A stretch of 64,000 nt of DNA from Branchiostoma floridae (Eukaryota > Chordata > Leptocardii > Amphioxiformes > Branchiostomatidae): NCBI RefSeq assembly GCF_000003815.2, contig NC_049995.1, forward strand, positions 8,508,100 to 8,572,099, written 5' to 3'. The notes under the pieces were generated by a model, which saw only the letters and a program-made list of their open reading frames with translations, did no database searches and was not told the origin of the DNA. How positions within the stretch are numbered: position 1 is the first letter of the stretch; each line of letters begins with the position of its first letter. Below are positions 1 to 64,000 of this stretch, piece by piece. The translations under genes and the position numbers were made by a program.

Positions 1-230
1 ACACAAGGAGGGGATTGTCCATCCCTTGACAAAAACTGTAGTCGGTCAGTCCAATTTCTTGTGTTGGGTATTGCAGTTGAGCTTTGCCAGAATTGCTGCT
101 TTCATTTTGTTTCAAATTTCAAGAGTCAATCTCAAGGTCCAAGTTGCATGTTACATGGTAAGGAATCTATGATATTGTGCGTTGTGCTTTTGGGTATGAA
201 AATACTAATTTTCTTCTTTATCCTCAACAG
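1..230. other. intron or upstream flank of the first Death gene
   Basis: No convincing exon is visible before the CAACAG acceptor at 225-230. A short open frame over 61-369 reads through the acceptor in the wrong phase and is taken as chance. Confidence 0.4.
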
Positions 231-1249
231 AGTTGGCTACGCTGCAGGTGACACAATCTCCGAATGCAGTACAACCTTCAAGTGGGCAACCTCAGCGGGC
301 ATCTCAAGTGCAACCACAGTCGGGTTCACGGGGGCAACCTCAGCCGGCGACTGCGGGACCATCCAATAATACTGAAGGTTATTCTTACCTTTCAATGGAA
401 ATGTTTTTCCACCAGAGAAATCCATTATCATCCAAATGTCCACAATAAGGTCGTTCTCCATTCAGAGTGCGCATTGTGGGAAATATGTCAAAGGTGAAGG
501 TCCTTGAGGGACAAACAAAATATGTCTTTGTGCTAACCGAGACAATGGTCGAGACTAAAATTGTTTATGTCAGGCGAGTTCACCTTTGACATATTAACCA
601 TAATTCCTGTACGCGGTATGGTGGACGGGCATATGCCAACACACATCCGAAAAATGTGGTTTTGATAATTTTTTCAGCATTAATTTTGTTCTATCACACC
701 ACGTGCACATAGTACAATACCTCATCTTGTTTCACCAAAAAGCAGTTACTCAAGCAACTGGATATGAATATATTTGGCAACGGTCAGACGTTTCAAACAA
801 CATCCGTTGTTTTTTCGTCAGTGACACTGATGTGTCTGACCGTTTCCAAAACCATATCCAGTTGCTTGAGTAACTGCTTTTGGGCGTATGTTATTAACGT
901 TCTAATCTTCGTATCTCATTTTATTTCGTTCATATTCTCTTTAGTTGAGTTGACTCCATATTTCAACATCATCGCGAAGAACATGGGAGTACAGTGGCCA
1001 CAACTTGCTTCGAACCTCGGACTGCCATTTACACAGATCCAAGCTATAAAACAAGAGAACAGTAATAACTGCTGGATGTGTTGTCAGCAAATCTTGCACA
1101 CATGGTTCTATAGCAATGGCGCCCAAGCAACGTTGGACGCCTTGAAAGAGGCCGTTAGGGAATCTGATCACCAGGATGTTACAGAAATGTTGGAAATGAA
1201 ACAATTAGAGTTACAAAAGAACACATCAGGTTCCACTTCCCATTCTTAA
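231..1249 (+). CDS. Death-domain protein, 3' part (linker exon + Death exon)
   Basis: Two exons are supported: 231-377 and 945-1249, ending in TAA. Both borders are phase 1, so they join in frame (GAA then G+TT). The first exon follows a CAACAG acceptor and encodes a Gln/Pro/Ser-rich linker starting LATLQVTQ, homologous to the linker exon of the MyD88-like gene at 16506 (LATQQETG). The second encodes a Death domain of about 86 residues starting ELTPYFNIIAKNM, with the usual helices and W residues (QWPQLASNLGLP; CWMCCQQIL), then a short Ser/Thr tail. The family makes homotypic contacts in cytosolic immune or apoptotic signalling. The N-terminus is outside the window; by analogy it may be another Death exon, so a Death-linker-Death protein is possible (inference). 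The Death domain is a close paralogue of the one at 4813-5072. It stands where the related gene has a TIR. Confidence 0.75.
455..612. mobile_element. MITE-like repeat, CATTGTGGG/TCAAAGGTGAAGG family
   Basis: The sequence has inverted ends built around GCATTGTGGG.AATATGTCAAAGGTGAAGG and its complement TTCACCTTTGACATATTAACC. Related copies are at 37666-37853, 50772-51050 and (one end only) 59148-59210. It lies in the intron between the linker and Death exons. The superfamily is not recognised. Confidence 0.55.
741..883. mobile_element. snap-back inverted-repeat element
   Basis: An arm starting AGCAGTTACTCAAGCAACTG is matched by its reverse complement ending at about 883 (CAGTTGCTTGAGTAACTGCT). 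A second inner inverted pair follows, around GTCAGACG / GTCTGAC. The element could form a long hairpin. A degraded relative with the same end and CAGACGTTTC motif lies at 22838-22945. It sits in the intron just upstream of the Death exon acceptor. Confidence 0.6.
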
Positions 1250-2104
1250 AACAACGCCCAAGTCCGCCACCCATGTAACATACTTGTGTCACGTGACGTA
1301 TGTGACCTTTGACTTCTAGGTCATGTGACCGCCCAATTCTCAGCTGATGAAAAATGGCGGATGCCATTTGAAAGTCTTCAGTCTTAATGCTCCATACTTA
1401 ATGTCATACGTATGCAATCTTATAGACCCCTTCATATTAATTACTTGCATCTGCTTCATGCTATTGTTAATTGCGTTGTGAAATTTTCATCAGTAAGATA
1501 AAAAAAGGTCAGATACTGCCCTGTTACATGTTGACATATGGGAACTTTTATCTTTGAGGTTCGAGTTTTTCTTTGATTTTATAATTATAATTATATTTCA
1601 TGCTATGTAATTCTCATTTATACCTGATTCGTTTTGATTTTGAAAAGGACTCCCTAGAAAATCATTTTAATACTCAGGTGATTTAAGGATCACCCAAAAG
1701 ATTCATAAATAGAAAATGTAATTTTTTTACAAATGGACTGTTTGTAGTTGAACACATACTGTAAATAGAGGTAGAATAAAGGAAAATTCACTTTGATGCC
1801 TCGAGTTTCTTTTCTATTAAATAGAAATTGATACACATTAATATGAATATGGTTATAAGATACAAATGCAGAACCCAATAGATTATGCTTGTGATATTCC
1901 TGTCTATTCTTCCTGGTTTTCCGGCCAAGCAGCTTGTATACCTGATTAACGTTTCTTAGGCCTACGCCATATTTCCTACCCGGGGCCCGGCCGGGCTGTT
2001 TGCGGAAACGATAGATTAAAGTTTATGCCAATAGGTATGCACGCACAACTTGGCATGCTGTAGAATTATTTTGGTCCCTTTGTAAATATTTCCATAGGTT
2101 AAAT

Positions 2105-2372
2105 TCTTAGTATGTTGTATTCCTTTTCTAAGAATGGGAAGTTCTAGAATGACTTAACTGATTCTATCGTGTGCTTATGGCCAATTTACGAAAGTGCGAC
2201 AATATACCGTTTGGCTTGCCCCTGAGGCGTCGCCAAAAAACAACTAGAATTTCCCGGTTGCTGCTGAACATGGCGGGTGTAGCAAAGCATGACTAGTTCC
2301 TCTTTTGGTGACAAACAACGGCGTGATCATTACGTAATGGGACTCCCCTTCGTGTGGTAATGCCACGAAGAC
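2105..2372 (+). repeat. promoter-like duplicated block, copy 1
   Basis: This block is repeated at 3120-3322. Shared landmarks in the same order are TATGTTGTATTCCTTTTCTA, CCAATTTACGAAAG, AGAATTTCCCGGTT, ACATGGCGGGTG, CTAGTTCCTCTTTTGG, and a CACGAAGAC end. Copy 1 carries extra sequence in the middle. The ACATGGCGGG motif is YY1-like on the opposite strand. See the matching finding. Confidence 0.7.
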
Positions 2373-2779
2373 ATACATGTATGTTTTATATGATATCCCC
2401 AACATAAAGTTATGGATACACAAATCCAATTTACAACCCAGCGAGACCGCAAAATTGTCGCATTCCAGTGAGATACCCTTCAGATCACAGCATTCAAACG
2501 TACCTGTTATGTTTACCTGTGTAGAAAGTTCAAAGTTCATGGCCCACCTTTAGTGCTATCGGATTACACGGTAAACATGGAACCAAACGGTAAACACAGT
2601 CTTCTGGTGAGCAAAGGCCCCATAGGTAACCTTGCCATTGCGGTCAACTTGGAAACAGATATATGAAAAATACTAACAACTAGTTGGATACTTCATAACA
2701 AACACTGCGCAACAACAAGGTAAAGTCTGTGAACGCCACAACTATTTCCAACAGCAATCAGTACGGTGTTAAAAAGTGT

Positions 2780-2869
2780 GCAATAATCGAGCAAATAACT
2801 TTGGCAGCAGTGGGGTCGTTCTTGTTAGACTGCGACGCATCGAGTCAGGCTGCTCTCTGGGTCTCAGGT
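2780..2869 (+). other. candidate 5' untranslated exon
   Basis: A GGTCTCAG|GTAAGT donor at 2869 is close to consensus. It lies between the two promoter-like blocks and upstream of an acceptor (TACGTATACAG, 3501-3511) just before the start codon at 3521. The exon's 5' edge is a guess. Only transcript data could confirm it. Confidence 0.3.
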
Positions 2870-3119
2870 AAGTTTCCCAACTTTAACTAGTCAACACATG
2901 TACACGGCTGCTGTCCTGAGCTTTTGTTATCTCTTGTACGGATATATGCCCATTGCCCTTAAATTTGGATCAGATGTTAAACAAACCAGAAACCTGAAAA
3001 CTTTTCGAAGGTGCCTGAAATGTACTTTCTCTCTTGTGTATACCGCTACTACTATAACTTGAAACACCAGTACCTTTCCCTCCAAACCTTTGTCAAATGT
3101 TTTGTATATATAAGATTCC

Positions 3120-3322
3120 TTGTATGTTGTATTCCTTTTCTAACAATTGGAAGTTCAAAAATGACTTATGACCAATTTACGAAAGATACACAGACTGTAG
3201 AATTTCCCGGTTACAACATGGCGGGTGCAGCAAAACATGGCTAGTTCCTCTTTTGGCGACAAACAATGGTGTGATGGTTGTGTAATGGAAACCCCCTTCT
3301 TGTGGTATTGTCACGAAGACCG
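3120..3322 (+). repeat. promoter-like duplicated block, copy 2
   Basis: This second copy of the 2105-2372 block is in the same orientation and ends about 200 bp before the start codon of the two-pass Death gene. It is diverged by scattered substitutions and lacks part of the middle, so the duplication is not recent. Confidence 0.7.
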
Positions 3323-3520
3323 TATGAAAAAAGATACTGCTAATTTTGTATAGACGAACGTAATGTTGGCACGTGAATGAATATCGATTTACGTATACTA
3401 TTGAAGAATCTTATCTTTTTCTCACATTAGGTACACTACAATACTACTACAAGTATCTTACCTGGCTTACCGCTTGACTGACCCTTACTTCCCTGACGAT
3501 TACGTATACAGCCCGAGGAT

Positions 3521-5072
3521 ATGGCAACTTACTCTCTTTTGCCAACCGAAGAGCCGGAAGCACCCATTGCCCAGCCGGATAAGGACTCAGATAAGAAAGC
3601 AAGTGTCAACATCAGCGTTAGTTGTCCTTCTAACAACTTCTGCACCAGGAGGCTGATATACGCGCTTGTTGTCATCGCCATAGTTTGTATTTTTGTATTC
3701 GTTGCCGTGTATCAGACAGTGCTGAAAGCCGTTCTGGTAGTTGTAGCCATTGTCATCATTGTCGTGCTTTCTTATGTGGCGTACTTTTACGTAAGCAAAA
3801 GATCCAATCTGACGGCACAGAAAGATGGTAAACCGTCCGCAAATGGAAAGCAAGAAGAGGTTACTGAAAGTACAACAGAACCAGTGGTAAAGCTTAGAGA
3901 TATACAGAGCGTTGCTTTTAGAGAAGAAAAGGACGACGTGGAAATAATCGATTTGAGTGTGGCTACTGGGTTCCAGTCAGAAGATGCAGTCGATAGAACC
4001 CCAGTATTTATAACGGAAGAAGACTCTGATGAAGTCCAGGAACCGCTCACAATACATGGACATACTGATCCCAAGATGACATTTATTACTGAACACGGTG
4101 CTATTTATACTGTCGTTGAAAACACGAAGAACATTGCTACTCATCGTGGTACTAAGAATGTTACAGTAGTTTTCGGTGGAAATAACATGTTCTGTGGGCC
4201 AGTACATGTCCCCTGGAGGCCTGGTGGATTCCAACTGCCCGGTATGAATCCCTTTTCTTACCCTCTCCGAAAGGTTATGTTTTGAGCGTGTTTGTCTGTC
4301 TGTCTGTCTGTCTGTATGTCTGTGGCAGCATAAATCAAGAAGGCTTTGATTGATCCTGATGATATTTGGTAGGTGGGTAGGTGTCAGGAAAACGAAGGTC
4401 AAGTTCTATAATGGGCCCCCTAGTGACTTCCTAAGGTACTGCAGCAAAACTTCCATTTTTGATAACTCTTGTTCTGGACATGCTGTGATCGTGATTTTTT
4501 AGTCGTAGATAGCCATTGGGGCAGAGAGTAAGTGCTGTAAGTTTGGACCCCTATAGCTAGCGGTTTTTTGGAACTACAGGCGCCGAATTCCTTCCAAACT
4601 TCAGACGAGAATAACTGAAGAACGTGATGAAGGATCGTCATGATTTTTAGTATGTAGATAGCCTAAGAGGTGACTTACATAATGAGATACTAATTGTGCA
4701 AATCAACAGCCAATTTGCATAATTAATGAGGAAAGTTTATAAATCCACTGCATTCCATGATTTTCAAGCTGAAATTCATAATTTCGATAATCTAATCCTC
4801 TTTTTATGATAGAGTGGAAACCGTATTTCGACGTCATCGCTAAAGAGATGCCTGCGGACTGGCAACAACTGGCAACGAACCTCGGACTACCCTGGGCACA
4901 GATCCGGGCCGTTGATCGACAGCATTCCGGTGACTGCTGGATCTGTTGTCAGCAGGTTCTGGACATGTGGCGCAGTAACAACGGCGCACCAGCAACGGTG
5001 GAAGACTTGATACAAGCCGTGAGGGACACTGGTCACAAGGATGTTGTAGAAAAGCTCGAAGCTATGCAATAG
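3521..5072 (+). CDS. two-pass membrane protein with C-terminal Death domain
   Basis: Exons 3521-4241 and 4813-5072 join in phase 1 (G+AG gives Glu) to give 326 residues. The ATG at 3521 has G at -3 and +4. Residues 1-42 are polar. Two hydrophobic stretches follow at about 45-65 (LIYALVVIAIVCIFVFVAV) and 68-90 (LKAVLVVVAIVIIVVLSYVA), separated by only a few residues, then a SKRS stop-transfer. This suggests a tight hairpin with both ends in the cytosol (inference). Residues 95-240 form an acidic, Thr/Ser-rich linker. Residues 241-326 form a Death domain (EWKPYFDVIAKEM...DCWICCQQVLDMW). The Death exon is a paralogue of 945-1249. A membrane-tethered Death platform is plausible; the partner is unknown. 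I do not recognise a named orthologue. Confidence 0.8.
4286..4700. repeat. dispersed repeat headed by (GTCT)n
   Basis: Lying in the intron of the two-pass Death gene, it begins with a GTCT microsatellite. It continues with a diverged unit containing TGATATTTGGTAGG, AACGAAGGTCAAG, CCTAGTGACTTCC and GGTACTGCAG. Related units follow GT-rich tracts at 21486-21600, 36670-36800 and 61262-61330, and also occur at 53190-53330 and 59880-60060. It may be the 3' part of a retroposon, but no coding part is visible. Confidence 0.5.
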
Positions 5073-7001
5073 ACTACAACTGGTGTTACACATATGTTAT
5101 CTTTAGGGTTTCTTTACCAGTAAAGCATATTATTAAGTATCCTCGCTGCTTATATATCAATTTTCGTGACCATAGACTCCTTGATTATATTTGCTTGTAA
5201 AGGCCCTTTATCAGCGCTGCGGGTACTTGGAAAGTTTAATTGGTAACATTTTTGTATACACATGTACTTCCTACATAGATTTCGTAAAGTAATTCCTTTT
5301 ACCTACGAGAATGAGATATCAGCTCCGACAGGGTACTAGTACAGTTTTTGGTTGCGTTTGTATGTTTGTATGTTTGCAGTTTGCACCTACAACTGAAGAT
5401 CGTTTTGACAGATTTATTTGAATTTTCATTACTGTACATGTCTGGCGTTTTTATTGCAACATTTACTTAAGACAAGACAACACTCAAGCCCCTAGCCCAT
5501 GTTCGTGTTGTCATCGCTAAACAAATGTCATTATGAAACACTTAGTACTTGTTATGCATGATAAACAAATATCTGAATATAAACGGAAACAGGTATTAAG
5601 GAAATCGTTTGTTTGAATCAATTTTGATTAGGTATGTAGGTATTTTGTAAATAAACTTCCATCAAGACCTACCCACATACCAAGTACATGTATCAAGACA
5701 ATCCATCCAGAAACTCTTGACTGAGTTATTGTGTTGACAGACACACGATCGCTCCCGAGAACATAACCTTCTTGTGGAAGGTAACAACGAAATGAACAAT
5801 ACTTTTTCCGTCTAGCGCGTTAAAATGTAAGCTGCCAGGCTGAGCAGTTCTAGGTGGGAAATAATGGACACAAGACACAACAAAAACTTGAGGCAAAAAA
5901 TAGTCTAGACGATAGTCTACAAAATACCTATATTTTTCAACTATAAATCCTTGCGACAAGGGTCGCGATATCAAATGCTAGTACATACAAAATATACAGG
6001 AGATATTTGTACCTTAGTTGACATTATTAACCCATTTAGTGAATACCAGGTTGACAGAAACATTATGACACTTTAGATAAAAGCTGCAAACTCGCGTTCG
6101 CACATCTTCATATCTACTCAATATCTGTAGTTATTAGTAAATGATAATTTTGATTATATGAAAACATTCATATTTTCTAATAACTACAGATCGTTGGAAG
6201 ATATCAAGATGTGCCAACTTGAGTTTGGAGTTTTCATCATTTATCACCTAAAAAAAACATAATTTTATTGCAATGGTATGTACCAAAGTGCTGTATTTTC
6301 TCATAGAAAAAAAACAATAGGGGAAATTGAACTTAATCACGTCATCCGTATGGCTAAAAAATCATATTTAGAATTCATTTATACCAATGTATCAATCTTC
6401 GTTACCACTCATTTTTTTAATTCGCTAATGAGAAAACAATGGAAAGATAAAATGTCAATTTAAACAGGGAGGAAACTTTGAAGTGTAAGGAATCTAGCCT
6501 GGTATCCAGCCGTAATATAGCTCCCGAGTCTCTTCTGTCCTCCTGTGCCGAGAGGACAGAAGAGACTCGGGAGCTGTAATACGGCTGGATACCAGGCTAT
6601 AAGGAAGCCTGGTGCGGGGTTGTTTTGTGAGTGTCACGCCCCTTAGCTAACTAAAGCACGACATTCACCAATGGAAAGTCCCAAATTGTTCTGTACCGAG
6701 CCGCCATCTTGGATTTACACTTACCGCTTTGTGACCAAGGTCACGAAAGCCCTCCATAGCTTTCTTATTACAATATTCAAGTGTAACCTTTTGTTGTCTA
6801 TCTGTTAAATACGACACCTAACACTACCAAACCGGTCAGTTCCAAGAGCCACACCAAAGACCCGCAAAACACACAGGTAAGTTGAAAACCGAAGGATTGG
6901 GAACAGGGTTAGGCGACAGAGACATGCGACTCTTTCAAAGTGACAGTGTAACCGCTGAAAGGGGTACATGGGTTTCTTTTCAATGTTAATCTTATACGTG
7001 A
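5073..7001. other. intergenic region
   Basis: No coding exon is supported. The stretch holds 3' flank of the two-pass Death gene, AT-rich unique-looking DNA, an inverted repeat around AATATCTGTAGTTATTAG near 6120-6200, and the strong hairpin at 6496-6598. A minus-strand open frame at 5726-5974 has no recognisable domain. Confidence 0.5.
6496..6598. repeat. near-perfect 47-bp-arm hairpin
   Basis: The left arm starts AGCCTGGTATCCAGCCG and the right arm is its reverse complement, ending CGGCTGGATACCAGGCT. The arms differ at about two positions and enclose a loop of under 10 bases. The same AGCCTGG..ATCCAG end motif recurs at about 46627 and 46775 around a larger interval, so this is probably a compact MITE. 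Confidence 0.75.
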
Positions 7002-7239
7002 CCAAATTGCTAAGTTGAACGTATACATGTATGTAGCGGCTATAATACTACATCCTGCCATAGAGGTAATAGGGAATAACCTATATGCGTTTACAGACAG
7101 AAGGTTGGGTAGCATGGATAGGTCTCTTCGACAGGTAGCGTTTCCCTATAGTAGTTTCACTTCCGCATTTCGCCGCAACACATTACACGTATGCACACGA
7201 TTATTTGGAATAGCTCTTCAAAAACGCCTTGCTACTGGT
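7002..7239 (+). other. candidate 5' untranslated exon of the TIR receptor
   Basis: A CTACTG|GTGAGT donor at 7239 is followed by a TTTTCAG acceptor at 7863-7869, only 32 bases before the receptor start codon. The exon's 5' edge cannot be set. The open frame here (7015 on) has no known domain. Confidence 0.25.
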
Positions 7240-7883
7240 GAGTGTTCTCCATTTTCAATACTTTGTGTTCAAACTTTCTTCAATTGCTCCGTTAATTCTT
7301 GTACGTGTCAGAAGTACGAAAATAACTTATAATTCTTAAACAATTGACCATAACGTCTCGGTTTCGAGCATGAATTGAAATCGTACAAAACGTATACTAG
7401 TATTTCCTGTTGTATGCCACGCTTTTACGGCCTTTACAGCATTGTGTCCTAATCTATGACATACATTGAGTCGCTCAAAGTTTTATGGTTTCATGATCAT
7501 AACAGTCAATATCTGAACATAAAGATCAGGATTTCTATGATATCAGTTGCTACGCTCAGTGGTGTTGTGTTGTAGAAACCGTCAAAGCTGTCCAATACGG
7601 ACGAAACCATTGCCGATGGAGGGGAGTTGACGTTCTGCTACAGCTTGTGCGTGCCTACAGTGATTTTGCTTTCACTTAACAGTCACGCCAAGAAAGGGGC
7701 GAGGGGCTACTCGAACATCGTTCAGGGGAATCTCATTCAAATAATGTTTGGAGGAATTCGATTGAGAGGTACTTTGCCAGTTAGTCTTTTGATAACAAAT
7801 GCTTTTACCAAGGGCGTTCTATCACTTGGTCTATAACGTCCTTGCTTTTAGTATTACGCTTCTTTTCAGACGCTGCCATTTGG

Positions 7884-7898
7884 ATGAATAACAACTAA
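7884..7898 (+). promoter_or_regulatory. four-codon upstream ORF
   Basis: ATG AAT AAC AAC TAA ends three bases before the main start codon at 7902. If the leader runs from the acceptor at 7869, every ribosome scanning this mRNA meets it first. Confidence 0.35.
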
Positions 7899-7901
7899 AG
7901 T

Positions 7902-10900
7902 ATGATGCCGAAGAACGAGGTAAATCTATAGAAATTTAAAACATCATTGTTTATCAAAATCATTTTCTATGACATTTTATTATACCGTATTATTAAAGAA
8001 CTATATGGAGAATTTAATGAAAACTGGTACATGCACCTATGAAATTTCATATTGTTCTATTTCTTGATTATATTTCATGATTTTCACGAAATATCAATTA
8101 CCATTCTAACAAGCAGAATAATGTAGCCCTTACAGAACGAAAGAATAAAGTCTCCTAATTACATTCGTGAAGAAGGACTTTTTGTTTTCCGTTTCTGTGT
8201 TTATTTGTCCTGGTGTATGTTCGCAGATATTTGAATATTGTACAGTGACAGAAAGTGAGGCGGGATATGATGTAACTGGAGATCTGCAGGATTGGAAAAA
8301 TGGTTTGGCCTGGGTCCAAAGTTGGTGCGGCAGGCCTAGGCTAGGTCAGGGTTCATAGGAATGCAGGAAAATGAAATACTAGTAGTAGAATTAGCGAGAA
8401 ATTAATTCAACTGTGATGAATGAAACAAGAAATTCATAAAAAGTCATACAATGATGCTAGTGAACGAATAGCATGTAATCTACGATTTACTGTACTAAAA
8501 ATCCGCCTCTTTTGACCAGGTTACGTCATCCCTAGCAGTGATATTCCTGTTTGGCGTGACGTCAGCACGAGACGTGGACCTCGGCTTGTGCTCGGTAGAA
8601 AGGGAGACGTGTGCGTGTGGAACAACCGGTCTCAACTTCATCATTACTTACAAAGCGTATGTCTAATCGTTATCATTCTCCTACGCAGAGGAACCACAGT
8701 CGTGTCAAAACTTCCAGCGTTGGGGACCGGGCGTTAGGAGGATGATCGTTATGTACTTCCTTGCAACCTATTCGAAGTAAAAGACCCTAGCTGTCAGTCT
8801 GTGGCCATTGAAACGAAAGCGAAGGTATTTGTCGGTCTACGTGTTCGCTTGTCCTGGTGTGTGTCCGTAGTTATTTGTGTGAATATTGTATACATGTAGA
8901 ATGGCCTGATGTGACGCCAAGTATAGTGCAACTGTAACCAGAGACTGGCAGGATGGGAAGGTTGAATCGGCCAGGGTCCAAAGTTGTTCCCTCAGGTTGG
9001 CAGGATGCATAGACAAAAGTAGCGCTAGCGAGTTACTCACTATAATGAATAAGATTAACCGTTCTTCAAAACACCAAATACTTAACGGAGGTCATGGATT
9101 TCTTGACGACAGCGCGTTATATCCAAAGTGTATGTTTTCAGATGTTCTGCGTTCTACAAGTGGGAACACTACTGCCGCCCATGTGACGGAGTCAAGCACG
9201 ACCAGGTGTGTGAGAAGTACCGCTACTGCGCAGAGTGCCATGACGTCACGTACGGTAAAAATGACGGCTGCGCCAGATGTCCACCTAGCAAGTACGGCAA
9301 GTTCTGCACCTCAGGTGGGTTCTAAATTTTTATTAACAACATTTTCGCCCATAAGTTCTGTTTTTGATGCACATGTTTGTAGTGGCATGTATTCGTACTT
9401 ACAGAAGGGTGTCAAAAGGTGAGGGTGAAGATAGTGTCACCATAAAAGTCAGATTTGAGGGAATGATGGGAAACAGTAGTTCGGATTGAACTAGTCGTTC
9501 ATCATACATGACAGACCTTCCAGGTCACGAGGTCAAAGGAAGAGGCTACTTATAATAATATCGGGTGTATTTTGCAGCCAGTAGGTACCCAGAGTATTCT
9601 CGGGGAGGTAATGTTCTTTGTGTTTTAACAGTTATATTTTTCATATCCTATAGCTAGTCACGTTCATATGCATGGACATATGCCTTGTAAATCAAAGCTT
9701 TTGGTCAGTCCTCTAGCTGAAATGACCGGAAGTAAATGTCATGTCAGGTGGCCTGAACGGAATGTGATGTCAGCAAAGGGTAGAATTCATTTTGTTATCC
9801 CATGATGTTTCTGACCAGATTGCCAGTGCCAGCACGGCGGTGCTTGTAATCAGGACGGGAGCTGCCGATGTCCGGTGGGGTTCCACGGAACGTACTGTGA
9901 ACAGGCGATCGGTCAGTACATACCTTTACCTTTGCTTTGCTTCACCATTGATTGTATCATATGTATATTCAAAGTTTAACGTTCCGTGGCTTTGAGCCCT
10001 CATGGTACAATTTTTTTCTTCTTTTAGGACCGGTCCGGAAAAAACGGACCTGAAAAAATCAGACCGATTCGAAATTGGACCGACTCGAAAATGAACAAAT
10101 TATACCGACACGACTGTTTTGAGGCTTACATGTCCAAGCAAATAACAAGAGGGAAGTAGAGGAGAAATTTTTCCACAGTCAAACTTGGTCTAACACAGAG
10201 GCAGTTAGCGTCGTTTACGTGAAGATAGGATTTTAAAACGCTAATGGATAGAATCCAAAAGTTGTTAGCGAAATGGACCATTGTTTTGAGTAGTTCAGTT
10301 CACAAATAATTAGGTCCAGGTTAATGTCCGCACCTGGACCTGATCCTCTGGACCTGGACCGCACCTGTACCTGAATTTGCTGTACCAGTACCCACTCCTA
10401 ATACAATGTACTATACCATGTACAGTTGATGGCAGCTGGTCTGACTGGAGCCCCTGGTCGACTTGTAGCGTGACATGCGGGTCCGGTACACAGAGTCGCA
10501 CCCGTACCTTTACCGACCCTGCGCCGGCCAACGGCGGGGCACCGTGCGAGGGGAACTCACAGGACACCCGGGACTGTCATACAGGGACAGGTTGCCCAGG
10601 TTAGACTAAGGTCGCATTCCGTAACCGGGGCCCTTCGGACAGCTTTTGGGTACAAAAAGTGTGATAGCAAACTATACAAGACGTAAAGAGAATAGTTGTG
10701 GGCATTATTTGTGTATATTCTTACGTATACATTTCTATGTATTTTGCGTTTCCACAAACAGTCTGGCCGGGCCCCGGTTTGGGAATGTGACGTTAGCCTA
10801 AAGTCTGCTCTTGGTAGCCAATTGCTCAATTATCATCACATTTATGGCACATGAACCTTGAATGCAACTAAACGTGAAATTGAAGAACAGTAGCTAACAC

Positions 10901-12980
10901 TAATATTTTACACCGCTATTTGTGAATTACTTGTACAATGATACCTGTGGAAAAAAACTTACAGTTTCAGTGAGTTTTTTACCATGTACAGTTAGAGTTT
11001 GTAGCACTAGTAGTTGAAAGTCACAGTGCATGTTGTGTCAATAAAGATTTATTATTGCCCAGATTAAGTTGACAGACTGTTCACCGAAACGTTGCCGGGC
11101 AAAACCTAGCTGTGTCAGAACCATACCAACACTTGAAACTTACCAAGCAGATCCTTATTTTGTTTTTCTTCTCTTAGTTGACGGTTCCTGGTCCGACTGG
11201 AGCCCGTGGTCTGCCTGTAACGTGACCTGTGGTATCGGCACCCGGTCCCGTGTACGTGTTTGTGACGAGCCGGCAGCCTCGAAGGGGGGGAAAGAATGTG
11301 CAGGGGAAGAAACGAAGAATCAGACATGCGACACTAAACAGCCTTGTAAAGGTACATTAGAATGAATAGATAAGTGATCAGTCTATTGCAAGACCATAAC
11401 GAACGCTACGCCAGTAATATTGCAAACAAAGCAATGCCAATGGAAAATGTTTTTTACGCTTACCCGGCCGACCCTTAAGTTAAAAACTTGATGACCCTGG
11501 CCTTTTTGTTGGCCCGACGTCAAACCGCTTGGAACTAATCTTCTAGTAGATCCTTCGATGTCATAAGATAGTATCAAAACTGGCCAAGGAGTATAGCCGG
11601 CCAAAGGGAGTCAAATGGGCACCGGAGGTGGGTTTGATATTATATTACGCCACCGTGGATCTGCTTGGAGATTAGCTTGGAACCGATTTGGAAGAACATA
11701 CTAACGAAATACGTAATGGTCTATTTTGTTTACGTTTCAAAGAGTAGCTGTAGAATATTTCTGCTCTTGTGATAACAAGATACTTGATGAATATATCTAT
11801 ATATTAACTAGATTTATAATAGGACTGTGTCCAGCTTTGAAATTTTGTCTATCCCCTTCATTGTTTATGTGCCTTTGTTATATAATATGAAATAGTCGGT
11901 CTTATACCATATAGAATATTCTCCACCACAGTTAACTGTGTTTATTTTCAGTATTTCCTGTGTCAGGAGATATTGTCATGACAACAGGGATCGCTCTATT
12001 GGTCTTTGCTGATGTCGTCTTTATGCCATGGATGAGGATCATGAAGATCATAACGTCAGGTAAAAATGTCTTTTATAGAATTTTCTATCTGAATGCATAA
12101 ATAACGATGTGTTAAAAGGTATGAAAAAGACAATTTAGCGTATATATTAATCATACACAATTTCTCGTGCTTGTACGACGACAGCTATGCCGACTTATGC
12201 AGCTATCCATAGGGTAATTTAGGCCTACGTCACATTTCCAAACCGGGGAGGCCGGGCAGCATTCGAGAACGAAAAGTATGATATAAAAGACACCAAACTG
12301 CACAAGACGTAAAGGGAATAGTTATGGGTATTATCTGTGTATATTTTACGTATACATTTCTATTTTTCGTTTCCACAAACAGCCCGGTCGGAACTGTGAC
12401 GTTAGCCTTAATGTAGGGAAAGCTCTTGGTATCATTTTGCGTAACAGTTCACATCAAGCATGTGCCTTCAGCAAAAATTGCTTACACATCAATCTATAAG
12501 ATATTTTTATCTCTTGCAGCGTCTTCGCTATTTTCAACGCCGAAGAAGCTGTTCATCGTCCATGGAGGAGAAGACAAGTACTCGCTAGTAGAGCCACTTG
12601 TGCGAGAAATAGTAGACCAAGGTTTTCCTAAGAAGCATGTCTTCTACGATAAGTGGTCTATAGGATTCACACAGGGTATCAAAGAAACTATATCCTCAGC
12701 AATACACGATAACTCCTGTAAACTAGCTGTCATAGTGATCAGCGAAGATATGGAGAAGAAATATTGGCCTAGAAAAGAGTTTGAGGAATTCTTGAAGCAA
12801 GGGAAGGCGTTCTTTCCGATTTTCTATGGCGTGTCGCCCTCAGAAGTTAGACAGCGCTACTCGCCAACATTGGCTGATACTCGGGGGGTGGAGGTGCCGA
12901 GAACAGGAGAGAGGGTGGATGACATCTGGATAGCGGGGACTGCAAGTCAGATACGTAAGATTCTACAGGGCAAGCTTTAA
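7902..12980 (+). CDS. TIR receptor with EGF-like and two TSP1 repeats
   Basis: Eight exons join in frame to 445 residues: 7902-7919, 8520-8656, 9142-9314, 9819-9911, 10426-10599, 11178-11351, 11952-12059, 12520-12980. Exons 1-2 encode a signal peptide (MMPKNEVTSSLAVIFLFG). Residues 28-109 form a Cys-rich region and 110-140 an EGF-like module (CQCQHGGACNQDGSCRCP). Residues 141-198 and 199-256 are TSP1 repeats with WSDWSPW and CSVTCG / CNVTCG motifs, whose Trp residues are usual C-mannosylation sites. About 263-282 is one membrane segment, followed by a basic stop-transfer (MRIMKI). Residues 293-445 form a TIR domain (KKLFIVHGGED...PIFYGVSPSEVR). Introns flanking the EGF, TSP1, TM and TIR exons are all phase 1. 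There is no leucine-rich repeat. The likely role is a surface receptor signalling through TIR contacts. The ligand is unknown. The call of exon 1 rests on phase and signal-peptide fit. Confidence 0.82.
10017..10400. repeat. GGTCCGG/CCGGACC dispersed repeat
   Basis: Segments rich in GGACCGGTCC, AAACGGACCTG and TCCTCTGGACCTG recur at 50508-50640 and 40860-40930. The end lies just before the acceptor of the first TSP1 exon. It is probably a MITE or a split copy; no coding part is visible. Confidence 0.45.
10603..10802. mobile_element. MITE, GGGGCCCGG family, copy 1
   Basis: This roughly 200-bp element has inverted ends (TTAG.CTAAGGTC.CATTCC ... GGAATGTGACGTTAGCCTAA) and inner ends around CCGGGGCCC. 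Other copies are at 12218-12411, 18566-18767, 38376-38512 and 38514-38751, with a fragment at 1957-2028. Its 5' end directly abuts the splice donor after the first TSP1 exon. Confidence 0.7.
11547..11690. mobile_element. MITE-like repeat, AAGATAGTATCAAA family
   Basis: The ends contain CATAAGATAGTATCAAA and GTGGATCTGCTTGGAGAT. A related copy with clearer inverted ends (AGATCCTGCGGTAGCATAAG / TTATGCCACTGTAGGATCTG) lies at 33735-33890. Confidence 0.5.
12218..12411. mobile_element. MITE, GGGGCCCGG family, copy 2
   Basis: The ends are TTAGGCCTACGTCACATTTC and GAACTGTGACGTTAGCCTTA. It is in the intron between the TM and TIR exons. The middle shares TTATGGGTATTATCTGTGTA-type sequence with copy 1. 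Confidence 0.7.
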
Positions 12981-14500
12981 GGAAATCATGATACTTATGA
13001 CCCCCTTATGCAAAAGTGGTGCGTTCCTGACGTCACTGCTAGAGATAGAAGAATCATTCATTCTGTGACCAAGGTCGACGAAAATTTAGAGGGGTAAGTC
13101 CCTATAGTGTTAATTTCAGTGTTGGGTGTAAAGTGTTAGCATTTTTCTATAGTCTAGGGTAATCAAACTGTCAACACTGTCAATACAGAAGTTTATTGCA
13201 AATTCATACCCATGGGATAATTGCAAATAGACAACAAATGTACAAGCATAAAGGCAATCATAGAACATACAATGAAACAGACAATGAAAATTAAACTTTG
13301 TGGATTGACGGAGGTCTCCTTTAAAACAGTGCAAATAAAAAAGGCATGCGTTTTCAATGATTAGTGGATTGGTGGATTTCAAAGGGAAAACAATTTTCTG
13401 TAGATTTCCTATCAATCTAAAGGAAATTTAAAAAGTATGGAGCAATGTGTTACTATGTAATATTGTTATGCTTATCATTTGTTATGCTTATCATATGTTA
13501 TGTGTGTTAGATGATTTTCCCAAACCGCTAGGTGAAATGTTTTTTTTTTAGCAAATTGCTTTAATGATTCACAGCCATAGACATTTTAAAGTTGGCTAAC
13601 TTTTGTAGCCGGTGTGCTCTGTAAGTAGTGATCTACCATGAATTTTCCGACCAATTAGACGAAAGACCCACTGTTCCGTGGAATCGAGAGCTTGAAAAAC
13701 ATTCAGATTTTGCCTCACTATATCTGCTTGATGATCAAAAGCATATAACGCTGGTTCACCTTTGACCTACTTCTGTTGGTTTTCAAAACACCGTATTAAT
13801 AGAGTTGTTTCAAAATGCACTATTTAAAAGATAATGCAATTTGAAACCACTGTCTGTCGACTTGATGTCCCTAAATACCCTGTTTTTAAATACAACGGAT
13901 ATAGGTTACCCCTTGGATAAAAGTGAACTTGTGTTACATGTGTGACTCAGATGACACCCGTTTGGATCCTTTGTGCGTCTATTACAGAATAAGATTATGT
14001 AGCGTATGTAATAACTGTGAAATAAATATTCAGTGATTTCTGTAAAGCGCTTCAACATCCAATCAAACTCATGCTTTGGTTGTTTATGAACAATACCACC
14101 GGTAAGAGATTACTACACACAAATAGGAAACAATAATTAAAAGTTATTCATAGACGAAAATAATATTTAGTAATACAGTACTTTTACATGTGTTTTGTTC
14201 TAATAGTATGACGATGCATCCTTTCAGTTAACTTATAAAAGAGTAAATGATTTCACAAGAGGCCGTTTACAATATCAAAAAAATTCATGATAACGAAGAA
14301 AAACTAGCATACACGATATTAAATCATGCATTTGCAAAAAAAATAACATAAAGTAATATCAACCCATCGAACGTGGGAGTATTTTCACTTGCCTGTTGGA
14401 ATAGAAAGACTAGAACAGTTGTTTTTGCGACACACACAGACACAAAACCGCAGCGAAATAAATTTAGCCTACCTGAGTCAGATGGTACTTTCCACGTGTG
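12981..14500. other. intergenic region between receptor and adaptor
   Basis: Only about 1.6 kb separates the TIR receptor's stop codon from the candidate first exon of the adaptor. The stretch is AT-rich, holds a MITE at 13749-13935, and has no supported exon. Confidence 0.5.
13749..13935. mobile_element. MITE, GGGGTAACC..ATCCGTTG family, copy 1
   Basis: The right end reads AACGGATATAGGTTACCCCT then GGATAAAAGTGAACTTG; the left end (GCTGGTTCACCTTTGACCTA) is diverged. The middle has TTGAAACCAC and GTCGACTTGATGTCC. Other copies are at 42767-42953 and 43846-44036, plus one split by a transposon block (26386-26534 with 33440-33540). Confidence 0.65.
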
Positions 14501-14599
14501 ACGTCACTACCTTGGGGTCAAAGGTTAAGACAAGTACTTAGTACTTTGCCGACCTTTTCCGACAGACAGCCACGTTCGCGTGTTCTGGGTGGAAACGAG

Positions 14600-15151
14600 T
14601 GTACAAAAACGCCTTACATGTGAAATTCAGGTTTCACAGCTGGCAGGAAGACATAAGGTGAGATATTAAAGTGTTTGTTACGTTGTAACGTTAGGAAAAC
14701 GTTAATTTACAAGTACGTCTTTTACTAGTAACCCCCCACGCCACGCGTCTAACAGTAGTCTAGCACTACTATGCATGCTTCAGGGGTACAACTATCGCAT
14801 GAATAGACACTTATGCCCTATTTAAGGCGATGTCTAGTTGCAACAAACATAAGCTAAAGGCCAGTCTTAAATTCTTCCTGTGTATCGGTGTAAGAAAACA
14901 TGGAAGCCCACTTGGACGTGCCAAACCAAGAACCCGGAAGTAACTGGAGATGCTTCGGGGTCTCGGTCCATTTTCCGAAGTTTCCAACAAAAACTTGACG
15001 GCTTATAGCCCATGGTGAACCTAGTTTATAGTTACTTATGCAAATGAGTCTGCACCTAACTCACCTGTTTTTCTCTCTTGTAGTTGTACAGACAGAGGTC
15101 ACGTCAGTTCAATGGTAAACTCTAGATCTCAGACCCGGAAGTATGTGAAAC
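14600..15151 (+). promoter_or_regulatory. candidate promoter/5' leader of the MyD88-like gene
   Basis: A TGACGTCA site lies upstream at about 14501. An ACATAAG|GTGAGA donor at 14657 could pair with the TCTCTTGTAG acceptor at 15083, giving a two-exon leader. The leader contains an overlapping upstream ATG (15112) and a bare ATGTGA start-stop (15143-15148) three bases before the main ATG. The leader's 5' end is not defined. Confidence 0.35.
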
Positions 15152-18100
15152 ATGGCTGCACGGCAAGGTGAGACTTACTCATATCCATTTGCTAGAAGCT
15201 AGCATTGTCTTATACTTTGCCGTAGATATTTTACAGGTACAGCAAGTGATAACATATTCTTCTACTAGCCTAGGTGTAATATGTTATTCGAAAGTCTGGT
15301 AGAAAAGGAACGTATGTGAACGGGTATAACACATGAGGCAGCCCTCTAGCGATATCTTCTCATTCTGCATCCATGTAACGTTACGGTTGTACAGTGAAAA
15401 AAGCATTTCATATCATGCGTTCTATTTTTAGCATTGACTGTTTTCAGGGCCTAAGCTTCTTGGCTCATGGGCCAACATGACACCAAGGAAGTTTTATCAC
15501 AAACCCCAGTAGACCTTGAGAAACTCAGGGGGCTGTTTTAAAATCCTTTAGAACTTTAGGGCATGTTGGCTCAAGGAGCTGGACTGTATATCCAAACTAT
15601 GACTGTTTATTATCGATAGTGTTTAAGACTGACGACTAATATCATAAATATTTCTCATTGTAGGGGTTCAGAAGTACTTCTTCTACATTAAGCAGAAAGT
15701 GGCCGCTGACTGGAAAGACTTGGCCCACTTGTTAGGCTTTGACAAGCCAGATATCGGAAACATAGAGGGCAGGAACCGTGATGACAGGTCCCGCTGTATG
15801 GACATGTTAGAAGAATGGAAAAAGAGAAATGGAAACGCCGCCACTATAGGGGTCCTGATGGAGGCTCTGTCTGAGGCCGGCCAACAGGACGTTCTGCATG
15901 GATTGAAGAATAAATATCCTGGTAATGTCATTGACTGTTTCTTTTTTGTATAATGGAGAACTTTTCTTCACAACCAGTGATTCTCACAAGATACTTTTCG
16001 ATGTCTGACAGAGCTTCTTACTGGAGTTTTGCTTCTCGCCGCTATATGTAACAATTCCAAAGTCTGTACCCCCCCCCCCTCGTAACGGTTCATCACTGGG
16101 GTTGACTTCCTTATCCAGACTATTTTTTAAATCCAAGTCTATTGTCTTCTCGAGCTCTATCTATCACTCTGACCCTTTCCCACGAGTCAATGACGCAGGC
16201 AATGTAGTCCGTGATTGCGGAATTCTTCCCTTCTTTATGTGATTCTTAGAACTTAAGAAGCACTGAGGAAGATTTCAGACATATCGAAACGTCAGCAAGT
16301 AAGAATTGCTGGTTGTGAAGAAGAATTATCAAATACATATATTCTACCAACCTGATGAAATTATTTTCGGATACATGTATTCGTTTCTTATTTCAAGAAT
16401 TTTTTTCTACAATCTGATGTGCATTACAATTTAATGTATGGCCATGTGTGTCTTTGATACTGTTGTGGGGGATCAGATTAAGAATTTGTTCTTTGCTTTC
16501 AACAGAGCTGGCTACACAGCAGGAGACTGGAGGGCAACCTCAACGGCAGACAGCACTTCAACCTCAGCAAAACAGAAGGGGACAACCTGTGAGCTCCCAC
16601 CACACAACCCAACCGAAGCAGGCGACAAGGGGACAACCTCCAAGTGGACAACCTCAGTACGGGGCAACCGAGCAACCTATGAGCTCTCATGACACAACAC
16701 AACCTACGCAGGAGACATGGGATCAATCCTACTCAGACACGAGTAGGCAACCCCAACAAGAGACGGCGGGGGCGTCATCAACCGGGGAAGCAACGTATGC
16801 ATCGGACTGCCCTGTATGCCCCAACGGTAAGTCAACCTAAATATACAGTCAAACCTGCCCAAGCGACCACCTCTTCTCAGCGACCACCTGGCCATTTCGA
16901 CCGATTTTTCTCGGTCCCGATTTTTTCCCCATTGACGTAAGCATTAAGCGACCTTTTCTCAACGTCAACGACCACCTGGCCAACGCGACCGCGACCGGCC
17001 CAATTTGGGACCCATAACGACCACATCATTTTCAAAATTTTGTGCCGAAATCGGCCAGTTTGCGTCGGATTTTGACTGCCATTACGATATTATGTTTAGA
17101 ATAAAGATGGCGGCGGTCAATAGGTGGGTCAATGGGACAGTCTACTGTAATATGGGAAGAAATTTCGTTGTAAGAAAGTTCGAATTAAGTTGTTGGAGAA
17201 GTTTAAAAAAAATTATTATAAACTGAACGAATGCTGAAACGTATATAGCCTCATACTTTTTAAAGAAAGATCTGTGTAGCTCATACCTTTTCAAGAAAGA
17301 TCTGTGTGAGTGCTTTTGTCCAACTGTACTGTACATTCACCCGTGGGTACGTACGTTATCGGGACATACCGGGCATCGAATTCGAAAGGTGCACCGTAGT
17401 TATTTCAGATACGGCGATCAAGAACACAGCGACGCATAAAGGCTTGTGTGGTAACATTAAAGTTCCCTTACTGCTTAAAACGTTAGTGTACAAATATTGA
17501 GCTTTAAAACACCGTATCCTATAAAAGCTTGATAATAGCTTGGGGTTAAATTTACAATTTACAGTGTGCGTGTTATATTTGACATTAAAGACCTCGCTTG
17601 TTTGCGTGCGTGCAGTGTGCACAACGGAAACCATTTATACTTTGCATCGGGCATGTTTTGTCTCGATACTCTTCTCAGCGACCACCTGTCCAAATCGACC
17701 GCTTTTTTCCGGTCCCCCGAGTGGTCGTCTTGGGCAGGTTTGACTGTACTTGAAATCTTTCGGTAACGCTCCTGTCACACATTCGGAATTTCCACATGAC
17801 TTTGCTCCCGACAACTCCCCGACTAAGGTTGGCAATTGGTTGGGAGTAGTTTGGAACCCTCCCTATTTCTGCTCAAGTTTGTTTCATTCACTGTATTTGA
17901 GCAGAAGATGACTTCCCTACTATGGTTTTTCATATCTTGTACTTGACTGGCATAGACGATTTTTTAAACTGACAGGCAACCTTGCCGATCAACTCCCAAC
18001 CATAGATGTCCTTGCTCACGATTTACTCCCAACCGTGGTTTGGAGACGGTTGGGAGGGCGTAACATGTGTGACAGGCCTAGGGGCTTTACCGATATGTTT

Positions 18101-18553
18101 TTCTCGTTTTTAGGCCCGAAAAAGCTCTTCATCGTCCACAGCGGCGAAGACAAGGACTCCCTGGTGGACCCGCTGGCTCACGAGATCGTAGGCCAAGGAG
18201 TTCCCATGGAACACGTCTTCTACGATAAGTGGTCTATTGGTTACACTCAGGGTATCAAGCAATCAATCAACTCGGCTATTCAAGATAGTTGCTGTAAGCT
18301 TGCTGTTGTAGTGCTTAGCGAAGACATGATGAAGAAATACTGGCCTAGGAAAGAGATTGAGGACTTTTTGATGCGAAGGATAAGATTTTTCCCTATTTTC
18401 TATGGCGTGGAACCTGAGGAGGTTAGGAAAGATTATTCGCCAACGCTGGCTGACAAACGTGGGGTAGTAATACCTAAAACGGGGTGCAGGGTGGATGACA
18501 ACTTGATAGCAGGAACTGCCAGTAGCATCCGAAAGATCCTTCGGGATCTCTAG
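15152..18553 (+). CDS. MyD88-like adaptor: Death, Gln-rich linker, TIR
   Basis: Four exons, all joined in phase 1, give 344 residues: 15152-15167, 15664-15921, 16506-16826, 18114-18553. The ATG (AAACATGG) is a strong start. Residues 6-91 form a Death domain (VAADWKDLAHLLGF; CMDMLEEWKKRNGNAATI). Residues 92-198 form a Gln/Thr/Pro-rich linker repeating QPQ and GQP. Residues 199-344 form a TIR domain (KKLFIVHSGEDKDSLVDP; YDKWSIGYTQGI; PIFYGVEPEEVR). The order Death-linker-TIR is that of MyD88, which couples TIR receptors to Death-domain kinases. The TIR lacks MyD88's box 2 (RDxxPG) and is closer to the receptor TIR at 12520 than to vertebrate MyD88 as I recall it, so it is probably not the strict orthologue. 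It lies 2.2 kb downstream of that receptor. Confidence 0.83.
16847..17752. mobile_element. DNA-transposon remnant with GTCAAACCTGCCCAAG ends
   Basis: The left end TACAGTCAAACCTGCCCAAG is matched by the inverted right end CTTGGGCAGGTTTGACTGTA, 905 bp apart. Inner repeats of GCGACCACCT occur at both ends. The interior has no transposase-like frame. It sits in the last intron of the MyD88-like gene. Confidence 0.75.
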
Positions 18554-18565
18554 GCAGTAGCCTGG

Positions 18566-18767
18566 TATGGCTAACGTCACATTTCGAAAACGGGGCCCGG
18601 CCTGTTTATAGAAACGAAAAATAGATATGTAGACGGAAAAATATACACAAATAATGCCGACGACTATTCTGTTTTCGGCTTGTGTAGTTCGGTGTCTTTT
18701 ATGTCATATTTTTTGTTACCAAAAGCTGCCCGGCCGGGTCCCGGTATGGAAATGTGACGTAGACCTA
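18566..18767. mobile_element. MITE, GGGGCCCGG family, copy 3
   Basis: It begins about 12 bases after the adaptor's stop codon, so it likely lies in the 3' untranslated region. Ends are GGCTAACGTCACATTTCG and GGAAATGTGACGTAGACCTA. Confidence 0.7.
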
Positions 18768-19934
18768 TCCACAGTCATTATAGCTGCCGAGCTTCTCAAC
18801 CCCTTACGCAAATGGTAAGTTATGAGAGACTCGGCAGGTAAAATATGTTTGGATTAAACTAGCTATAGACAGGGCCGGTCTAGGGGGATATGGATCAAAG
18901 AATTCTGTAAAAAAAAAGGAGTAGTTGACCAGGAAAGTCAGTCAACGGTAAAGTTACACCCCCCCCCCTCACCCCCTAGGTTACAAGCTATATTCGCCTT
19001 GCCGGCTAACTCCTCTTGCAAGTTATCCTAAGTTAGTTTATATTTGGCCAAGTTCTATCAATTTTGAAGCGACCTGTGAAGCATGGTAGATACTTTGTTT
19101 GGTAACCTTGATACTAGACAGGTACTATTGCCCGCTGGTTGTCACTGAATATATCGTTTTCTTTGATGTTTCTTCTCCTGCAAATACTAGCAAATAGTCT
19201 ACTGATAGTGTCTGTTTTTATGACAAGATCAGACAGGGATTGAGGACCAATTTCTATTATTCAAACAGGCATTAGTTAGAACTAGAGAGATAGAGAGAGA
19301 GAAATTGAGATAGAACAATTCTATCCATTGTGTATGATATGCAACAGAACAAGGAGAAAGTTATTGCATGACAATTGTAATGGATACAATGTGTGGCAAC
19401 TTGTACATACAAAACCGTTGAACTACATGAGTTGCTAGTATCTAACAATTCTAAGGAACTGTTCTAATTCATGGATGAAAATAGTACATATATAAAGTAA
19501 AAACAAACATGATCGATGGTCTCGCTGGTGTTGATCTACCAATCCAAAGTCTTTCCTCTGTAAGGAAAATATCGTAATTTTATACGATCTTTTATTAGCT
19601 TTTTAATTGAAGCAATAGTAAAAAGCTAAATAAATTCATAAACACACCGAAAGGGCTCCTAGTATTTTTTTGATTGTGACTTGTAATTCACGTTCCCGTA
19701 GTAATGCCAACACAACTTTTTCTTTTGAAACAGAGAGGGGAAAATAATAATGGGATGGTATCACAACGGCTTACTTAGTATTTCTTTTACCTTTTTTGAT
19801 ATTACTATATATTGATTTTTTTTTCAGATGGCAAAAACCGAATACAATAGGACGTACTTCCCTAAATCAAGAAAAAAATCACCCATCCCCCAAAAGCCAT
19901 ACTATTTCTAAGATCAACCTTGACCTTTGTCACG

Positions 19935-19982
19935 CATGCACGCGCACGCACGCACACATGTTTGCACACACACAGTCACACG

Positions 19983-20035
<53 letters not shown>

Positions 20036-20040
20036 ACACT
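19935..20040. repeat. (CA)n / (CACG)n microsatellite
   Basis: A run of CACG then CA units continues to about 20040. Open frames across it are low-complexity artefacts. Confidence 0.9.
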
Positions 20041-20129
20041 TGACAAAGCAGCTATACACAATCTGCAAGTGTTATTTCTCCGCTGGCAAAACAATAATCA
20101 CTTCTGACAGCATCAGAGTCATTCTGTCG

Positions 20130-20960
20130 TGTGACTTGTTACTTACATGTCATGCCGCTGACAATTGGCGCAATCATATGTCCAATGGCCCGTATCATAC
20201 CACAGACAGAGCAAACAATCAGATTATTAGAACATCGATATCAACGTCATTCGGTTTCGAGGGCGTGCGATATGTCACGTATATGTCATACAACTGACAA
20301 TGGATACAATCGTATGTCCACTGGTCCGTGTCATACCACAAAGTAAACAATTAGATATCACAACACTGTTCACAACAATGTCATTCGGTCTCCAGGGCGC
20401 ACAATATGTCACGTATATGTTATGCAACTGGCAATGGGTACAATCGTATGCCCAATGGTCCATGTCATACCACAGACAAAGTGAACAATCAGATATCGTT
20501 CATAACAACGTCATTCGGTTTCCAGGGCGTGCGATATGTCACATATATGCCATACAACTAACGATGGATACAATCGTATGTCCTCTGGTTCGTATCATAC
20601 CACAGACAAAGTAAACAATCAGATATCACAACATCGTTCATAACAACGTCATTCGGTTTCCAGGGCGTGCGATATGTCACTTACATGTCATGCAACTGAC
20701 AATGGATACAATCGTATGCCCAATGGTCCATGTCATACCACAGACAAAGTAAACAATCAGATAATGTTCATTACAACGTGTTTCGGTTTCCAGGGCGTGC
20801 GATATGTCACGTATATGTCATGCAACTGACAATGGATACAATTGTATGTCCACTGGTCCATGCCATACCACAGACAAAGTAAACAATCAGATATCACAAC
20901 ACTGTTCACAACAACGCCATTCGATTTCCAGGGCGTGCGATATGTACACGTCATGCAACT
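20130..20960. repeat. tandem repeat, about 134-bp unit, six copies
   Basis: The landmark CATTCGG or a variant recurs near 20248, 20382, 20512, 20650, 20782 and 20918. Each unit also has GGGCGTGCGATATGTCAC, CAACTGACAATGGATACAAT and CATACCACAGACAAAGTAAA. Spacing varies by a few bases, so units have small indels. Confidence 0.85.
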
Positions 20961-21057
20961 GACAAACATGGTGAATGTACCACGTGATGATTTTATTTTC
21001 AACTGTTGAAAATGAAAATGCACGCTTCGATATCCTTTTCTTTTTCCTAATCTTCTA

Positions 21058-21150
21058 TAGCCTCCATAGCAGGCTCCCGTCTTCTTTGGGGCTCATAAAG
21101 GGACGGGAAAGGCTTATTATAAAGGCTCAGAGAGTCTGCTATGGAGGCTA
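21058..21150. repeat. hairpin with TAGCCTCCATAGCAG ends
   Basis: TAGCCTCCATAGCAGGCTC at the left is matched by GAGTCTGCTATGGAGGCTA at the right, with a loop of about 55 bases. It is probably a MITE remnant. Confidence 0.6.
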
Positions 21151-21358
21151 ATGTTCCAACAGTACACACTTTTAAGCCATCACATTCATAACATACAACG
21201 TTGTAATGATTGATTTTCATCCCTTGGGATTGGTTGTCATATTGTCTCTGTTGGCAACGCAAAACTGTCAACGACAAAAAGGCCATGGATGCAGTGAACT
21301 CCAAAATCACCGAGTCAAGCGTAATTTTCCTCCATGAAAAATAGAGATATTATGTTTG

Positions 21359-21385
21359 GCGTGTGTGTGTGTGTATGTGTGTGTG

Positions 21386-21439
<54 letters not shown>

Positions 21440-21600
21440 CCTCTGTGTGTGTGTGTGTGTGTGTGCGTGCGTGTGTGTGTCTGTGAGTTTCCCACTATTC
21501 GTGGTCAATATAGCGTAAGAACCGCATGATGGATGGATTGTAATGATATTTCTTGTGGGGTTGGGAAAATGGAGGTCAAAGGCAGCGTGAACCAGCTTAT
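21359..21600. repeat. (GT)n/(CT)n microsatellite and attached dispersed repeat
   Basis: GT, CT and again GT tracts run to about 21485. They are followed by a unit like the one at 4286-4700 (GATATTTCTTGTGGGG, AAAATGGAGGTCAAAG). Confidence 0.7.
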
Positions 21601-22654
21601 AGCTTCATATCTATGTAGTCTTTCTGAGCTACAAGAATTTGTTTGCCACGGACGTGAGAAATGGCAATTATAAGTGAGACATGCTTCAATGCGCCCAGCC
21701 AGAGAGACGCCAGCTTGCGTTTACTTCTGTGAGCATCTTCAAAACATGTTTTGACGCTCACCGAGTAATTCTTCATTTGTCACGAGATACTAGAATTTTC
21801 TGGTGACTTGTGAAATGGTAATGATAAGCGGACGATGCCCTCAAAGCTATCCAGTCAGAGAGGAATTCAGTCAAAATCGCAGATAACGTTTGCTAATGTG
21901 AACTCCCTCACTATATTGACAAAATCAGTTTATCCGTGTGCATTTTTGTGATATAACATTATAGATGTAATATTGCTATTTCAACGAAAATTAGGACAAG
22001 TCTACGAACATTGACAAGTATTGAATGGCTAATTCCAATGAACCCTCGAGATGGAAGAAGATAAAACAGAAGAAGAAAGAAGAACACAACAGCTGTTTTT
22101 AGACAGAAGAAGACCCGGGTAGAATTTGGTTTATATATCGTTTGGTGTGCAATTTAACTAAGGTATGGTCTTGCTTATTTTTGTATCGTCTTCATACATC
22201 AAAAAAGAAAGAACAAACCAGAGAAAAAACAATATGTTTTCTCTATCAGGAACATAATAAGGTCTAGGACGTCAGTCTATGGAGAAGTCTAGGCACACTA
22301 ACATACGTGCAAACTAGTAATTACAAGGGCAGTACGTATATACCGTTCAGTTCAGTTCATGGCAGGGTATTGTCGCTCTCTTTGAGGAACCCCTCCCTTG
22401 AACTGTTCCACGTTGCACGTCCCATACAGAGAGAGAGACAGAGAGGGCAATTTGCGAGATTGCATTTTACGTCTACTTCTATGAACACGCTATCTGTTGG
22501 CGAAGTGTGAAGTGGAAATTATAAAAGGACAATGGTGTCATAGACGTCAGAAGCAATTACGCAAAATTGCATCTTACGTTTGGCTCTGTGAACATCTTCA
22601 AAACATTTTTCTTGCCCACTAGTTGATAGTTCAGTCTTCACGAGTACTGACAGC

Positions 22655-23263
22655 ATGGGGGCTTTCGTGAAGTTTGTAGCAGGTAAGCAAAATTAATAAT
22701 TGCAATTTTATTCTCGTTGGTATATTTAAGCATGTAGCATTCATAATTTCGTTCTGATAGAGTCATATCATAAAGAAATACAAATAACAGCACTTCGATG
22801 AAGGTTAGACATCCAGACAATAAGATATGCCAACTAGCAGTTACTCAAACAACTAGATATGGTAGCAGTAACTCATTGACAAGCAACTAACTGCCAGACG
22901 TTTCAGATAGCATCGACTATCTTTCGTCAGTGACTATTTGGCAAATGACAGCGTATCTCGTAATATAATATTATTGCGTATATCGTAAATTGCAGTGAGG
23001 TGTCATATGTTTCCTCGGCCATTCATTTTAATAACATACATTATCATTGGATACCACACATGCAAAAACCATTGATCATCTCATATTTTGTATGTATAAA
23101 GCTTGTATTGGTTAAGTGTCTTAAATGTGGGAAAAATCAATGATATGCTCACTATGACATATCGTTATGTTGAAAATTTTATGAGTTCCTCTACGAGGAT
23201 ATGTCTGTGTGTGTATGGTTGTATGTATGTATGTATGTGTGTGTGTGTCTGTGTGTGTTTGTA

Positions 23264-23294
<31 letters not shown>

Positions 23295-26200
23295 CACGTG
23301 AGAGAGAGAGAGAGAGAGAGTCTGTGAGCATTTATACGTGTGTATTCATGCGTGTGTCTAACATCAACACCCATAAATCCACCAAAAAGTTCCATGTCTT
23401 GATATGTATGGAAAAAGTCTTGAGATCATTTCTCAAAGTCTTAAGACTTTCTGAAATATTTTAAGATTGCTGTGAAAAATCTCAAGACTGTTTCAAAAAA
23501 TCTCAAGATTATCTCGAAAAATCCCACGATTGTCTCAAAAGATCTCAAGATCTCAAAATATAAGATGTGTGCCTTTAATAAGCTGTAACTAGTCAAAAGC
23601 ATTAGTCCAAAGTGCTCTGTTAAATGATCATCTGCCTCTGCTCACTGTTTAATGTATCTCTCTTGTGTGTTTGTGTGTGTATGTTAATGTGTGTGTGTGC
23701 ACCTGCTTGTGCGTGTATGTTAATGTTACTACAATTCTCAATATACTCAATGCGGACTAGTCGTACATCCCCATTCCCGGTATATTAGTCTGAAACACAA
23801 AACAGTATTAGTTATACCCCTGTCACATTATCCACGATCTTCGGGCGTATCGATAGAAGATCGGCCATATTTAAGATCGACAGAGGGTTGCGCGTATTTT
23901 CACCTGAAAACCGTCCCTGTCACATATAAGCCTTACTTTGTACCTTGTACAATTGTTGTGCAATAAAGTTGTTATCATAAGCGAGGCTCGGGCGATTGCC
24001 ACAGAATCGTCGTCAGATCGATTTTCGCCAAATGTGACAGGGGTATAAGGCAGTAAAGTCTGCCATCTCTGATTGTCTTCTATGTCATTGATTTCCCTAC
24101 TGCAGCGTTGTGCCTAGCTGCATTGACGGTTTACTACGTGAACTGTTCTCCCTGCCAACCGCCTCTTGATGACGTGTGTTCCTGTCAGGATGGACTTATG
24201 GGTACCGGGGAGACATGCACAGTCTGCGCATGCTCACAGGACGGCAACTTCAGACAATGCAAGGGTTAGTAATCATCAGTAATTTAGTCGCACTCTGTAA
24301 ATACCACATGTAGCTGTATAACATTTATGTCTATGTCTTATGTGCAGGAAGAATAGACACGTATAGATTTATGTATGCCAGTTAAGGCGATATTTCACTG
24401 CACATGGGGCACCGGTGTGGCACTGCGGTGTTCAACGAATTTCAGAGATAAGGAATGCATTTTCTATCGTGTGGTAGGCTTGATTGTACTATATGAGTGA
24501 CACCATTTAGAAACATGTAGCCATTACAGTAGCTGTTGAAGTGAAACTAGTTCAATATAGTAAAAGTGTCATCAATGTGGTCAACATGACTGTATTTACT
24601 AACTTGGTAAGGTGTCACTTTGTGTACTTCTTGAATGGAAATATTTAAAAGAAATTGTTTGCTGTGATACCATGTTTTGTCGTTTCAATCCCATTACAAT
24701 ATTATGTTACTTATTTTAAAAATCTAAATCTATATATCTTGTTTTTTCTACCTTTTCGCCCTCTCTCATTAATTTTGGAGTCTACAGAGAATGCCATGCA
24801 TAAAATTTACTTGCTGTGGCCTAACCAACGTATCTAAAGCATTGGTACTTTAATCCTATATTGCTACCGGCATTGACAACGTTGTGCTTTTCGTTAGTCT
24901 AGCTAGGTTTTATGGTCTCTGTGTAATTTAGAGCATATATTTGCCCCCATTGTAGTTTCTTTATACCCCTGTCATATTATCCACGATCTTCAGGCGTATC
25001 GATGGAAGATCGGCCATATTTAAGATCGACAGAGGGTTGCGCGTATTTTTCACCTGAAAACCGTCCCTGTCACATATAAGCCATACTTTGTACCTTGTAC
25101 AATTGTTGTGCAATAAAGCTACTATCATAATCGAGGCTCGGGCGATTGCCGCAGAATCGTCGTCCGATTGATTTTCGCCAAATGTGACAGGGGTATTACA
25201 AGTACGATTTACAGTATGCAACGTTAATCGCAAATGTTTTTTTTGGTGTAAATGGGCAAACATTATGCGTGCACTGATGTCATCTATACAAACAACTCAG
25301 TGTGGCCTACTGTTGTAATAAAGTCCACGTAGCAGCAAGTCAATGACATCACGTCACCGTGGCAACCACACCTAAGTTCGTAGAAATGTTCATAATGCTC
25401 TGTTGAGTATTTTGAATAGCGATTTCGCACATACTGAATATGCAAATTAAATCAAGTTCCTATTGTTTCACTCCACCATACCGTAGGTATGGTATGGTAT
25501 GGTATGGTATGGTATGGTATGGTATGGTATGGTATGGTATGGTATGGTATGGTATGGTATGGAGAGAAATATTGTACTCGGAATATTTCTTTGGAGGTTC
25601 TACGGCCATTTTCAACGCCCCACAGCGTTCTAGTGTTCACCATATATGATAAAACGTTCTAGAGGTCGTTGACACCATGCACCTGGCTCGTCCAGGTGGC
25701 CAGCGGAAAGGCTAAGTATAAATCAATTAGACGCTAAGCCAATCAGCAACTAGAAGAAATAAATGACGCTAAGCCAATCAGCAACTAGAAGAAATAAATG
25801 AGACAACGCTTGCCAACCAATTCGCGAATTTCCAAACCTGGAGCTGGTTGGAGCTGTTGGAGCTGGTTAGTTAAATTGTCACGTGATTTGTGGGCTAGAC
25901 CATTGATGTTTTGAAGGGGGTTAATGAAATTTATCATAATCTATGATAAGTAAGAAATAAGCATACAGAAAGATATTGTAGAATAATAGTACAGTATAGA
26001 AAATAGATTGTAGACAGACACAGGATATATGTATAAAAAAACATTTTCAGGTCCGTCATTGCGGTCTGTGTATACGCAGGGGTCATGGTGGAATGAAATA
26101 CGCTGTATTTGCTCATGAGCAAATGTCGGCCTTTCAAGTTTCTTTTGTGTTACTAATATATTGTATGAATGACTGTCTACAAACCAAGTTATCATCAAAG

Positions 26201-29200
26201 TGATTACGTATAGTAGTAACCTTACAAAGGCAGTACAGTAAACTGCAACACTCGGGTAAACAATTTGAGTACCAATTTCACGCAAGAGAGGAGCAATGCA
26301 TTCATTGTATTTGTAAGTAATGGGTATAGATAGGGGATAACGTATATCTGTTTGCCTTGTTGTTGTTTTTAAAGAAGAATAAAGGTAACGCTAGTTCGCC
26401 TTTATCCGTGGGGTAACCTATACCCGTTGTATAGGTTATTTAGGGGCATTTAGGGATATCAACTCGACAGATGATGGTGTCAAATGAATTCTATTTTTGA
26501 ATATTAAAATATTTTTCTGTATTGATAATAGTGCTATCTTTCCTGCGCTGTGATTGGCGATGCCTATATTAGGCGAAGACCCAATCCCATATAAAGGCAG
26601 GATAGACTATTCACATGCAGTTTGACGGACTCCTCCCCACAGCCGGTTCGTCGACGCCATGGCTACGGAAACACAGAAGATCCACAGAAAGACCGCCAGC
26701 AGGTTTTCGGGGTGTAGAAGAGAGACCGAGTATTTACCTCGTTTGCGTTTACAGGGAGTATAGAATTCGAAGATTGCCCTTTTAGTGTCATGAAGATTTC
26801 GTATTTTATTTTGCTTTGTGAAACTGCGAGAAGTTGTTGCTGCGTAGGGACGAATGTGAGTTGTCTGCGTTTTGCACGTGTATCGCTCTTTGTCATGCTG
26901 AGGTCCGTTCTTCTCGCAGACACTGGCGTGCCGGGCATTGTGTATGGGTTATGGAGGAAAGCATGCCTCACTGCGAGAATAGACGCTTATTTTGGGCGTT
27001 TGTTAGACATCACAGGTATATGCAGTACTGTCTGGCAGAACGTCGACGGAGAAGGCAAGTCACACCGCCGGCACGGCCGACCCCAGCATGACTGACGCAG
27101 CAGCCTTGTGAATGAGCTGGACGTTCCATAGCAGAGCACCAGTAACACTGTTTTTGACAGTGAGACTCAACAGGACAAGTCTGCGATATCTACGACCTTC
27201 TGGGAACGGGTAGGGAAACTTGCCGACAACAGAGAAGATAGAGTAGTTCCCTACGGGCGTAGGATTTACAAGCCAAGCAGGTACGCAAGGTTTTGAGCTC
27301 GCCGCCATTTTTGGCGTCTTGTGGAATTTTCCATTTTGATTTGTCTTCCTACGTTGGCTGTTTTTCTAGTGGATCCCTCGGTTGTTTTCTTTCTTGTTCC
27401 TTCATGATTTTATTTTCCTGTTTTCCCCTTTTGTATGATTATGGTGTGTTTTGTTGGTCAGCAACTATTCTGTCGTTCATTTCGTTTAGCGACTCGTAAT
27501 TTGCATATGTTTGCGCATCGCACATGTTTCGCGTGCGCAGGTGTGAGTGATTCTATTTGGTAAAATAGGCTTGGTATAATTAATTTTGTGTTGTCTCATT
27601 TGAGTTAGGTATGTTGATACAGCTGAGCCACCGCTAGGGCTGCCGTTTACCCCGTCTTTTCGCCATAGGAGCCTTTGTGAAGCGGTACAACGTTGTTCCA
27701 GTTTCCGCACGCTCGGAGCAGAGCCCGACCTTTTTTTTATCAAGAAAGAGTCGGAGGCTTCAACTTATCACTGGTAGCTCTATGGGTGAGTTACGTTCTT
27801 TGAAAGGCTTTAGACAGTATTTGGTATAGTTTTTTGTCTGCCTATCACGTTTGTTGTTGTTGTTGTGGAAGGAGTCAAACGTATTGCTTTATTTTACGTA
27901 TTTTCCTTTGTTTTTTTTTTCTGTATATTTGCTTTGTTTAATTTTGAAGTTAGGTTCGGCGATTCTGGGCATTGCATTTAGTGGACCAGCCAGCATTCAG
28001 CAACCCGAAAAGCTGAGGGACCAGGCCTCAAGACGCTCGGACAGCTGTCAACCACTGCGGCAGTTTTCCTAAGGTGTGTCCTATATCTCAGCTAGAGGTT
28101 GTTATCTTGTTGCTCGTCTGGTCGGCAGACAACCTCGAGTTTGTAGCGAGATTTCAGGTGATTTGATTTTTGTTTTTTTATGAGCCGATTTGCTTTTTGT
28201 TGGGTTTCTCGCTTGACAGGTTCTTGGACAACCCTAGGTAGAAAAAAAAAGTGTTTGCAGTTTTTTTGTCTGGTTGGTGTCATGCAATAATTTGTTGGAC
28301 AATTGAACTGTTGGACAGTTTTTGTTTGCTGTTGTCGTACGACATGCTGTAAACAGCCCCAGAGAGATAACAAGACTGCTGGAAAGTTTTGTTGTTGTTG
28401 TCATGCGACAGGTTGTTGGACAACCCCAGGTAAGTAACAAGACTGTTGGACAGTTTTGTTTGTAGTTGTCATGCGACAGGTTGTTGGACAACCCCAGGTA
28501 AGTAACAAGACTGTTGGACAGTTTTGTTTGTAGTTGTCATGCGACAGGTTGTTGGACAACCCCAGGTAAGTAACAAGACTATTGGATAGTTTTGTTTGTG
28601 GATGGACGACGGGTTGTGGGATAGCACCAGGCAGGTAACAGGACTGTTGGACAGTTTTGTTTGTTGATGTACGACAGGTTGTGGGACAACACCAGGCAAG
28701 TAACAAGACTGTTGGACAGTTTGATTTGTTGATGTACGACAGGCTGTGGGACGGCACCAGGCAAGTAACAGGACTGTTGGACAGTTTGGTTTGTTGATAT
28801 ATACGACAGGCTGTGGGACAGCACCAGGCAAGTAACAGGACTGTTGGACAGTTTTGTTTGTTGATGTACGACAGGCTGTGGGACAGCACCAGGCAGATAA
28901 CAAGACTGTTGGACAGTTTTGTTTGTTGACGTACGACAGGCTGTGGGACAGCACCAGGCAGGTAACAAGACTGTTGGACAGTTTTGTTTGTTGATGTACG
29001 ACAGGCTGTGGGACGGCACCAGGCAGGTAACAGGACTGTCGGACAGTTTGTTTGTTGATGTACGACAGGTTGTGGGACAACACCAGGCAAGTAACAGGAC
29101 TGTTGGGCAGTTTGGTTCGTTGATGTACGACAAGCTGTGGGACAGCACCAGGCAAGTAACAGGACTGTTGGGCAGTTTGGTTCGTTGATGTACGACAAGC

Positions 29201-32200
29201 TGTGGGACAGCACCAGGCAAGTAACAGGACTGTTGGACAGTTTGGTTCGTTGATGTACGATAGGCTGTGGGACGGCACCAGGCAAGTAACAGGACTGTTG
29301 GACAGTTTGGTTCGTTGATGTACGATAGGCTGTGGGACAGCACTAGGCAGGTAACAAGGCTGTTGAACAGTTTGGTTTGTTGATGTACGGCAGGTTGTGG
29401 GATAGCACCAACCAGGTAACAAGACTGTTGGACAGTTTGGTTGGTTGATGTACGACAGGCTGTGGGACAGCACCAGGCAAGTAACAAGACTGTTGGACAG
29501 TTTGGTTTGTTGTCGTGCGACAGGCTGTGGGACAGCACCAGGCAGGTAACAGGACTGTTGGACAGTTTGGTTTGTTGTCGTGCGACAGGCAGTGAGACAA
29601 CGCCAGGTAGAGTAACAACAGTGTACGACAGTTTTTTGTTTGCTGTTGTCGTATGACAGGTTGTTGGACAACCCCGGGTAGGTAATAAGACTGTTGGACA
29701 GTTTTGTTTGTTGTTGTCGTGCGACAGGTTGGTTAGACAACCCCAGAGAAGTAAAAAGGCTGCTCGACAGTTTTGTGACGCTGTGCTGTAGTACGACAGA
29801 TTGTTTAGCAACTCCAGGAAACCAACAAGACTGTTGGACATTTTTGTTTGTTGTTGTCGTGCGACAGGTTGTTAGACAACCCCAGAGAAGTAAAAAGGCT
29901 GTTAGACAGTTTTGTGGGTTGTCGTACGATAGATTGTTTAGCAACCCCAGGTAAGCAGCAAAACTGTTGGACATTTTTGTTTGTTGTTGTCGTGTGACAG
30001 GTTGTTAGACAACCTCAGAGAATTAAAAAGGCTGTTAGATAGTTTTGTGTGTTGTTGTACGACAGATTGTTGAGTAACCCCAGGTAAGCAGCAAGACTGT
30101 TGAAAAGTTTTTGGACTAGAGAAGTAAAGAGACTGTTAGACAGTTTTCTGTTATCGCACGATACGTTGTTACAAATTTGTTACCCAGGTGTTAGTGGTTG
30201 GTCGCACGACAGGTTGTTTAGACAAGCCTAGGTAGGTAACATGGGCGGACAGTTTTTTATTTTGTTTGTTATGCGACAAGTTGTGGGACAACCACAGGTG
30301 GAGTTTAAGACTGAAGGACAATTTTTGTGTGATATGGAGCCGTACTATCAGTTATTGGACAGCTTCAGGCTGATAACAGGACTTGGTTTTCGTTCGGTTT
30401 GTTACTTGACAAGTCGAGGGACAACTCTAGGCTGATATAGTTGGTCGTGCGACAGGGCAGCCACATGTAGGAAATGAGAATAGTACAGTTTGGCTGGCTG
30501 ACTACGACAGGTTTTGGTTAACTTCGTGATGGTACATACCGAGACTGTCCGATACTTTGGTGAGATTTGTGGCATTGCAGATTGTTGATGGACCCCGTGT
30601 AGATAACGAGAACGGCAAGCAGTTTTTAACGCGATTGAGAAAATATCTACAGAAGCACTGAAGTCGAGGCCGACAATTGTGAAGATTACGATGTGCAATG
30701 TAGAGAATAGTACGTCGTGGATAGTTTTAGGACGGACAGCACAAGATTAAAAGTTGGCACTTATATACGTATAACTGCAAGGAGTTTGAACTAATTACGA
30801 GTATCATTCGTTCGTTTTTCAACACGCTATTGTATCGCTATGATTCTTGGTACACGTACGTTTTCTTTGAAGTACAAGACACAGAGCAACATTGTCGTAG
30901 AACATTCGTAACCAACGACGTATTCGTTAGGTGGTACAGGTTTTCAAGAGAAAGGATAGCTTCATCCCGAAGGACATGCAATATGATAAATATGTTACAG
31001 GAAGCATTCAGTACAACGCGCGTGGGTGTGATGCGAGGACGTCTGAAAATACCACCTCAAGTTCAGCAACTTAGACCCACCAGCCAGCTGAGAAGTACAC
31101 GCAACAAACCATATGGGAGGACGGCGTACAGGCAGGGATGGTGGCCAAGCAAAGGGATCAAGAAGTTTAAAACCAGACTTAAAATTCAGAAACAGAGAGA
31201 CAACAGCCCCAGAATTTTTTACTCTCTCGTACGTTCGAATTGTGACCTGAACTTCCATTTTGCCTTAAAGTAACAGAATATGTTAGAGGGCGTCTGTTAA
31301 ACGCTTTCTTCGTAAAAAAACAACAACATCTATACAGTCTTAGAGTTCACTGTAGGGATGACCACTGTATTTGCTTGTTTTTAATTAGAACACATCAACG
31401 TCAGAAGTTGTCCAGGAAGTGACATGTTTTTCGTTGTAATGTTGAGAAACAACTAGTTATTAAATCGGTTTGCTGTTTTCGTCTGTCTCCATTTTCTTTA
31501 CTTGGTAGTACGTTCCAGCGCTTATGGTTTATAAGTAATTTGAAAAGGAGCATGTTTAATATAAAGTGCCATGGATAAATACAGGTTCGTGTATCTTGGG
31601 TAGTAATTTGTTGATAACTTGACGAGGCACGAAAGTTAAAAGGCAGCAGTTATTTTGTCGTTTTATTGAAACATTTAGGCAAAAGTCTAATTTCGCTTCG
31701 TAGGTAGATCTGACATGTTTAGCTGTAATGAGTCCAAAGATGACGCTATAAAAGTTTCAGGTTAATATAGCCAGTATTAAAAGGTCACTGCTTACTTTCT
31801 AACTGTCAGCCTTTATTGGCACACATAGGATTAAGGCTTATTTATAGAAGACATTAAGGTTTTGCTGCACATAAAATAAAATGTCTTCAATTTATCACAT
31901 ATGCTTTCCAAGCTAGACCTAGTAATATAGGGTTGGCTACCCAGCGCAAAACGGCATTGGCCAAAACTGGTTTAGTCAAATATGTATCAATTCAAGGGTT
32001 AGTGGATTTTCCAGAGAGGTTGTTATCAGTGAAAAGCTAGAACAGTAGTGAGGAGGACTCTAACACTTTAATACAGATTTTTTGTTTAGATACAATTATC
32101 CCAATGTATGTGACGTAGCTTGGTTTGCTAAACGGCAGTTGAAACAAATATTTGAAATCGAATGTCGACATTTTTTTTTTGTTTATACCCGAGTTCTGAT

Positions 32201-35200
32201 AGGGAGAAATGGGATTATATTGGGTATTTATTCTTGCAATATGTCTGGGCCATTTGTGTACGTCGAATTTGGAGAGATCCGTTATACGAAAGTTACATCT
32301 GCTGCGATAATAGACCATTGTTACGTACCGTGTCTATTCTATTTATGGGGTTGGAAGTATGTTTGGAGTTTGCAACATCTGACAGAGGACACTTCTGGTA
32401 GTTTTTAGAAGAGGACCGCCGGCGATGCAAGAAATAAAAAGTATTAGACTGCACATTAGTTTTATTGTAGTTGATTCACTTCCGATAAGCAGGACACGAA
32501 TAAAAGAATAATGAATGGAGGTTGGGGTAGAAAGGAATAGAGAATGATGGTGGGAAGAACTTGGCGGATGAGAGTGGGAGAAGTAAGGATGAGAGTGGGA
32601 GAGAACGATAGAGTCAAGGAAGGTTAAGATGAGATTGGGGATAGTAGGAGGTATGGATATTTAAGAACGATGGAGTGAAGGAAAGTTCGGATGAGATTAG
32701 GAATAGTAGGAGGTATGCATATGTAAGAAGGAAGAATAGTAGCGCCAATATTGTATAGTGATTGTTATGGTAGGTCTGGACCACCACCCATATAAGTGGT
32801 AGAGTCCGCTAGTGGTTATGTCACGCACTGTGTGGTGCTGGTTGTTTACCATCATGGAACGGTTCCATAAGAAGTTGTCAATAGACTATGTTGAGTATGT
32901 TTGACTATGCGTCCACTGTCGTCCTTGAGTATACACCGCACGCGTTCCCTATTAGCGTGGAGTCAGCGGTTGGTCTCCTAGAACCCACACACGCACCAAG
33001 AAGCTTGGATGCTACGCAACTCAGGTAATGATACTAAAAAGAAGAGGCGCGACGGAAGGCACCACCCCATAGCTTCATATGGATGAGTCAATCACTGCGC
33101 AGAAAGAATAGGTAACTATCTTTCCTGCGCTGTGATTGGCGATGCCTATATTAGGCGAAGACCCAATCCCATATAAAGGCAGGATAGACTATTCACATGC
33201 AGTTTGACGGACTCATCCGCACAGCCTGGAATCCGTCGAAGACGTGAACATGGGATAGAAGGAGAGGGACAAGGGAAAAGAGGTAGGCACGATGGAGCGC
33301 AGTTTTCTTTTTCGCCCGCCCACCCACCCACCCACTCAGTCTGGGGAATGTTATATGTATCACATCTTCGCGCGACTCCAGGCACCACCCCATAGCTTCA
33401 TATGGATGAGTCAATCACTGCGCAGAAAGAATAGGTAACAATTTGAAGCCATTGTGGGTCGACTTGATATCCATGAATACACTTTTCAAAAACAACGGAG
33501 AAAGGCTACCCCACGAATAAATGTTAACCAGCACTAAATGCAGTACCATAGCTTTTTTGAGGCCGGAGGGACAGCTGGTTGTTATCATCCAATGTGTCTA
33601 TTGAACGCCGGTACTGGAAGAAGGAACACAAACCATTTGTTCTACTACATTTTACCTCCAAGGCCGAAGACATAAACCTATTTCACATCATACATGGGTG
33701 AAGCTAGGAGACTCGTGTTAAGTAAACTACAAACAGATCCTGCGGTAGCATAAGATAGTATCAAAAGCCGGCAGAAGATTGTGTTTCGCTACCGGGGCAT
33801 ACATAGCAAATGGACACCTCTTGGCTGACTAAACTCCTTGCCCAGTTTGGTACTATCTTATGCCACTGTAGGATCTGCTTGGAGATCTGTTAAGTGCCTT
33901 TCCCAAGGACACAGCCTGGCCAGGAACGACAGAAATAGAACTGTTCCCATTCGTCCCTAAGTTATCATTTTGTTAATCGGTATCTTGCACTGGATCTTAT
34001 CATTGTTTAATCTATAATCTTCATATCTATTCAATCTTTATTACTTTATGAGTTGTTAAATTTGTATGTATTATGGTTTGCAAATTTTGACGGGGGAAGG
34101 GCGTGTACAAGCCACATACACCCCCCCCCCCCAAACACACACACATGTTTTCTTGCTTTCTTTAATTTCCTTTGTGATGGCTTTTATGAAAGGCCACAGC
34201 AAATAAATCTTATGTATGACATACTATGCAGAATGCAAAAATAATGAGTTGGCGCAAAAAAAGAAGATGGGTAAAAAAACAAGATGGCTATTTTTTTTTA
34301 AATATACACCATAAACGTCGTAACAAGATTTGTAGTACAAAACATGGCATCACAATCAACAGGGTATTCATTCCTGTATCAAAGAAGTGAACTAGTGTAG
34401 TAAAAGTGATACTTTGTGTGGTACACTGGTATCACTTGCCACGTTGGCAACTTCATTCATGGCTTCCATATTGGTTGCACTTTTAAAACTATCCAACAAG
34501 TTTGACTTCTGCAACTTTAGTCATGGCTACATTTCTAGTGTCACTTCTACAAGACTTAAAGTATAATCATTAGGCTACAACGCAACATGTTTGCCCATTT
34601 TGGTCTAGCTGACCATCCCTGAAGAGGGAAAATATTTTTCTGAAATCAGGGGAAAATTAATGAGCGCGCTGATATCATGCTGTAGCCAAATGTGCAAAAT
34701 GAATCATCAGCATCATCATCTAATTTTCTGCTTATTCTCGCTTCTTGATAATTGTGAAAATATAGGATTTATTGGTTATTTTTCTCTCACCAGCATCACG
34801 TTGGTTGGATATACCTGACACCTGGATCTTGTTCGAAAGCAGTAGTTCGTACTGCAGTGGCTGGTACTGTTACTACACCGAGTACTACGCCCGGAGAGTG
34901 TTCGATAACGATCCCTTCACCTACTGGGAGCCCCGGCACCAACCACCCGGGTACCAACACTGGTTCATCCTCGACCTACAGACGAGCTTCACCATTCAGC
35001 GGCTCGCCGTCACCAATACGGGGGATCCCGTCCGTGACGTCGTCAACGTCATTTTGAAAAGGTAAGGAGATCCGCTAGCCATCCGCCATGAAAATGCATG
35101 CTCTTTTCCGTAAGGCGTAGGCGGGCCTTTTAATTTCCCGTAATTCGTCGGGAAGCTATTTTGTTTTACGTAATTCGTAGCAAGGGTGGAAAAATTTGCC

Positions 35201-36616
35201 GTAAAGCGTAGCCAGTGCATTTCACGTAAAGCCCGAATTTAGCGCGTAAAGCATTGTCAGGAGCCCCATGCAGACCCTCAAAAATTGATGGTGGTTCGAA
35301 GCTTAGGTTTTGGTCTAAAACTTCAAGCTTTTTTCCTGGTCAAATGGATAGAAATTCTAGCAGTTTTGAGATGGATGTGACAAGGAAGGGTTTTATGGCA
35401 TAAAAGCTGAGTTTTTGTGGTCATCAGGGGAATTAAATTTGGAACTTTTTTGTCCTAGCACAGGGGTTTCCCAACTGGGTAGTTGTGCGGTTAACAGGTC
35501 TCAAGGTCGTTTTGGCCAAGACCGGAAGTTTCGGCGAGAGCATTTTTGACATTTTTTGTGTTCCAGTATTAAACGTCAGAAAGTTGTTGCTTTCTCCTAT
35601 TTTCTGTACAACATTGGTTAGGAGGCTGTATATTGAATGATCGGTATCTGCCCGTAACTGTTGTTGTTATGTTTGAAGTCACGTGACTGTGATGAAAATG
35701 AGGGTCCGCCATGTTGGAGGATTTATATGATAGGATGTACTTGTATGAAGTCATGTGGCTGTGACTTATATAGCACCCCTACTAGTATGTTTGCAATCAC
35801 GAGTCATTAGTCTATGTAATAGCTTGAGATGATGATGGTGCGGTCACGTGACTATAACGTATGTAGCATTCTCCATTTTGGTGGGTCATGGTGTGTTTGC
35901 AGTCACGTGACTTTGACGCGATTTAGCTTTTGTCATGTTGGTGGCTTTTGCAGCCACGTGACTGTGACGTAACGGAACGTCCGCCATATTGGCAGATTAC
36001 AGTTATGATTGCACTCACGTGACTGTGACGTATTTATCGTCCGCCATGTTGATAGTTATAGTATGTTGCAGTCATGGCTTCTATGACACATGCGTATGTT
36101 TGTTTGTTTGTTTGTTTTTGTTTATTTGTTCGCACAAAATACATGAATCAATACAAAAAAAGAATACATAAAACAGTACAGGTGCAGGAGGATTGGGAAA
36201 CCGTAATCGGCTTATACTAAGCCCTCCTCCTCTATACTAAACAGTACAAATAACAGTCAATGATAAACAAAAAAATAACACATGTGATATGATAATAATA
36301 CAAAAGAATAATCAAATGCTTGTCTGACCATGTCTTATATTCCTTTCCCCATTGAAGTTCTTCGGTATGGCCCTTTGCTTGGGAGGAGGTCTTTAGTACG
36401 GACGCGGTGGTACCCGGTACCACCAACCCACAACATTTCGAACTCAACTGTGTTGGGCGGTACCTGTATCTCTTAGTGGACACCCAAACAGGAACAAGGC
36501 CAGTTCTTGCAGAAGTGTCATTCTACGGAATAGGTACATTTTCCATTCAAATTTCGTCCTCATGTAGGAAGAGATATAACAATTATGTTGTAGTAGCCAT
36601 GAAAAAATTGAGGCAT

Positions 36617-36670
<54 letters not shown>

Positions 36671-39600
36671 TGATTTTCTAGGCCTGGTGTTATCACATAT
36701 TTGATGGATTGTGAGGACATCTGTTATATTGGTTGGTCTGAAAAGATGAAGGTCAAGTTTAGGTTTTAGCCTCCTAGCGGTCAGCATTGGTACTGCAGCA
36801 GAATTTCCGGCTTTTGCGATTATTACTCTAAAAATTGCATATCAGACAGTACAGATTAAACGTTTCCTTCTAACGAAAGCATTTGTTGCATAAAAAATGT
36901 TCCGTTTCCTATAGAGAATACAGGTGACCCTGAGGGTTTGTCCTGCCACACCCTGAACACGGGCTGCGTCATCAGTGACACCGCTGTACAATCAGCGCCT
37001 CCTGGCGGACAAAGCTGTTATGTCATCGCTGACATTCACGAAGGACTTCGAACGTATGTTTTGGTTCTGTGTGCTTTATTTATCGAATCAATCAATCAAT
37101 CTACCTATCTATGAATCTGTACAACTTACGTTTCTATTGTTGTATGTATGTATCCTATCCTCTTTCTTCCTTTATTTTCTCCCCTTTCTTTGTTGTTTCT
37201 TTTTCTTTCTCTCTTCTTTTCTTCTTTCTTGCTTCTTTCTGTCCTACCTTTCTCTTTTCTTTCTGCCTCTTTCTTGTCTTTCTTCCTCTCTTCCATTCCT
37301 TTTTCCATTTCCATTTCCTTTACTTCTTTCTTGAAGTTCCTTCTTCCTTTTGCCTTTCTTACTTTTCTCTTTCTTTCTGCCTTTCTGTCTTTCTTTCTCT
37401 CTTTTTAATTATTTCTTTCTTTTTCTTTCTTTCTTTCTTCCTTTCTTGTTCTTTCTTTTTTCTTATGAAGACGAAGGACAAGGTGAATATTGGCCCTCCC
37501 AATGGCTACCCTTGTTCCATCTGACTCTATTTGTTTCTATCAGTCCAGACAACCCCCTCTCCGTACATCGCACCGGTAACGTGACGCTCCACGGCGATCT
37601 GCAGTTTGAGTGTGCGGAGGACTATGAGGTAGGCACGAATAGATAGTGACGTACGTAAATGATGATGTTCACAATGCTAAGTACGCATGCGCAGCGAAGT
37701 GCGTTGTGGGTAACATGTCAAAGGTAGAGGTCCCTGAGACAAAAACAAACATGTCTTAATCGTGGAGACAAGAACTGTTTACAATTTATGGGCCTTCACC
37801 TTTGACATGTTACCCACAATGCATTTCGATGCACATGCGCACTTAGAATGAACCTCTTTGTTACTTCACGACAAGTGTTATTTCTGTGATACAATGCTAC
37901 TTTTGTCTATGGGACTGGAAGGGTCACAAATGCCATGGGTAAAGATGGAGTCTGTCATCTCTAATTGACCTGTATGTTACTTAAAGAGGGATCATTTTCT
38001 TGTAAAGGAAGTCATTAATCAAACGGGCATTGATGAAGAAAGCATCATTCTAGATGATTAATTAGTACACTTCGATATTGTATTGTACCACTCCTTCAGG
38101 TGCGGGTTGCCTGGACAGCGAGAGGCTATGATGAGGAAAATCCAGACCAAACAATGGACGAGTTTCTGCTCAACAGTGTCCCTACAGACGTCATTCATCT
38201 CTTTATTCCACCAAAGACATTACCTATTGGAATGTATATGATACAGGTNNNNNNNNNNNNNNNNNNNNNNNNNNNNNNNNNNNNNNNNNNNNNNNNNNNN
38301 NNNNNNNNNNNNNNNNNNNNNNNNNNNNNNNNNNNNNNNNNNNNNNNNTACTGTGGCGGCTTCCCTTATATATAGGGCTAACGTCTCATTTCCAAAACGA
38401 AAAGTAGAAATGTATACGTAAAGTATAAACAAATAATGTCCGCGACTATTCTCTTTACATCTTGTGTAGTTTTGTGTCTTTTAATCATACTTTCGTTCCC
38501 AAAAGCTGCCTTAGGCTTAGGTCACATTTCCAAACCGGGGCCCGGCTGGGATGTTTAAAGAAATGAAAAAGTAAAATGTATACCAAGAGATATACGCGTG
38601 AACTGCCAAAGAATCTTATGTTGACGTTTCATGTATTTTGATGTCCTTTATATCATTCTTTTCCCTCCCGAAAGCTACCCGGTCGGGCCCCGGGATGGCA
38701 ATTGTGACCTATGTCCAACCGGGCCCCGGTTTGGAACTATGACGTAGGCTTTACTATTGCAGCAGACCTTCATAATGATTTCTATCGTTCAGGGTACGTA
38801 TGGTCATACTTTTACATGTACGTTTGCCAATTTTTCCTACTAGCTATACCCAAGTGGCAAATAGGTGGTTGGCGTTGTGGAGGAGGCCACATCTCAGACT
38901 ACAACATTCCCGCCAAGTGTGACCCGGACGGGATCCACCCCTGCTGTTCCGATGGAGGGTGGTGCGGCAACAGTCCACTCCACTGTGACTGTGCAGCCTG
39001 CATAGACTACAGAGGCCAAGGTACATGGCAAAATAGATCGTTTTCACGGAACGTTCGAAAACCGCTACGTCACACGTGGGCGCCATCTTGGATGATAACT
39101 TGTGACGTCACGAAAAAACGATCTAAAAGGAGGTTCGCGATTCTAAATGTGCAGCGGAATGCATTGTGGGATCGCGCTTTGGAGTACGCATGCACGTTGA
39201 TATGCATTATGGGTAATATCTAACACTGTAAATGCAGAAATGTTCGCGTTGGATTAATGTTCGCGGTTTTCGCGGCGACCACTTCACCGCGAACTTAACT
39301 CCACCGCGAACTTAACTCCACCGCGAACTTAAATCCACCACGAACATTTTTCTATCAAGGTATTAGACTGCAGTCTTTGGTGTTACCGCGAAATCAAAAC
39401 GACCGCAAAAATTCATTTTCCCCGCTACCGCGAAATGAAATCCCAGCGAACTTAAATGCATTTACAGCATGCTTAAATTCTGGACAATGCAATTGACTCA
39501 CTGGTCGAAGTGGTCACAAGTTAGGACCTAGAGAAATTCACCTAACACCGCGTGGATACCTTATGGTATTCTATTTGTTACCGGGCCCCTGGTTGATATT

Positions 39601-42600
39601 AACTCCGACTTATAATCAACCCGGGGCCCGTCCGTGCCAAAAAAATACCTACGGCCGAAGTGACCAAATGAAACAGTCTGTGAACTGCCCAGTAGGGCCC
39701 CCTTTTTCCAATTGCATGTGACCTAATTATAACACATTTTTCTGTACAGACCTACTTGCTGTAGAAGGCATCGTCATACACAGTGGAGTCAACCTCGCCG
39801 AAAGAGGAAAGGCGTACTCGAGTGTGTACGATGCGCCTCCCGACAGAGTGATCGACGGCGACACTTCCACGGCCTGGGCCTCTGGTTCCTGCATGCACAC
39901 CCCCTCTACAGGCTCAGTCGACCCGTGGGTTCAGATTGATCTGTGCGGTTCCTTTACCATCAACAGGTTTGTTGGCATTTTGTTTCTTTGTTCAAAAACA
40001 GTAGCACCCTTTCTGGATCAAACTTAAACTTTAACTGCCAACCAAAACAATGGGACTAACCCGGCCTAGGGTTTCAACTGTCCAACTCCAGTCTTTGTCA
40101 ATGAATGAGCAGCCCACTGCATCTGTAACGTCACCTAATGCAGCTAGAACACGTGACTCGGTGAGCAGTGTGTCATAAGCTGCAAAATGTCTGTGGCACC
40201 CCCCGTCTCTGTTGTAAATCCCTGATGTAAATGGCTTCGTTTTTTCCTCTTCAAATGAGTCTGCTTGTCAGTATCCACCTACGGCGTAAACTCTAGATCT
40301 CTTAATCGTTTACTTAAGTTTTGTTTTGTTTTGGGTCTTCTGAAGACATGTTGTGCTGATTGTAAACATTTATAACCGTTACGTCACATTTACAGTGTTG
40401 TCATATACAACCGAGGCGACGAGCTTCCCGAAAGGGCGAACCCTTTCAACCTTCACATGGGGGACTCAGCGGACATCACCCAAAACCCTGTCGTTCAGGC
40501 CAACATGAACTTTGACCCATCCAGCTTGGATGTGATAACCATTCCCGTTAGCGGGGTTACTGCACGGTATGTTGGGATCGTCCTGCCAGGGCCCAGTCGT
40601 GTTCTTCACATCTGCGAGTTCCAGGTCTATGTGGACGATTCGTATATTCCATTTGACAGTAAGTTCTTAATGTGTTTACCATCTCCTTTGCTCCATTTAT
40701 TCTTCTTGTCCAAACAAATAAGGCCATGTTGATTTGATTATATGGATGACATCCTCTGAGAACTCCAAAACTGATGCGAGCGAGCGAATAAAAAAAAGTT
40801 TGGCCCAAAAAAAAAGTTGCCTTCAGTATGAAATCAAAGTGGCCAGGAAGGTTGAACATAGGACTAAACACACATAGTATGGTATGCCATGATCCTCTGG
40901 ACCTGAATTTTCTGTACTGGTACCTCCCCCAACCAACAATAGATTTTTTTTCTTTCCGCCCTTTCACATCTTATTCTTTGACTTTAGATTCATTTTGGCA
41001 TTCTATATATGGCATTAGTTATCTGTTTTCTGATACTTTTTTCAATCTACGGAGTATTTGTGCTCATTTTACAGCTGCTTTGCACAATTTATTGTGTGGT
41101 CAAAATTTTTTTTTTTTTTTGGAAATGGCCGAAAATTGGTGCGAGCGCGGATGCCATCCGTATAATCAAATCAACGTGGCCTAATATCAAATAAGGTTGG
41201 CTTGAACCAGATGGCTAGTGCCATGATACCTAAGGTGTAATACACACCCTGTGGTGTTCGATTGTATCATGTAGCAAGTGGCAGGACAGAGCTGGAGGGA
41301 CTGGACGCCATTCGTGTGAATGTGTTTCTTCGTTTTCAGAACAGTTTTTTTTTACCTTCATATTGTCTAGCGTAACAAACTACTACTCTCTTTATTTTGC
41401 TCAAACACATTCATACGTATNNNNNNNNNNNNNNNNNNNNNNNNNNNNNNNNNNNNNNNNNNNNNNNNNNNNNNNNNNNNNNNNNNNNNNNNNNNNNNNN
41501 NNNNNNNNNNNNNNNNNNNNNNNNNNNNNNNNNNNNNNNNNNNNNNNNNNNNNNNNNNNNNNNNNNNNNNNNNNNNNNNNNNNNNNNNNNNNNNNNNNNN
41601 NNNNNNNNNNNNNNNNNNNNNNNNNNNNNNNNNNNNNNNNNNNNNNNNNNNNNNNNNNNNNNNNNNNNNNNNACGATTTATTTCTCGATTACAAAAGGAA
41701 TAAAAAAAAGCTCACAAAATAAAAACGATTACGATTTGTGAGCTCATTTTTTATTCCTTTCGTAATCAAGAAATAAATGAAGCAATTGTTCTTATTTCAG
41801 TCAGACGTTTTGGATAGCATCCACTCTACTTTATTAAGAAGACTGAATTTTCAGTAACCGACGATGTTCTCCGAAACGCCTGGCTCTTCAGAGAATTTAC
41901 TCAGCTGCATGACTAATTATGAAGTGGCGTCGGGCGTGGCGTAACTGGTAGAGCGTTCGGCTCGGAATCTATAGGTGCTGAGTTTGATCCTCACCGTGCC
42001 CCCGACGTCGTGCCCTTGGGAAATGCACTTTGCACGACCTTCCTCACTTTGCCCAGGTGTAAAAATGGGTACCTGACTTCGGTCGGGGAGGTAAAAACTA
42101 CCTTTACTTTCTGTCTGTACCGTGTATGTGGTAATATAAGTTACAAAAACTTGAGTGCAGTGCCACATTGTCCTCGTCTGTCCAAAAAAGCAAAAATAAA
42201 TTATGAATTGTAAAATGTGTCATCTGGATGTCTAAAGGTGGACTCTCACTGCACGTGGGGCACCGGTGCGGCACTGCGGGTTTCGCTCACTGCGGCACTG
42301 TTGTGTAATTTTTTCATGATTTAGATATTGCGTAATACTTGAAAGTATGACTTAGAAGACAAAATACACAAAATGCAAGAAAATTGTTTCTCTGAAATTC
42401 GGTGAGTTTCTTTCGAACCCCGCAGTGCCGCACCGGTAGAGACCACCTTAAAACGCCTGGCACTTAAAGAATTTTTTCAGTCACTTGACTTATTATGGAT
42501 TGCATAATGTGCCATCTGTATGTCTAACCTTCATCGACCTTCCCCTTTCACCAGACTGTCTGTACACGCTGGGTTGTGAGGTCGCGGGTGCTACCCCCGG

Positions 42601-45600
42601 AGAGCTGGTGTACGCCGCCCCTTTCCACGCCCGTCCGCCCGGCCTGATCGCCAACGTCTCCGTAGAAATCACGGCGGGAGAAAACCCTCCAATAACTCTT
42701 CACACCCTCTTCCAAATCGCACCGGACAGTACTTTGACAGGCCTAGATCTGCTGTATGTGTCACATAACGCTAGCTCAACTTTATCCGTGGGGTAACCTA
42801 TATCCGTTGACTTTTTAAAACAGGGTATTTAGGAATTCGAAAGACGTTGGATTCGAACTGCAATGTTTTTGAAAAAAAAATTACAATTTGATATAAGCGT
42901 CCGTGTACTCAACGGATATTGGTTACCCTGAGGATAAAGGTGATCTATCATTACATTCCTTTCATTTGAATGCATTTACATATGCATTTACATATGCATT
43001 TGCATATGCGTTTGCATCATTATTTCTGGTGTAAGTAAACTATGTGAAATACGAAAGCAAACTACACAAGGTCTGCAAAAGTTTCTTATACTATCTCAAA
43101 GTAGACCCTCCGGTTGTAAACATACAGTGCTGCACTGGTTTGAAAGATCACAATTCTGTATGGTGCAATGATTTTGTAACCTACCACACTGATTGTTAGT
43201 ATTCAGTTCTATAGTGTCGATCTATCAAACTTACAGTGTAACAAAATTGTAGGGAAATCTACTTCCAATATTGTCCTAATGTTACATCATGGGCGTTTAA
43301 TAGTCTCTACCAGACTGACCACGCTTGCTATCATCGGGAGAAAAAGTTGCCAGGGGAGTTTTGCTACCAGGGAAGTTGGTCGACCGTGCATGAACCTTCG
43401 TGTGGACTAACTACCCAGGCCAATTTCCCGAATTTCTTGCCGAATTCTACGTTTTACCGCACTCCCGTAGGGAGGCCCGATGGAGGCTAGGCCTTTCATA
43501 TGGTTTTAGTTTTGATTATTTAAGCAGTATTCGACGTAGGAGAAAAGGGGAGGCAGTAGTCTCACTGTTGCTCTTATGTTTTTTTTTAGCTGTGCTGAAA
43601 ACTGCAATCCAACGGATACGTTAGCATTTCTGCCCCTGGAGCTGTACACAGAGTCTGACCTGTACGGAACCACGGAATTTTCTTTGCTGGAATTTCCCGC
43701 GGATTTTGCTGGTCAGGACTGGACTTCTGGGATAGAGAGTTCAACAAGTGACCGTCTTCGTGTTCTCGGTGGTACATTCTGGGTGAGTTGGGTAGCTTTG
43801 TCTTCCGTTTTTAAGATATTTTCTTAGCACTAGGTAACACTGCTTAACCTTTATTCGAGGGGTAACCTATATACGTTGTTAAAAACAGGGTACTAGCTAT
43901 AGTTGCTTTAAAATTGCAATACAATGTGTATTTTTAAAATTATACGGTTTGAAACCACCGCGCCGTCGACTTGATATCCCCAAATACTGTTTAAAAACAA
44001 CGGATATAGGTTGCCCCACGGATAAAGGTGAACTAGATTCTGAGCTATTAGCACCTCCTTTGCGAATACTGAAATATCAATGTACGCGTAAGATCTTGTT
44101 ATTGTTTTTCTTATTATTTGATAAATGAATTTTTTAATGAATGCACCCGAATATAAACTGTCTATCTGTATTAAATTGAAACCCGTTTTGTTCCAGCTAC
44201 AAAATGTATTGATTCTTTTGATTCTTGTCGAGCTTATAATTTTTACACTCACAGAAGGAAAACATATAATTTTTGATAGAGTTATAATAAACAAAGCAGT
44301 AGCTAGTCACAATCCGGTGTACCAAGACAAAGAACATGCATGTTAATGCAAACGTTGTTCTTTCCTCCTTTATTTCGTCCATATGTGTAGGTACAAGGGC
44401 GCTACACTATACGGATAACCGACGTTCATGTCACCGCATCAGGGGACTGGTCCAGGACCGCTGATTATAGTTTCGAGGTTCTTCCTCCTCCAGAACTTCT
44501 GGAGCCAGTCAGCAACCTGACACGTGCCTGTACCCTGCTGCCGGCGGGAGGGGTCTCTCTGATTGACAGGTTTTGTCTCTCGTGTCCCGGTGAGTAGATA
44601 GAGACTGGGAAAACGAAGGTCAAGGTCGATTTCATAATTAATTAGGAAATCTATATTTGCATAGTTGTAGAGGACATAGATTGTGTAGATGTGATTTTCA
44701 TAATCAGAATATATTTCATTTAAAGCTAAAATTGGTTTACCTACCTTATGCCCTGTACTGTAGCTTTTACCGACATCCTGGGCCCTGTGGAGGTAAGCAT
44801 CAGTTTTGAGCTCATACCGATTGGAGTAGAAGTTGCAACAACAACATTTCCTGGTGACGGACCGCCTACTGACAACAGGATACTCATCAGCCTGTCCTCC
44901 CTCTGGGTGAGTTGTAGTTTCCATTAGACACTTTCAAATGGTTCAGTGTATTGGTTATGCTAGCCTCCGTCTTAGACTCTAGCCCCCGTCTTAGACTTCG
45001 AGCGACGCTGACAATTATTTGAGTTGGGGCGCTGGTTCGCGATTTTCAACGTTGTCTCGGTTCTCTTATGCCGGGAAAGGGAGTTTGCTATGGAAAGAAG
45101 TTTGCCCCCCCCCCCACCCCCAAAGAAAAGTTAGCCCCCTTGAAGTCTGCGACGGATGTTATGATTATGCCAGCAATACGTACAGATACAGATACAGACG
45201 CTCTGAAATTGTTTCGCCATTTAAAAATGTTTACTCAGTCTGCGTAATATGCAAATTCTTGTGAGTTGGTAAATCACATAATCCAATGCCTCACGTGCAA
45301 CGTCTCACGTGCAACGATACCGTATTCCAACAACCTTTGACTCATTAATGACGTCACAAGTATGAGCAATCACGTGTCACGTTGGGTCAGAGAGCTGAAG
45401 TAGACTCCAGTATTCGACGTAAATCTCATTTTACATTTCATGATATTGACACCGTTTTGTTTTAGGTCGGATACACGCCTTTGGTAGACATCGCTGCCGG
45501 CATCATACTACTGAACGTTCGCGTTGCTTCTGTGGACGGGCGCTTTTTGGAGTTTGACCTTGCACCACTTGAAGTGAGAAACATTTACGTTCTAATAGTC

Positions 45601-48600
45601 TCTTTCCCTTTCAGCCTCTACTTCATATTTGTGTGGAGGAATATCAGATAGATTTTTGTCATTAGGGATCATAGTATTAACTTGAAATGTCGTCTGTGGA
45701 GGTAGAATTCATTCTGAACTGGCTGTGTGTGTGTGTTACTTTCAGGCGTGAATCCTTAGTTGCTGCTTGGGGTACACTGTGGTACTCGGGCTATATTTGA
45801 ACACTGCCAGCCCCCCCCCCCCCCCATTTTTTTTAGAACTCGAAATTAAAATCAACCCCGGACCCGGAAACAAATAGACCCAGTAGCCTAATCGTAAAAT
45901 CACCATTGGAACCCGTCAGTCCATCGGGATAAATTTGTGGCTTCAGAGGCCGGCAAGGTACTATACCCCCAACGGGCACCATTGCAAATGGGACCGTAGC
46001 AGCATCATAGATGCGGCTACCGGCTCATTCCTTAATGTGGTATCTCACTGCACTTGGGGCACCTGTGTGGGGTCCGAAAGATTACCCAACGAATCTCAGA
46101 GATAAAGAACGAATTTCCTTACGTTTTGTGTATTTTGTTGTCTTCTAAGTCATACTTTTACGTATTATACAATATTCAAATTATAAAAATCGGCGGAAAT
46201 AACACAACAGTGTCGCAGTGAACAAATCCCGCAGTGCCGCACCGGTGCCCCAAGTGCAGTGAGATACCACCTTTATCAAAAACGTATCGGTCGAAAAAAT
46301 GAGGTTAAAATCATTTCGTACCTTGCGTTAGAAAATCAAAGCTTAATCTTACTAAGCACAATCTAAATGCATTGTCCACGGTCTTCCCTTACAGATAGGG
46401 ATACCAACAATGGCTCAACTGCAAAGCTACCTGGACAACTACTTTGCATATCCGGACGGTGACTTTTTCCGAGCGCTTGCTTTAGGAGACACGCAAGCCG
46501 CTTTCAATGTGGCTATTTTTGCCTCGGCTATAGTGGGGAGGCTAGCTAACGAAGGGGAAGACACACTAGAGGTAAGTGTACAAATTCGTTGACAGTACAC
46601 CCTGAAGTAAAAGGTAGGTAAACTTGAGCCTGGATACCAGATCCCGGCTCGATCTCAATAATAACTATTGTACATAAAAGTCTAACTCAGGGGGCCACTG
46701 TAATATTTCCTTAGGACCTTGTTGGCCCTAGAGCCGAGGAGTTGGGCTGTATAGCCCTGGAAAGGATCTGGCATCCAGGCTAGGCAAAGGTAGCCCCGAA
46801 GTTTATTTTTATATGTTTTATTGCAAATTCATGCCCATGGGGCTAATTGCATTACTAACAGTTGTCAATTATTTCTTTCCACCATGGTTTGTAGAGACAG
46901 CTTAAAACACCGCCTGAGAAACACATGGTTTTGGTTGTGAATGTTGTCTTTTTTGTGTGCACAGGTTTTTGACAAGTTGATGGAAGCGCTGTCACATGTG
47001 GAGATAAATGATGAAGTCAGCATCAACGGCGTGTCCTTGACCATTTTGCTGGCATCGGGAGTTCCTGAAATGGTGTCTGGAGAGTCACAGGTAACTGTCT
47101 ATCATACAAATAATGACCCCGGAAAATCCAAAATGGCCGCCATACCTGGAATTAGGAGTATTGACAGTGTGTAACTAACGGCCGTGTTGATTTAATCATA
47201 TGGATAACATTCGCGCGCATCAATTTTGATCAGTTCCCAAAAATGTTTTCGGAAATGTTGTAGATCACACAAAGGTGCTTCAAAATAAGTAAATTTGAAT
47301 TGTGCTTTTAAGCCCCAGTGCAACGCGGTTTAAAAGTATTATTTTCGTACTTTATTTGTAAGACTGTCGGTGGTAGTCATTGACTATAGGCACCACGGTC
47401 GCAAAAAAGAAAACGGAAAATAGATACTAATGCCGTCGAATTTTAGTGTCAAGTCCACCGCCAAAGAGATACACGTAAAAAAACAAATACTGTTTGGTAT
47501 ACCATACTCTGTTTGTTTATTTCTAGATCTATTTCATTTGTTCCTGACCACTTAGATTTCACAATGAAGTCACACTATTTAATTCGCCCTCTCACGTCCG
47601 TTTTGTGGCGACCCTCCGTACTAATACGGTAACATCTAATTTGAATTCGCTAACTTCTCTTCAGGTAGTTGCAGCTGGTCTCTTGAAAGCGGCCTTTGAA
47701 AAGACGAAGGAACTTGCAGGAAACCTTGAGAAGACGCCTGTTGGAGTTATCAACAAGCTGTCTGCGTTTATGTTCTCTGGTCAGTAATACTTTCTCGTTC
47801 ACTCACAGATAATCGTAACTTCAGACTTACGCAACATTTTATTTCCATATTTTACGTAGTCCATTTCAAACATTTGTACGCTTAGATTGCAATCAATTGA
47901 TTGAATAGCAAGAAGATAATTAAACATAATATGCGATATCTTATAAACCCAATGTAGTACAGGAGCCAATTCCTAAAAGAGGCCTAGAAATGTGATTTCG
48001 TTCAACCCATCTTACAGAAAAGGTTTGACCTGATATTTTGGTAGAGGGGGTCCATCTGCATCACACCTGATGATTTTTTTGGTGAAATTGTGGTATCACG
48101 CTCCTGCTATTGCTAATTAAAGATAATTATTTATGGCCCACGGGAATATATTTAAGCGATAGGGGCCAAAATCTAAACATCAATATTTTTTCCTGAAAAT
48201 TGGTACACTGGCACAACTTGATACGAAGATCACAAAAATGTTGATATATTTTTTGCTATCTCATTCCGTTCAGTCGTCACGGGTCATTAAAATGCATTTT
48301 TTTCCATAATAAATCATGCATAATTTACGTGTGGTCTTGCGTAGCTTGTTCGGATGACCTGGTCACATTTGTTCCACGATCGTTGTACGTTCGCAAATTG
48401 AGAAAGGCCCTGGGAGAGTCGTACACGTACCTTGTTACCGAAGAGGCAGTTTTAGATCCTTGATTGTTTGTTACTGGTTCTTTCAAAGACTACTTTAAAG
48501 TCGTACAAACTGATGGTGTGTTACTCATGTAGTTTACTGATTATTCAAAACAAGCAAAAACAAACAGGCAAACTTTAACTGTAGCTGTATTTTTGTCCAG

Positions 48601-51600
48601 GATCTGTGAACATGATGCTTGCTTCATCTACCTTGGCTGAAAAGGAACACCTTGAGGAAAAGACGTACTCAACAAATCTCCTCCTCGTAAGCTACAAGTC
48701 GTATATTACCTTAAATATTCAGTGTTACTTCAATACTTCACTTCAAATTGAGAATGACAAAAGAAGAAGTAATGTATGACACAAGTAATAGGAACTCAGT
48801 TCAGTTTATCCATCAGGTGACACTACTAAGGTACTAGCTACTAGGTGCTTATTAGCTACATTATTTTTTCTTGCCCGGCTGTAGAGTCAAAATGCCACCA
48901 CAACATGCTTCGAAGGGTTCGACATCCTTGACGACATCTATTTGACCAAGTTGATGCCAGAGTTTGAAGATCCAGAAATATACGCTGACATTACCATGTC
49001 CAAGGTACTTTCATCTTTCTATGTTTCCTTGTTACCTGCCAAGCCTCATTATGGCGTAAATCACTTTAAAGAAAAATCTGTGTTAATTGATGGACAACAA
49101 TTTGAAAGTTCTTTGTCCACAAGAAAGAAAGAGATATTTAGTTGTCACCGTTTCGGCCATCTTTCTTCATGTACGTGCTACCATCATCAGGGCAGTACTG
49201 ACTAGTACTGGTTCTAAGTTCCAGCCGCTAGGTGACGTTGTGGTGGTGATCGTGAAGAATGCGGTCCCAAACGTGACTAAGGTTGTATCCCCCCCCTCAT
49301 CTCCAATACAAGTTTAGTCACGTTTGGTATCGCGTGACTCCCATTGCAGCGCCACCTAGCTGTAGGAAGTAGCATCAGCCAGTATTACCCTGAGAAAGGT
49401 AGCGAAAAAGGCTACCGTATTGGCTATAACTATAACTATAACTATAACTATTACTATAACTATAACAGTAATTATAACTTAGTTGTGTCAAACGAACTTT
49501 GCTAATCATCTGTGTTCTTGTCTTTAAACTTGATGATCAATTGGCTTGTGGTTTCTGAATGCATAAAATGTACAAAGTGGCTTCTAAATCTTTTGTACTG
49601 ACATCTGCTCTGCCTCAGATGCACCTGAGAATTAAACGGGAGAATCGGACGAGGTACTCGGAAAGAGTGTACCTTGTAGGAGGGGACAGCGACTCTCTGG
49701 TCAGAACCACTTCCTTCTCGGACCTCCTAGGGAATTCTTGCTGGGGCAGCCCTGAGGTGGGAATACAGGTAAGAAAACCATAATACTACGTCTACAGGAA
49801 ATTGGACTTAGCAAACGTTCAAGAGACTGAGGAAAATGGTTGCTAAATGAGGAAAGGGGGCCGGAATTTTTATGATAGCGTGGGGTTAGCCTTGTAAAAG
49901 TGGACGTGACCCGTAAAGTGTATGTGTTGGGCTGTTGTCGACCTAATTTCAAATTGACTGTATTATTTGATAAAAGTACTGGGCATTCATCATAGGCCAA
50001 ATTGAAAGATACCAAAAAAAAAAAAAGCGGAGGTTGGCCTGTCACCATAGATTTGCACAAGGGGGACCATATTCAAACTTGTACCTTATTTTGCTGATGT
50101 CTGCCCACATACCAAGTATCATAGAAGAGTTACTAAGACGCTAATTATACACTTGGGTAATGTTCACGTAACCAACTAAATGCTACATAGAACGTTAATT
50201 TTGTTTCCTTTTACTTTTCAGTTCTTGGAGGCAAATTTCAACCCATTCGAGTACTCCAACAACTCCCATCAGATCCGCAGTGACGTCACAGGTCTCGGGG
50301 TGAAATGTGGAACCCGAACACATGACGTCAGCGGTTTGAGTGAACCCATCGACATCTTGACCAGGAGGAAGAACGAAAGTCTCGATGGATCCATCTATGT
50401 CTTCGAAACAACGGAGCCCCTCGGCAGCCTTGCGGTTAGTCAACTGTACCTATCGGACTCTCTAACGATAGAAAAGGGCACTTTCATTGTTCTTATTAGG
50501 GGTGGGTACCGGTACGGCGTACCGTTACGGCATACCGGTACAAAACCGGTTTTTCTCATTGGACCGGTCCAGAAAAACCGGACCTGACAAAAATGCGTGA
50601 CCGGATGTTGGACCGATTGGCTAACTGTGCACAATTGATGGCTAGAATAGCCTGTGTTAACACAATCTCTCGCTGGCTGGGGTTAATTACCCACTCCGCG
50701 AGGGCGGCGGCAATTGTAGGGAAGACCGTTAGGGGCGCGATTTTAGTCAGGCTAATAGCTAGAAAGTTCTTGGCTCTAAGTGCTCATGCGCAGCGAAATG
50801 CATTGTGGGTGATATGTCAAAGGTGAAGGCCATGGCGCCAATGACCCGTATAAACAGTTGTTGCCGCGACAAAGCGTGAGGTTTGTTTGAACATTTGTTT
50901 ATTCATGAAAGCTGATGAATTTATTCATTGCAATTATACATATTTATTATAATCGTATGAAAAAGATACATGTCTAGACATGTTTAGTTTCTGTTTCCGT
51001 TTAACTTTGACCTATTACCCGCGATGCCTTTCGCTGCACATGCGGACTTCAAACTACGAACGTACTTATTACCATGCAACGTTTTGTCCATCTGCTACCT
51101 TCCATACGGCAATACTGACTAGGTGAGGACCCATTGCAAGGCGCATTTCGCCCGAGTCCCCAAGTTTCTTGATTATCTACATAGCTCATACGTCATGTTT
51201 CGTATGTTGCGAGTTCGATCCCCGGCCGAGTCATACCAAAGACGTTAAAAAGGGTACATGCTGCTTTCTCTGCGTAGCACTCAGCAATAATAAGGAGTAT
51301 GGAAGTTAAACACACATCACTACCAGCGGACTATCCCCCTACCTGCTGTAGTGGCTACACAAATGTGTGGCCCAAAAGCTTCAGAAATGGAGCTAGGCGC
51401 CACCCTTAAGCATCTGTTACAGATCTACGGGCAACTTTAACTTACCTTAACTTGTAAAAGCACAGAAAAGCTCAATTGTAATCAACTTCTTAACCTTCAG
51501 ATATTCCAGTTCTTCGCCGGAAAGGAGCAATCAGCCTTGGGCTTCAACATTGACGTCAACTCTACCCTTTTTCCTCAAGACATTTCGCTGTTTCTTCGCA

Positions 51601-54600
51601 AAGACGGTCTGCCAACTCAAGACGTCTTCAATTGGACAGCCACCCTTCCTCTTCCAGAAGACCAGTTGTTCTCCATTCCTTGGATAGACCAAGCTCCTTG
51701 GTCAAACGAAACCAACCTCACCTCCAGTGCCTACCAGTGGCTGCTGCCTAGAGAGGAGGTGGACATCACAGATTATGACGTTGGCAACATGACAGCATAC
51801 TTCATTGGTAATGATGTTTAGACTGTTACATGTTGATTCGTGGTGTAGCCATGTTAAAGAAATTTGGTTTTGATTTATCCCAGTGATCTATTTTTAGAGT
51901 TTTTTAGAGTTTATTATGATCCACATCTATCAATCACCAAAGACAAAAATTATTGATTCTTAGCTTGTAGAGTTCAATGATCAGTATATTTACCTGAGCC
52001 GAATTGAAACATCGTTTTGCACCGTTTCTGCTTCTTCCTCGTCTTTTTCCTCTTCTCTGAACAAAAAGTACAATGACCCTGACCAGACAGCTGCCACCAA
52101 ATTTAACAGTGAAGTATCAGACACCCTGCGTCGATGTCATTGCAGCAAGTGTTCAATGCCGTTGTAGCAAGTGGTAGGACAGAACTGGGGGGGGTGGTGC
52201 TGGTTACAATATTACGGGAGCGCTTCTATCATATAAAAAGGTCTTATTTTGATCTCAGTGCTATGGTAATAAACGTATCTTCTGATTTGTGATAATTAAA
52301 GATAGCATGTCCTTCAGTCTTTAATTGATATGAATGATCTGAAGATCTGTGATGACTATATACAGGTGTGCAGTTCGGTACAGATCAGGACCTTGGTGAT
52401 GGAGAAGTCGTCAGCTTTACGTTGACTGTACACGAATCCTCCTGTGTGTACTTTGACGAGGATATCCACTTGTGGCAGACGGACGGTTGTGAGGTACGTC
52501 GTTGTTTTGCATCATTTCTAATCATTCGTATGACTTTCTTTGTTGATGCATACAACACTTGTTTTTTCAGTGCCAAGTTCTATATTCTGCCGACGTTTTA
52601 GTGACCATCTGTCGCCTTCCTCATGTGAATTCTGACTGGTTCATATTGTACTGCAGCATAGGTGTCGCTGCTTACAGATGCGGTCCCAAACGTTACGTAT
52701 CAACATAAAACATTAAACGTATAAGCAGCAAAAATAACACCTATGCTGCAATGCAACGTGAACCAGTCAGAACTGCCCTGAAGAAGGTGACAAACGGTCA
52801 CCGAAACGTTAGTTGAATAAAACACTTGGTTGTGTGCAAATAATCTTATTTTTCAGTGACTTACCAACCACTATTTACGAATATTTACAATAGGTCGGCC
52901 TACTGACTAACATGACACATATCCACTGCCGGTGTGATCACTTGACCAAGTTTGCCGGGTTTGTTCCGCCGAACCCGCTCAACATCGCGGAGGCACTGTC
53001 CGCAAACGTCCTGGAGAACCCAGCCGGACTAGTTCTGGTTCTGACCGTGTTCGCTTCGTACCTGTTTGGGATACTGTTAACGAGGAAGGCTGACAGGAGA
53101 GACCTACAAAAGGTACTACAACATTTGTTACGATTTCCTTCTACAAGAAGTTTATGTTTTCGGTGCCTTTAGGGGCCGAAAAACAATGAGTCATGTTGAA
53201 TATAAAAGCCTCCTAGTGGATTTCAGCGGTACTGCAGTGGATCTTCCGGTTTTTAGACATCGTGTCCCGGCCATGCTATTGTCGAGATTTGGGCCCCCTA
53301 GTGAATTGTTTGGAACTGCATGGGTTGATCATAATTGAGACTTTTAAAAAGAATAACCTATGATGCGTTAAAGAGTGTCTATCTCATTCTCTCTCTCTTT
53401 ACTGAGGATATTGCTGTGAATTCAATAGCAAGAACTGTCTTCAAAGAAAAAATGAAATTTATAGTACTTACCATTCTATCTAATTTCTTTGACCTAGGCT
53501 GGAGTTGGACTGCTTCCGGGTCACATTCTGAACCCACGGAAGGAATGCCAATACGTCATCACTGTGTACACCGGCTTCCGGGGGAATGCTGGGACAACTG
53601 CTCAGGTATCTGAATTACAACATCGACATAAAAAGGCTTTTGTAGTTGTGTTGAGATGGAGGCCGATGACACATTTTTTTTTTTAATGTTCCAGAGTACA
53701 ACCATATTTATATGGCCTCGATCATTCAATCGTTTTACAGCGTACAACCATGTAGTGCAATTTTCCCATGATACAGGTTTTAAAAGGACGGGAAGTCTTC
53801 GAATGCATGGTTATGTAGAAGCTTGTAACTTATGCAATACTGGCAGGATTAATGATGTTGCATCTGGCAATATCTCTAAATACCCCCTTTTTACAAACAT
53901 AGTGAATACATATTAGGTACATATAGGTTAAGTTATCTATGCTCTAGAGGTCTTAGTGATCCTCCTTTTCAAAACAACGAATAAAATGTAAACAACGACT
54001 AGCGTTACCTTTTTGTTGATGCAAACTCATTTTATGATATACAGGTCAAAGTGACCCAAATATAGGCACACAACGAATAAAAGTCAACTAACGCTAGTTC
54101 TTTTGTTGAGACAAAAATATTTGTGCTCTATAGGTCAAAGTTATATGTCACTGGAAGACGCCTCTTTTCAAAACAACAAACATATGCACACGACGTATAT
54201 ATATAAAGGCCAACTAACGCTAGTTTTTTTTTTTAAATTGAGACAAGCATACTAGTATTCATGCTTTACAGGTCACAGTAGCCCTCAATGGGTTTAAGAA
54301 CGAGAGCGTCCCCTTCAAACTGCGGGACCAACAGCGGGTTCTGTTTGAGAAGGGAAGCGTGGACTCATTCCTGGTGTCTACAGAAGAGCCCATTGGGGAG
54401 CTCACCCATTTGCGCGTGTGGCACAACAACGGTGGCTACAGTCCGGGATGGTTGGCTAATACTATAATTGTTTTCTTCTCTTAAAGAATTTTATTTCTTT
54501 ATTATCTTTAAAAATAGAATAAAGGGGGAGACAATACAGGTGATCACCCACCCCTGCTAGTTGTCTTCCCTATAATATACAAAAACACAAGTAAGTAATA

Positions 54601-57600
54601 AGGAAAAATGTATTTAACACTGTCTATTAGAGGTAGAATAGAAAAATATGGAAAGAAAACAAAAACAAGTACAAAACATTATAGCGACACAAAATCGGGG
54701 CTAGCATGTTTAAATGTAGTAAATTCTTCATAAACAATGGATATGGCTCAAATAATACATGAAATATATACTATTAGTACTATTTTTCGTATGCATATCT
54801 TTATACATAATACGTCATAATCTGTATATAATGCTAGTAGATGCTGTGGTGTTTATATTTGTTATTCGGCTTTGGAAGTGAAATATTCTCTCTTACGTAT
54901 TCTTTTTGACAGGTTTTTAAGCCAGATTGTGGTGACGAACATAGCAACAAACAACACCACGTATTTTCTATGCAATAGGTAAGACATATCTGAAAGCCAA
55001 TAGATTGATTGTTACGTCTTAATCCTAGAATCTTGCTTTGACATTTCTTTTTTCAAAATAACCCGAATCTCCAATTTACTAGTTACTGATGTAAAGTAGT
55101 TGTATTTGTGGTCAAACATTTACGTGGATAATCAACCTTCATTAACACTTCGATGTGTGTCTGTAGACGGTTACAAATTTTTAAGATATTTTACAATGTT
55201 TCAAAAACTAAATGTAGGTTACTTTATCCATTTTTAACAAAAAGATGGCTTTCTGTGGACGAAGATGATGGTAAAGTCCATCGGGTCATCCCAACGGCTC
55301 TCCCTGAGGACTTGAAGAAGTTTCGCAACTTGTTCTTAGCAAAGAGTTCAAGGTAGTGTATTCATCTGACCGATGCATGAAATTTCCAGTAGCATGTAAC
55401 AATGGTTGGATTACATGATTCAATTTTTCACAACGTCATTGTTGCCGTTATTTGACGACGTCGTACGCGTCATGAGTCGTTGAAAATTGAAAAAAAATAT
55501 TAATTTTCTAACAAAATCTTAAGATTAAATTTCAAGATTCTTTAAATCAAGACATTTCTTTAAATCTCACGATTATTTGAAACAATCTCAAGATTATTTG
55601 AAAGAAATCTCAAGATTGTTTGACAAAGTCTCGAGATTTCTATAATGTATTTTTGCGTCATTTGTGTTGTTGACAGTAATCAAATATGATTCCTAAAAAG
55701 TTCCAATCAAGACAGACAAAATGTATATCAAGCTTTTATTCTATTTGAAAATCGTATCTTTGTCATGCCCAGGGACATAAACGACGGTCACCTGTGGTTC
55801 TCCGTGGTTGGCCGCCCTGCCCGGAGCCCGTTCACCCGTGTCCAGCGCCTGTCCTGCTGCCTGACGCTGCTCTACAGCACCATGCTCACCAACATCACGT
55901 TCTTCGGCCGCGGGGACGACTTCGACCCTCCCGAGCCACTCGTGTTCGGTGGAACGGAGATCAACATCCCTGTTTCGCTACCACAGGTACAGATCTGAGT
56001 TAGGCTTAGGTCCCAATTGGAAAAAGGGACACTTTCGGGCGTGACCCTTACGTTGCCCCATGGGGCACCTTGTGCCTCCTCCTGTGGGTATTTTTGGGCC
56101 CGGCTGGGCACCGGGTTGAATTTAAGTCGGACCCGGGACCCGGTAACAAATAGACGCTGTGTCCCCCGGTATCCGGCAGTCTACCGGATAAATTTGGGGC
56201 TTTGGGCCGGGGCTACCTCCCTGAAGGGCACCTGTGCAATTGGGATCTAAGCTCTATATGAGAAACGCTGTTGTAGAAGTTCTCCTCTTAAAGTTGTGCA
56301 TAATAGAGGATCCAATCGTGATCATTCATACCAATCAGCTTCTGGACACTATATGCTAACTATATGTCAGGAACCAAAAATTCATCATATTTACATTTAC
56401 GGAAGAAAAACAGAGTTTCTTTCTCTTATCTCATAACAAACAAATAAGGTCGATGACCTGCACCAGGCTAATATACTATGACCTAACCATTGGTTACTGT
56501 TAAAGAAGCAGACACCCAATCAATGTGTAGCAAGTGGAAGGACAGGGCTGGAGGGGCTGGTCACCATAGATATAAATGTGTTTACGTAACAAAGAGAAGT
56601 AGTTTGTTAGGCTAGGCCATGTGAATGTAGACATTATGTATTTCCTTGCAAATGTTTCCTTTCTAGTTTTGATATGATATCTATTGAATATCACTCCAGA
56701 TTATGATCGGCATACAGAGCGCAGCCATCATTTTGCCCGTCAATATTCTTATCGTCTTCCTGTTCCGTAATACTGGCCCGCAAGTCACCAATAAGTCAAA
56801 GGCCGAGGATCAGGGGAAGACAAAATCATCACTGCCTTGGTGGGCAGTCTATATAGGTATTTCTTTTGATTGTGCTGTTTTGTGTCCTCTATAGGGGTTT
56901 TAATGAAACATTAAAGGAACTATGTGCCACTGTTAGATTCATGTTTGAACCTTTGTAATATGTAGTATGATTGTGTATCTCGTTAGATCTATTGATACGC
57001 TAATAAATATTATTCACTTAGATATGTGTTCAATGATTTCATCTCATTGGATCTAGAATGAGGGCTCCGAGTGAAGAACGTAGATGGCATACAAAGGCGT
57101 TTGAAACTGCATTGTAAACAGTGCATCTATGTATGTATATATACTTTACGTTTGGGACCGCATCTGTAAGCAGCGACACCTATGTTGCAGTACAATGTGA
57201 ACCTGGGCCAGAATCACCCTACGGAAGGTGACAGACGGTCACGGAAACGTCGATAGAATAAAGCATCTGGTTATGCACACACACAAAAAACTTATTCGTT
57301 TACTGTTGAAATCATGTTGTAATAAGATTTAATACACAGTCATCTCAGAGTCATTGTTACGGCTACATTTACCCTTGACTTGTATTTTTCCTAGGCTGGC
57401 TGCTAGTGTGGTCGGCGAGTTTCGTGGCGGCGTTCTTCACCGTGCTGTACACCCTGAGTTTCGGCCGGGCGAAGGCGGAGGCGTGGCTCGTCACCTTCCT
57501 GACGTCATTCGTCACCGACCTGTTCCTGATGCAGCCCTTCAAGCTGCTCATAGTGGCTGTCATTTTCGCTATGGTGTCAAAGGTATTATATTGCACTCTC

Positions 57601-57640
<40 letters not shown>

Positions 57641-57660
57641 TCTCTCTCTCTAATATTCTT

Positions 57661-57726
<66 letters not shown>

Positions 57727-60700
57727 CTATTTCTGTCTATCTCTCTACATATGTATATAGATAGATACGTAAATATAAACATTCTGGTATATATAGAGAT
57801 AGATAGATAGTGATTTCAACGAGGTATTACTAGAGTATCAACTTGTAATATGATCGCTCATGAGTAAGTTATTGGCTTATATTCGTGTCTGTCTGTTCGC
57901 CCGTGTGGGTTTCTGCATTGCAGTTTCTGTGTGTTAATTTACCAGATACGCTTTTACGCTCATGAGAGTCTGTCTCATTCTAGCCTCTGACGGTACAAAG
58001 TCTGACATCTCTGATTGCCTTGATGCAAAATTACTTTATCGCGTCATAAGGCCACACCAATTTAAATTCTTGGTTCGCGAATTTCCCGACCCATTTTAGT
58101 CCCAAGAATAACAATATCGGTTTTGCTATCGCAGACCTGTAAAAAACCATTCCAGGGGTACATACTGCTGATAAACCAATCAGAGAGCTTTTTCTAGTGA
58201 GAGGGATGTGAGCAGTTAACATCTGTTACACCTGGAAAGTATACTAGAGGTTGACATGGCACATAACAAAATAAGTAAATGCAACACACATAATTTCAGT
58301 ATAAAAACAATTCCTTTTATTCAGAACATTGGTGTCAAATCAAACGAAGAGATTTATTGGATGAATCATGCCATGAAAAGCTGAAAACTTGGCTACTAAC
58401 CTTTTTTATTGTTTGTTATACAAGCCTCATATGTTCACCCCAGACTTTTTGCAAATTTTTTTATTTTTTCGACCGCCCGCCCCAAAATTTTTCTGAAAAA
58501 ATCCGAGAACCAAGAAATTAGATTGGTGTGGCCTAATGTTTAATCAGCTATATTTCAAACTGTAACAGACACCTGTTGAAGACGACGACCCTCCGTCAGA
58601 ACCTCTACAGCCGGGTGAGGAGTATCTTCAGCCAGCCAATCAGGAAAATGATTCCAGGCATATGGTACGTTACCTTCTAGTGCCTCGTTTTATCTCCAGG
58701 TGCCTTGTTTTACCTTCTAGTGTCTTGCTTTACCTTCTAGTGTCTTGTTTTATCTCCAGCTGCAGGTGCCTTGTTTTACCTTCTATTGTCTTGCTTTACC
58801 TTCTAGTGCCTTGCTTTACCTTCTAGCGTCTTGCTAGCTTTTTTTTTAAAGCATGTCTTGTTTAACCTTCTAGACAAATTCATCCAAACTGTGGACGTCA
58901 GCATCCGGATGGAGTCATTACCTCTGGAGAGAGAGACCAGTAACTCTAGATGTCGGTGGACAGACCATACAGGTGCGCCACCATGCGTGTGTCACTCATA
59001 CTGCACGTAGTTAATCGATATCTGAGCTATTCTGACTCGAGCGTAATCAACACTACTATAACCATTGCTTGTGCATGCCACAATTAGCGATACCAACACA
59101 CTGTGACAGAATCGAGGCATAACGTGCTCTGTTTATTTTTTAGCGGCCTTTACCTTTGACATATTACCCACAATACCTGCCGATGCACATACGTACTTTG
59201 AAGTGTGAAAGAGCTTATTTTTTATACGGCAGAGTTCTGAGACTGGCAGTCCCGACTCACCACCGGACGAGTCCACTCTGGCTGAACAGCGACAGAAGAG
59301 CGCAGAGAAACGCAAAAGGCGCGCCGCTGTACTGGAGGTTCTGGTGTTCGGTCTTTTCATTTCGGTCATCATGGCGGCCTCTTACGGGGAACGGAGTCCC
59401 ATGGCGTTCTACATGACACAAAATGTGGAAAGGCAAATACTTGACGGTGGTGACGTTGCTTTTTCTGAGGTATTACTGTAAATGCATTTAAGTTCACGGA
59501 GATTTAATTTCGCGGTAGCGGGAAAATGGACTTTTCGCGGTAGCACCATGCACTGTAGTCTCTTTCTCTTACTGACATGGAAAAGTGTTTGCGGTGGTTT
59601 TAAGTTCGCGGTGGCCACCGTGAAAACCGCGAACATTAAACCAAGGAGGTTTTCAACCTCCTTGATTAAACTACCACGAAAGTTGCGGTATTTACAGTAA
59701 TTGATATGTACATATACCTAAGATATCTTTGGACCCATCTAATTATATCGCCATACCTAAAATCTATTGTTACCCCGTAAAACGAAGGTATTCAAATTGG
59801 CTGGTGTGTTTGTTTGTACTGGTGTGTGTCCACTGTTATGCGAATATGTTGTGGATTGCTATGATGTTAGTATACTAGAGAAGTCGTGGATAGATTTATG
59901 ATATTTGGTATGTCGGTAGGCGTCAGCAAGAGGAAGAAACTATCACATTTTGGGTCTCCTTAATGTACTGCAGGAAAACGGTTTCAAAATCTCGTTCTAT
60001 GGACATGCTATGTTCATGATTTCTTGATACGAGAGCAGCCTGACAGAGTTAGTCACACCTAAATATGGACCCATATTCGAATCCACCTTTTTTATTGTAA
60101 CAGTTGCACATGTTCAAACTCTAAGGGTGAACTTTGATACCGAAAACATATTGGTTTTGAAATAAGCTTATACCAAACAGACCGGATATATCTATCTCCG
60201 TCAGATCAGTGACATCCCCACGTGTTGGACCTGGATAACAACCGGGTTGATGCCCGCCCTCCATGTGGGAACCTGGTACAACGGAAGGGCTATAGCTGGT
60301 TCAGCCGCTATGTTACTTGAGGACATGGTCTCCTACCCGCTAGGCCATGTACAGCTTCGGCAGATGCGACTTAAACCAGGTAGATTTAAGACATAATTTT
60401 TCTCGCGATGATTCTAATGATCTTTTTATGTTTTCTCGTGTTTTTCAGTGATCATTAAATGATTTCTGAAGACTACCGTAGGTCCTCCAATGCCTTGCAA
60501 TAATCTTTTAATGATCTCCAAGGAGTTCTGATAATCTTTCAATGATCTTTCAATGATTCTCATTGGTCTGTCAATGATATCGAATGGCTTTTAATGGTGT
60601 CCGTATCCGTTGTAGTGCAATCATCTTTCAAAGATCCATAATCATTCAATGATCTCCTTCTGTGTCTTTAAATTATCTTTCAAGAATCTCCGTTATCTTT

Positions 60701-61192
60701 CAAAAAAGGCTTTCTAAGTATCTTTCAATGTTCTCCAAGACCTTTCAAGTATTCTTCAATGATCTCCATAATTTTCAATGATCTTTCCATAATAACCTGT
60801 CTTCTAAAGGTATATGCTGTATGAGTTTCTGTGACGTTTTCACTATAACCTTTCGACATTTAAAAGCTGTACAATTGCCATTTACAGGGAAGCATTGTGA
60901 ACCGCCCAAACAAATGCTGAACGTGACGTCACGTTGTATCGTGGAGTACTCCAATGGCATGGCTGATAATGAGAACTACATCTTACAGTGGGCTCCCCAG
61001 CCTAACACAACAGTCAATGCGACCGACGGATCGATCTGCGATCACATCAACGCTCAGATACCTCCTGGATTATATGACTGTGTAGGCAATCCGTGGATGC
61101 ACACGTCTGTTTCACTCACCGACGGTATGAATTTGTTCATTTTACCTTTGCCAAGAGGGTTCTGTATTCGGTGCCGTGTGTGTGTGTGTGTT

Positions 61193-61269
<77 letters not shown>

Positions 61270-63604
61270 AGGTCAGGTTTAATGATGGGCCTCCCAGTGG
61301 TTTCCTACGGTACTGCAGCCGGAATGAAATGTTTTGACTGATAGACAGCCGCAGGTATTGTTTTACACCAGACGATTATATAATTATGTGATCTCTTACG
61401 TTACAAGTACCTGCCATATGCTATTCTTACTATAGCAAAGAAAGTTTCAAGAAGCTACTGATGGATCGGACCATTGCAAGATTGAGTGTATGGTTGAGGA
61501 ATTGAGTATTCAGTCACCTATCAAAGAAGTACACAGATTTGTGGTTTTCTTGGCACTTTGAAAGAGCTTCCAGTTTCCGTATCTCATGTCAAGGATTGTT
61601 TTTCCAAAACCAGATGGAAAAGGTTTTTTCATAGGCTTCCAATGTTAATGTTGATCTAAAAGTACAGTATGTGATGTGCTTAACGTAATTGACTCAGTAT
61701 ATAAATATTGTTATATTTTTCATACAGATATGCCGTACTTCGGTAAACATGGATCCTACATCGGCGGTGGCTACATTACTAGCCTTCGAACAACAAACGA
61801 CACAAACTTCCTACAACAGAACGGCTGGTTGGACGAAAACACCAGGGCTCTTTTCATCGAGCTTATCCTGTACAACCCGCACGTCAACTTGTTTTCTGTC
61901 GTGTCATTGGCCGCGGAGTTCACCAATCTCGGAGCAGTTTACAAAAGTTCGGAGATCGTGACCGTCCGGCTCATCCAACATGACGTCATCTTGCTTCTGG
62001 CCTTGCGAGGGGTGTTGGCGCTTTTTCTACTCTACTTCACACTTCGCGAAGGTAAGCGCGATTCAAAGATTGTTTTCTCTGAAAAACAGGTGTTATTTCT
62101 TTACTGAATCTTTTCTTAAAACAAAACTAGAATCTACGAGTTCCACGAGCTCATACCTTCGACAAGTAATTTTGTCTCAGTACAATTCAAATGATATGCA
62201 AACAAGTCACTTATAAGCATGATTTATGCGAATTCATTACATCCTCTTTCTAAATCAGCTATGTTACAAATATCCTCATTCATTAAGCTATTGTAGCATT
62301 GCATCATAACTTGTACGAATGATGTAAGAATTTACATTATCTATGTTTGATGATATTTGCTTTTTTTCAAGTGCACATGTGACACTAGTATAAATATGCT
62401 ATCATTTGCACTATCAACATATTATTACGTTGTTCTGTATCCAAACTACAGAGACTTGATTATTTAACACATTTATTTAGCCTTGAATAGTATTTTAGGA
62501 CAGAAAACGTGATAGTTGGAAAAGTTGTGATAAAAGTTGTGGTTATTTCAATAAATGTCTATATACTAGTGAAATAATGTGATAGAGGGGTGCTATCCCA
62601 TTTTTTCTCTAGAAGACAAAACTTAAGACCAATCTTTTAACCTTTTATTAGTAAAATAATGGGATAAAGGGACCGGCAAAGGAAGCCGTCGGATTAGCTA
62701 AAATAGAATGGATACAAGACTGCCGTTTCAGCGACGCAGTGTATATTTCGCTAGATGGCGCTTCCCGTTAGAGGATAACGTGTGCTTTTTCTAATTTCTC
62801 CGAATTTCATTGGCTCCTAAAGGAAAGTCTCTACTGTCTCGTCCACTGGAGTACCTTATGGAGTTCTGGAGCTGGATAGAACTGTTGGTCATCACCATCG
62901 GTTTCTCCACCATCGTGATCTACTTCTACACACAGAACATCATAGACCAAGTCGCAGAACAACGACAGAATGGCAACTCTGCTTTCCACCTGTACAAGAG
63001 CGCTGTCAGCTGGTTCCAACTCTCCACCTACTTGCAAGGCTTCCTCATTTGCTGCGCTACGCTAAAATTCATCCGCCTTCTACGCTTCAATTCTCACGTA
63101 TACGCCTTGTCTATGACGATACGGAAATCCATCAAACCCCTCGTTTACTTCATGTTCACTGTAGCTATCGTTCTGTTAGCGTTTATCCTTATGATGGTTT
63201 TGGTCTTAGGTACAAACAGCGACGGGTACAAGAACATAACATCCGGTCTCCAAAGCCTTCTTCTAATGATGTTGGGAAGTTATGATTTCGAAGCTCTGTC
63301 AGAGGGACATAGAATACTTGGTCCGCTGGTTTTCTTCTTGTATCAAGTTGCCATGCAGTTTATTTTGCTCAGTATTTTTATGGTTATCCTTTTTGATGTG
63401 TATGAGAATGGAGACTGGACGACAAATCCTTACGATCTCGGGTTTAATGATTTCCTAAAGGAAGCGGCAACAGAGGCTGTTGAGAAGATTAAAGGGACGT
63501 CTTCTGTCAAAACCAAAAGAAACAAACCTGAGATGGAAAGGCGATTTTCCACGGATATGATTCCTAAGATAAATCGTGGCTTTAGCGAACTTAACATCGT
63601 TTAA
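22655..63604 (+). CDS. PKD1-like polycystin with lectin ectodomain
   Basis: Thirty-nine exons were called: 22655-22682, 24106-24264, 34794-35061, 36358-36533, 36915-37053, 37544-37628, 38100-38246, 38844-39020, 39750-39966, 40396-40658, 42555-42753, 43590-43782, 44391-44589, 44764-44906, 45466-45573, 46395-46571, 46965-47090, 47665-47779, 48601-48686, 48885-49004, 49619-49768, 50222-50434, 51501-51807, 52366-52493, 52894-53112, 53498-53605, 54272-54450, 54913-54978, 55245-55352, 55773-55986, 56700-56856, 57395-57582, 58569-58664, 58874-58972, 59233-59469, 60205-60379, 60888-61124, 61728-62051, 62823-63604. Phases agree at every junction except 38246/38844, beside an N gap. The roughly 2,370 visible residues encode signal peptide, lectin-type modules, REJ/GAIN-like region, GPS, TM1, PLAT and a ten-pass polycystin core. 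Size and order fit PKD1L2-type proteins. The family forms ciliary or surface sensor/channel complexes with PKD2-type subunits. A split into two genes between 40658 and 42555 is less likely but not excluded. Confidence 0.82.
23208..23330. repeat. (GTAT)n(GT)n(GA)n microsatellite
   Basis: GTAT units pass into GT and then GAGA. It lies in intron 1 of the polycystin gene. Confidence 0.85.
23405..23565. repeat. degenerate TCTCAAGAT tandem cluster
   Basis: Variants of AATCTCAAGATT/TCTTGAGAT recur about every 20 bases. Similar clusters occur at 55490-55640 and, in a different form (CAATGATCTTT), at 60400-60790. Confidence 0.6.
23814..24052. mobile_element. MITE with ATACCCCTGTCACATT ends, copy 1
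   Basis: Left end TTATACCCCTGTCACATT and right end AATGTGACAGGGGTATAA are perfect inverse complements; TTA/TAA may be the target site. The inside is shared with 24961-25198, including CTTCGGGCGTATCGAT and GGGTTGCGCGTATTTT. Confidence 0.85.
24388..24480. mobile_element. fragment of GGGGCACCGGTG family
   Basis: TTTCACTGCACATGGGGCAC matches one end of the elements at 42235-42451 and 46036-46273. The other end is missing here. Confidence 0.5.
24961..25198. mobile_element. MITE with ATACCCCTGTCA ends, copy 2
   Basis: It is nearly identical to 23814-24052 over its whole length, in the same orientation and about 0.9 kb downstream. Differences are scattered single bases. Confidence 0.85.
25486..25562. 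repeat. (GGTAT)n minisatellite, about 15 copies
   Basis: A perfect GGTAT run. It is preceded by CCATACCGTA, so a small fold-back is possible at its edge. Confidence 0.95.
25730..25801. repeat. 35-bp direct duplication
   Basis: The unit starting GACGCTAAGCCAATCAGCAA and ending AAGAAATAAAT occurs twice in a row with no visible difference. Confidence 0.85.
28190..30450. repeat. minisatellite, about 65-bp unit, about 30 copies, splice-like
   Basis: Each unit has a T/G-rich stretch ending in CGACAG, an 18-base core such as GTTGTTGGACAACCCCAG, and then GTAAGTAAC, followed by AAGACTGTTGGACAG. Units from about 28620 to 29600 use a variant core, GCTGTGGGACAGCACCAG, followed by GCAAGTAAC or GCAGGTAAC. 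Because the unit lacks stops on the minus strand in any frame, three overlapping minus-strand open frames up to 501 codons arise; they are repeat artefacts, not genes. Confidence 0.85.
30830..31273 (+). CDS. unrecognised 147-codon open frame inside the transposon
   Basis: It opens at ATG 30830 and ends TAA 31273. The product is Arg-rich with a basic C-terminal half (RGRLKIPPQVQQL; KKFKTRLKIQKQ). I see no catalytic motif or domain. It lies 3' of the minisatellite. It could be a remnant of an element protein or chance. Confidence 0.2.
   Translation: MYRYDSWYTYVFFEVQDTEQHCRRTFVTNDVFVRWYRFSRERIASSRRTCNMINMLQEAFSTTRVGVMRGRLKIPPQVQQLRPTSQLRSTRNKPYGRTAYRQGWWPSKGIKKFKTRLKIQKQRDNSPRIFYSLVRSNCDLNFHFALK
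33117..33433 (+). mobile_element. TIR transposon-like element, short copy (317 bp)
   Basis: It has the same left 108 bp (TATAAAGG at 33172) and right 65 bp as the 6.6-kb element, with unrelated DNA between. It follows that element head-to-tail with only GGTAAC between them, and GGTAAC also follows its own right end, so GGTAAC could be a target duplication or part of the element end. Confidence 0.7.
33735..33890. mobile_element. MITE-like, AAGATAGTATCAAA family, copy 2
   Basis: Inverted ends AGATCCTGCGGTAGCATAAG and CTTATGCCACTGTAGGATCT enclose about 115 bases. Compare 11547-11690. Confidence 0.6.
34794..36533 (+). other. polycystin exons 3-4: F5/8C (discoidin)-like module
   Basis: The two exons join in phase 2. 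The module starts ASRWLDIPDTWILF and contains VFDNDPFTYWEPR, HWFILDLQTSFTIQRL, VGRYLYLLV and PVLAEVSFYGI, the usual order of a galactose-binding-like F5/8C fold. Such modules bind carbohydrates or lipids outside the cell. Confidence 0.65.
35640..36075. promoter_or_regulatory. intronic array of CACGTG, TGACGT and CCGCCAT motifs
   Basis: GTCACGTGAC occurs at 35678, 35843 and 35902, with CCACGTGAC and CTCACGTGAC variants near 35954 and 36014. Most are followed by TGTGACGTA or a variant and by TCCGCCATGTTG or TCCGCCATATTG. Units repeat roughly every 55-65 bases, about seven in all, some decayed. It is in intron 3 of the polycystin gene and could be an enhancer or a satellite. Confidence 0.5.
36619..36800. 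repeat. (GT)n tract and attached dispersed repeat
   Basis: Fifty bases of GT precede a unit with GATGAAGGTCAAG, CCTCCTAGCGGTCAG and GGTACTGCAG, as at 4286-4700. Confidence 0.7.
37155..37470. repeat. polypyrimidine (CTTT)n tract
   Basis: About 300 bases of almost pure C/T on the + strand fill the intron between exons 5 and 6. The open frames across it are low-complexity artefacts. Confidence 0.9.
37666..37853. mobile_element. MITE, CATTGTGGG/TCAAAGGTGAAGG family
   Basis: Ends AGTACGCATGCGCAGCGAAG and TCGATGCACATGCGCACTTA are imperfect inverted repeats. Inside them are GTTGTGGGTAACATGTCAAA and TTTGACATGTTACCCACAAT. It is the most complete copy in the window. Confidence 0.75.
38249..38348. other. 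assembly gap, 100 N
   Basis: A run of exactly 100 N, a length often used for unknown size. It starts two bases into an intron and probably hides the missing polycystin exon. Confidence 0.95.
38376..38751. mobile_element. two adjacent MITEs of the GGGGCCCGG family
   Basis: A partial copy (38376-38512) without the GC-rich inner ends is followed at once by a fuller copy (38514-38751) starting TTAGGCTTAGGTCACATTTC. The second ends with two tandem GC-rich ends (GGTCGGGCCCCGGG and CCGGGCCCCGGTTTGG). Confidence 0.65.
38844..39020 (+). other. polycystin exon 8: hevein-like Cys-rich module
   Basis: A phase 1-1 exon encoding GGWRCGGGH, CDPDGIHPCCSDGGWCGNSP and HCDCAACIDYRGQ. The CC-S-x-x-GWCG spacing is that of hevein-type chitin-binding domains, though it lacks their usual last Cys pattern. 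A phase 1-1 exon can be inserted or lost without frame change. Confidence 0.6.
39222..39472. mobile_element. TTCGCGGT repeat family, copy 1
   Basis: Ends ACTGTAAATGCA and TGCATTTACAG are inverse. Inside are repeated ACCGCGAACTTAA and TTCGCGGTTTTCGCGG. A second copy lies at 59471-59702. Confidence 0.65.
39750..40658 (+). other. polycystin exons 9-10: F-type lectin (fucolectin) module
   Basis: The exons join in phase 2 to give about 160 residues: SGVNLAERGKAYSSVY, DRVIDGDTSTAW, SCMHTPSTGSVDPWVQIDL, VVIYNRGDELPERANPF, RYVGIVLPG and LHICEFQVYVD. NLA.GK, SC.HT, PW..IDL, and the NRGD....R run are hallmarks of F-type lectins, where the His and the two Arg contact fucose. All three are present. Confidence 0.75.
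40721..41182. mobile_element. 462-bp MITE with 34-bp inverted ends
   Basis: Left AGGCCATGTTGATTTGATTA and right TAATCAAATCAACGTGGCCT are inverse, with further matching to GGATGACATCC. AATA flanks both sides. A decayed end is also visible near 47180 (GCCGTGTTGATTTAATCATA). Confidence 0.8.
41421..41672. other. assembly gap, 252 N
   Basis: This run of N is in intron 10. Exon phases on both sides agree, so no exon need be missing. Confidence 0.95.
41675..41780. repeat. long hairpin at the edge of the gap
   Basis: TTTATTTCTCGATTACAAAA is mirrored by TTTCGTAATCAAGAAATAAA, and GCTCACAAA by TTTGTGAGCTC; the arms are about 42 bp with a loop under 20. Confidence 0.75.
41926..42125 (+). mobile_element. 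tRNA-derived SINE
   Basis: GGCGTAACTGGTAGAGCG resembles a tRNA A box and GGTGCTGAGTTTGATCC a B box, about 40 bases apart. The body continues with CCTTGGGAAATGCACTTTGC and CCAGGTGTAAAAATGGGTAC, of a kind shared by many metazoan SINEs. Confidence 0.7.
42235..42451. mobile_element. MITE, GGGGCACCGGTG family
   Basis: Left CTCACTGCACGTGGGGCACC and right CGCAGTGCCGCACCGGTAGA are imperfect inverse ends. A related copy is at 46036-46273. Confidence 0.65.
42767..42953. mobile_element. MITE, GGGGTAACC family, copy in intron 11
   Basis: Left CTTTATCCGTGGGGTAACCT and right GGTTACCCTGAGGATAAAGG are inverse. It starts about 14 bases after the exon 11 donor. Confidence 0.75.
43846..44036. mobile_element. 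MITE, GGGGTAACC family, copy in intron 12
   Basis: Left CCTTTATTCGAGGGGTAACC and right GGTTGCCCCACGGATAAAGG are inverse. The interior has GTCGACTTGATATCCCCAAA as in the split copy. Confidence 0.75.
46036..46273. mobile_element. MITE, GGGGCACCGGTG family, copy 2
   Basis: Left TCTCACTGCACTTGGGGCAC and right GTGCCCCAAGTGCAGTGAGA are perfect inverse ends in intron 15. Confidence 0.8.
49135..49400. repeat. GCGGTCCCAAACGT-bearing dispersed repeat, copy 1
   Basis: It shares GCGGTCCCAAACGTGAC with 52596-52850 and GGACCGCATCTGTAAGCAGC-type sequence with 57140-57290, and has an internal inverted pair around CCAAACGTGACTAA. The superfamily is unknown. Confidence 0.5.
49421..49478. repeat. (ATAACT)n microsatellite
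   Basis: CTATAACTATAACTATAACT with one interruption; intron 20. Confidence 0.85.
50508..50640. repeat. GGACCGGTCC dispersed repeat, copy 2
   Basis: GGTACCGGTACGGCGTACCG and GGACCGGTCCAGAAAAACCG show the same theme as 10017-10400. Intron 22. Confidence 0.5.
50772..51050. mobile_element. MITE, CATTGTGGG family, larger copy
   Basis: AGTGCTCATGCGCAGCGAAA plus CATTGTGGGTGATATGTC at the left are mirrored by TATTACCCGCGATGCC and CGCTGCACATGCGGACTT at the right. The centre is longer than in other copies. Confidence 0.65.
51200..51456 (+). mobile_element. SINE-like repeat with tRNA B box
   Basis: GCGAGTTCGATCCCCGGCCG is a good B box. The body contains GTTAAAAAGGGTACATGCTG and GCACTCAGCAATAATAAGG. 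The A-box end is poor, so it may be truncated. Intron 22, ending about 45 bp before the exon 23 acceptor. Confidence 0.55.
52366..53112 (+). other. polycystin exons 24-25: GPS motif and TM1
   Basis: The Cys/Trp frame SSCVYFDED, HLWQTDGCEV, HIHCRCDHLTKFAGF is a canonical GPS. The HLT cleavage tripeptide is intact, so self-cleavage between Leu and Thr is expected (family knowledge). TM1 follows at NPAGLVLVLTVFASYLFGIL, then a basic RKADRRD stop. Confidence 0.85.
52596..52850. repeat. GCGGTCCCAAACGT-bearing dispersed repeat, copy 2
   Basis: Internal inverted arms (ATAGGTGTCGCTGCTTACAG with its diverged partner AACACCTATGCTGC) and the end GGTCACCGAAACGTTAGTTG occur. Compare 57140-57290 (GGTCACGGAAACGTCGATAG). 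Intron 24. Confidence 0.55.
53498..55352 (+). other. polycystin exons 26-29: PLAT/LH2 domain
   Basis: The exons give CQYVITVYTGFRGNAGTTAQ, VTVALNG, GSVDSFLVSTEEPIGELTHL, VWHNNGGYSPGWFLSQIVV and TYFLCNRWLSVDEDDG, the full PLAT pattern of polycystin-1 proteins. It sits in the first intracellular loop and binds lipids or partner proteins. Confidence 0.88.
55490..55640. repeat. degenerate AATCTCAAGATT cluster, copy 2
   Basis: Variants of the imperfect palindrome AATCTCAAGATT recur at about 20-25 base spacing in intron 29, as at 23405-23565. Confidence 0.6.
55773..57582 (+). other. polycystin exons 30-32: TM2-TM5
   Basis: Hydrophobic spans are LSCCLTLLYSTMLTNITF (TM2), GIQSAAIILPVNILIVFLF (TM3), WAVYIGWLLVWSASFVAAFF (TM4) and DLFLMQPFKLLIVAVIFAMV (TM5). 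The segments LTLLYSTMLTNI, LPVNILIVFLFR and DLFLMQPFK are typical of polycystin-1 proteins. Confidence 0.85.
57140..57290. repeat. GCGGTCCCAAACGT-bearing dispersed repeat, copy 3
   Basis: It shares TTTGGGACCGCATCTGTAAG and GGTGACAGACGGTCACGGAA with the copy at 52596-52850. Intron 31. Confidence 0.55.
57594..57800. repeat. (CT)n and (GATA)n microsatellite
   Basis: Long CT runs with one short break pass into GATA units. They start about 10 bases after the exon 32 donor. Confidence 0.9.
58049..58534. mobile_element. 486-bp MITE with AGGCCACACCAATTT ends
   Basis: Left AGGCCACACCAATTTAAATT and right ATTAGATTGGTGTGGCCT are inverse, extending to CTTGGTTC/GAACCAAG. It ends 34 bases before the exon 33 acceptor. 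Confidence 0.75.
58665..58873 (+). repeat. intron built of acceptor-like 20-bp repeats
   Basis: The 209-base intron between exons 33 and 34 is about nine copies of a unit like TGCCTTGTTTTACCTTCTAG; some end TATCTCCAG. Each ends in a pyrimidine-rich TAG or CAG. The last copy, GTCTTGTTTAACCTTCTAG, is the acceptor inferred for exon 34. Confidence 0.8.
59148..59210. mobile_element. MITE end fragment, CATTGTGGG family
   Basis: CCTTTGACATATTACCCACA and GCCGATGCACATACGTACTT match the right end of the copy at 37666-37853. The left end is absent. It lies about 22 bases before the exon 35 acceptor. Confidence 0.6.
59471..59702. mobile_element. TTCGCGGT repeat family, copy 2
   Basis: TTACTGTAAATGCATTTAAG at the left and CGGTATTTACAGTAA at the right are inverse. 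It starts within a few bases of the exon 35 donor. Confidence 0.7.
59880..60060. repeat. dispersed repeat, GGTACTGCAG family
   Basis: It contains ATGATATTTGGTATGTCGGT, TGTACTGCAGGAAAACGG and GGACATGCTATGTTCATGAT, as at 4370-4530, but here without a long GT run in front. Intron 35. Confidence 0.55.
60400..60800. repeat. degenerate CAATGATCTTT cluster
   Basis: Variants of TTTCAATGATCTTTC / AATGATCTCC recur at least 15 times in intron 36. Confidence 0.7.
61177..61330. repeat. (GT)n tract and attached dispersed repeat
   Basis: GT units to 61262 are followed by AAAAAAGGTCAGGTTTAATG and CCCAGTGGTTTCCTACGG, again the 4286-4700 family. Confidence 0.7.
62823..63604 (+). other. polycystin exon 39: S3-S6 channel core and C-tail
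   Basis: This last exon encodes S3 (WSWIELLVITIGFSTIVIYF), S4 (YLQGFLICCATLKFIRLLRF, with Lys/Arg), S5 (VYFMFTVAIVLLAFILMMVL), pore helix and filter region (SLLLMMLGSYDFEAL), S6 (LGPLVFFLYQVAMQFILLSI) and a basic tail ending FSELNIV. The PKD2 filter triplet LGD is LGS here. No EF-hand is seen, and I judge no strong coiled coil in the tail. TAA at 63602. Confidence 0.87.
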
Positions 63605-64000
63605 ACTACTTGAGTGACTTCACTTCTACTTTCTTTGTTATGACCTAGCTGTTCCAGCTATAGTAAAGAAAGAGAAGCATTGTTTAATTACTACTACTAC
63701 CAGTCAGTCAATGCAGACTATGACACTAAGTACAATCACAACGTAGACTATAATACGAAAGGTGTGCAAAGTGAATACAAAATACATTAAGTTAATGATG
63801 CAACTTGGAAAATGATAAGGCAAAGTGCAATTCAAGGGGCTTGTTTAAGAATATCAAAAACAAAACACACATCTCTCTTACTGGTACACAGAACGATATT
63901 TTCCATATGTTCAACTCATATACTAGTATCCGTCTACATAGGTCAATTTATCTACACTTTATTCCGAATGCGAGGCCAGATCACTTATACAAGATGTATG
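63605..64000. other. 3' flank of the polycystin gene
   Basis: AT-rich DNA with no further exon. I see no clear AATAAA within it, so the 3' end of the transcript may lie beyond the window. Confidence 0.5.

Follow-up and report, generated by a model that had tools for sequence, protein, structure and literature searches.

What kind of receptor would join TSP1 repeats to a TIR domain, and what could it sense? This question is raised by a gene in the window, i.e. the whole stretch of 64,000 nucleotides of Branchiostoma floridae DNA analysed here. The original prediction had read eight exons, coding for 445 residues with a signal peptide, a Cys-rich/EGF-like part, two TSP1 repeats, one transmembrane (TM) segment and a TIR domain. 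This layout was confirmed by the GT-AG exons, the exact length of 445 aa, hydrophobicity and Pfam.

Gene structure

On the plus strand, where all exons given below are located, the eight exons between 7902 and 12980 (gene 1) can be joined without stops or frameshifts and stay open over exactly 445 aa, up to a TAA at 12980. All introns are GT...AG. The end of exon 2 is in phase 2, and starting with the end of exon 3 all junctions are in phase 1, a rule that is a hallmark of shuffled extracellular modules. Exon 1 (7902..7919; ATG start, MMPKNE, 5' splice site GTAAAT) has 18 nt and is the least secure exon. Exon 2 (8520..8656) encodes a hydrophobic signal-peptide core, the N-terminus of the product being signal-peptide-like by hydrophobicity, and the first part of a Cys-rich module, to which exon 3 (9142..9314) also belongs. 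The EGF-like exon (9819..9911), the exons of TSP1 repeats a (10426..10599) and b (11178..11351), the TM exon (11952..12059) and the exon with the TIR domain and stop (12520..12980) follow. An extra 30-nt exon (9578..9607, ASRYPEYSRG, phase 1-1), with AG/GT and an open frame as its only basis, is in frame as well; the product would have 455 aa if it was included and 445 aa if it was skipped.

The product has one strong hydrophobic peak (aa 274-292, hydrophobicity 2.08, with an Asp within), corresponding to the TM exon. Between the TSP1-b and TIR exons, this exon and its variant with a 3' splice site 15 nt later were the sole candidates passing a filter of 90-130 nt, YAG before, GTR after and an open frame in phase 1-1. 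Among control candidates obtained with the same filter from the plus strand from 13001 and from the whole minus strand, 8 of 246 reached a hydrophobicity of 2.0. Alternative ends would be compatible with the DNA sequence; one transcript would then code for a secreted protein with head and TSP1 modules, and a second one for the TIR, with or without the TM segment. However, the GT-AG introns, all in phase 1 after exon 3, the TM exon in between and the TIR with its stop in the same frame speak against two transcripts, which we consider very improbable. Gene 1 is an open, spliceable gene for a predicted single-pass membrane protein built from phase-1 exons, the ectodomain of which contains 29 Cys in total.

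A head resembling that of factor C

The Cys-rich and EGF-like modules form a head which resembles, as a putative homologue, the head of horseshoe-crab factor C, for which UniProt Q26422 is named in PMC9525263. When aligned with provisional factor C letters, written down after gene 1 had been read, 51 of 109 positions were identical and 18 of 18 Cys were in register; the alignment score was 307, vs a mean of 77 (sd 17, max 142) for 1000 Cys-fixed shuffles. No Pfam family matched the Cys-rich part, and searches of the PDB with the head returned EGF-type matches such as WIF1 (E=1e-10 for the EGF part) and no factor C entry. As for the EGF-like label of the original prediction, it agrees with the six-Cys pattern of the exon and with the WIF1 match, but all Pfam EGF models stayed under their cut-offs in gene 1.

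According to passages of PMC10672452 and PMC9525263, the Cys-rich/EGF head is the LPS-binding region of factor C in T. tridentatus, and mutation of the LPS tripeptide Arg36-Trp37-Arg38 abolishes LPS binding; the LPS site is also described there as disputed (Cys-rich region vs Sushi repeats). This basic-aromatic-basic tripeptide is absent from gene 1, as exon 3 encodes K-W-E at the R-W-R position. In the provisional letters R-W-R stands at residues 35-37, which presumably agrees with 36-38 given one more mature-chain residue. Gene 1 resembles factor C in its N-terminal Cys-rich and EGF head, judged by the provisional letters, but differs from it by this tripeptide and by carrying TSP1, TM and TIR instead of Sushi, LCCL, C-type lectin and serine protease domains, models of which had no match in gene 1 at E<=1 (Pfam).

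One relative of the head was found in the genome, in a gene at C5:11706900. It has the same intron phases (including the phase 2 end of exon 2) and the same EGF-like exon, and its counterpart of exon 3 is 66% identical. Its head is followed by Sushi repeats, the order described for factor C in PMC10672452, and R-W-K is found at the R-W-R position. The C5 paralogue would be a better LPS candidate than gene 1, since it has R-W-K and gene 1 K-W-E at a tripeptide that factor C needs. Both the K-W-E tripeptide and the absence of Sushi, the disputed alternative LPS site of factor C, speak against LPS sensing by gene 1 itself.

The TSP1 repeats

TSP_1 exceeded its Pfam cut-off in two stretches of gene 1 (E=8e-26, 90.4 bits). 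Repeat a (WSDWSPW, CSVTCG) has an odd number of Cys (5) and repeat b an even one (6). The original prediction had suggested that the receptor may read TSP1 ligands (glycosaminoglycans, matrix or microbial surfaces) into TIR signalling; in the form considered here, the repeats would bind glycosaminoglycan or matrix, and the head would be structural. In accordance with this, both WSDWSPW repeats contain C-mannosylation and O-fucose consensus sites. However, just 3 Lys/Arg are present in repeat a (8 in repeat b), which is little for heparin binding, and it is the outermost module that resembles an LPS-binding putative homologue, the factor C head. Ligand reading by TSP1 is unsupported as stated and appears quite improbable to us. 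The TSP1 pair may instead serve as a stalk, for dimerisation or as the surface of a co-receptor.

TSP1-TIR was also considered as a recurrent architecture and rejected on the basis of 150 TSP1 exons, scored among 809 candidates of a genome scan: that of the window alone had a listed TIR at no more than 40 kb, and two on C14 were 44-47 kb from a TIR. These distances come from hand-entered positions of TSP1 (79) and TIR (156), which were rounded to kb and did not include near-duplicate rows.

A TIR domain of bacterial type

The domain search of the 445-residue product, suggested along with the original prediction, returned TSP_1 in two stretches and TIR_2; LRR and Ig models gave no match at E<=1 (Pfam). 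TIR_2 was over its cut-off (E=2.7e-7, 31.5 bits vs 28; 34.8 bits in the genome search), a match to be taken with caution as this model matches nearly every TIR subclade (PMC13142454), and PF01582 TIR was under it (19.7 bits vs 21.3). In a PDB profile search, MyD88 was reached at 0.013, TLR1 at 0.34 and SARM1 at 0.66. The best relatives (3e-22 to 2e-17, NAD(+) hydrolase AbTIR among them) are TIRs which we take to be bacterial. In the tree, the gene 1 TIR was split at 100/100 from eight TIRs of this genome that presumably belong to TLRs (four of the eight are near-identical), and 25 amphioxus TIR rows of the same type as gene 1 grouped at 98/97. Judged by these sequence comparisons, the gene 1 TIR is bacterial-type, not TLR-type.

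Gene 1 shares with Toll-like receptors the order of a single-pass receptor with a cytoplasmic TIR, but it has no LRR and its TIR lies across the 100/100 branch from the presumed TLR TIRs; from IL-1 receptors it differs by having no Ig ectodomain. Membership in either family is ruled out by the absence of LRR and Ig together with the tree position of the TIR. Hence the earlier claim of a different receptor type stood in this respect, but not with TSP1 as the reader.

The TIR_2-type proteins of lancelets and other invertebrates have a TIR of the same type as gene 1. TIR group 18, which takes in lancelets, has diverse architectures according to parts of a 2020 survey (PMC7075850). TSP1 upstream of the TIR sets gene 1 apart, as no TSP1 match better than E=0.28 was found 6-10 kb upstream of the 18 paralogues searched (out of 33). 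Death matches were present upstream of three of these 18, one on the opposite strand, and CARD, NACHT, ankyrin and FN3-like stretches upstream of 13 (ORF lists, by eye).

The gene 1 TIR might itself be an NADase or cADPR-type synthase, switched on by ligand-driven clustering without any adaptor. AbTIR among its nearest solved relatives, the retron TIR antiphage family as its sole NCBIfam match (E=9e-10, 37.9 bits, far under the cut-off of 600) and the WxxxE glutamate in 35/35 related amphioxus rows and 7/7 bacterial TIRs would fit such an enzyme receptor. However, the glutamate (as WCxxE) is also present in 8/8 presumed TLR TIRs, including the four near-identical ones, and is therefore not diagnostic; as a sign of NADase activity it was rejected. 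Passages of the same survey state that the frequency of the catalytic Glu does not necessarily track activity and that, among metazoan TIRs, NADase activity was known for SARM1 only (PMC7075850). Furthermore, the BB loop of the gene 1 TIR is unlike 33 other rows: Gly occurs in 33 of 35 related rows, and Thr solely in the TIRs of gene 1 and its neighbour, gene 2. NADase activity of the gene 1 TIR is possible, but an adaptor-free enzyme receptor seems rather unlikely.

The neighbouring Death-TIR gene

Gene 2 is located about 5 kb downstream of gene 1 and encodes the closest relative of its TIR (72%), the two being paired at 100/98 in the tree. Neither this gene with its sister TIR nor the bacterial type of the TIR had been noticed in the original prediction. 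The joined exons of gene 2 comprise exon A with the start (15152..15167, MAARQ), a Death domain exon (15664..15921), a Gln/Thr-rich linker exon (16506..16826) and a TIR exon (18114..18553). Death was over its Pfam cut-off (1.3e-16 for the ORF), with RIPK1 (4e-6) and then MyD88 (1.5e-5) as the nearest Death domains in the PDB. The Death-linker-TIR order is that of MyD88, but the gene 2 TIR is not MyD88-type: its place in the tree is among the amphioxus TIRs of bacterial type, and with the profile of these MyD88 reaches only 0.013.

Between the two TIRs, dN was 0.18 and dS 2.10, the latter saturated, giving a dN/dS of about 0.09 that is silent on which of the genes is constrained. With this caveat, the ratio argues against gene 1 being an evolutionary by-product of amphioxus domain shuffling without a receptor role, as do its intact exons. 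Of the 28 TIR domain combinations reported for amphioxus, 20 are found in no other group (passages of PMC2575513), which would favour a by-product, a reading to which we give hardly any credence.

A model of receptor action

We tentatively prefer, with somewhat less than even confidence, a model in which gene 1 encodes a shuffled pattern-recognition receptor with a factor C-like head that signals through the neighbouring Death-TIR protein. According to the model, the head would bind an anionic microbial surface such as lipid A or acidic phospholipid, and the TSP1 repeats would space the receptor and help it dimerise, possibly by the odd Cys of repeat a. Clustering would bring the cytoplasmic TIRs into alignment, and these would recruit the gene 2 protein via the BB-loop form found only in this pair among the compared TIRs. 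The Death domain of gene 2 would relay the signal, following a MyD88-like logic with a bacterial-type TIR pair. We infer the pairing of the two TIRs from the adjacency of the genes and the loop change that they have in common, both of which would equally be expected if the TIRs simply descend from one ancestor.

The gene 1 product, belonging to neither the Toll-like nor the interleukin-1 receptors, is thus a candidate for sensing bacterial surfaces. A stronger version, in which a chordate receptor senses endotoxin or bacterial lipid directly via a factor C-type head, and its bacterial-type TIR then acts either as an enzyme or through the Death-TIR partner next door, is unlikely in our opinion. 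If true, it would constitute an LPS-sensing route unrelated to TLR4/MD-2, with a head of the kind by which clotting is triggered in horseshoe crabs; a protease-cascade sensor would have been turned into a cell-autonomous receptor, and a bacterial-type TIR placed on a transmembrane receptor.

Two further known systems come close to this arrangement. In parts of PMC11797021, a TIR2 protein of the ctenophore Mnemiopsis is described as upregulated after bacterial challenge; like gene 1 it couples TIR_2 to extracellular-type repeats, but these are FN3, where gene 1 has TSP1 and the factor C-like head. Unusual domains are also fused to TIR in hybrid genes of amphioxus, e.g. TIR-Laminin, but TSP or thrombospondin is absent from the main text passages of PMC2575513, the full list of combinations being in its additional file. 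The present locus is compact, with receptor and presumed adaptor in about 11 kb, and its ligand, partner and enzyme activity are separately testable.

Structure of the predicted receptor gene

The genome searched comprised 513 Mb in 431 contigs, and the window was placed at C17:8508100-8572099. The original prediction of a plus-strand gene of eight exons at 7902-12980 (gene 1), apparently encoding a signal peptide, a Cys-rich/EGF-like head, two TSP1 repeats, a TM segment and a TIR domain, is borne out: GT-AG splice borders, an open frame of 445 codons and Pfam agree. An optional 30-nt exon (9578-9607) keeps the frame open and, if used, would raise the total to 455 codons. From the end of exon 3 onward, all exon junctions are phase 1. 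The Pfam search of the 445-residue product found two TSP_1 repeats (E=8e-26) and TIR_2 (31.5 bits against a cut-off of 28); the TIR model PF01582 stayed below cut-off. No EGF model exceeded its cut-off, and the label EGF-like is used because of six Cys and similarity to WIF1. The TSP1 repeats and the TIR domain are separated by a single hydrophobic segment. Under a fixed filter, the TM exon, together with its form using an alternative 3' splice site, was the sole open phase-1/1 candidate in the TSP1-TIR interval; among control exon candidates, 8 of 246 attained a hydrophobicity of 2.0. The ectodomain contains 29 Cys, an odd total, with five in the first repeat (TSP1-a, 10426-10599, plus strand) and six in the second (TSP1-b).

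Proposed relationship of the head to factor C

The Cys-rich part of the head matched no Pfam family. The head, rebuilt from DNA, was compared with letters that we take to represent the N-terminus of factor C, the horseshoe-crab clotting factor; these did not come from a database and were set down after gene 1 had been seen, with possible bias. Of 109 aligned residues 51 were identical, with 18/18 Cys in register, and the score was 307, as against a mean of 77 (sd 17, maximum 142) in 1000 shuffles with every Cys position fixed. The TSP1 repeats of the window scored 26 and 29 against the same letters. Homology of the two heads is a strong lead and not a database result. R-W-R occupies residues 35-37 of these letters; the one-residue offset from the published numbering would fit a mature factor C chain presumably starting one residue earlier.

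A genome search with exon 3 yielded one relative at C5:11706900 (66%, E=4e-22; three candidates scored). In this gene (C5:11705400-11712500), which has a similarly hydrophobic start, the Cys-rich and EGF exons recur with unchanged intron phases. Its EGF match is slightly below cut-off (19.8 vs 22.1), and its head scored 298 against the factor C letters (46/106 identical). Sushi repeats follow 3' of the head, with seven ORF pieces above the Pfam cut-off; two of these form one exon, leaving six Sushi exons in the stretch read. No TIR was found nearby among the matches listed. The C5 gene shares the order Cys-rich, EGF, Sushi with horseshoe-crab factor C as described in PMC10672452, and is possibly a lancelet factor C.

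According to PMC10672452, T. tridentatus factor C binds LPS through its Cys-rich region and EGF domain, and mutation of a tripeptide (Arg36-Trp37-Arg38, also in PMC9525263) abolishes binding; for C. rotundicauda the same source credits the Sushi repeats. PMC9525263 describes the assignment of the LPS site as still open and reports binding of further lipids, e.g. phosphatidylserine. At the tripeptide site the C5 gene has R-W-K, and in gene 1 K-W-E replaces R-W-R. A ligand shift or loss is therefore conceivable: the head of gene 1 could have moved to another anionic ligand, or lost its ligand.

Type of the TIR domain

Searched as a single sequence, the TIR of gene 1 matched 16 PDB sequences at E<=1, which by name we take to be bacterial and plant TIRs; TLR, IL-1R and MyD88 were absent among them. 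When a profile built from 25 amphioxus rows was used, the same bacterial TIRs led (3e-22 to 2e-17; AbTIR 6e-21), compared with 0.013 for MyD88, 0.34 for TLR1 and 0.66 for SARM1. In a 40-row tree, eight presumed TLR TIRs (labelled by best PF01582 matches, 7/8 in frames >860 aa, four near-identical) fell on one side of a branch (100/100). The 25 amphioxus rows of the gene 1 type grouped together (98/97). The seven bacterial rows were picked with a pattern derived from our own alignment and do not make a single group, and the tool warns of long branches meeting; the tree therefore does not establish a bacterial origin of this type. As stated in PMC13142454 (section 5), TIR_2 matches nearly all TIR subclades and six all-eukaryotic clades are uncharacterised.

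The motif W-x-x-x-E occurs in 35/35 related amphioxus and 7/7 bacterial rows, and also in the control, 8/8 presumed TLR TIRs, which rules it out as a sign of NADase activity. PMC7075850 places this Glu in >70% of TIR domains, not necessarily correlated with activity. NADase activity of the gene 1 TIR is possible.

TIR shuffling in amphioxus as such is already known: PMC2575513 reports 28 TIR combinations, 20 of them amphioxus-specific, TIR-Laminin included. In a ctenophore, bacterial challenge induces a TIR2 protein that carries FN3 repeats (PMC11797021). Among the titles listed by an open-access literature search, none concerned TSP1-TM-TIR or a TIR protein bearing a factor C head. We file gene 1 as a TIR receptor whose ectodomain is new and whose TIR is not of the TLR type; the full list of combinations in the additional file of PMC2575513 may hold a TSP1-TIR entry.

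The neighbouring Death-TIR gene and the locus

Gene 2 (15152-18553, plus strand; four exons, 344 aa) encodes Death, a Gln/Thr-rich linker and TIR; no TM segment was seen by eye. Its domain order is like that of MyD88, from which it differs by a bacterial-type TIR, sister of that in gene 1 (paired 100/98 in the tree; 104/145 identical). With dN of 0.18 and dS of 2.10, the two TIRs form an old, constrained pair. One BB-loop position holds Gly in 33/35 rows and Thr only in genes 1 and 2. Shared descent would give this pattern equally, so a receptor-adaptor pair is something that we infer.

Beyond the observed anatomy, homologies and constraint, we infer for ligand, clustering, partner and output the following as the most likely course. 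The head of gene 1 would touch a microbial or damaged-cell lipid; receptor clustering, perhaps aided by the odd Cys of TSP1-a, would gather TIRs, these would recruit the TIR of gene 2, and its Death domain would relay the signal.

Besides genes 1 and 2 there were 33 related TIR loci, and for 18 of these the survey covered 6-10 kb of upstream sequence. No TSP1 match there was better than E=0.28; Death was found at E<=1e-3 in three, one on the strand opposite to TIR. By eye, the ORF lists of 13 showed stretches resembling CARD, NACHT, ankyrin and FN3. At E<=1e-3 the 1.5 kb flanks of the remaining 15 loci gave a single Death match and none to TSP1. Upstream of gene 1, two further plus-strand Death ORFs (713-1249, Pfam 4.7e-12; 4791-5072, 3.6e-15) make the locus a small Death/TIR cluster. 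A 262-aa ORF (3497-4285, plus strand) combines a long, double hydrophobic segment with a tail that is acidic, and matches no Pfam family above cut-off. At about 34700-63600, plus-strand ORFs look like a polycystin-1-like gene (GPS, Polycystin_dom, PKD_channel; F5/8 C-like under cut-off), and a minisatellite-like stretch at 28400-30000 appears as long repetitive minus-strand ORFs.
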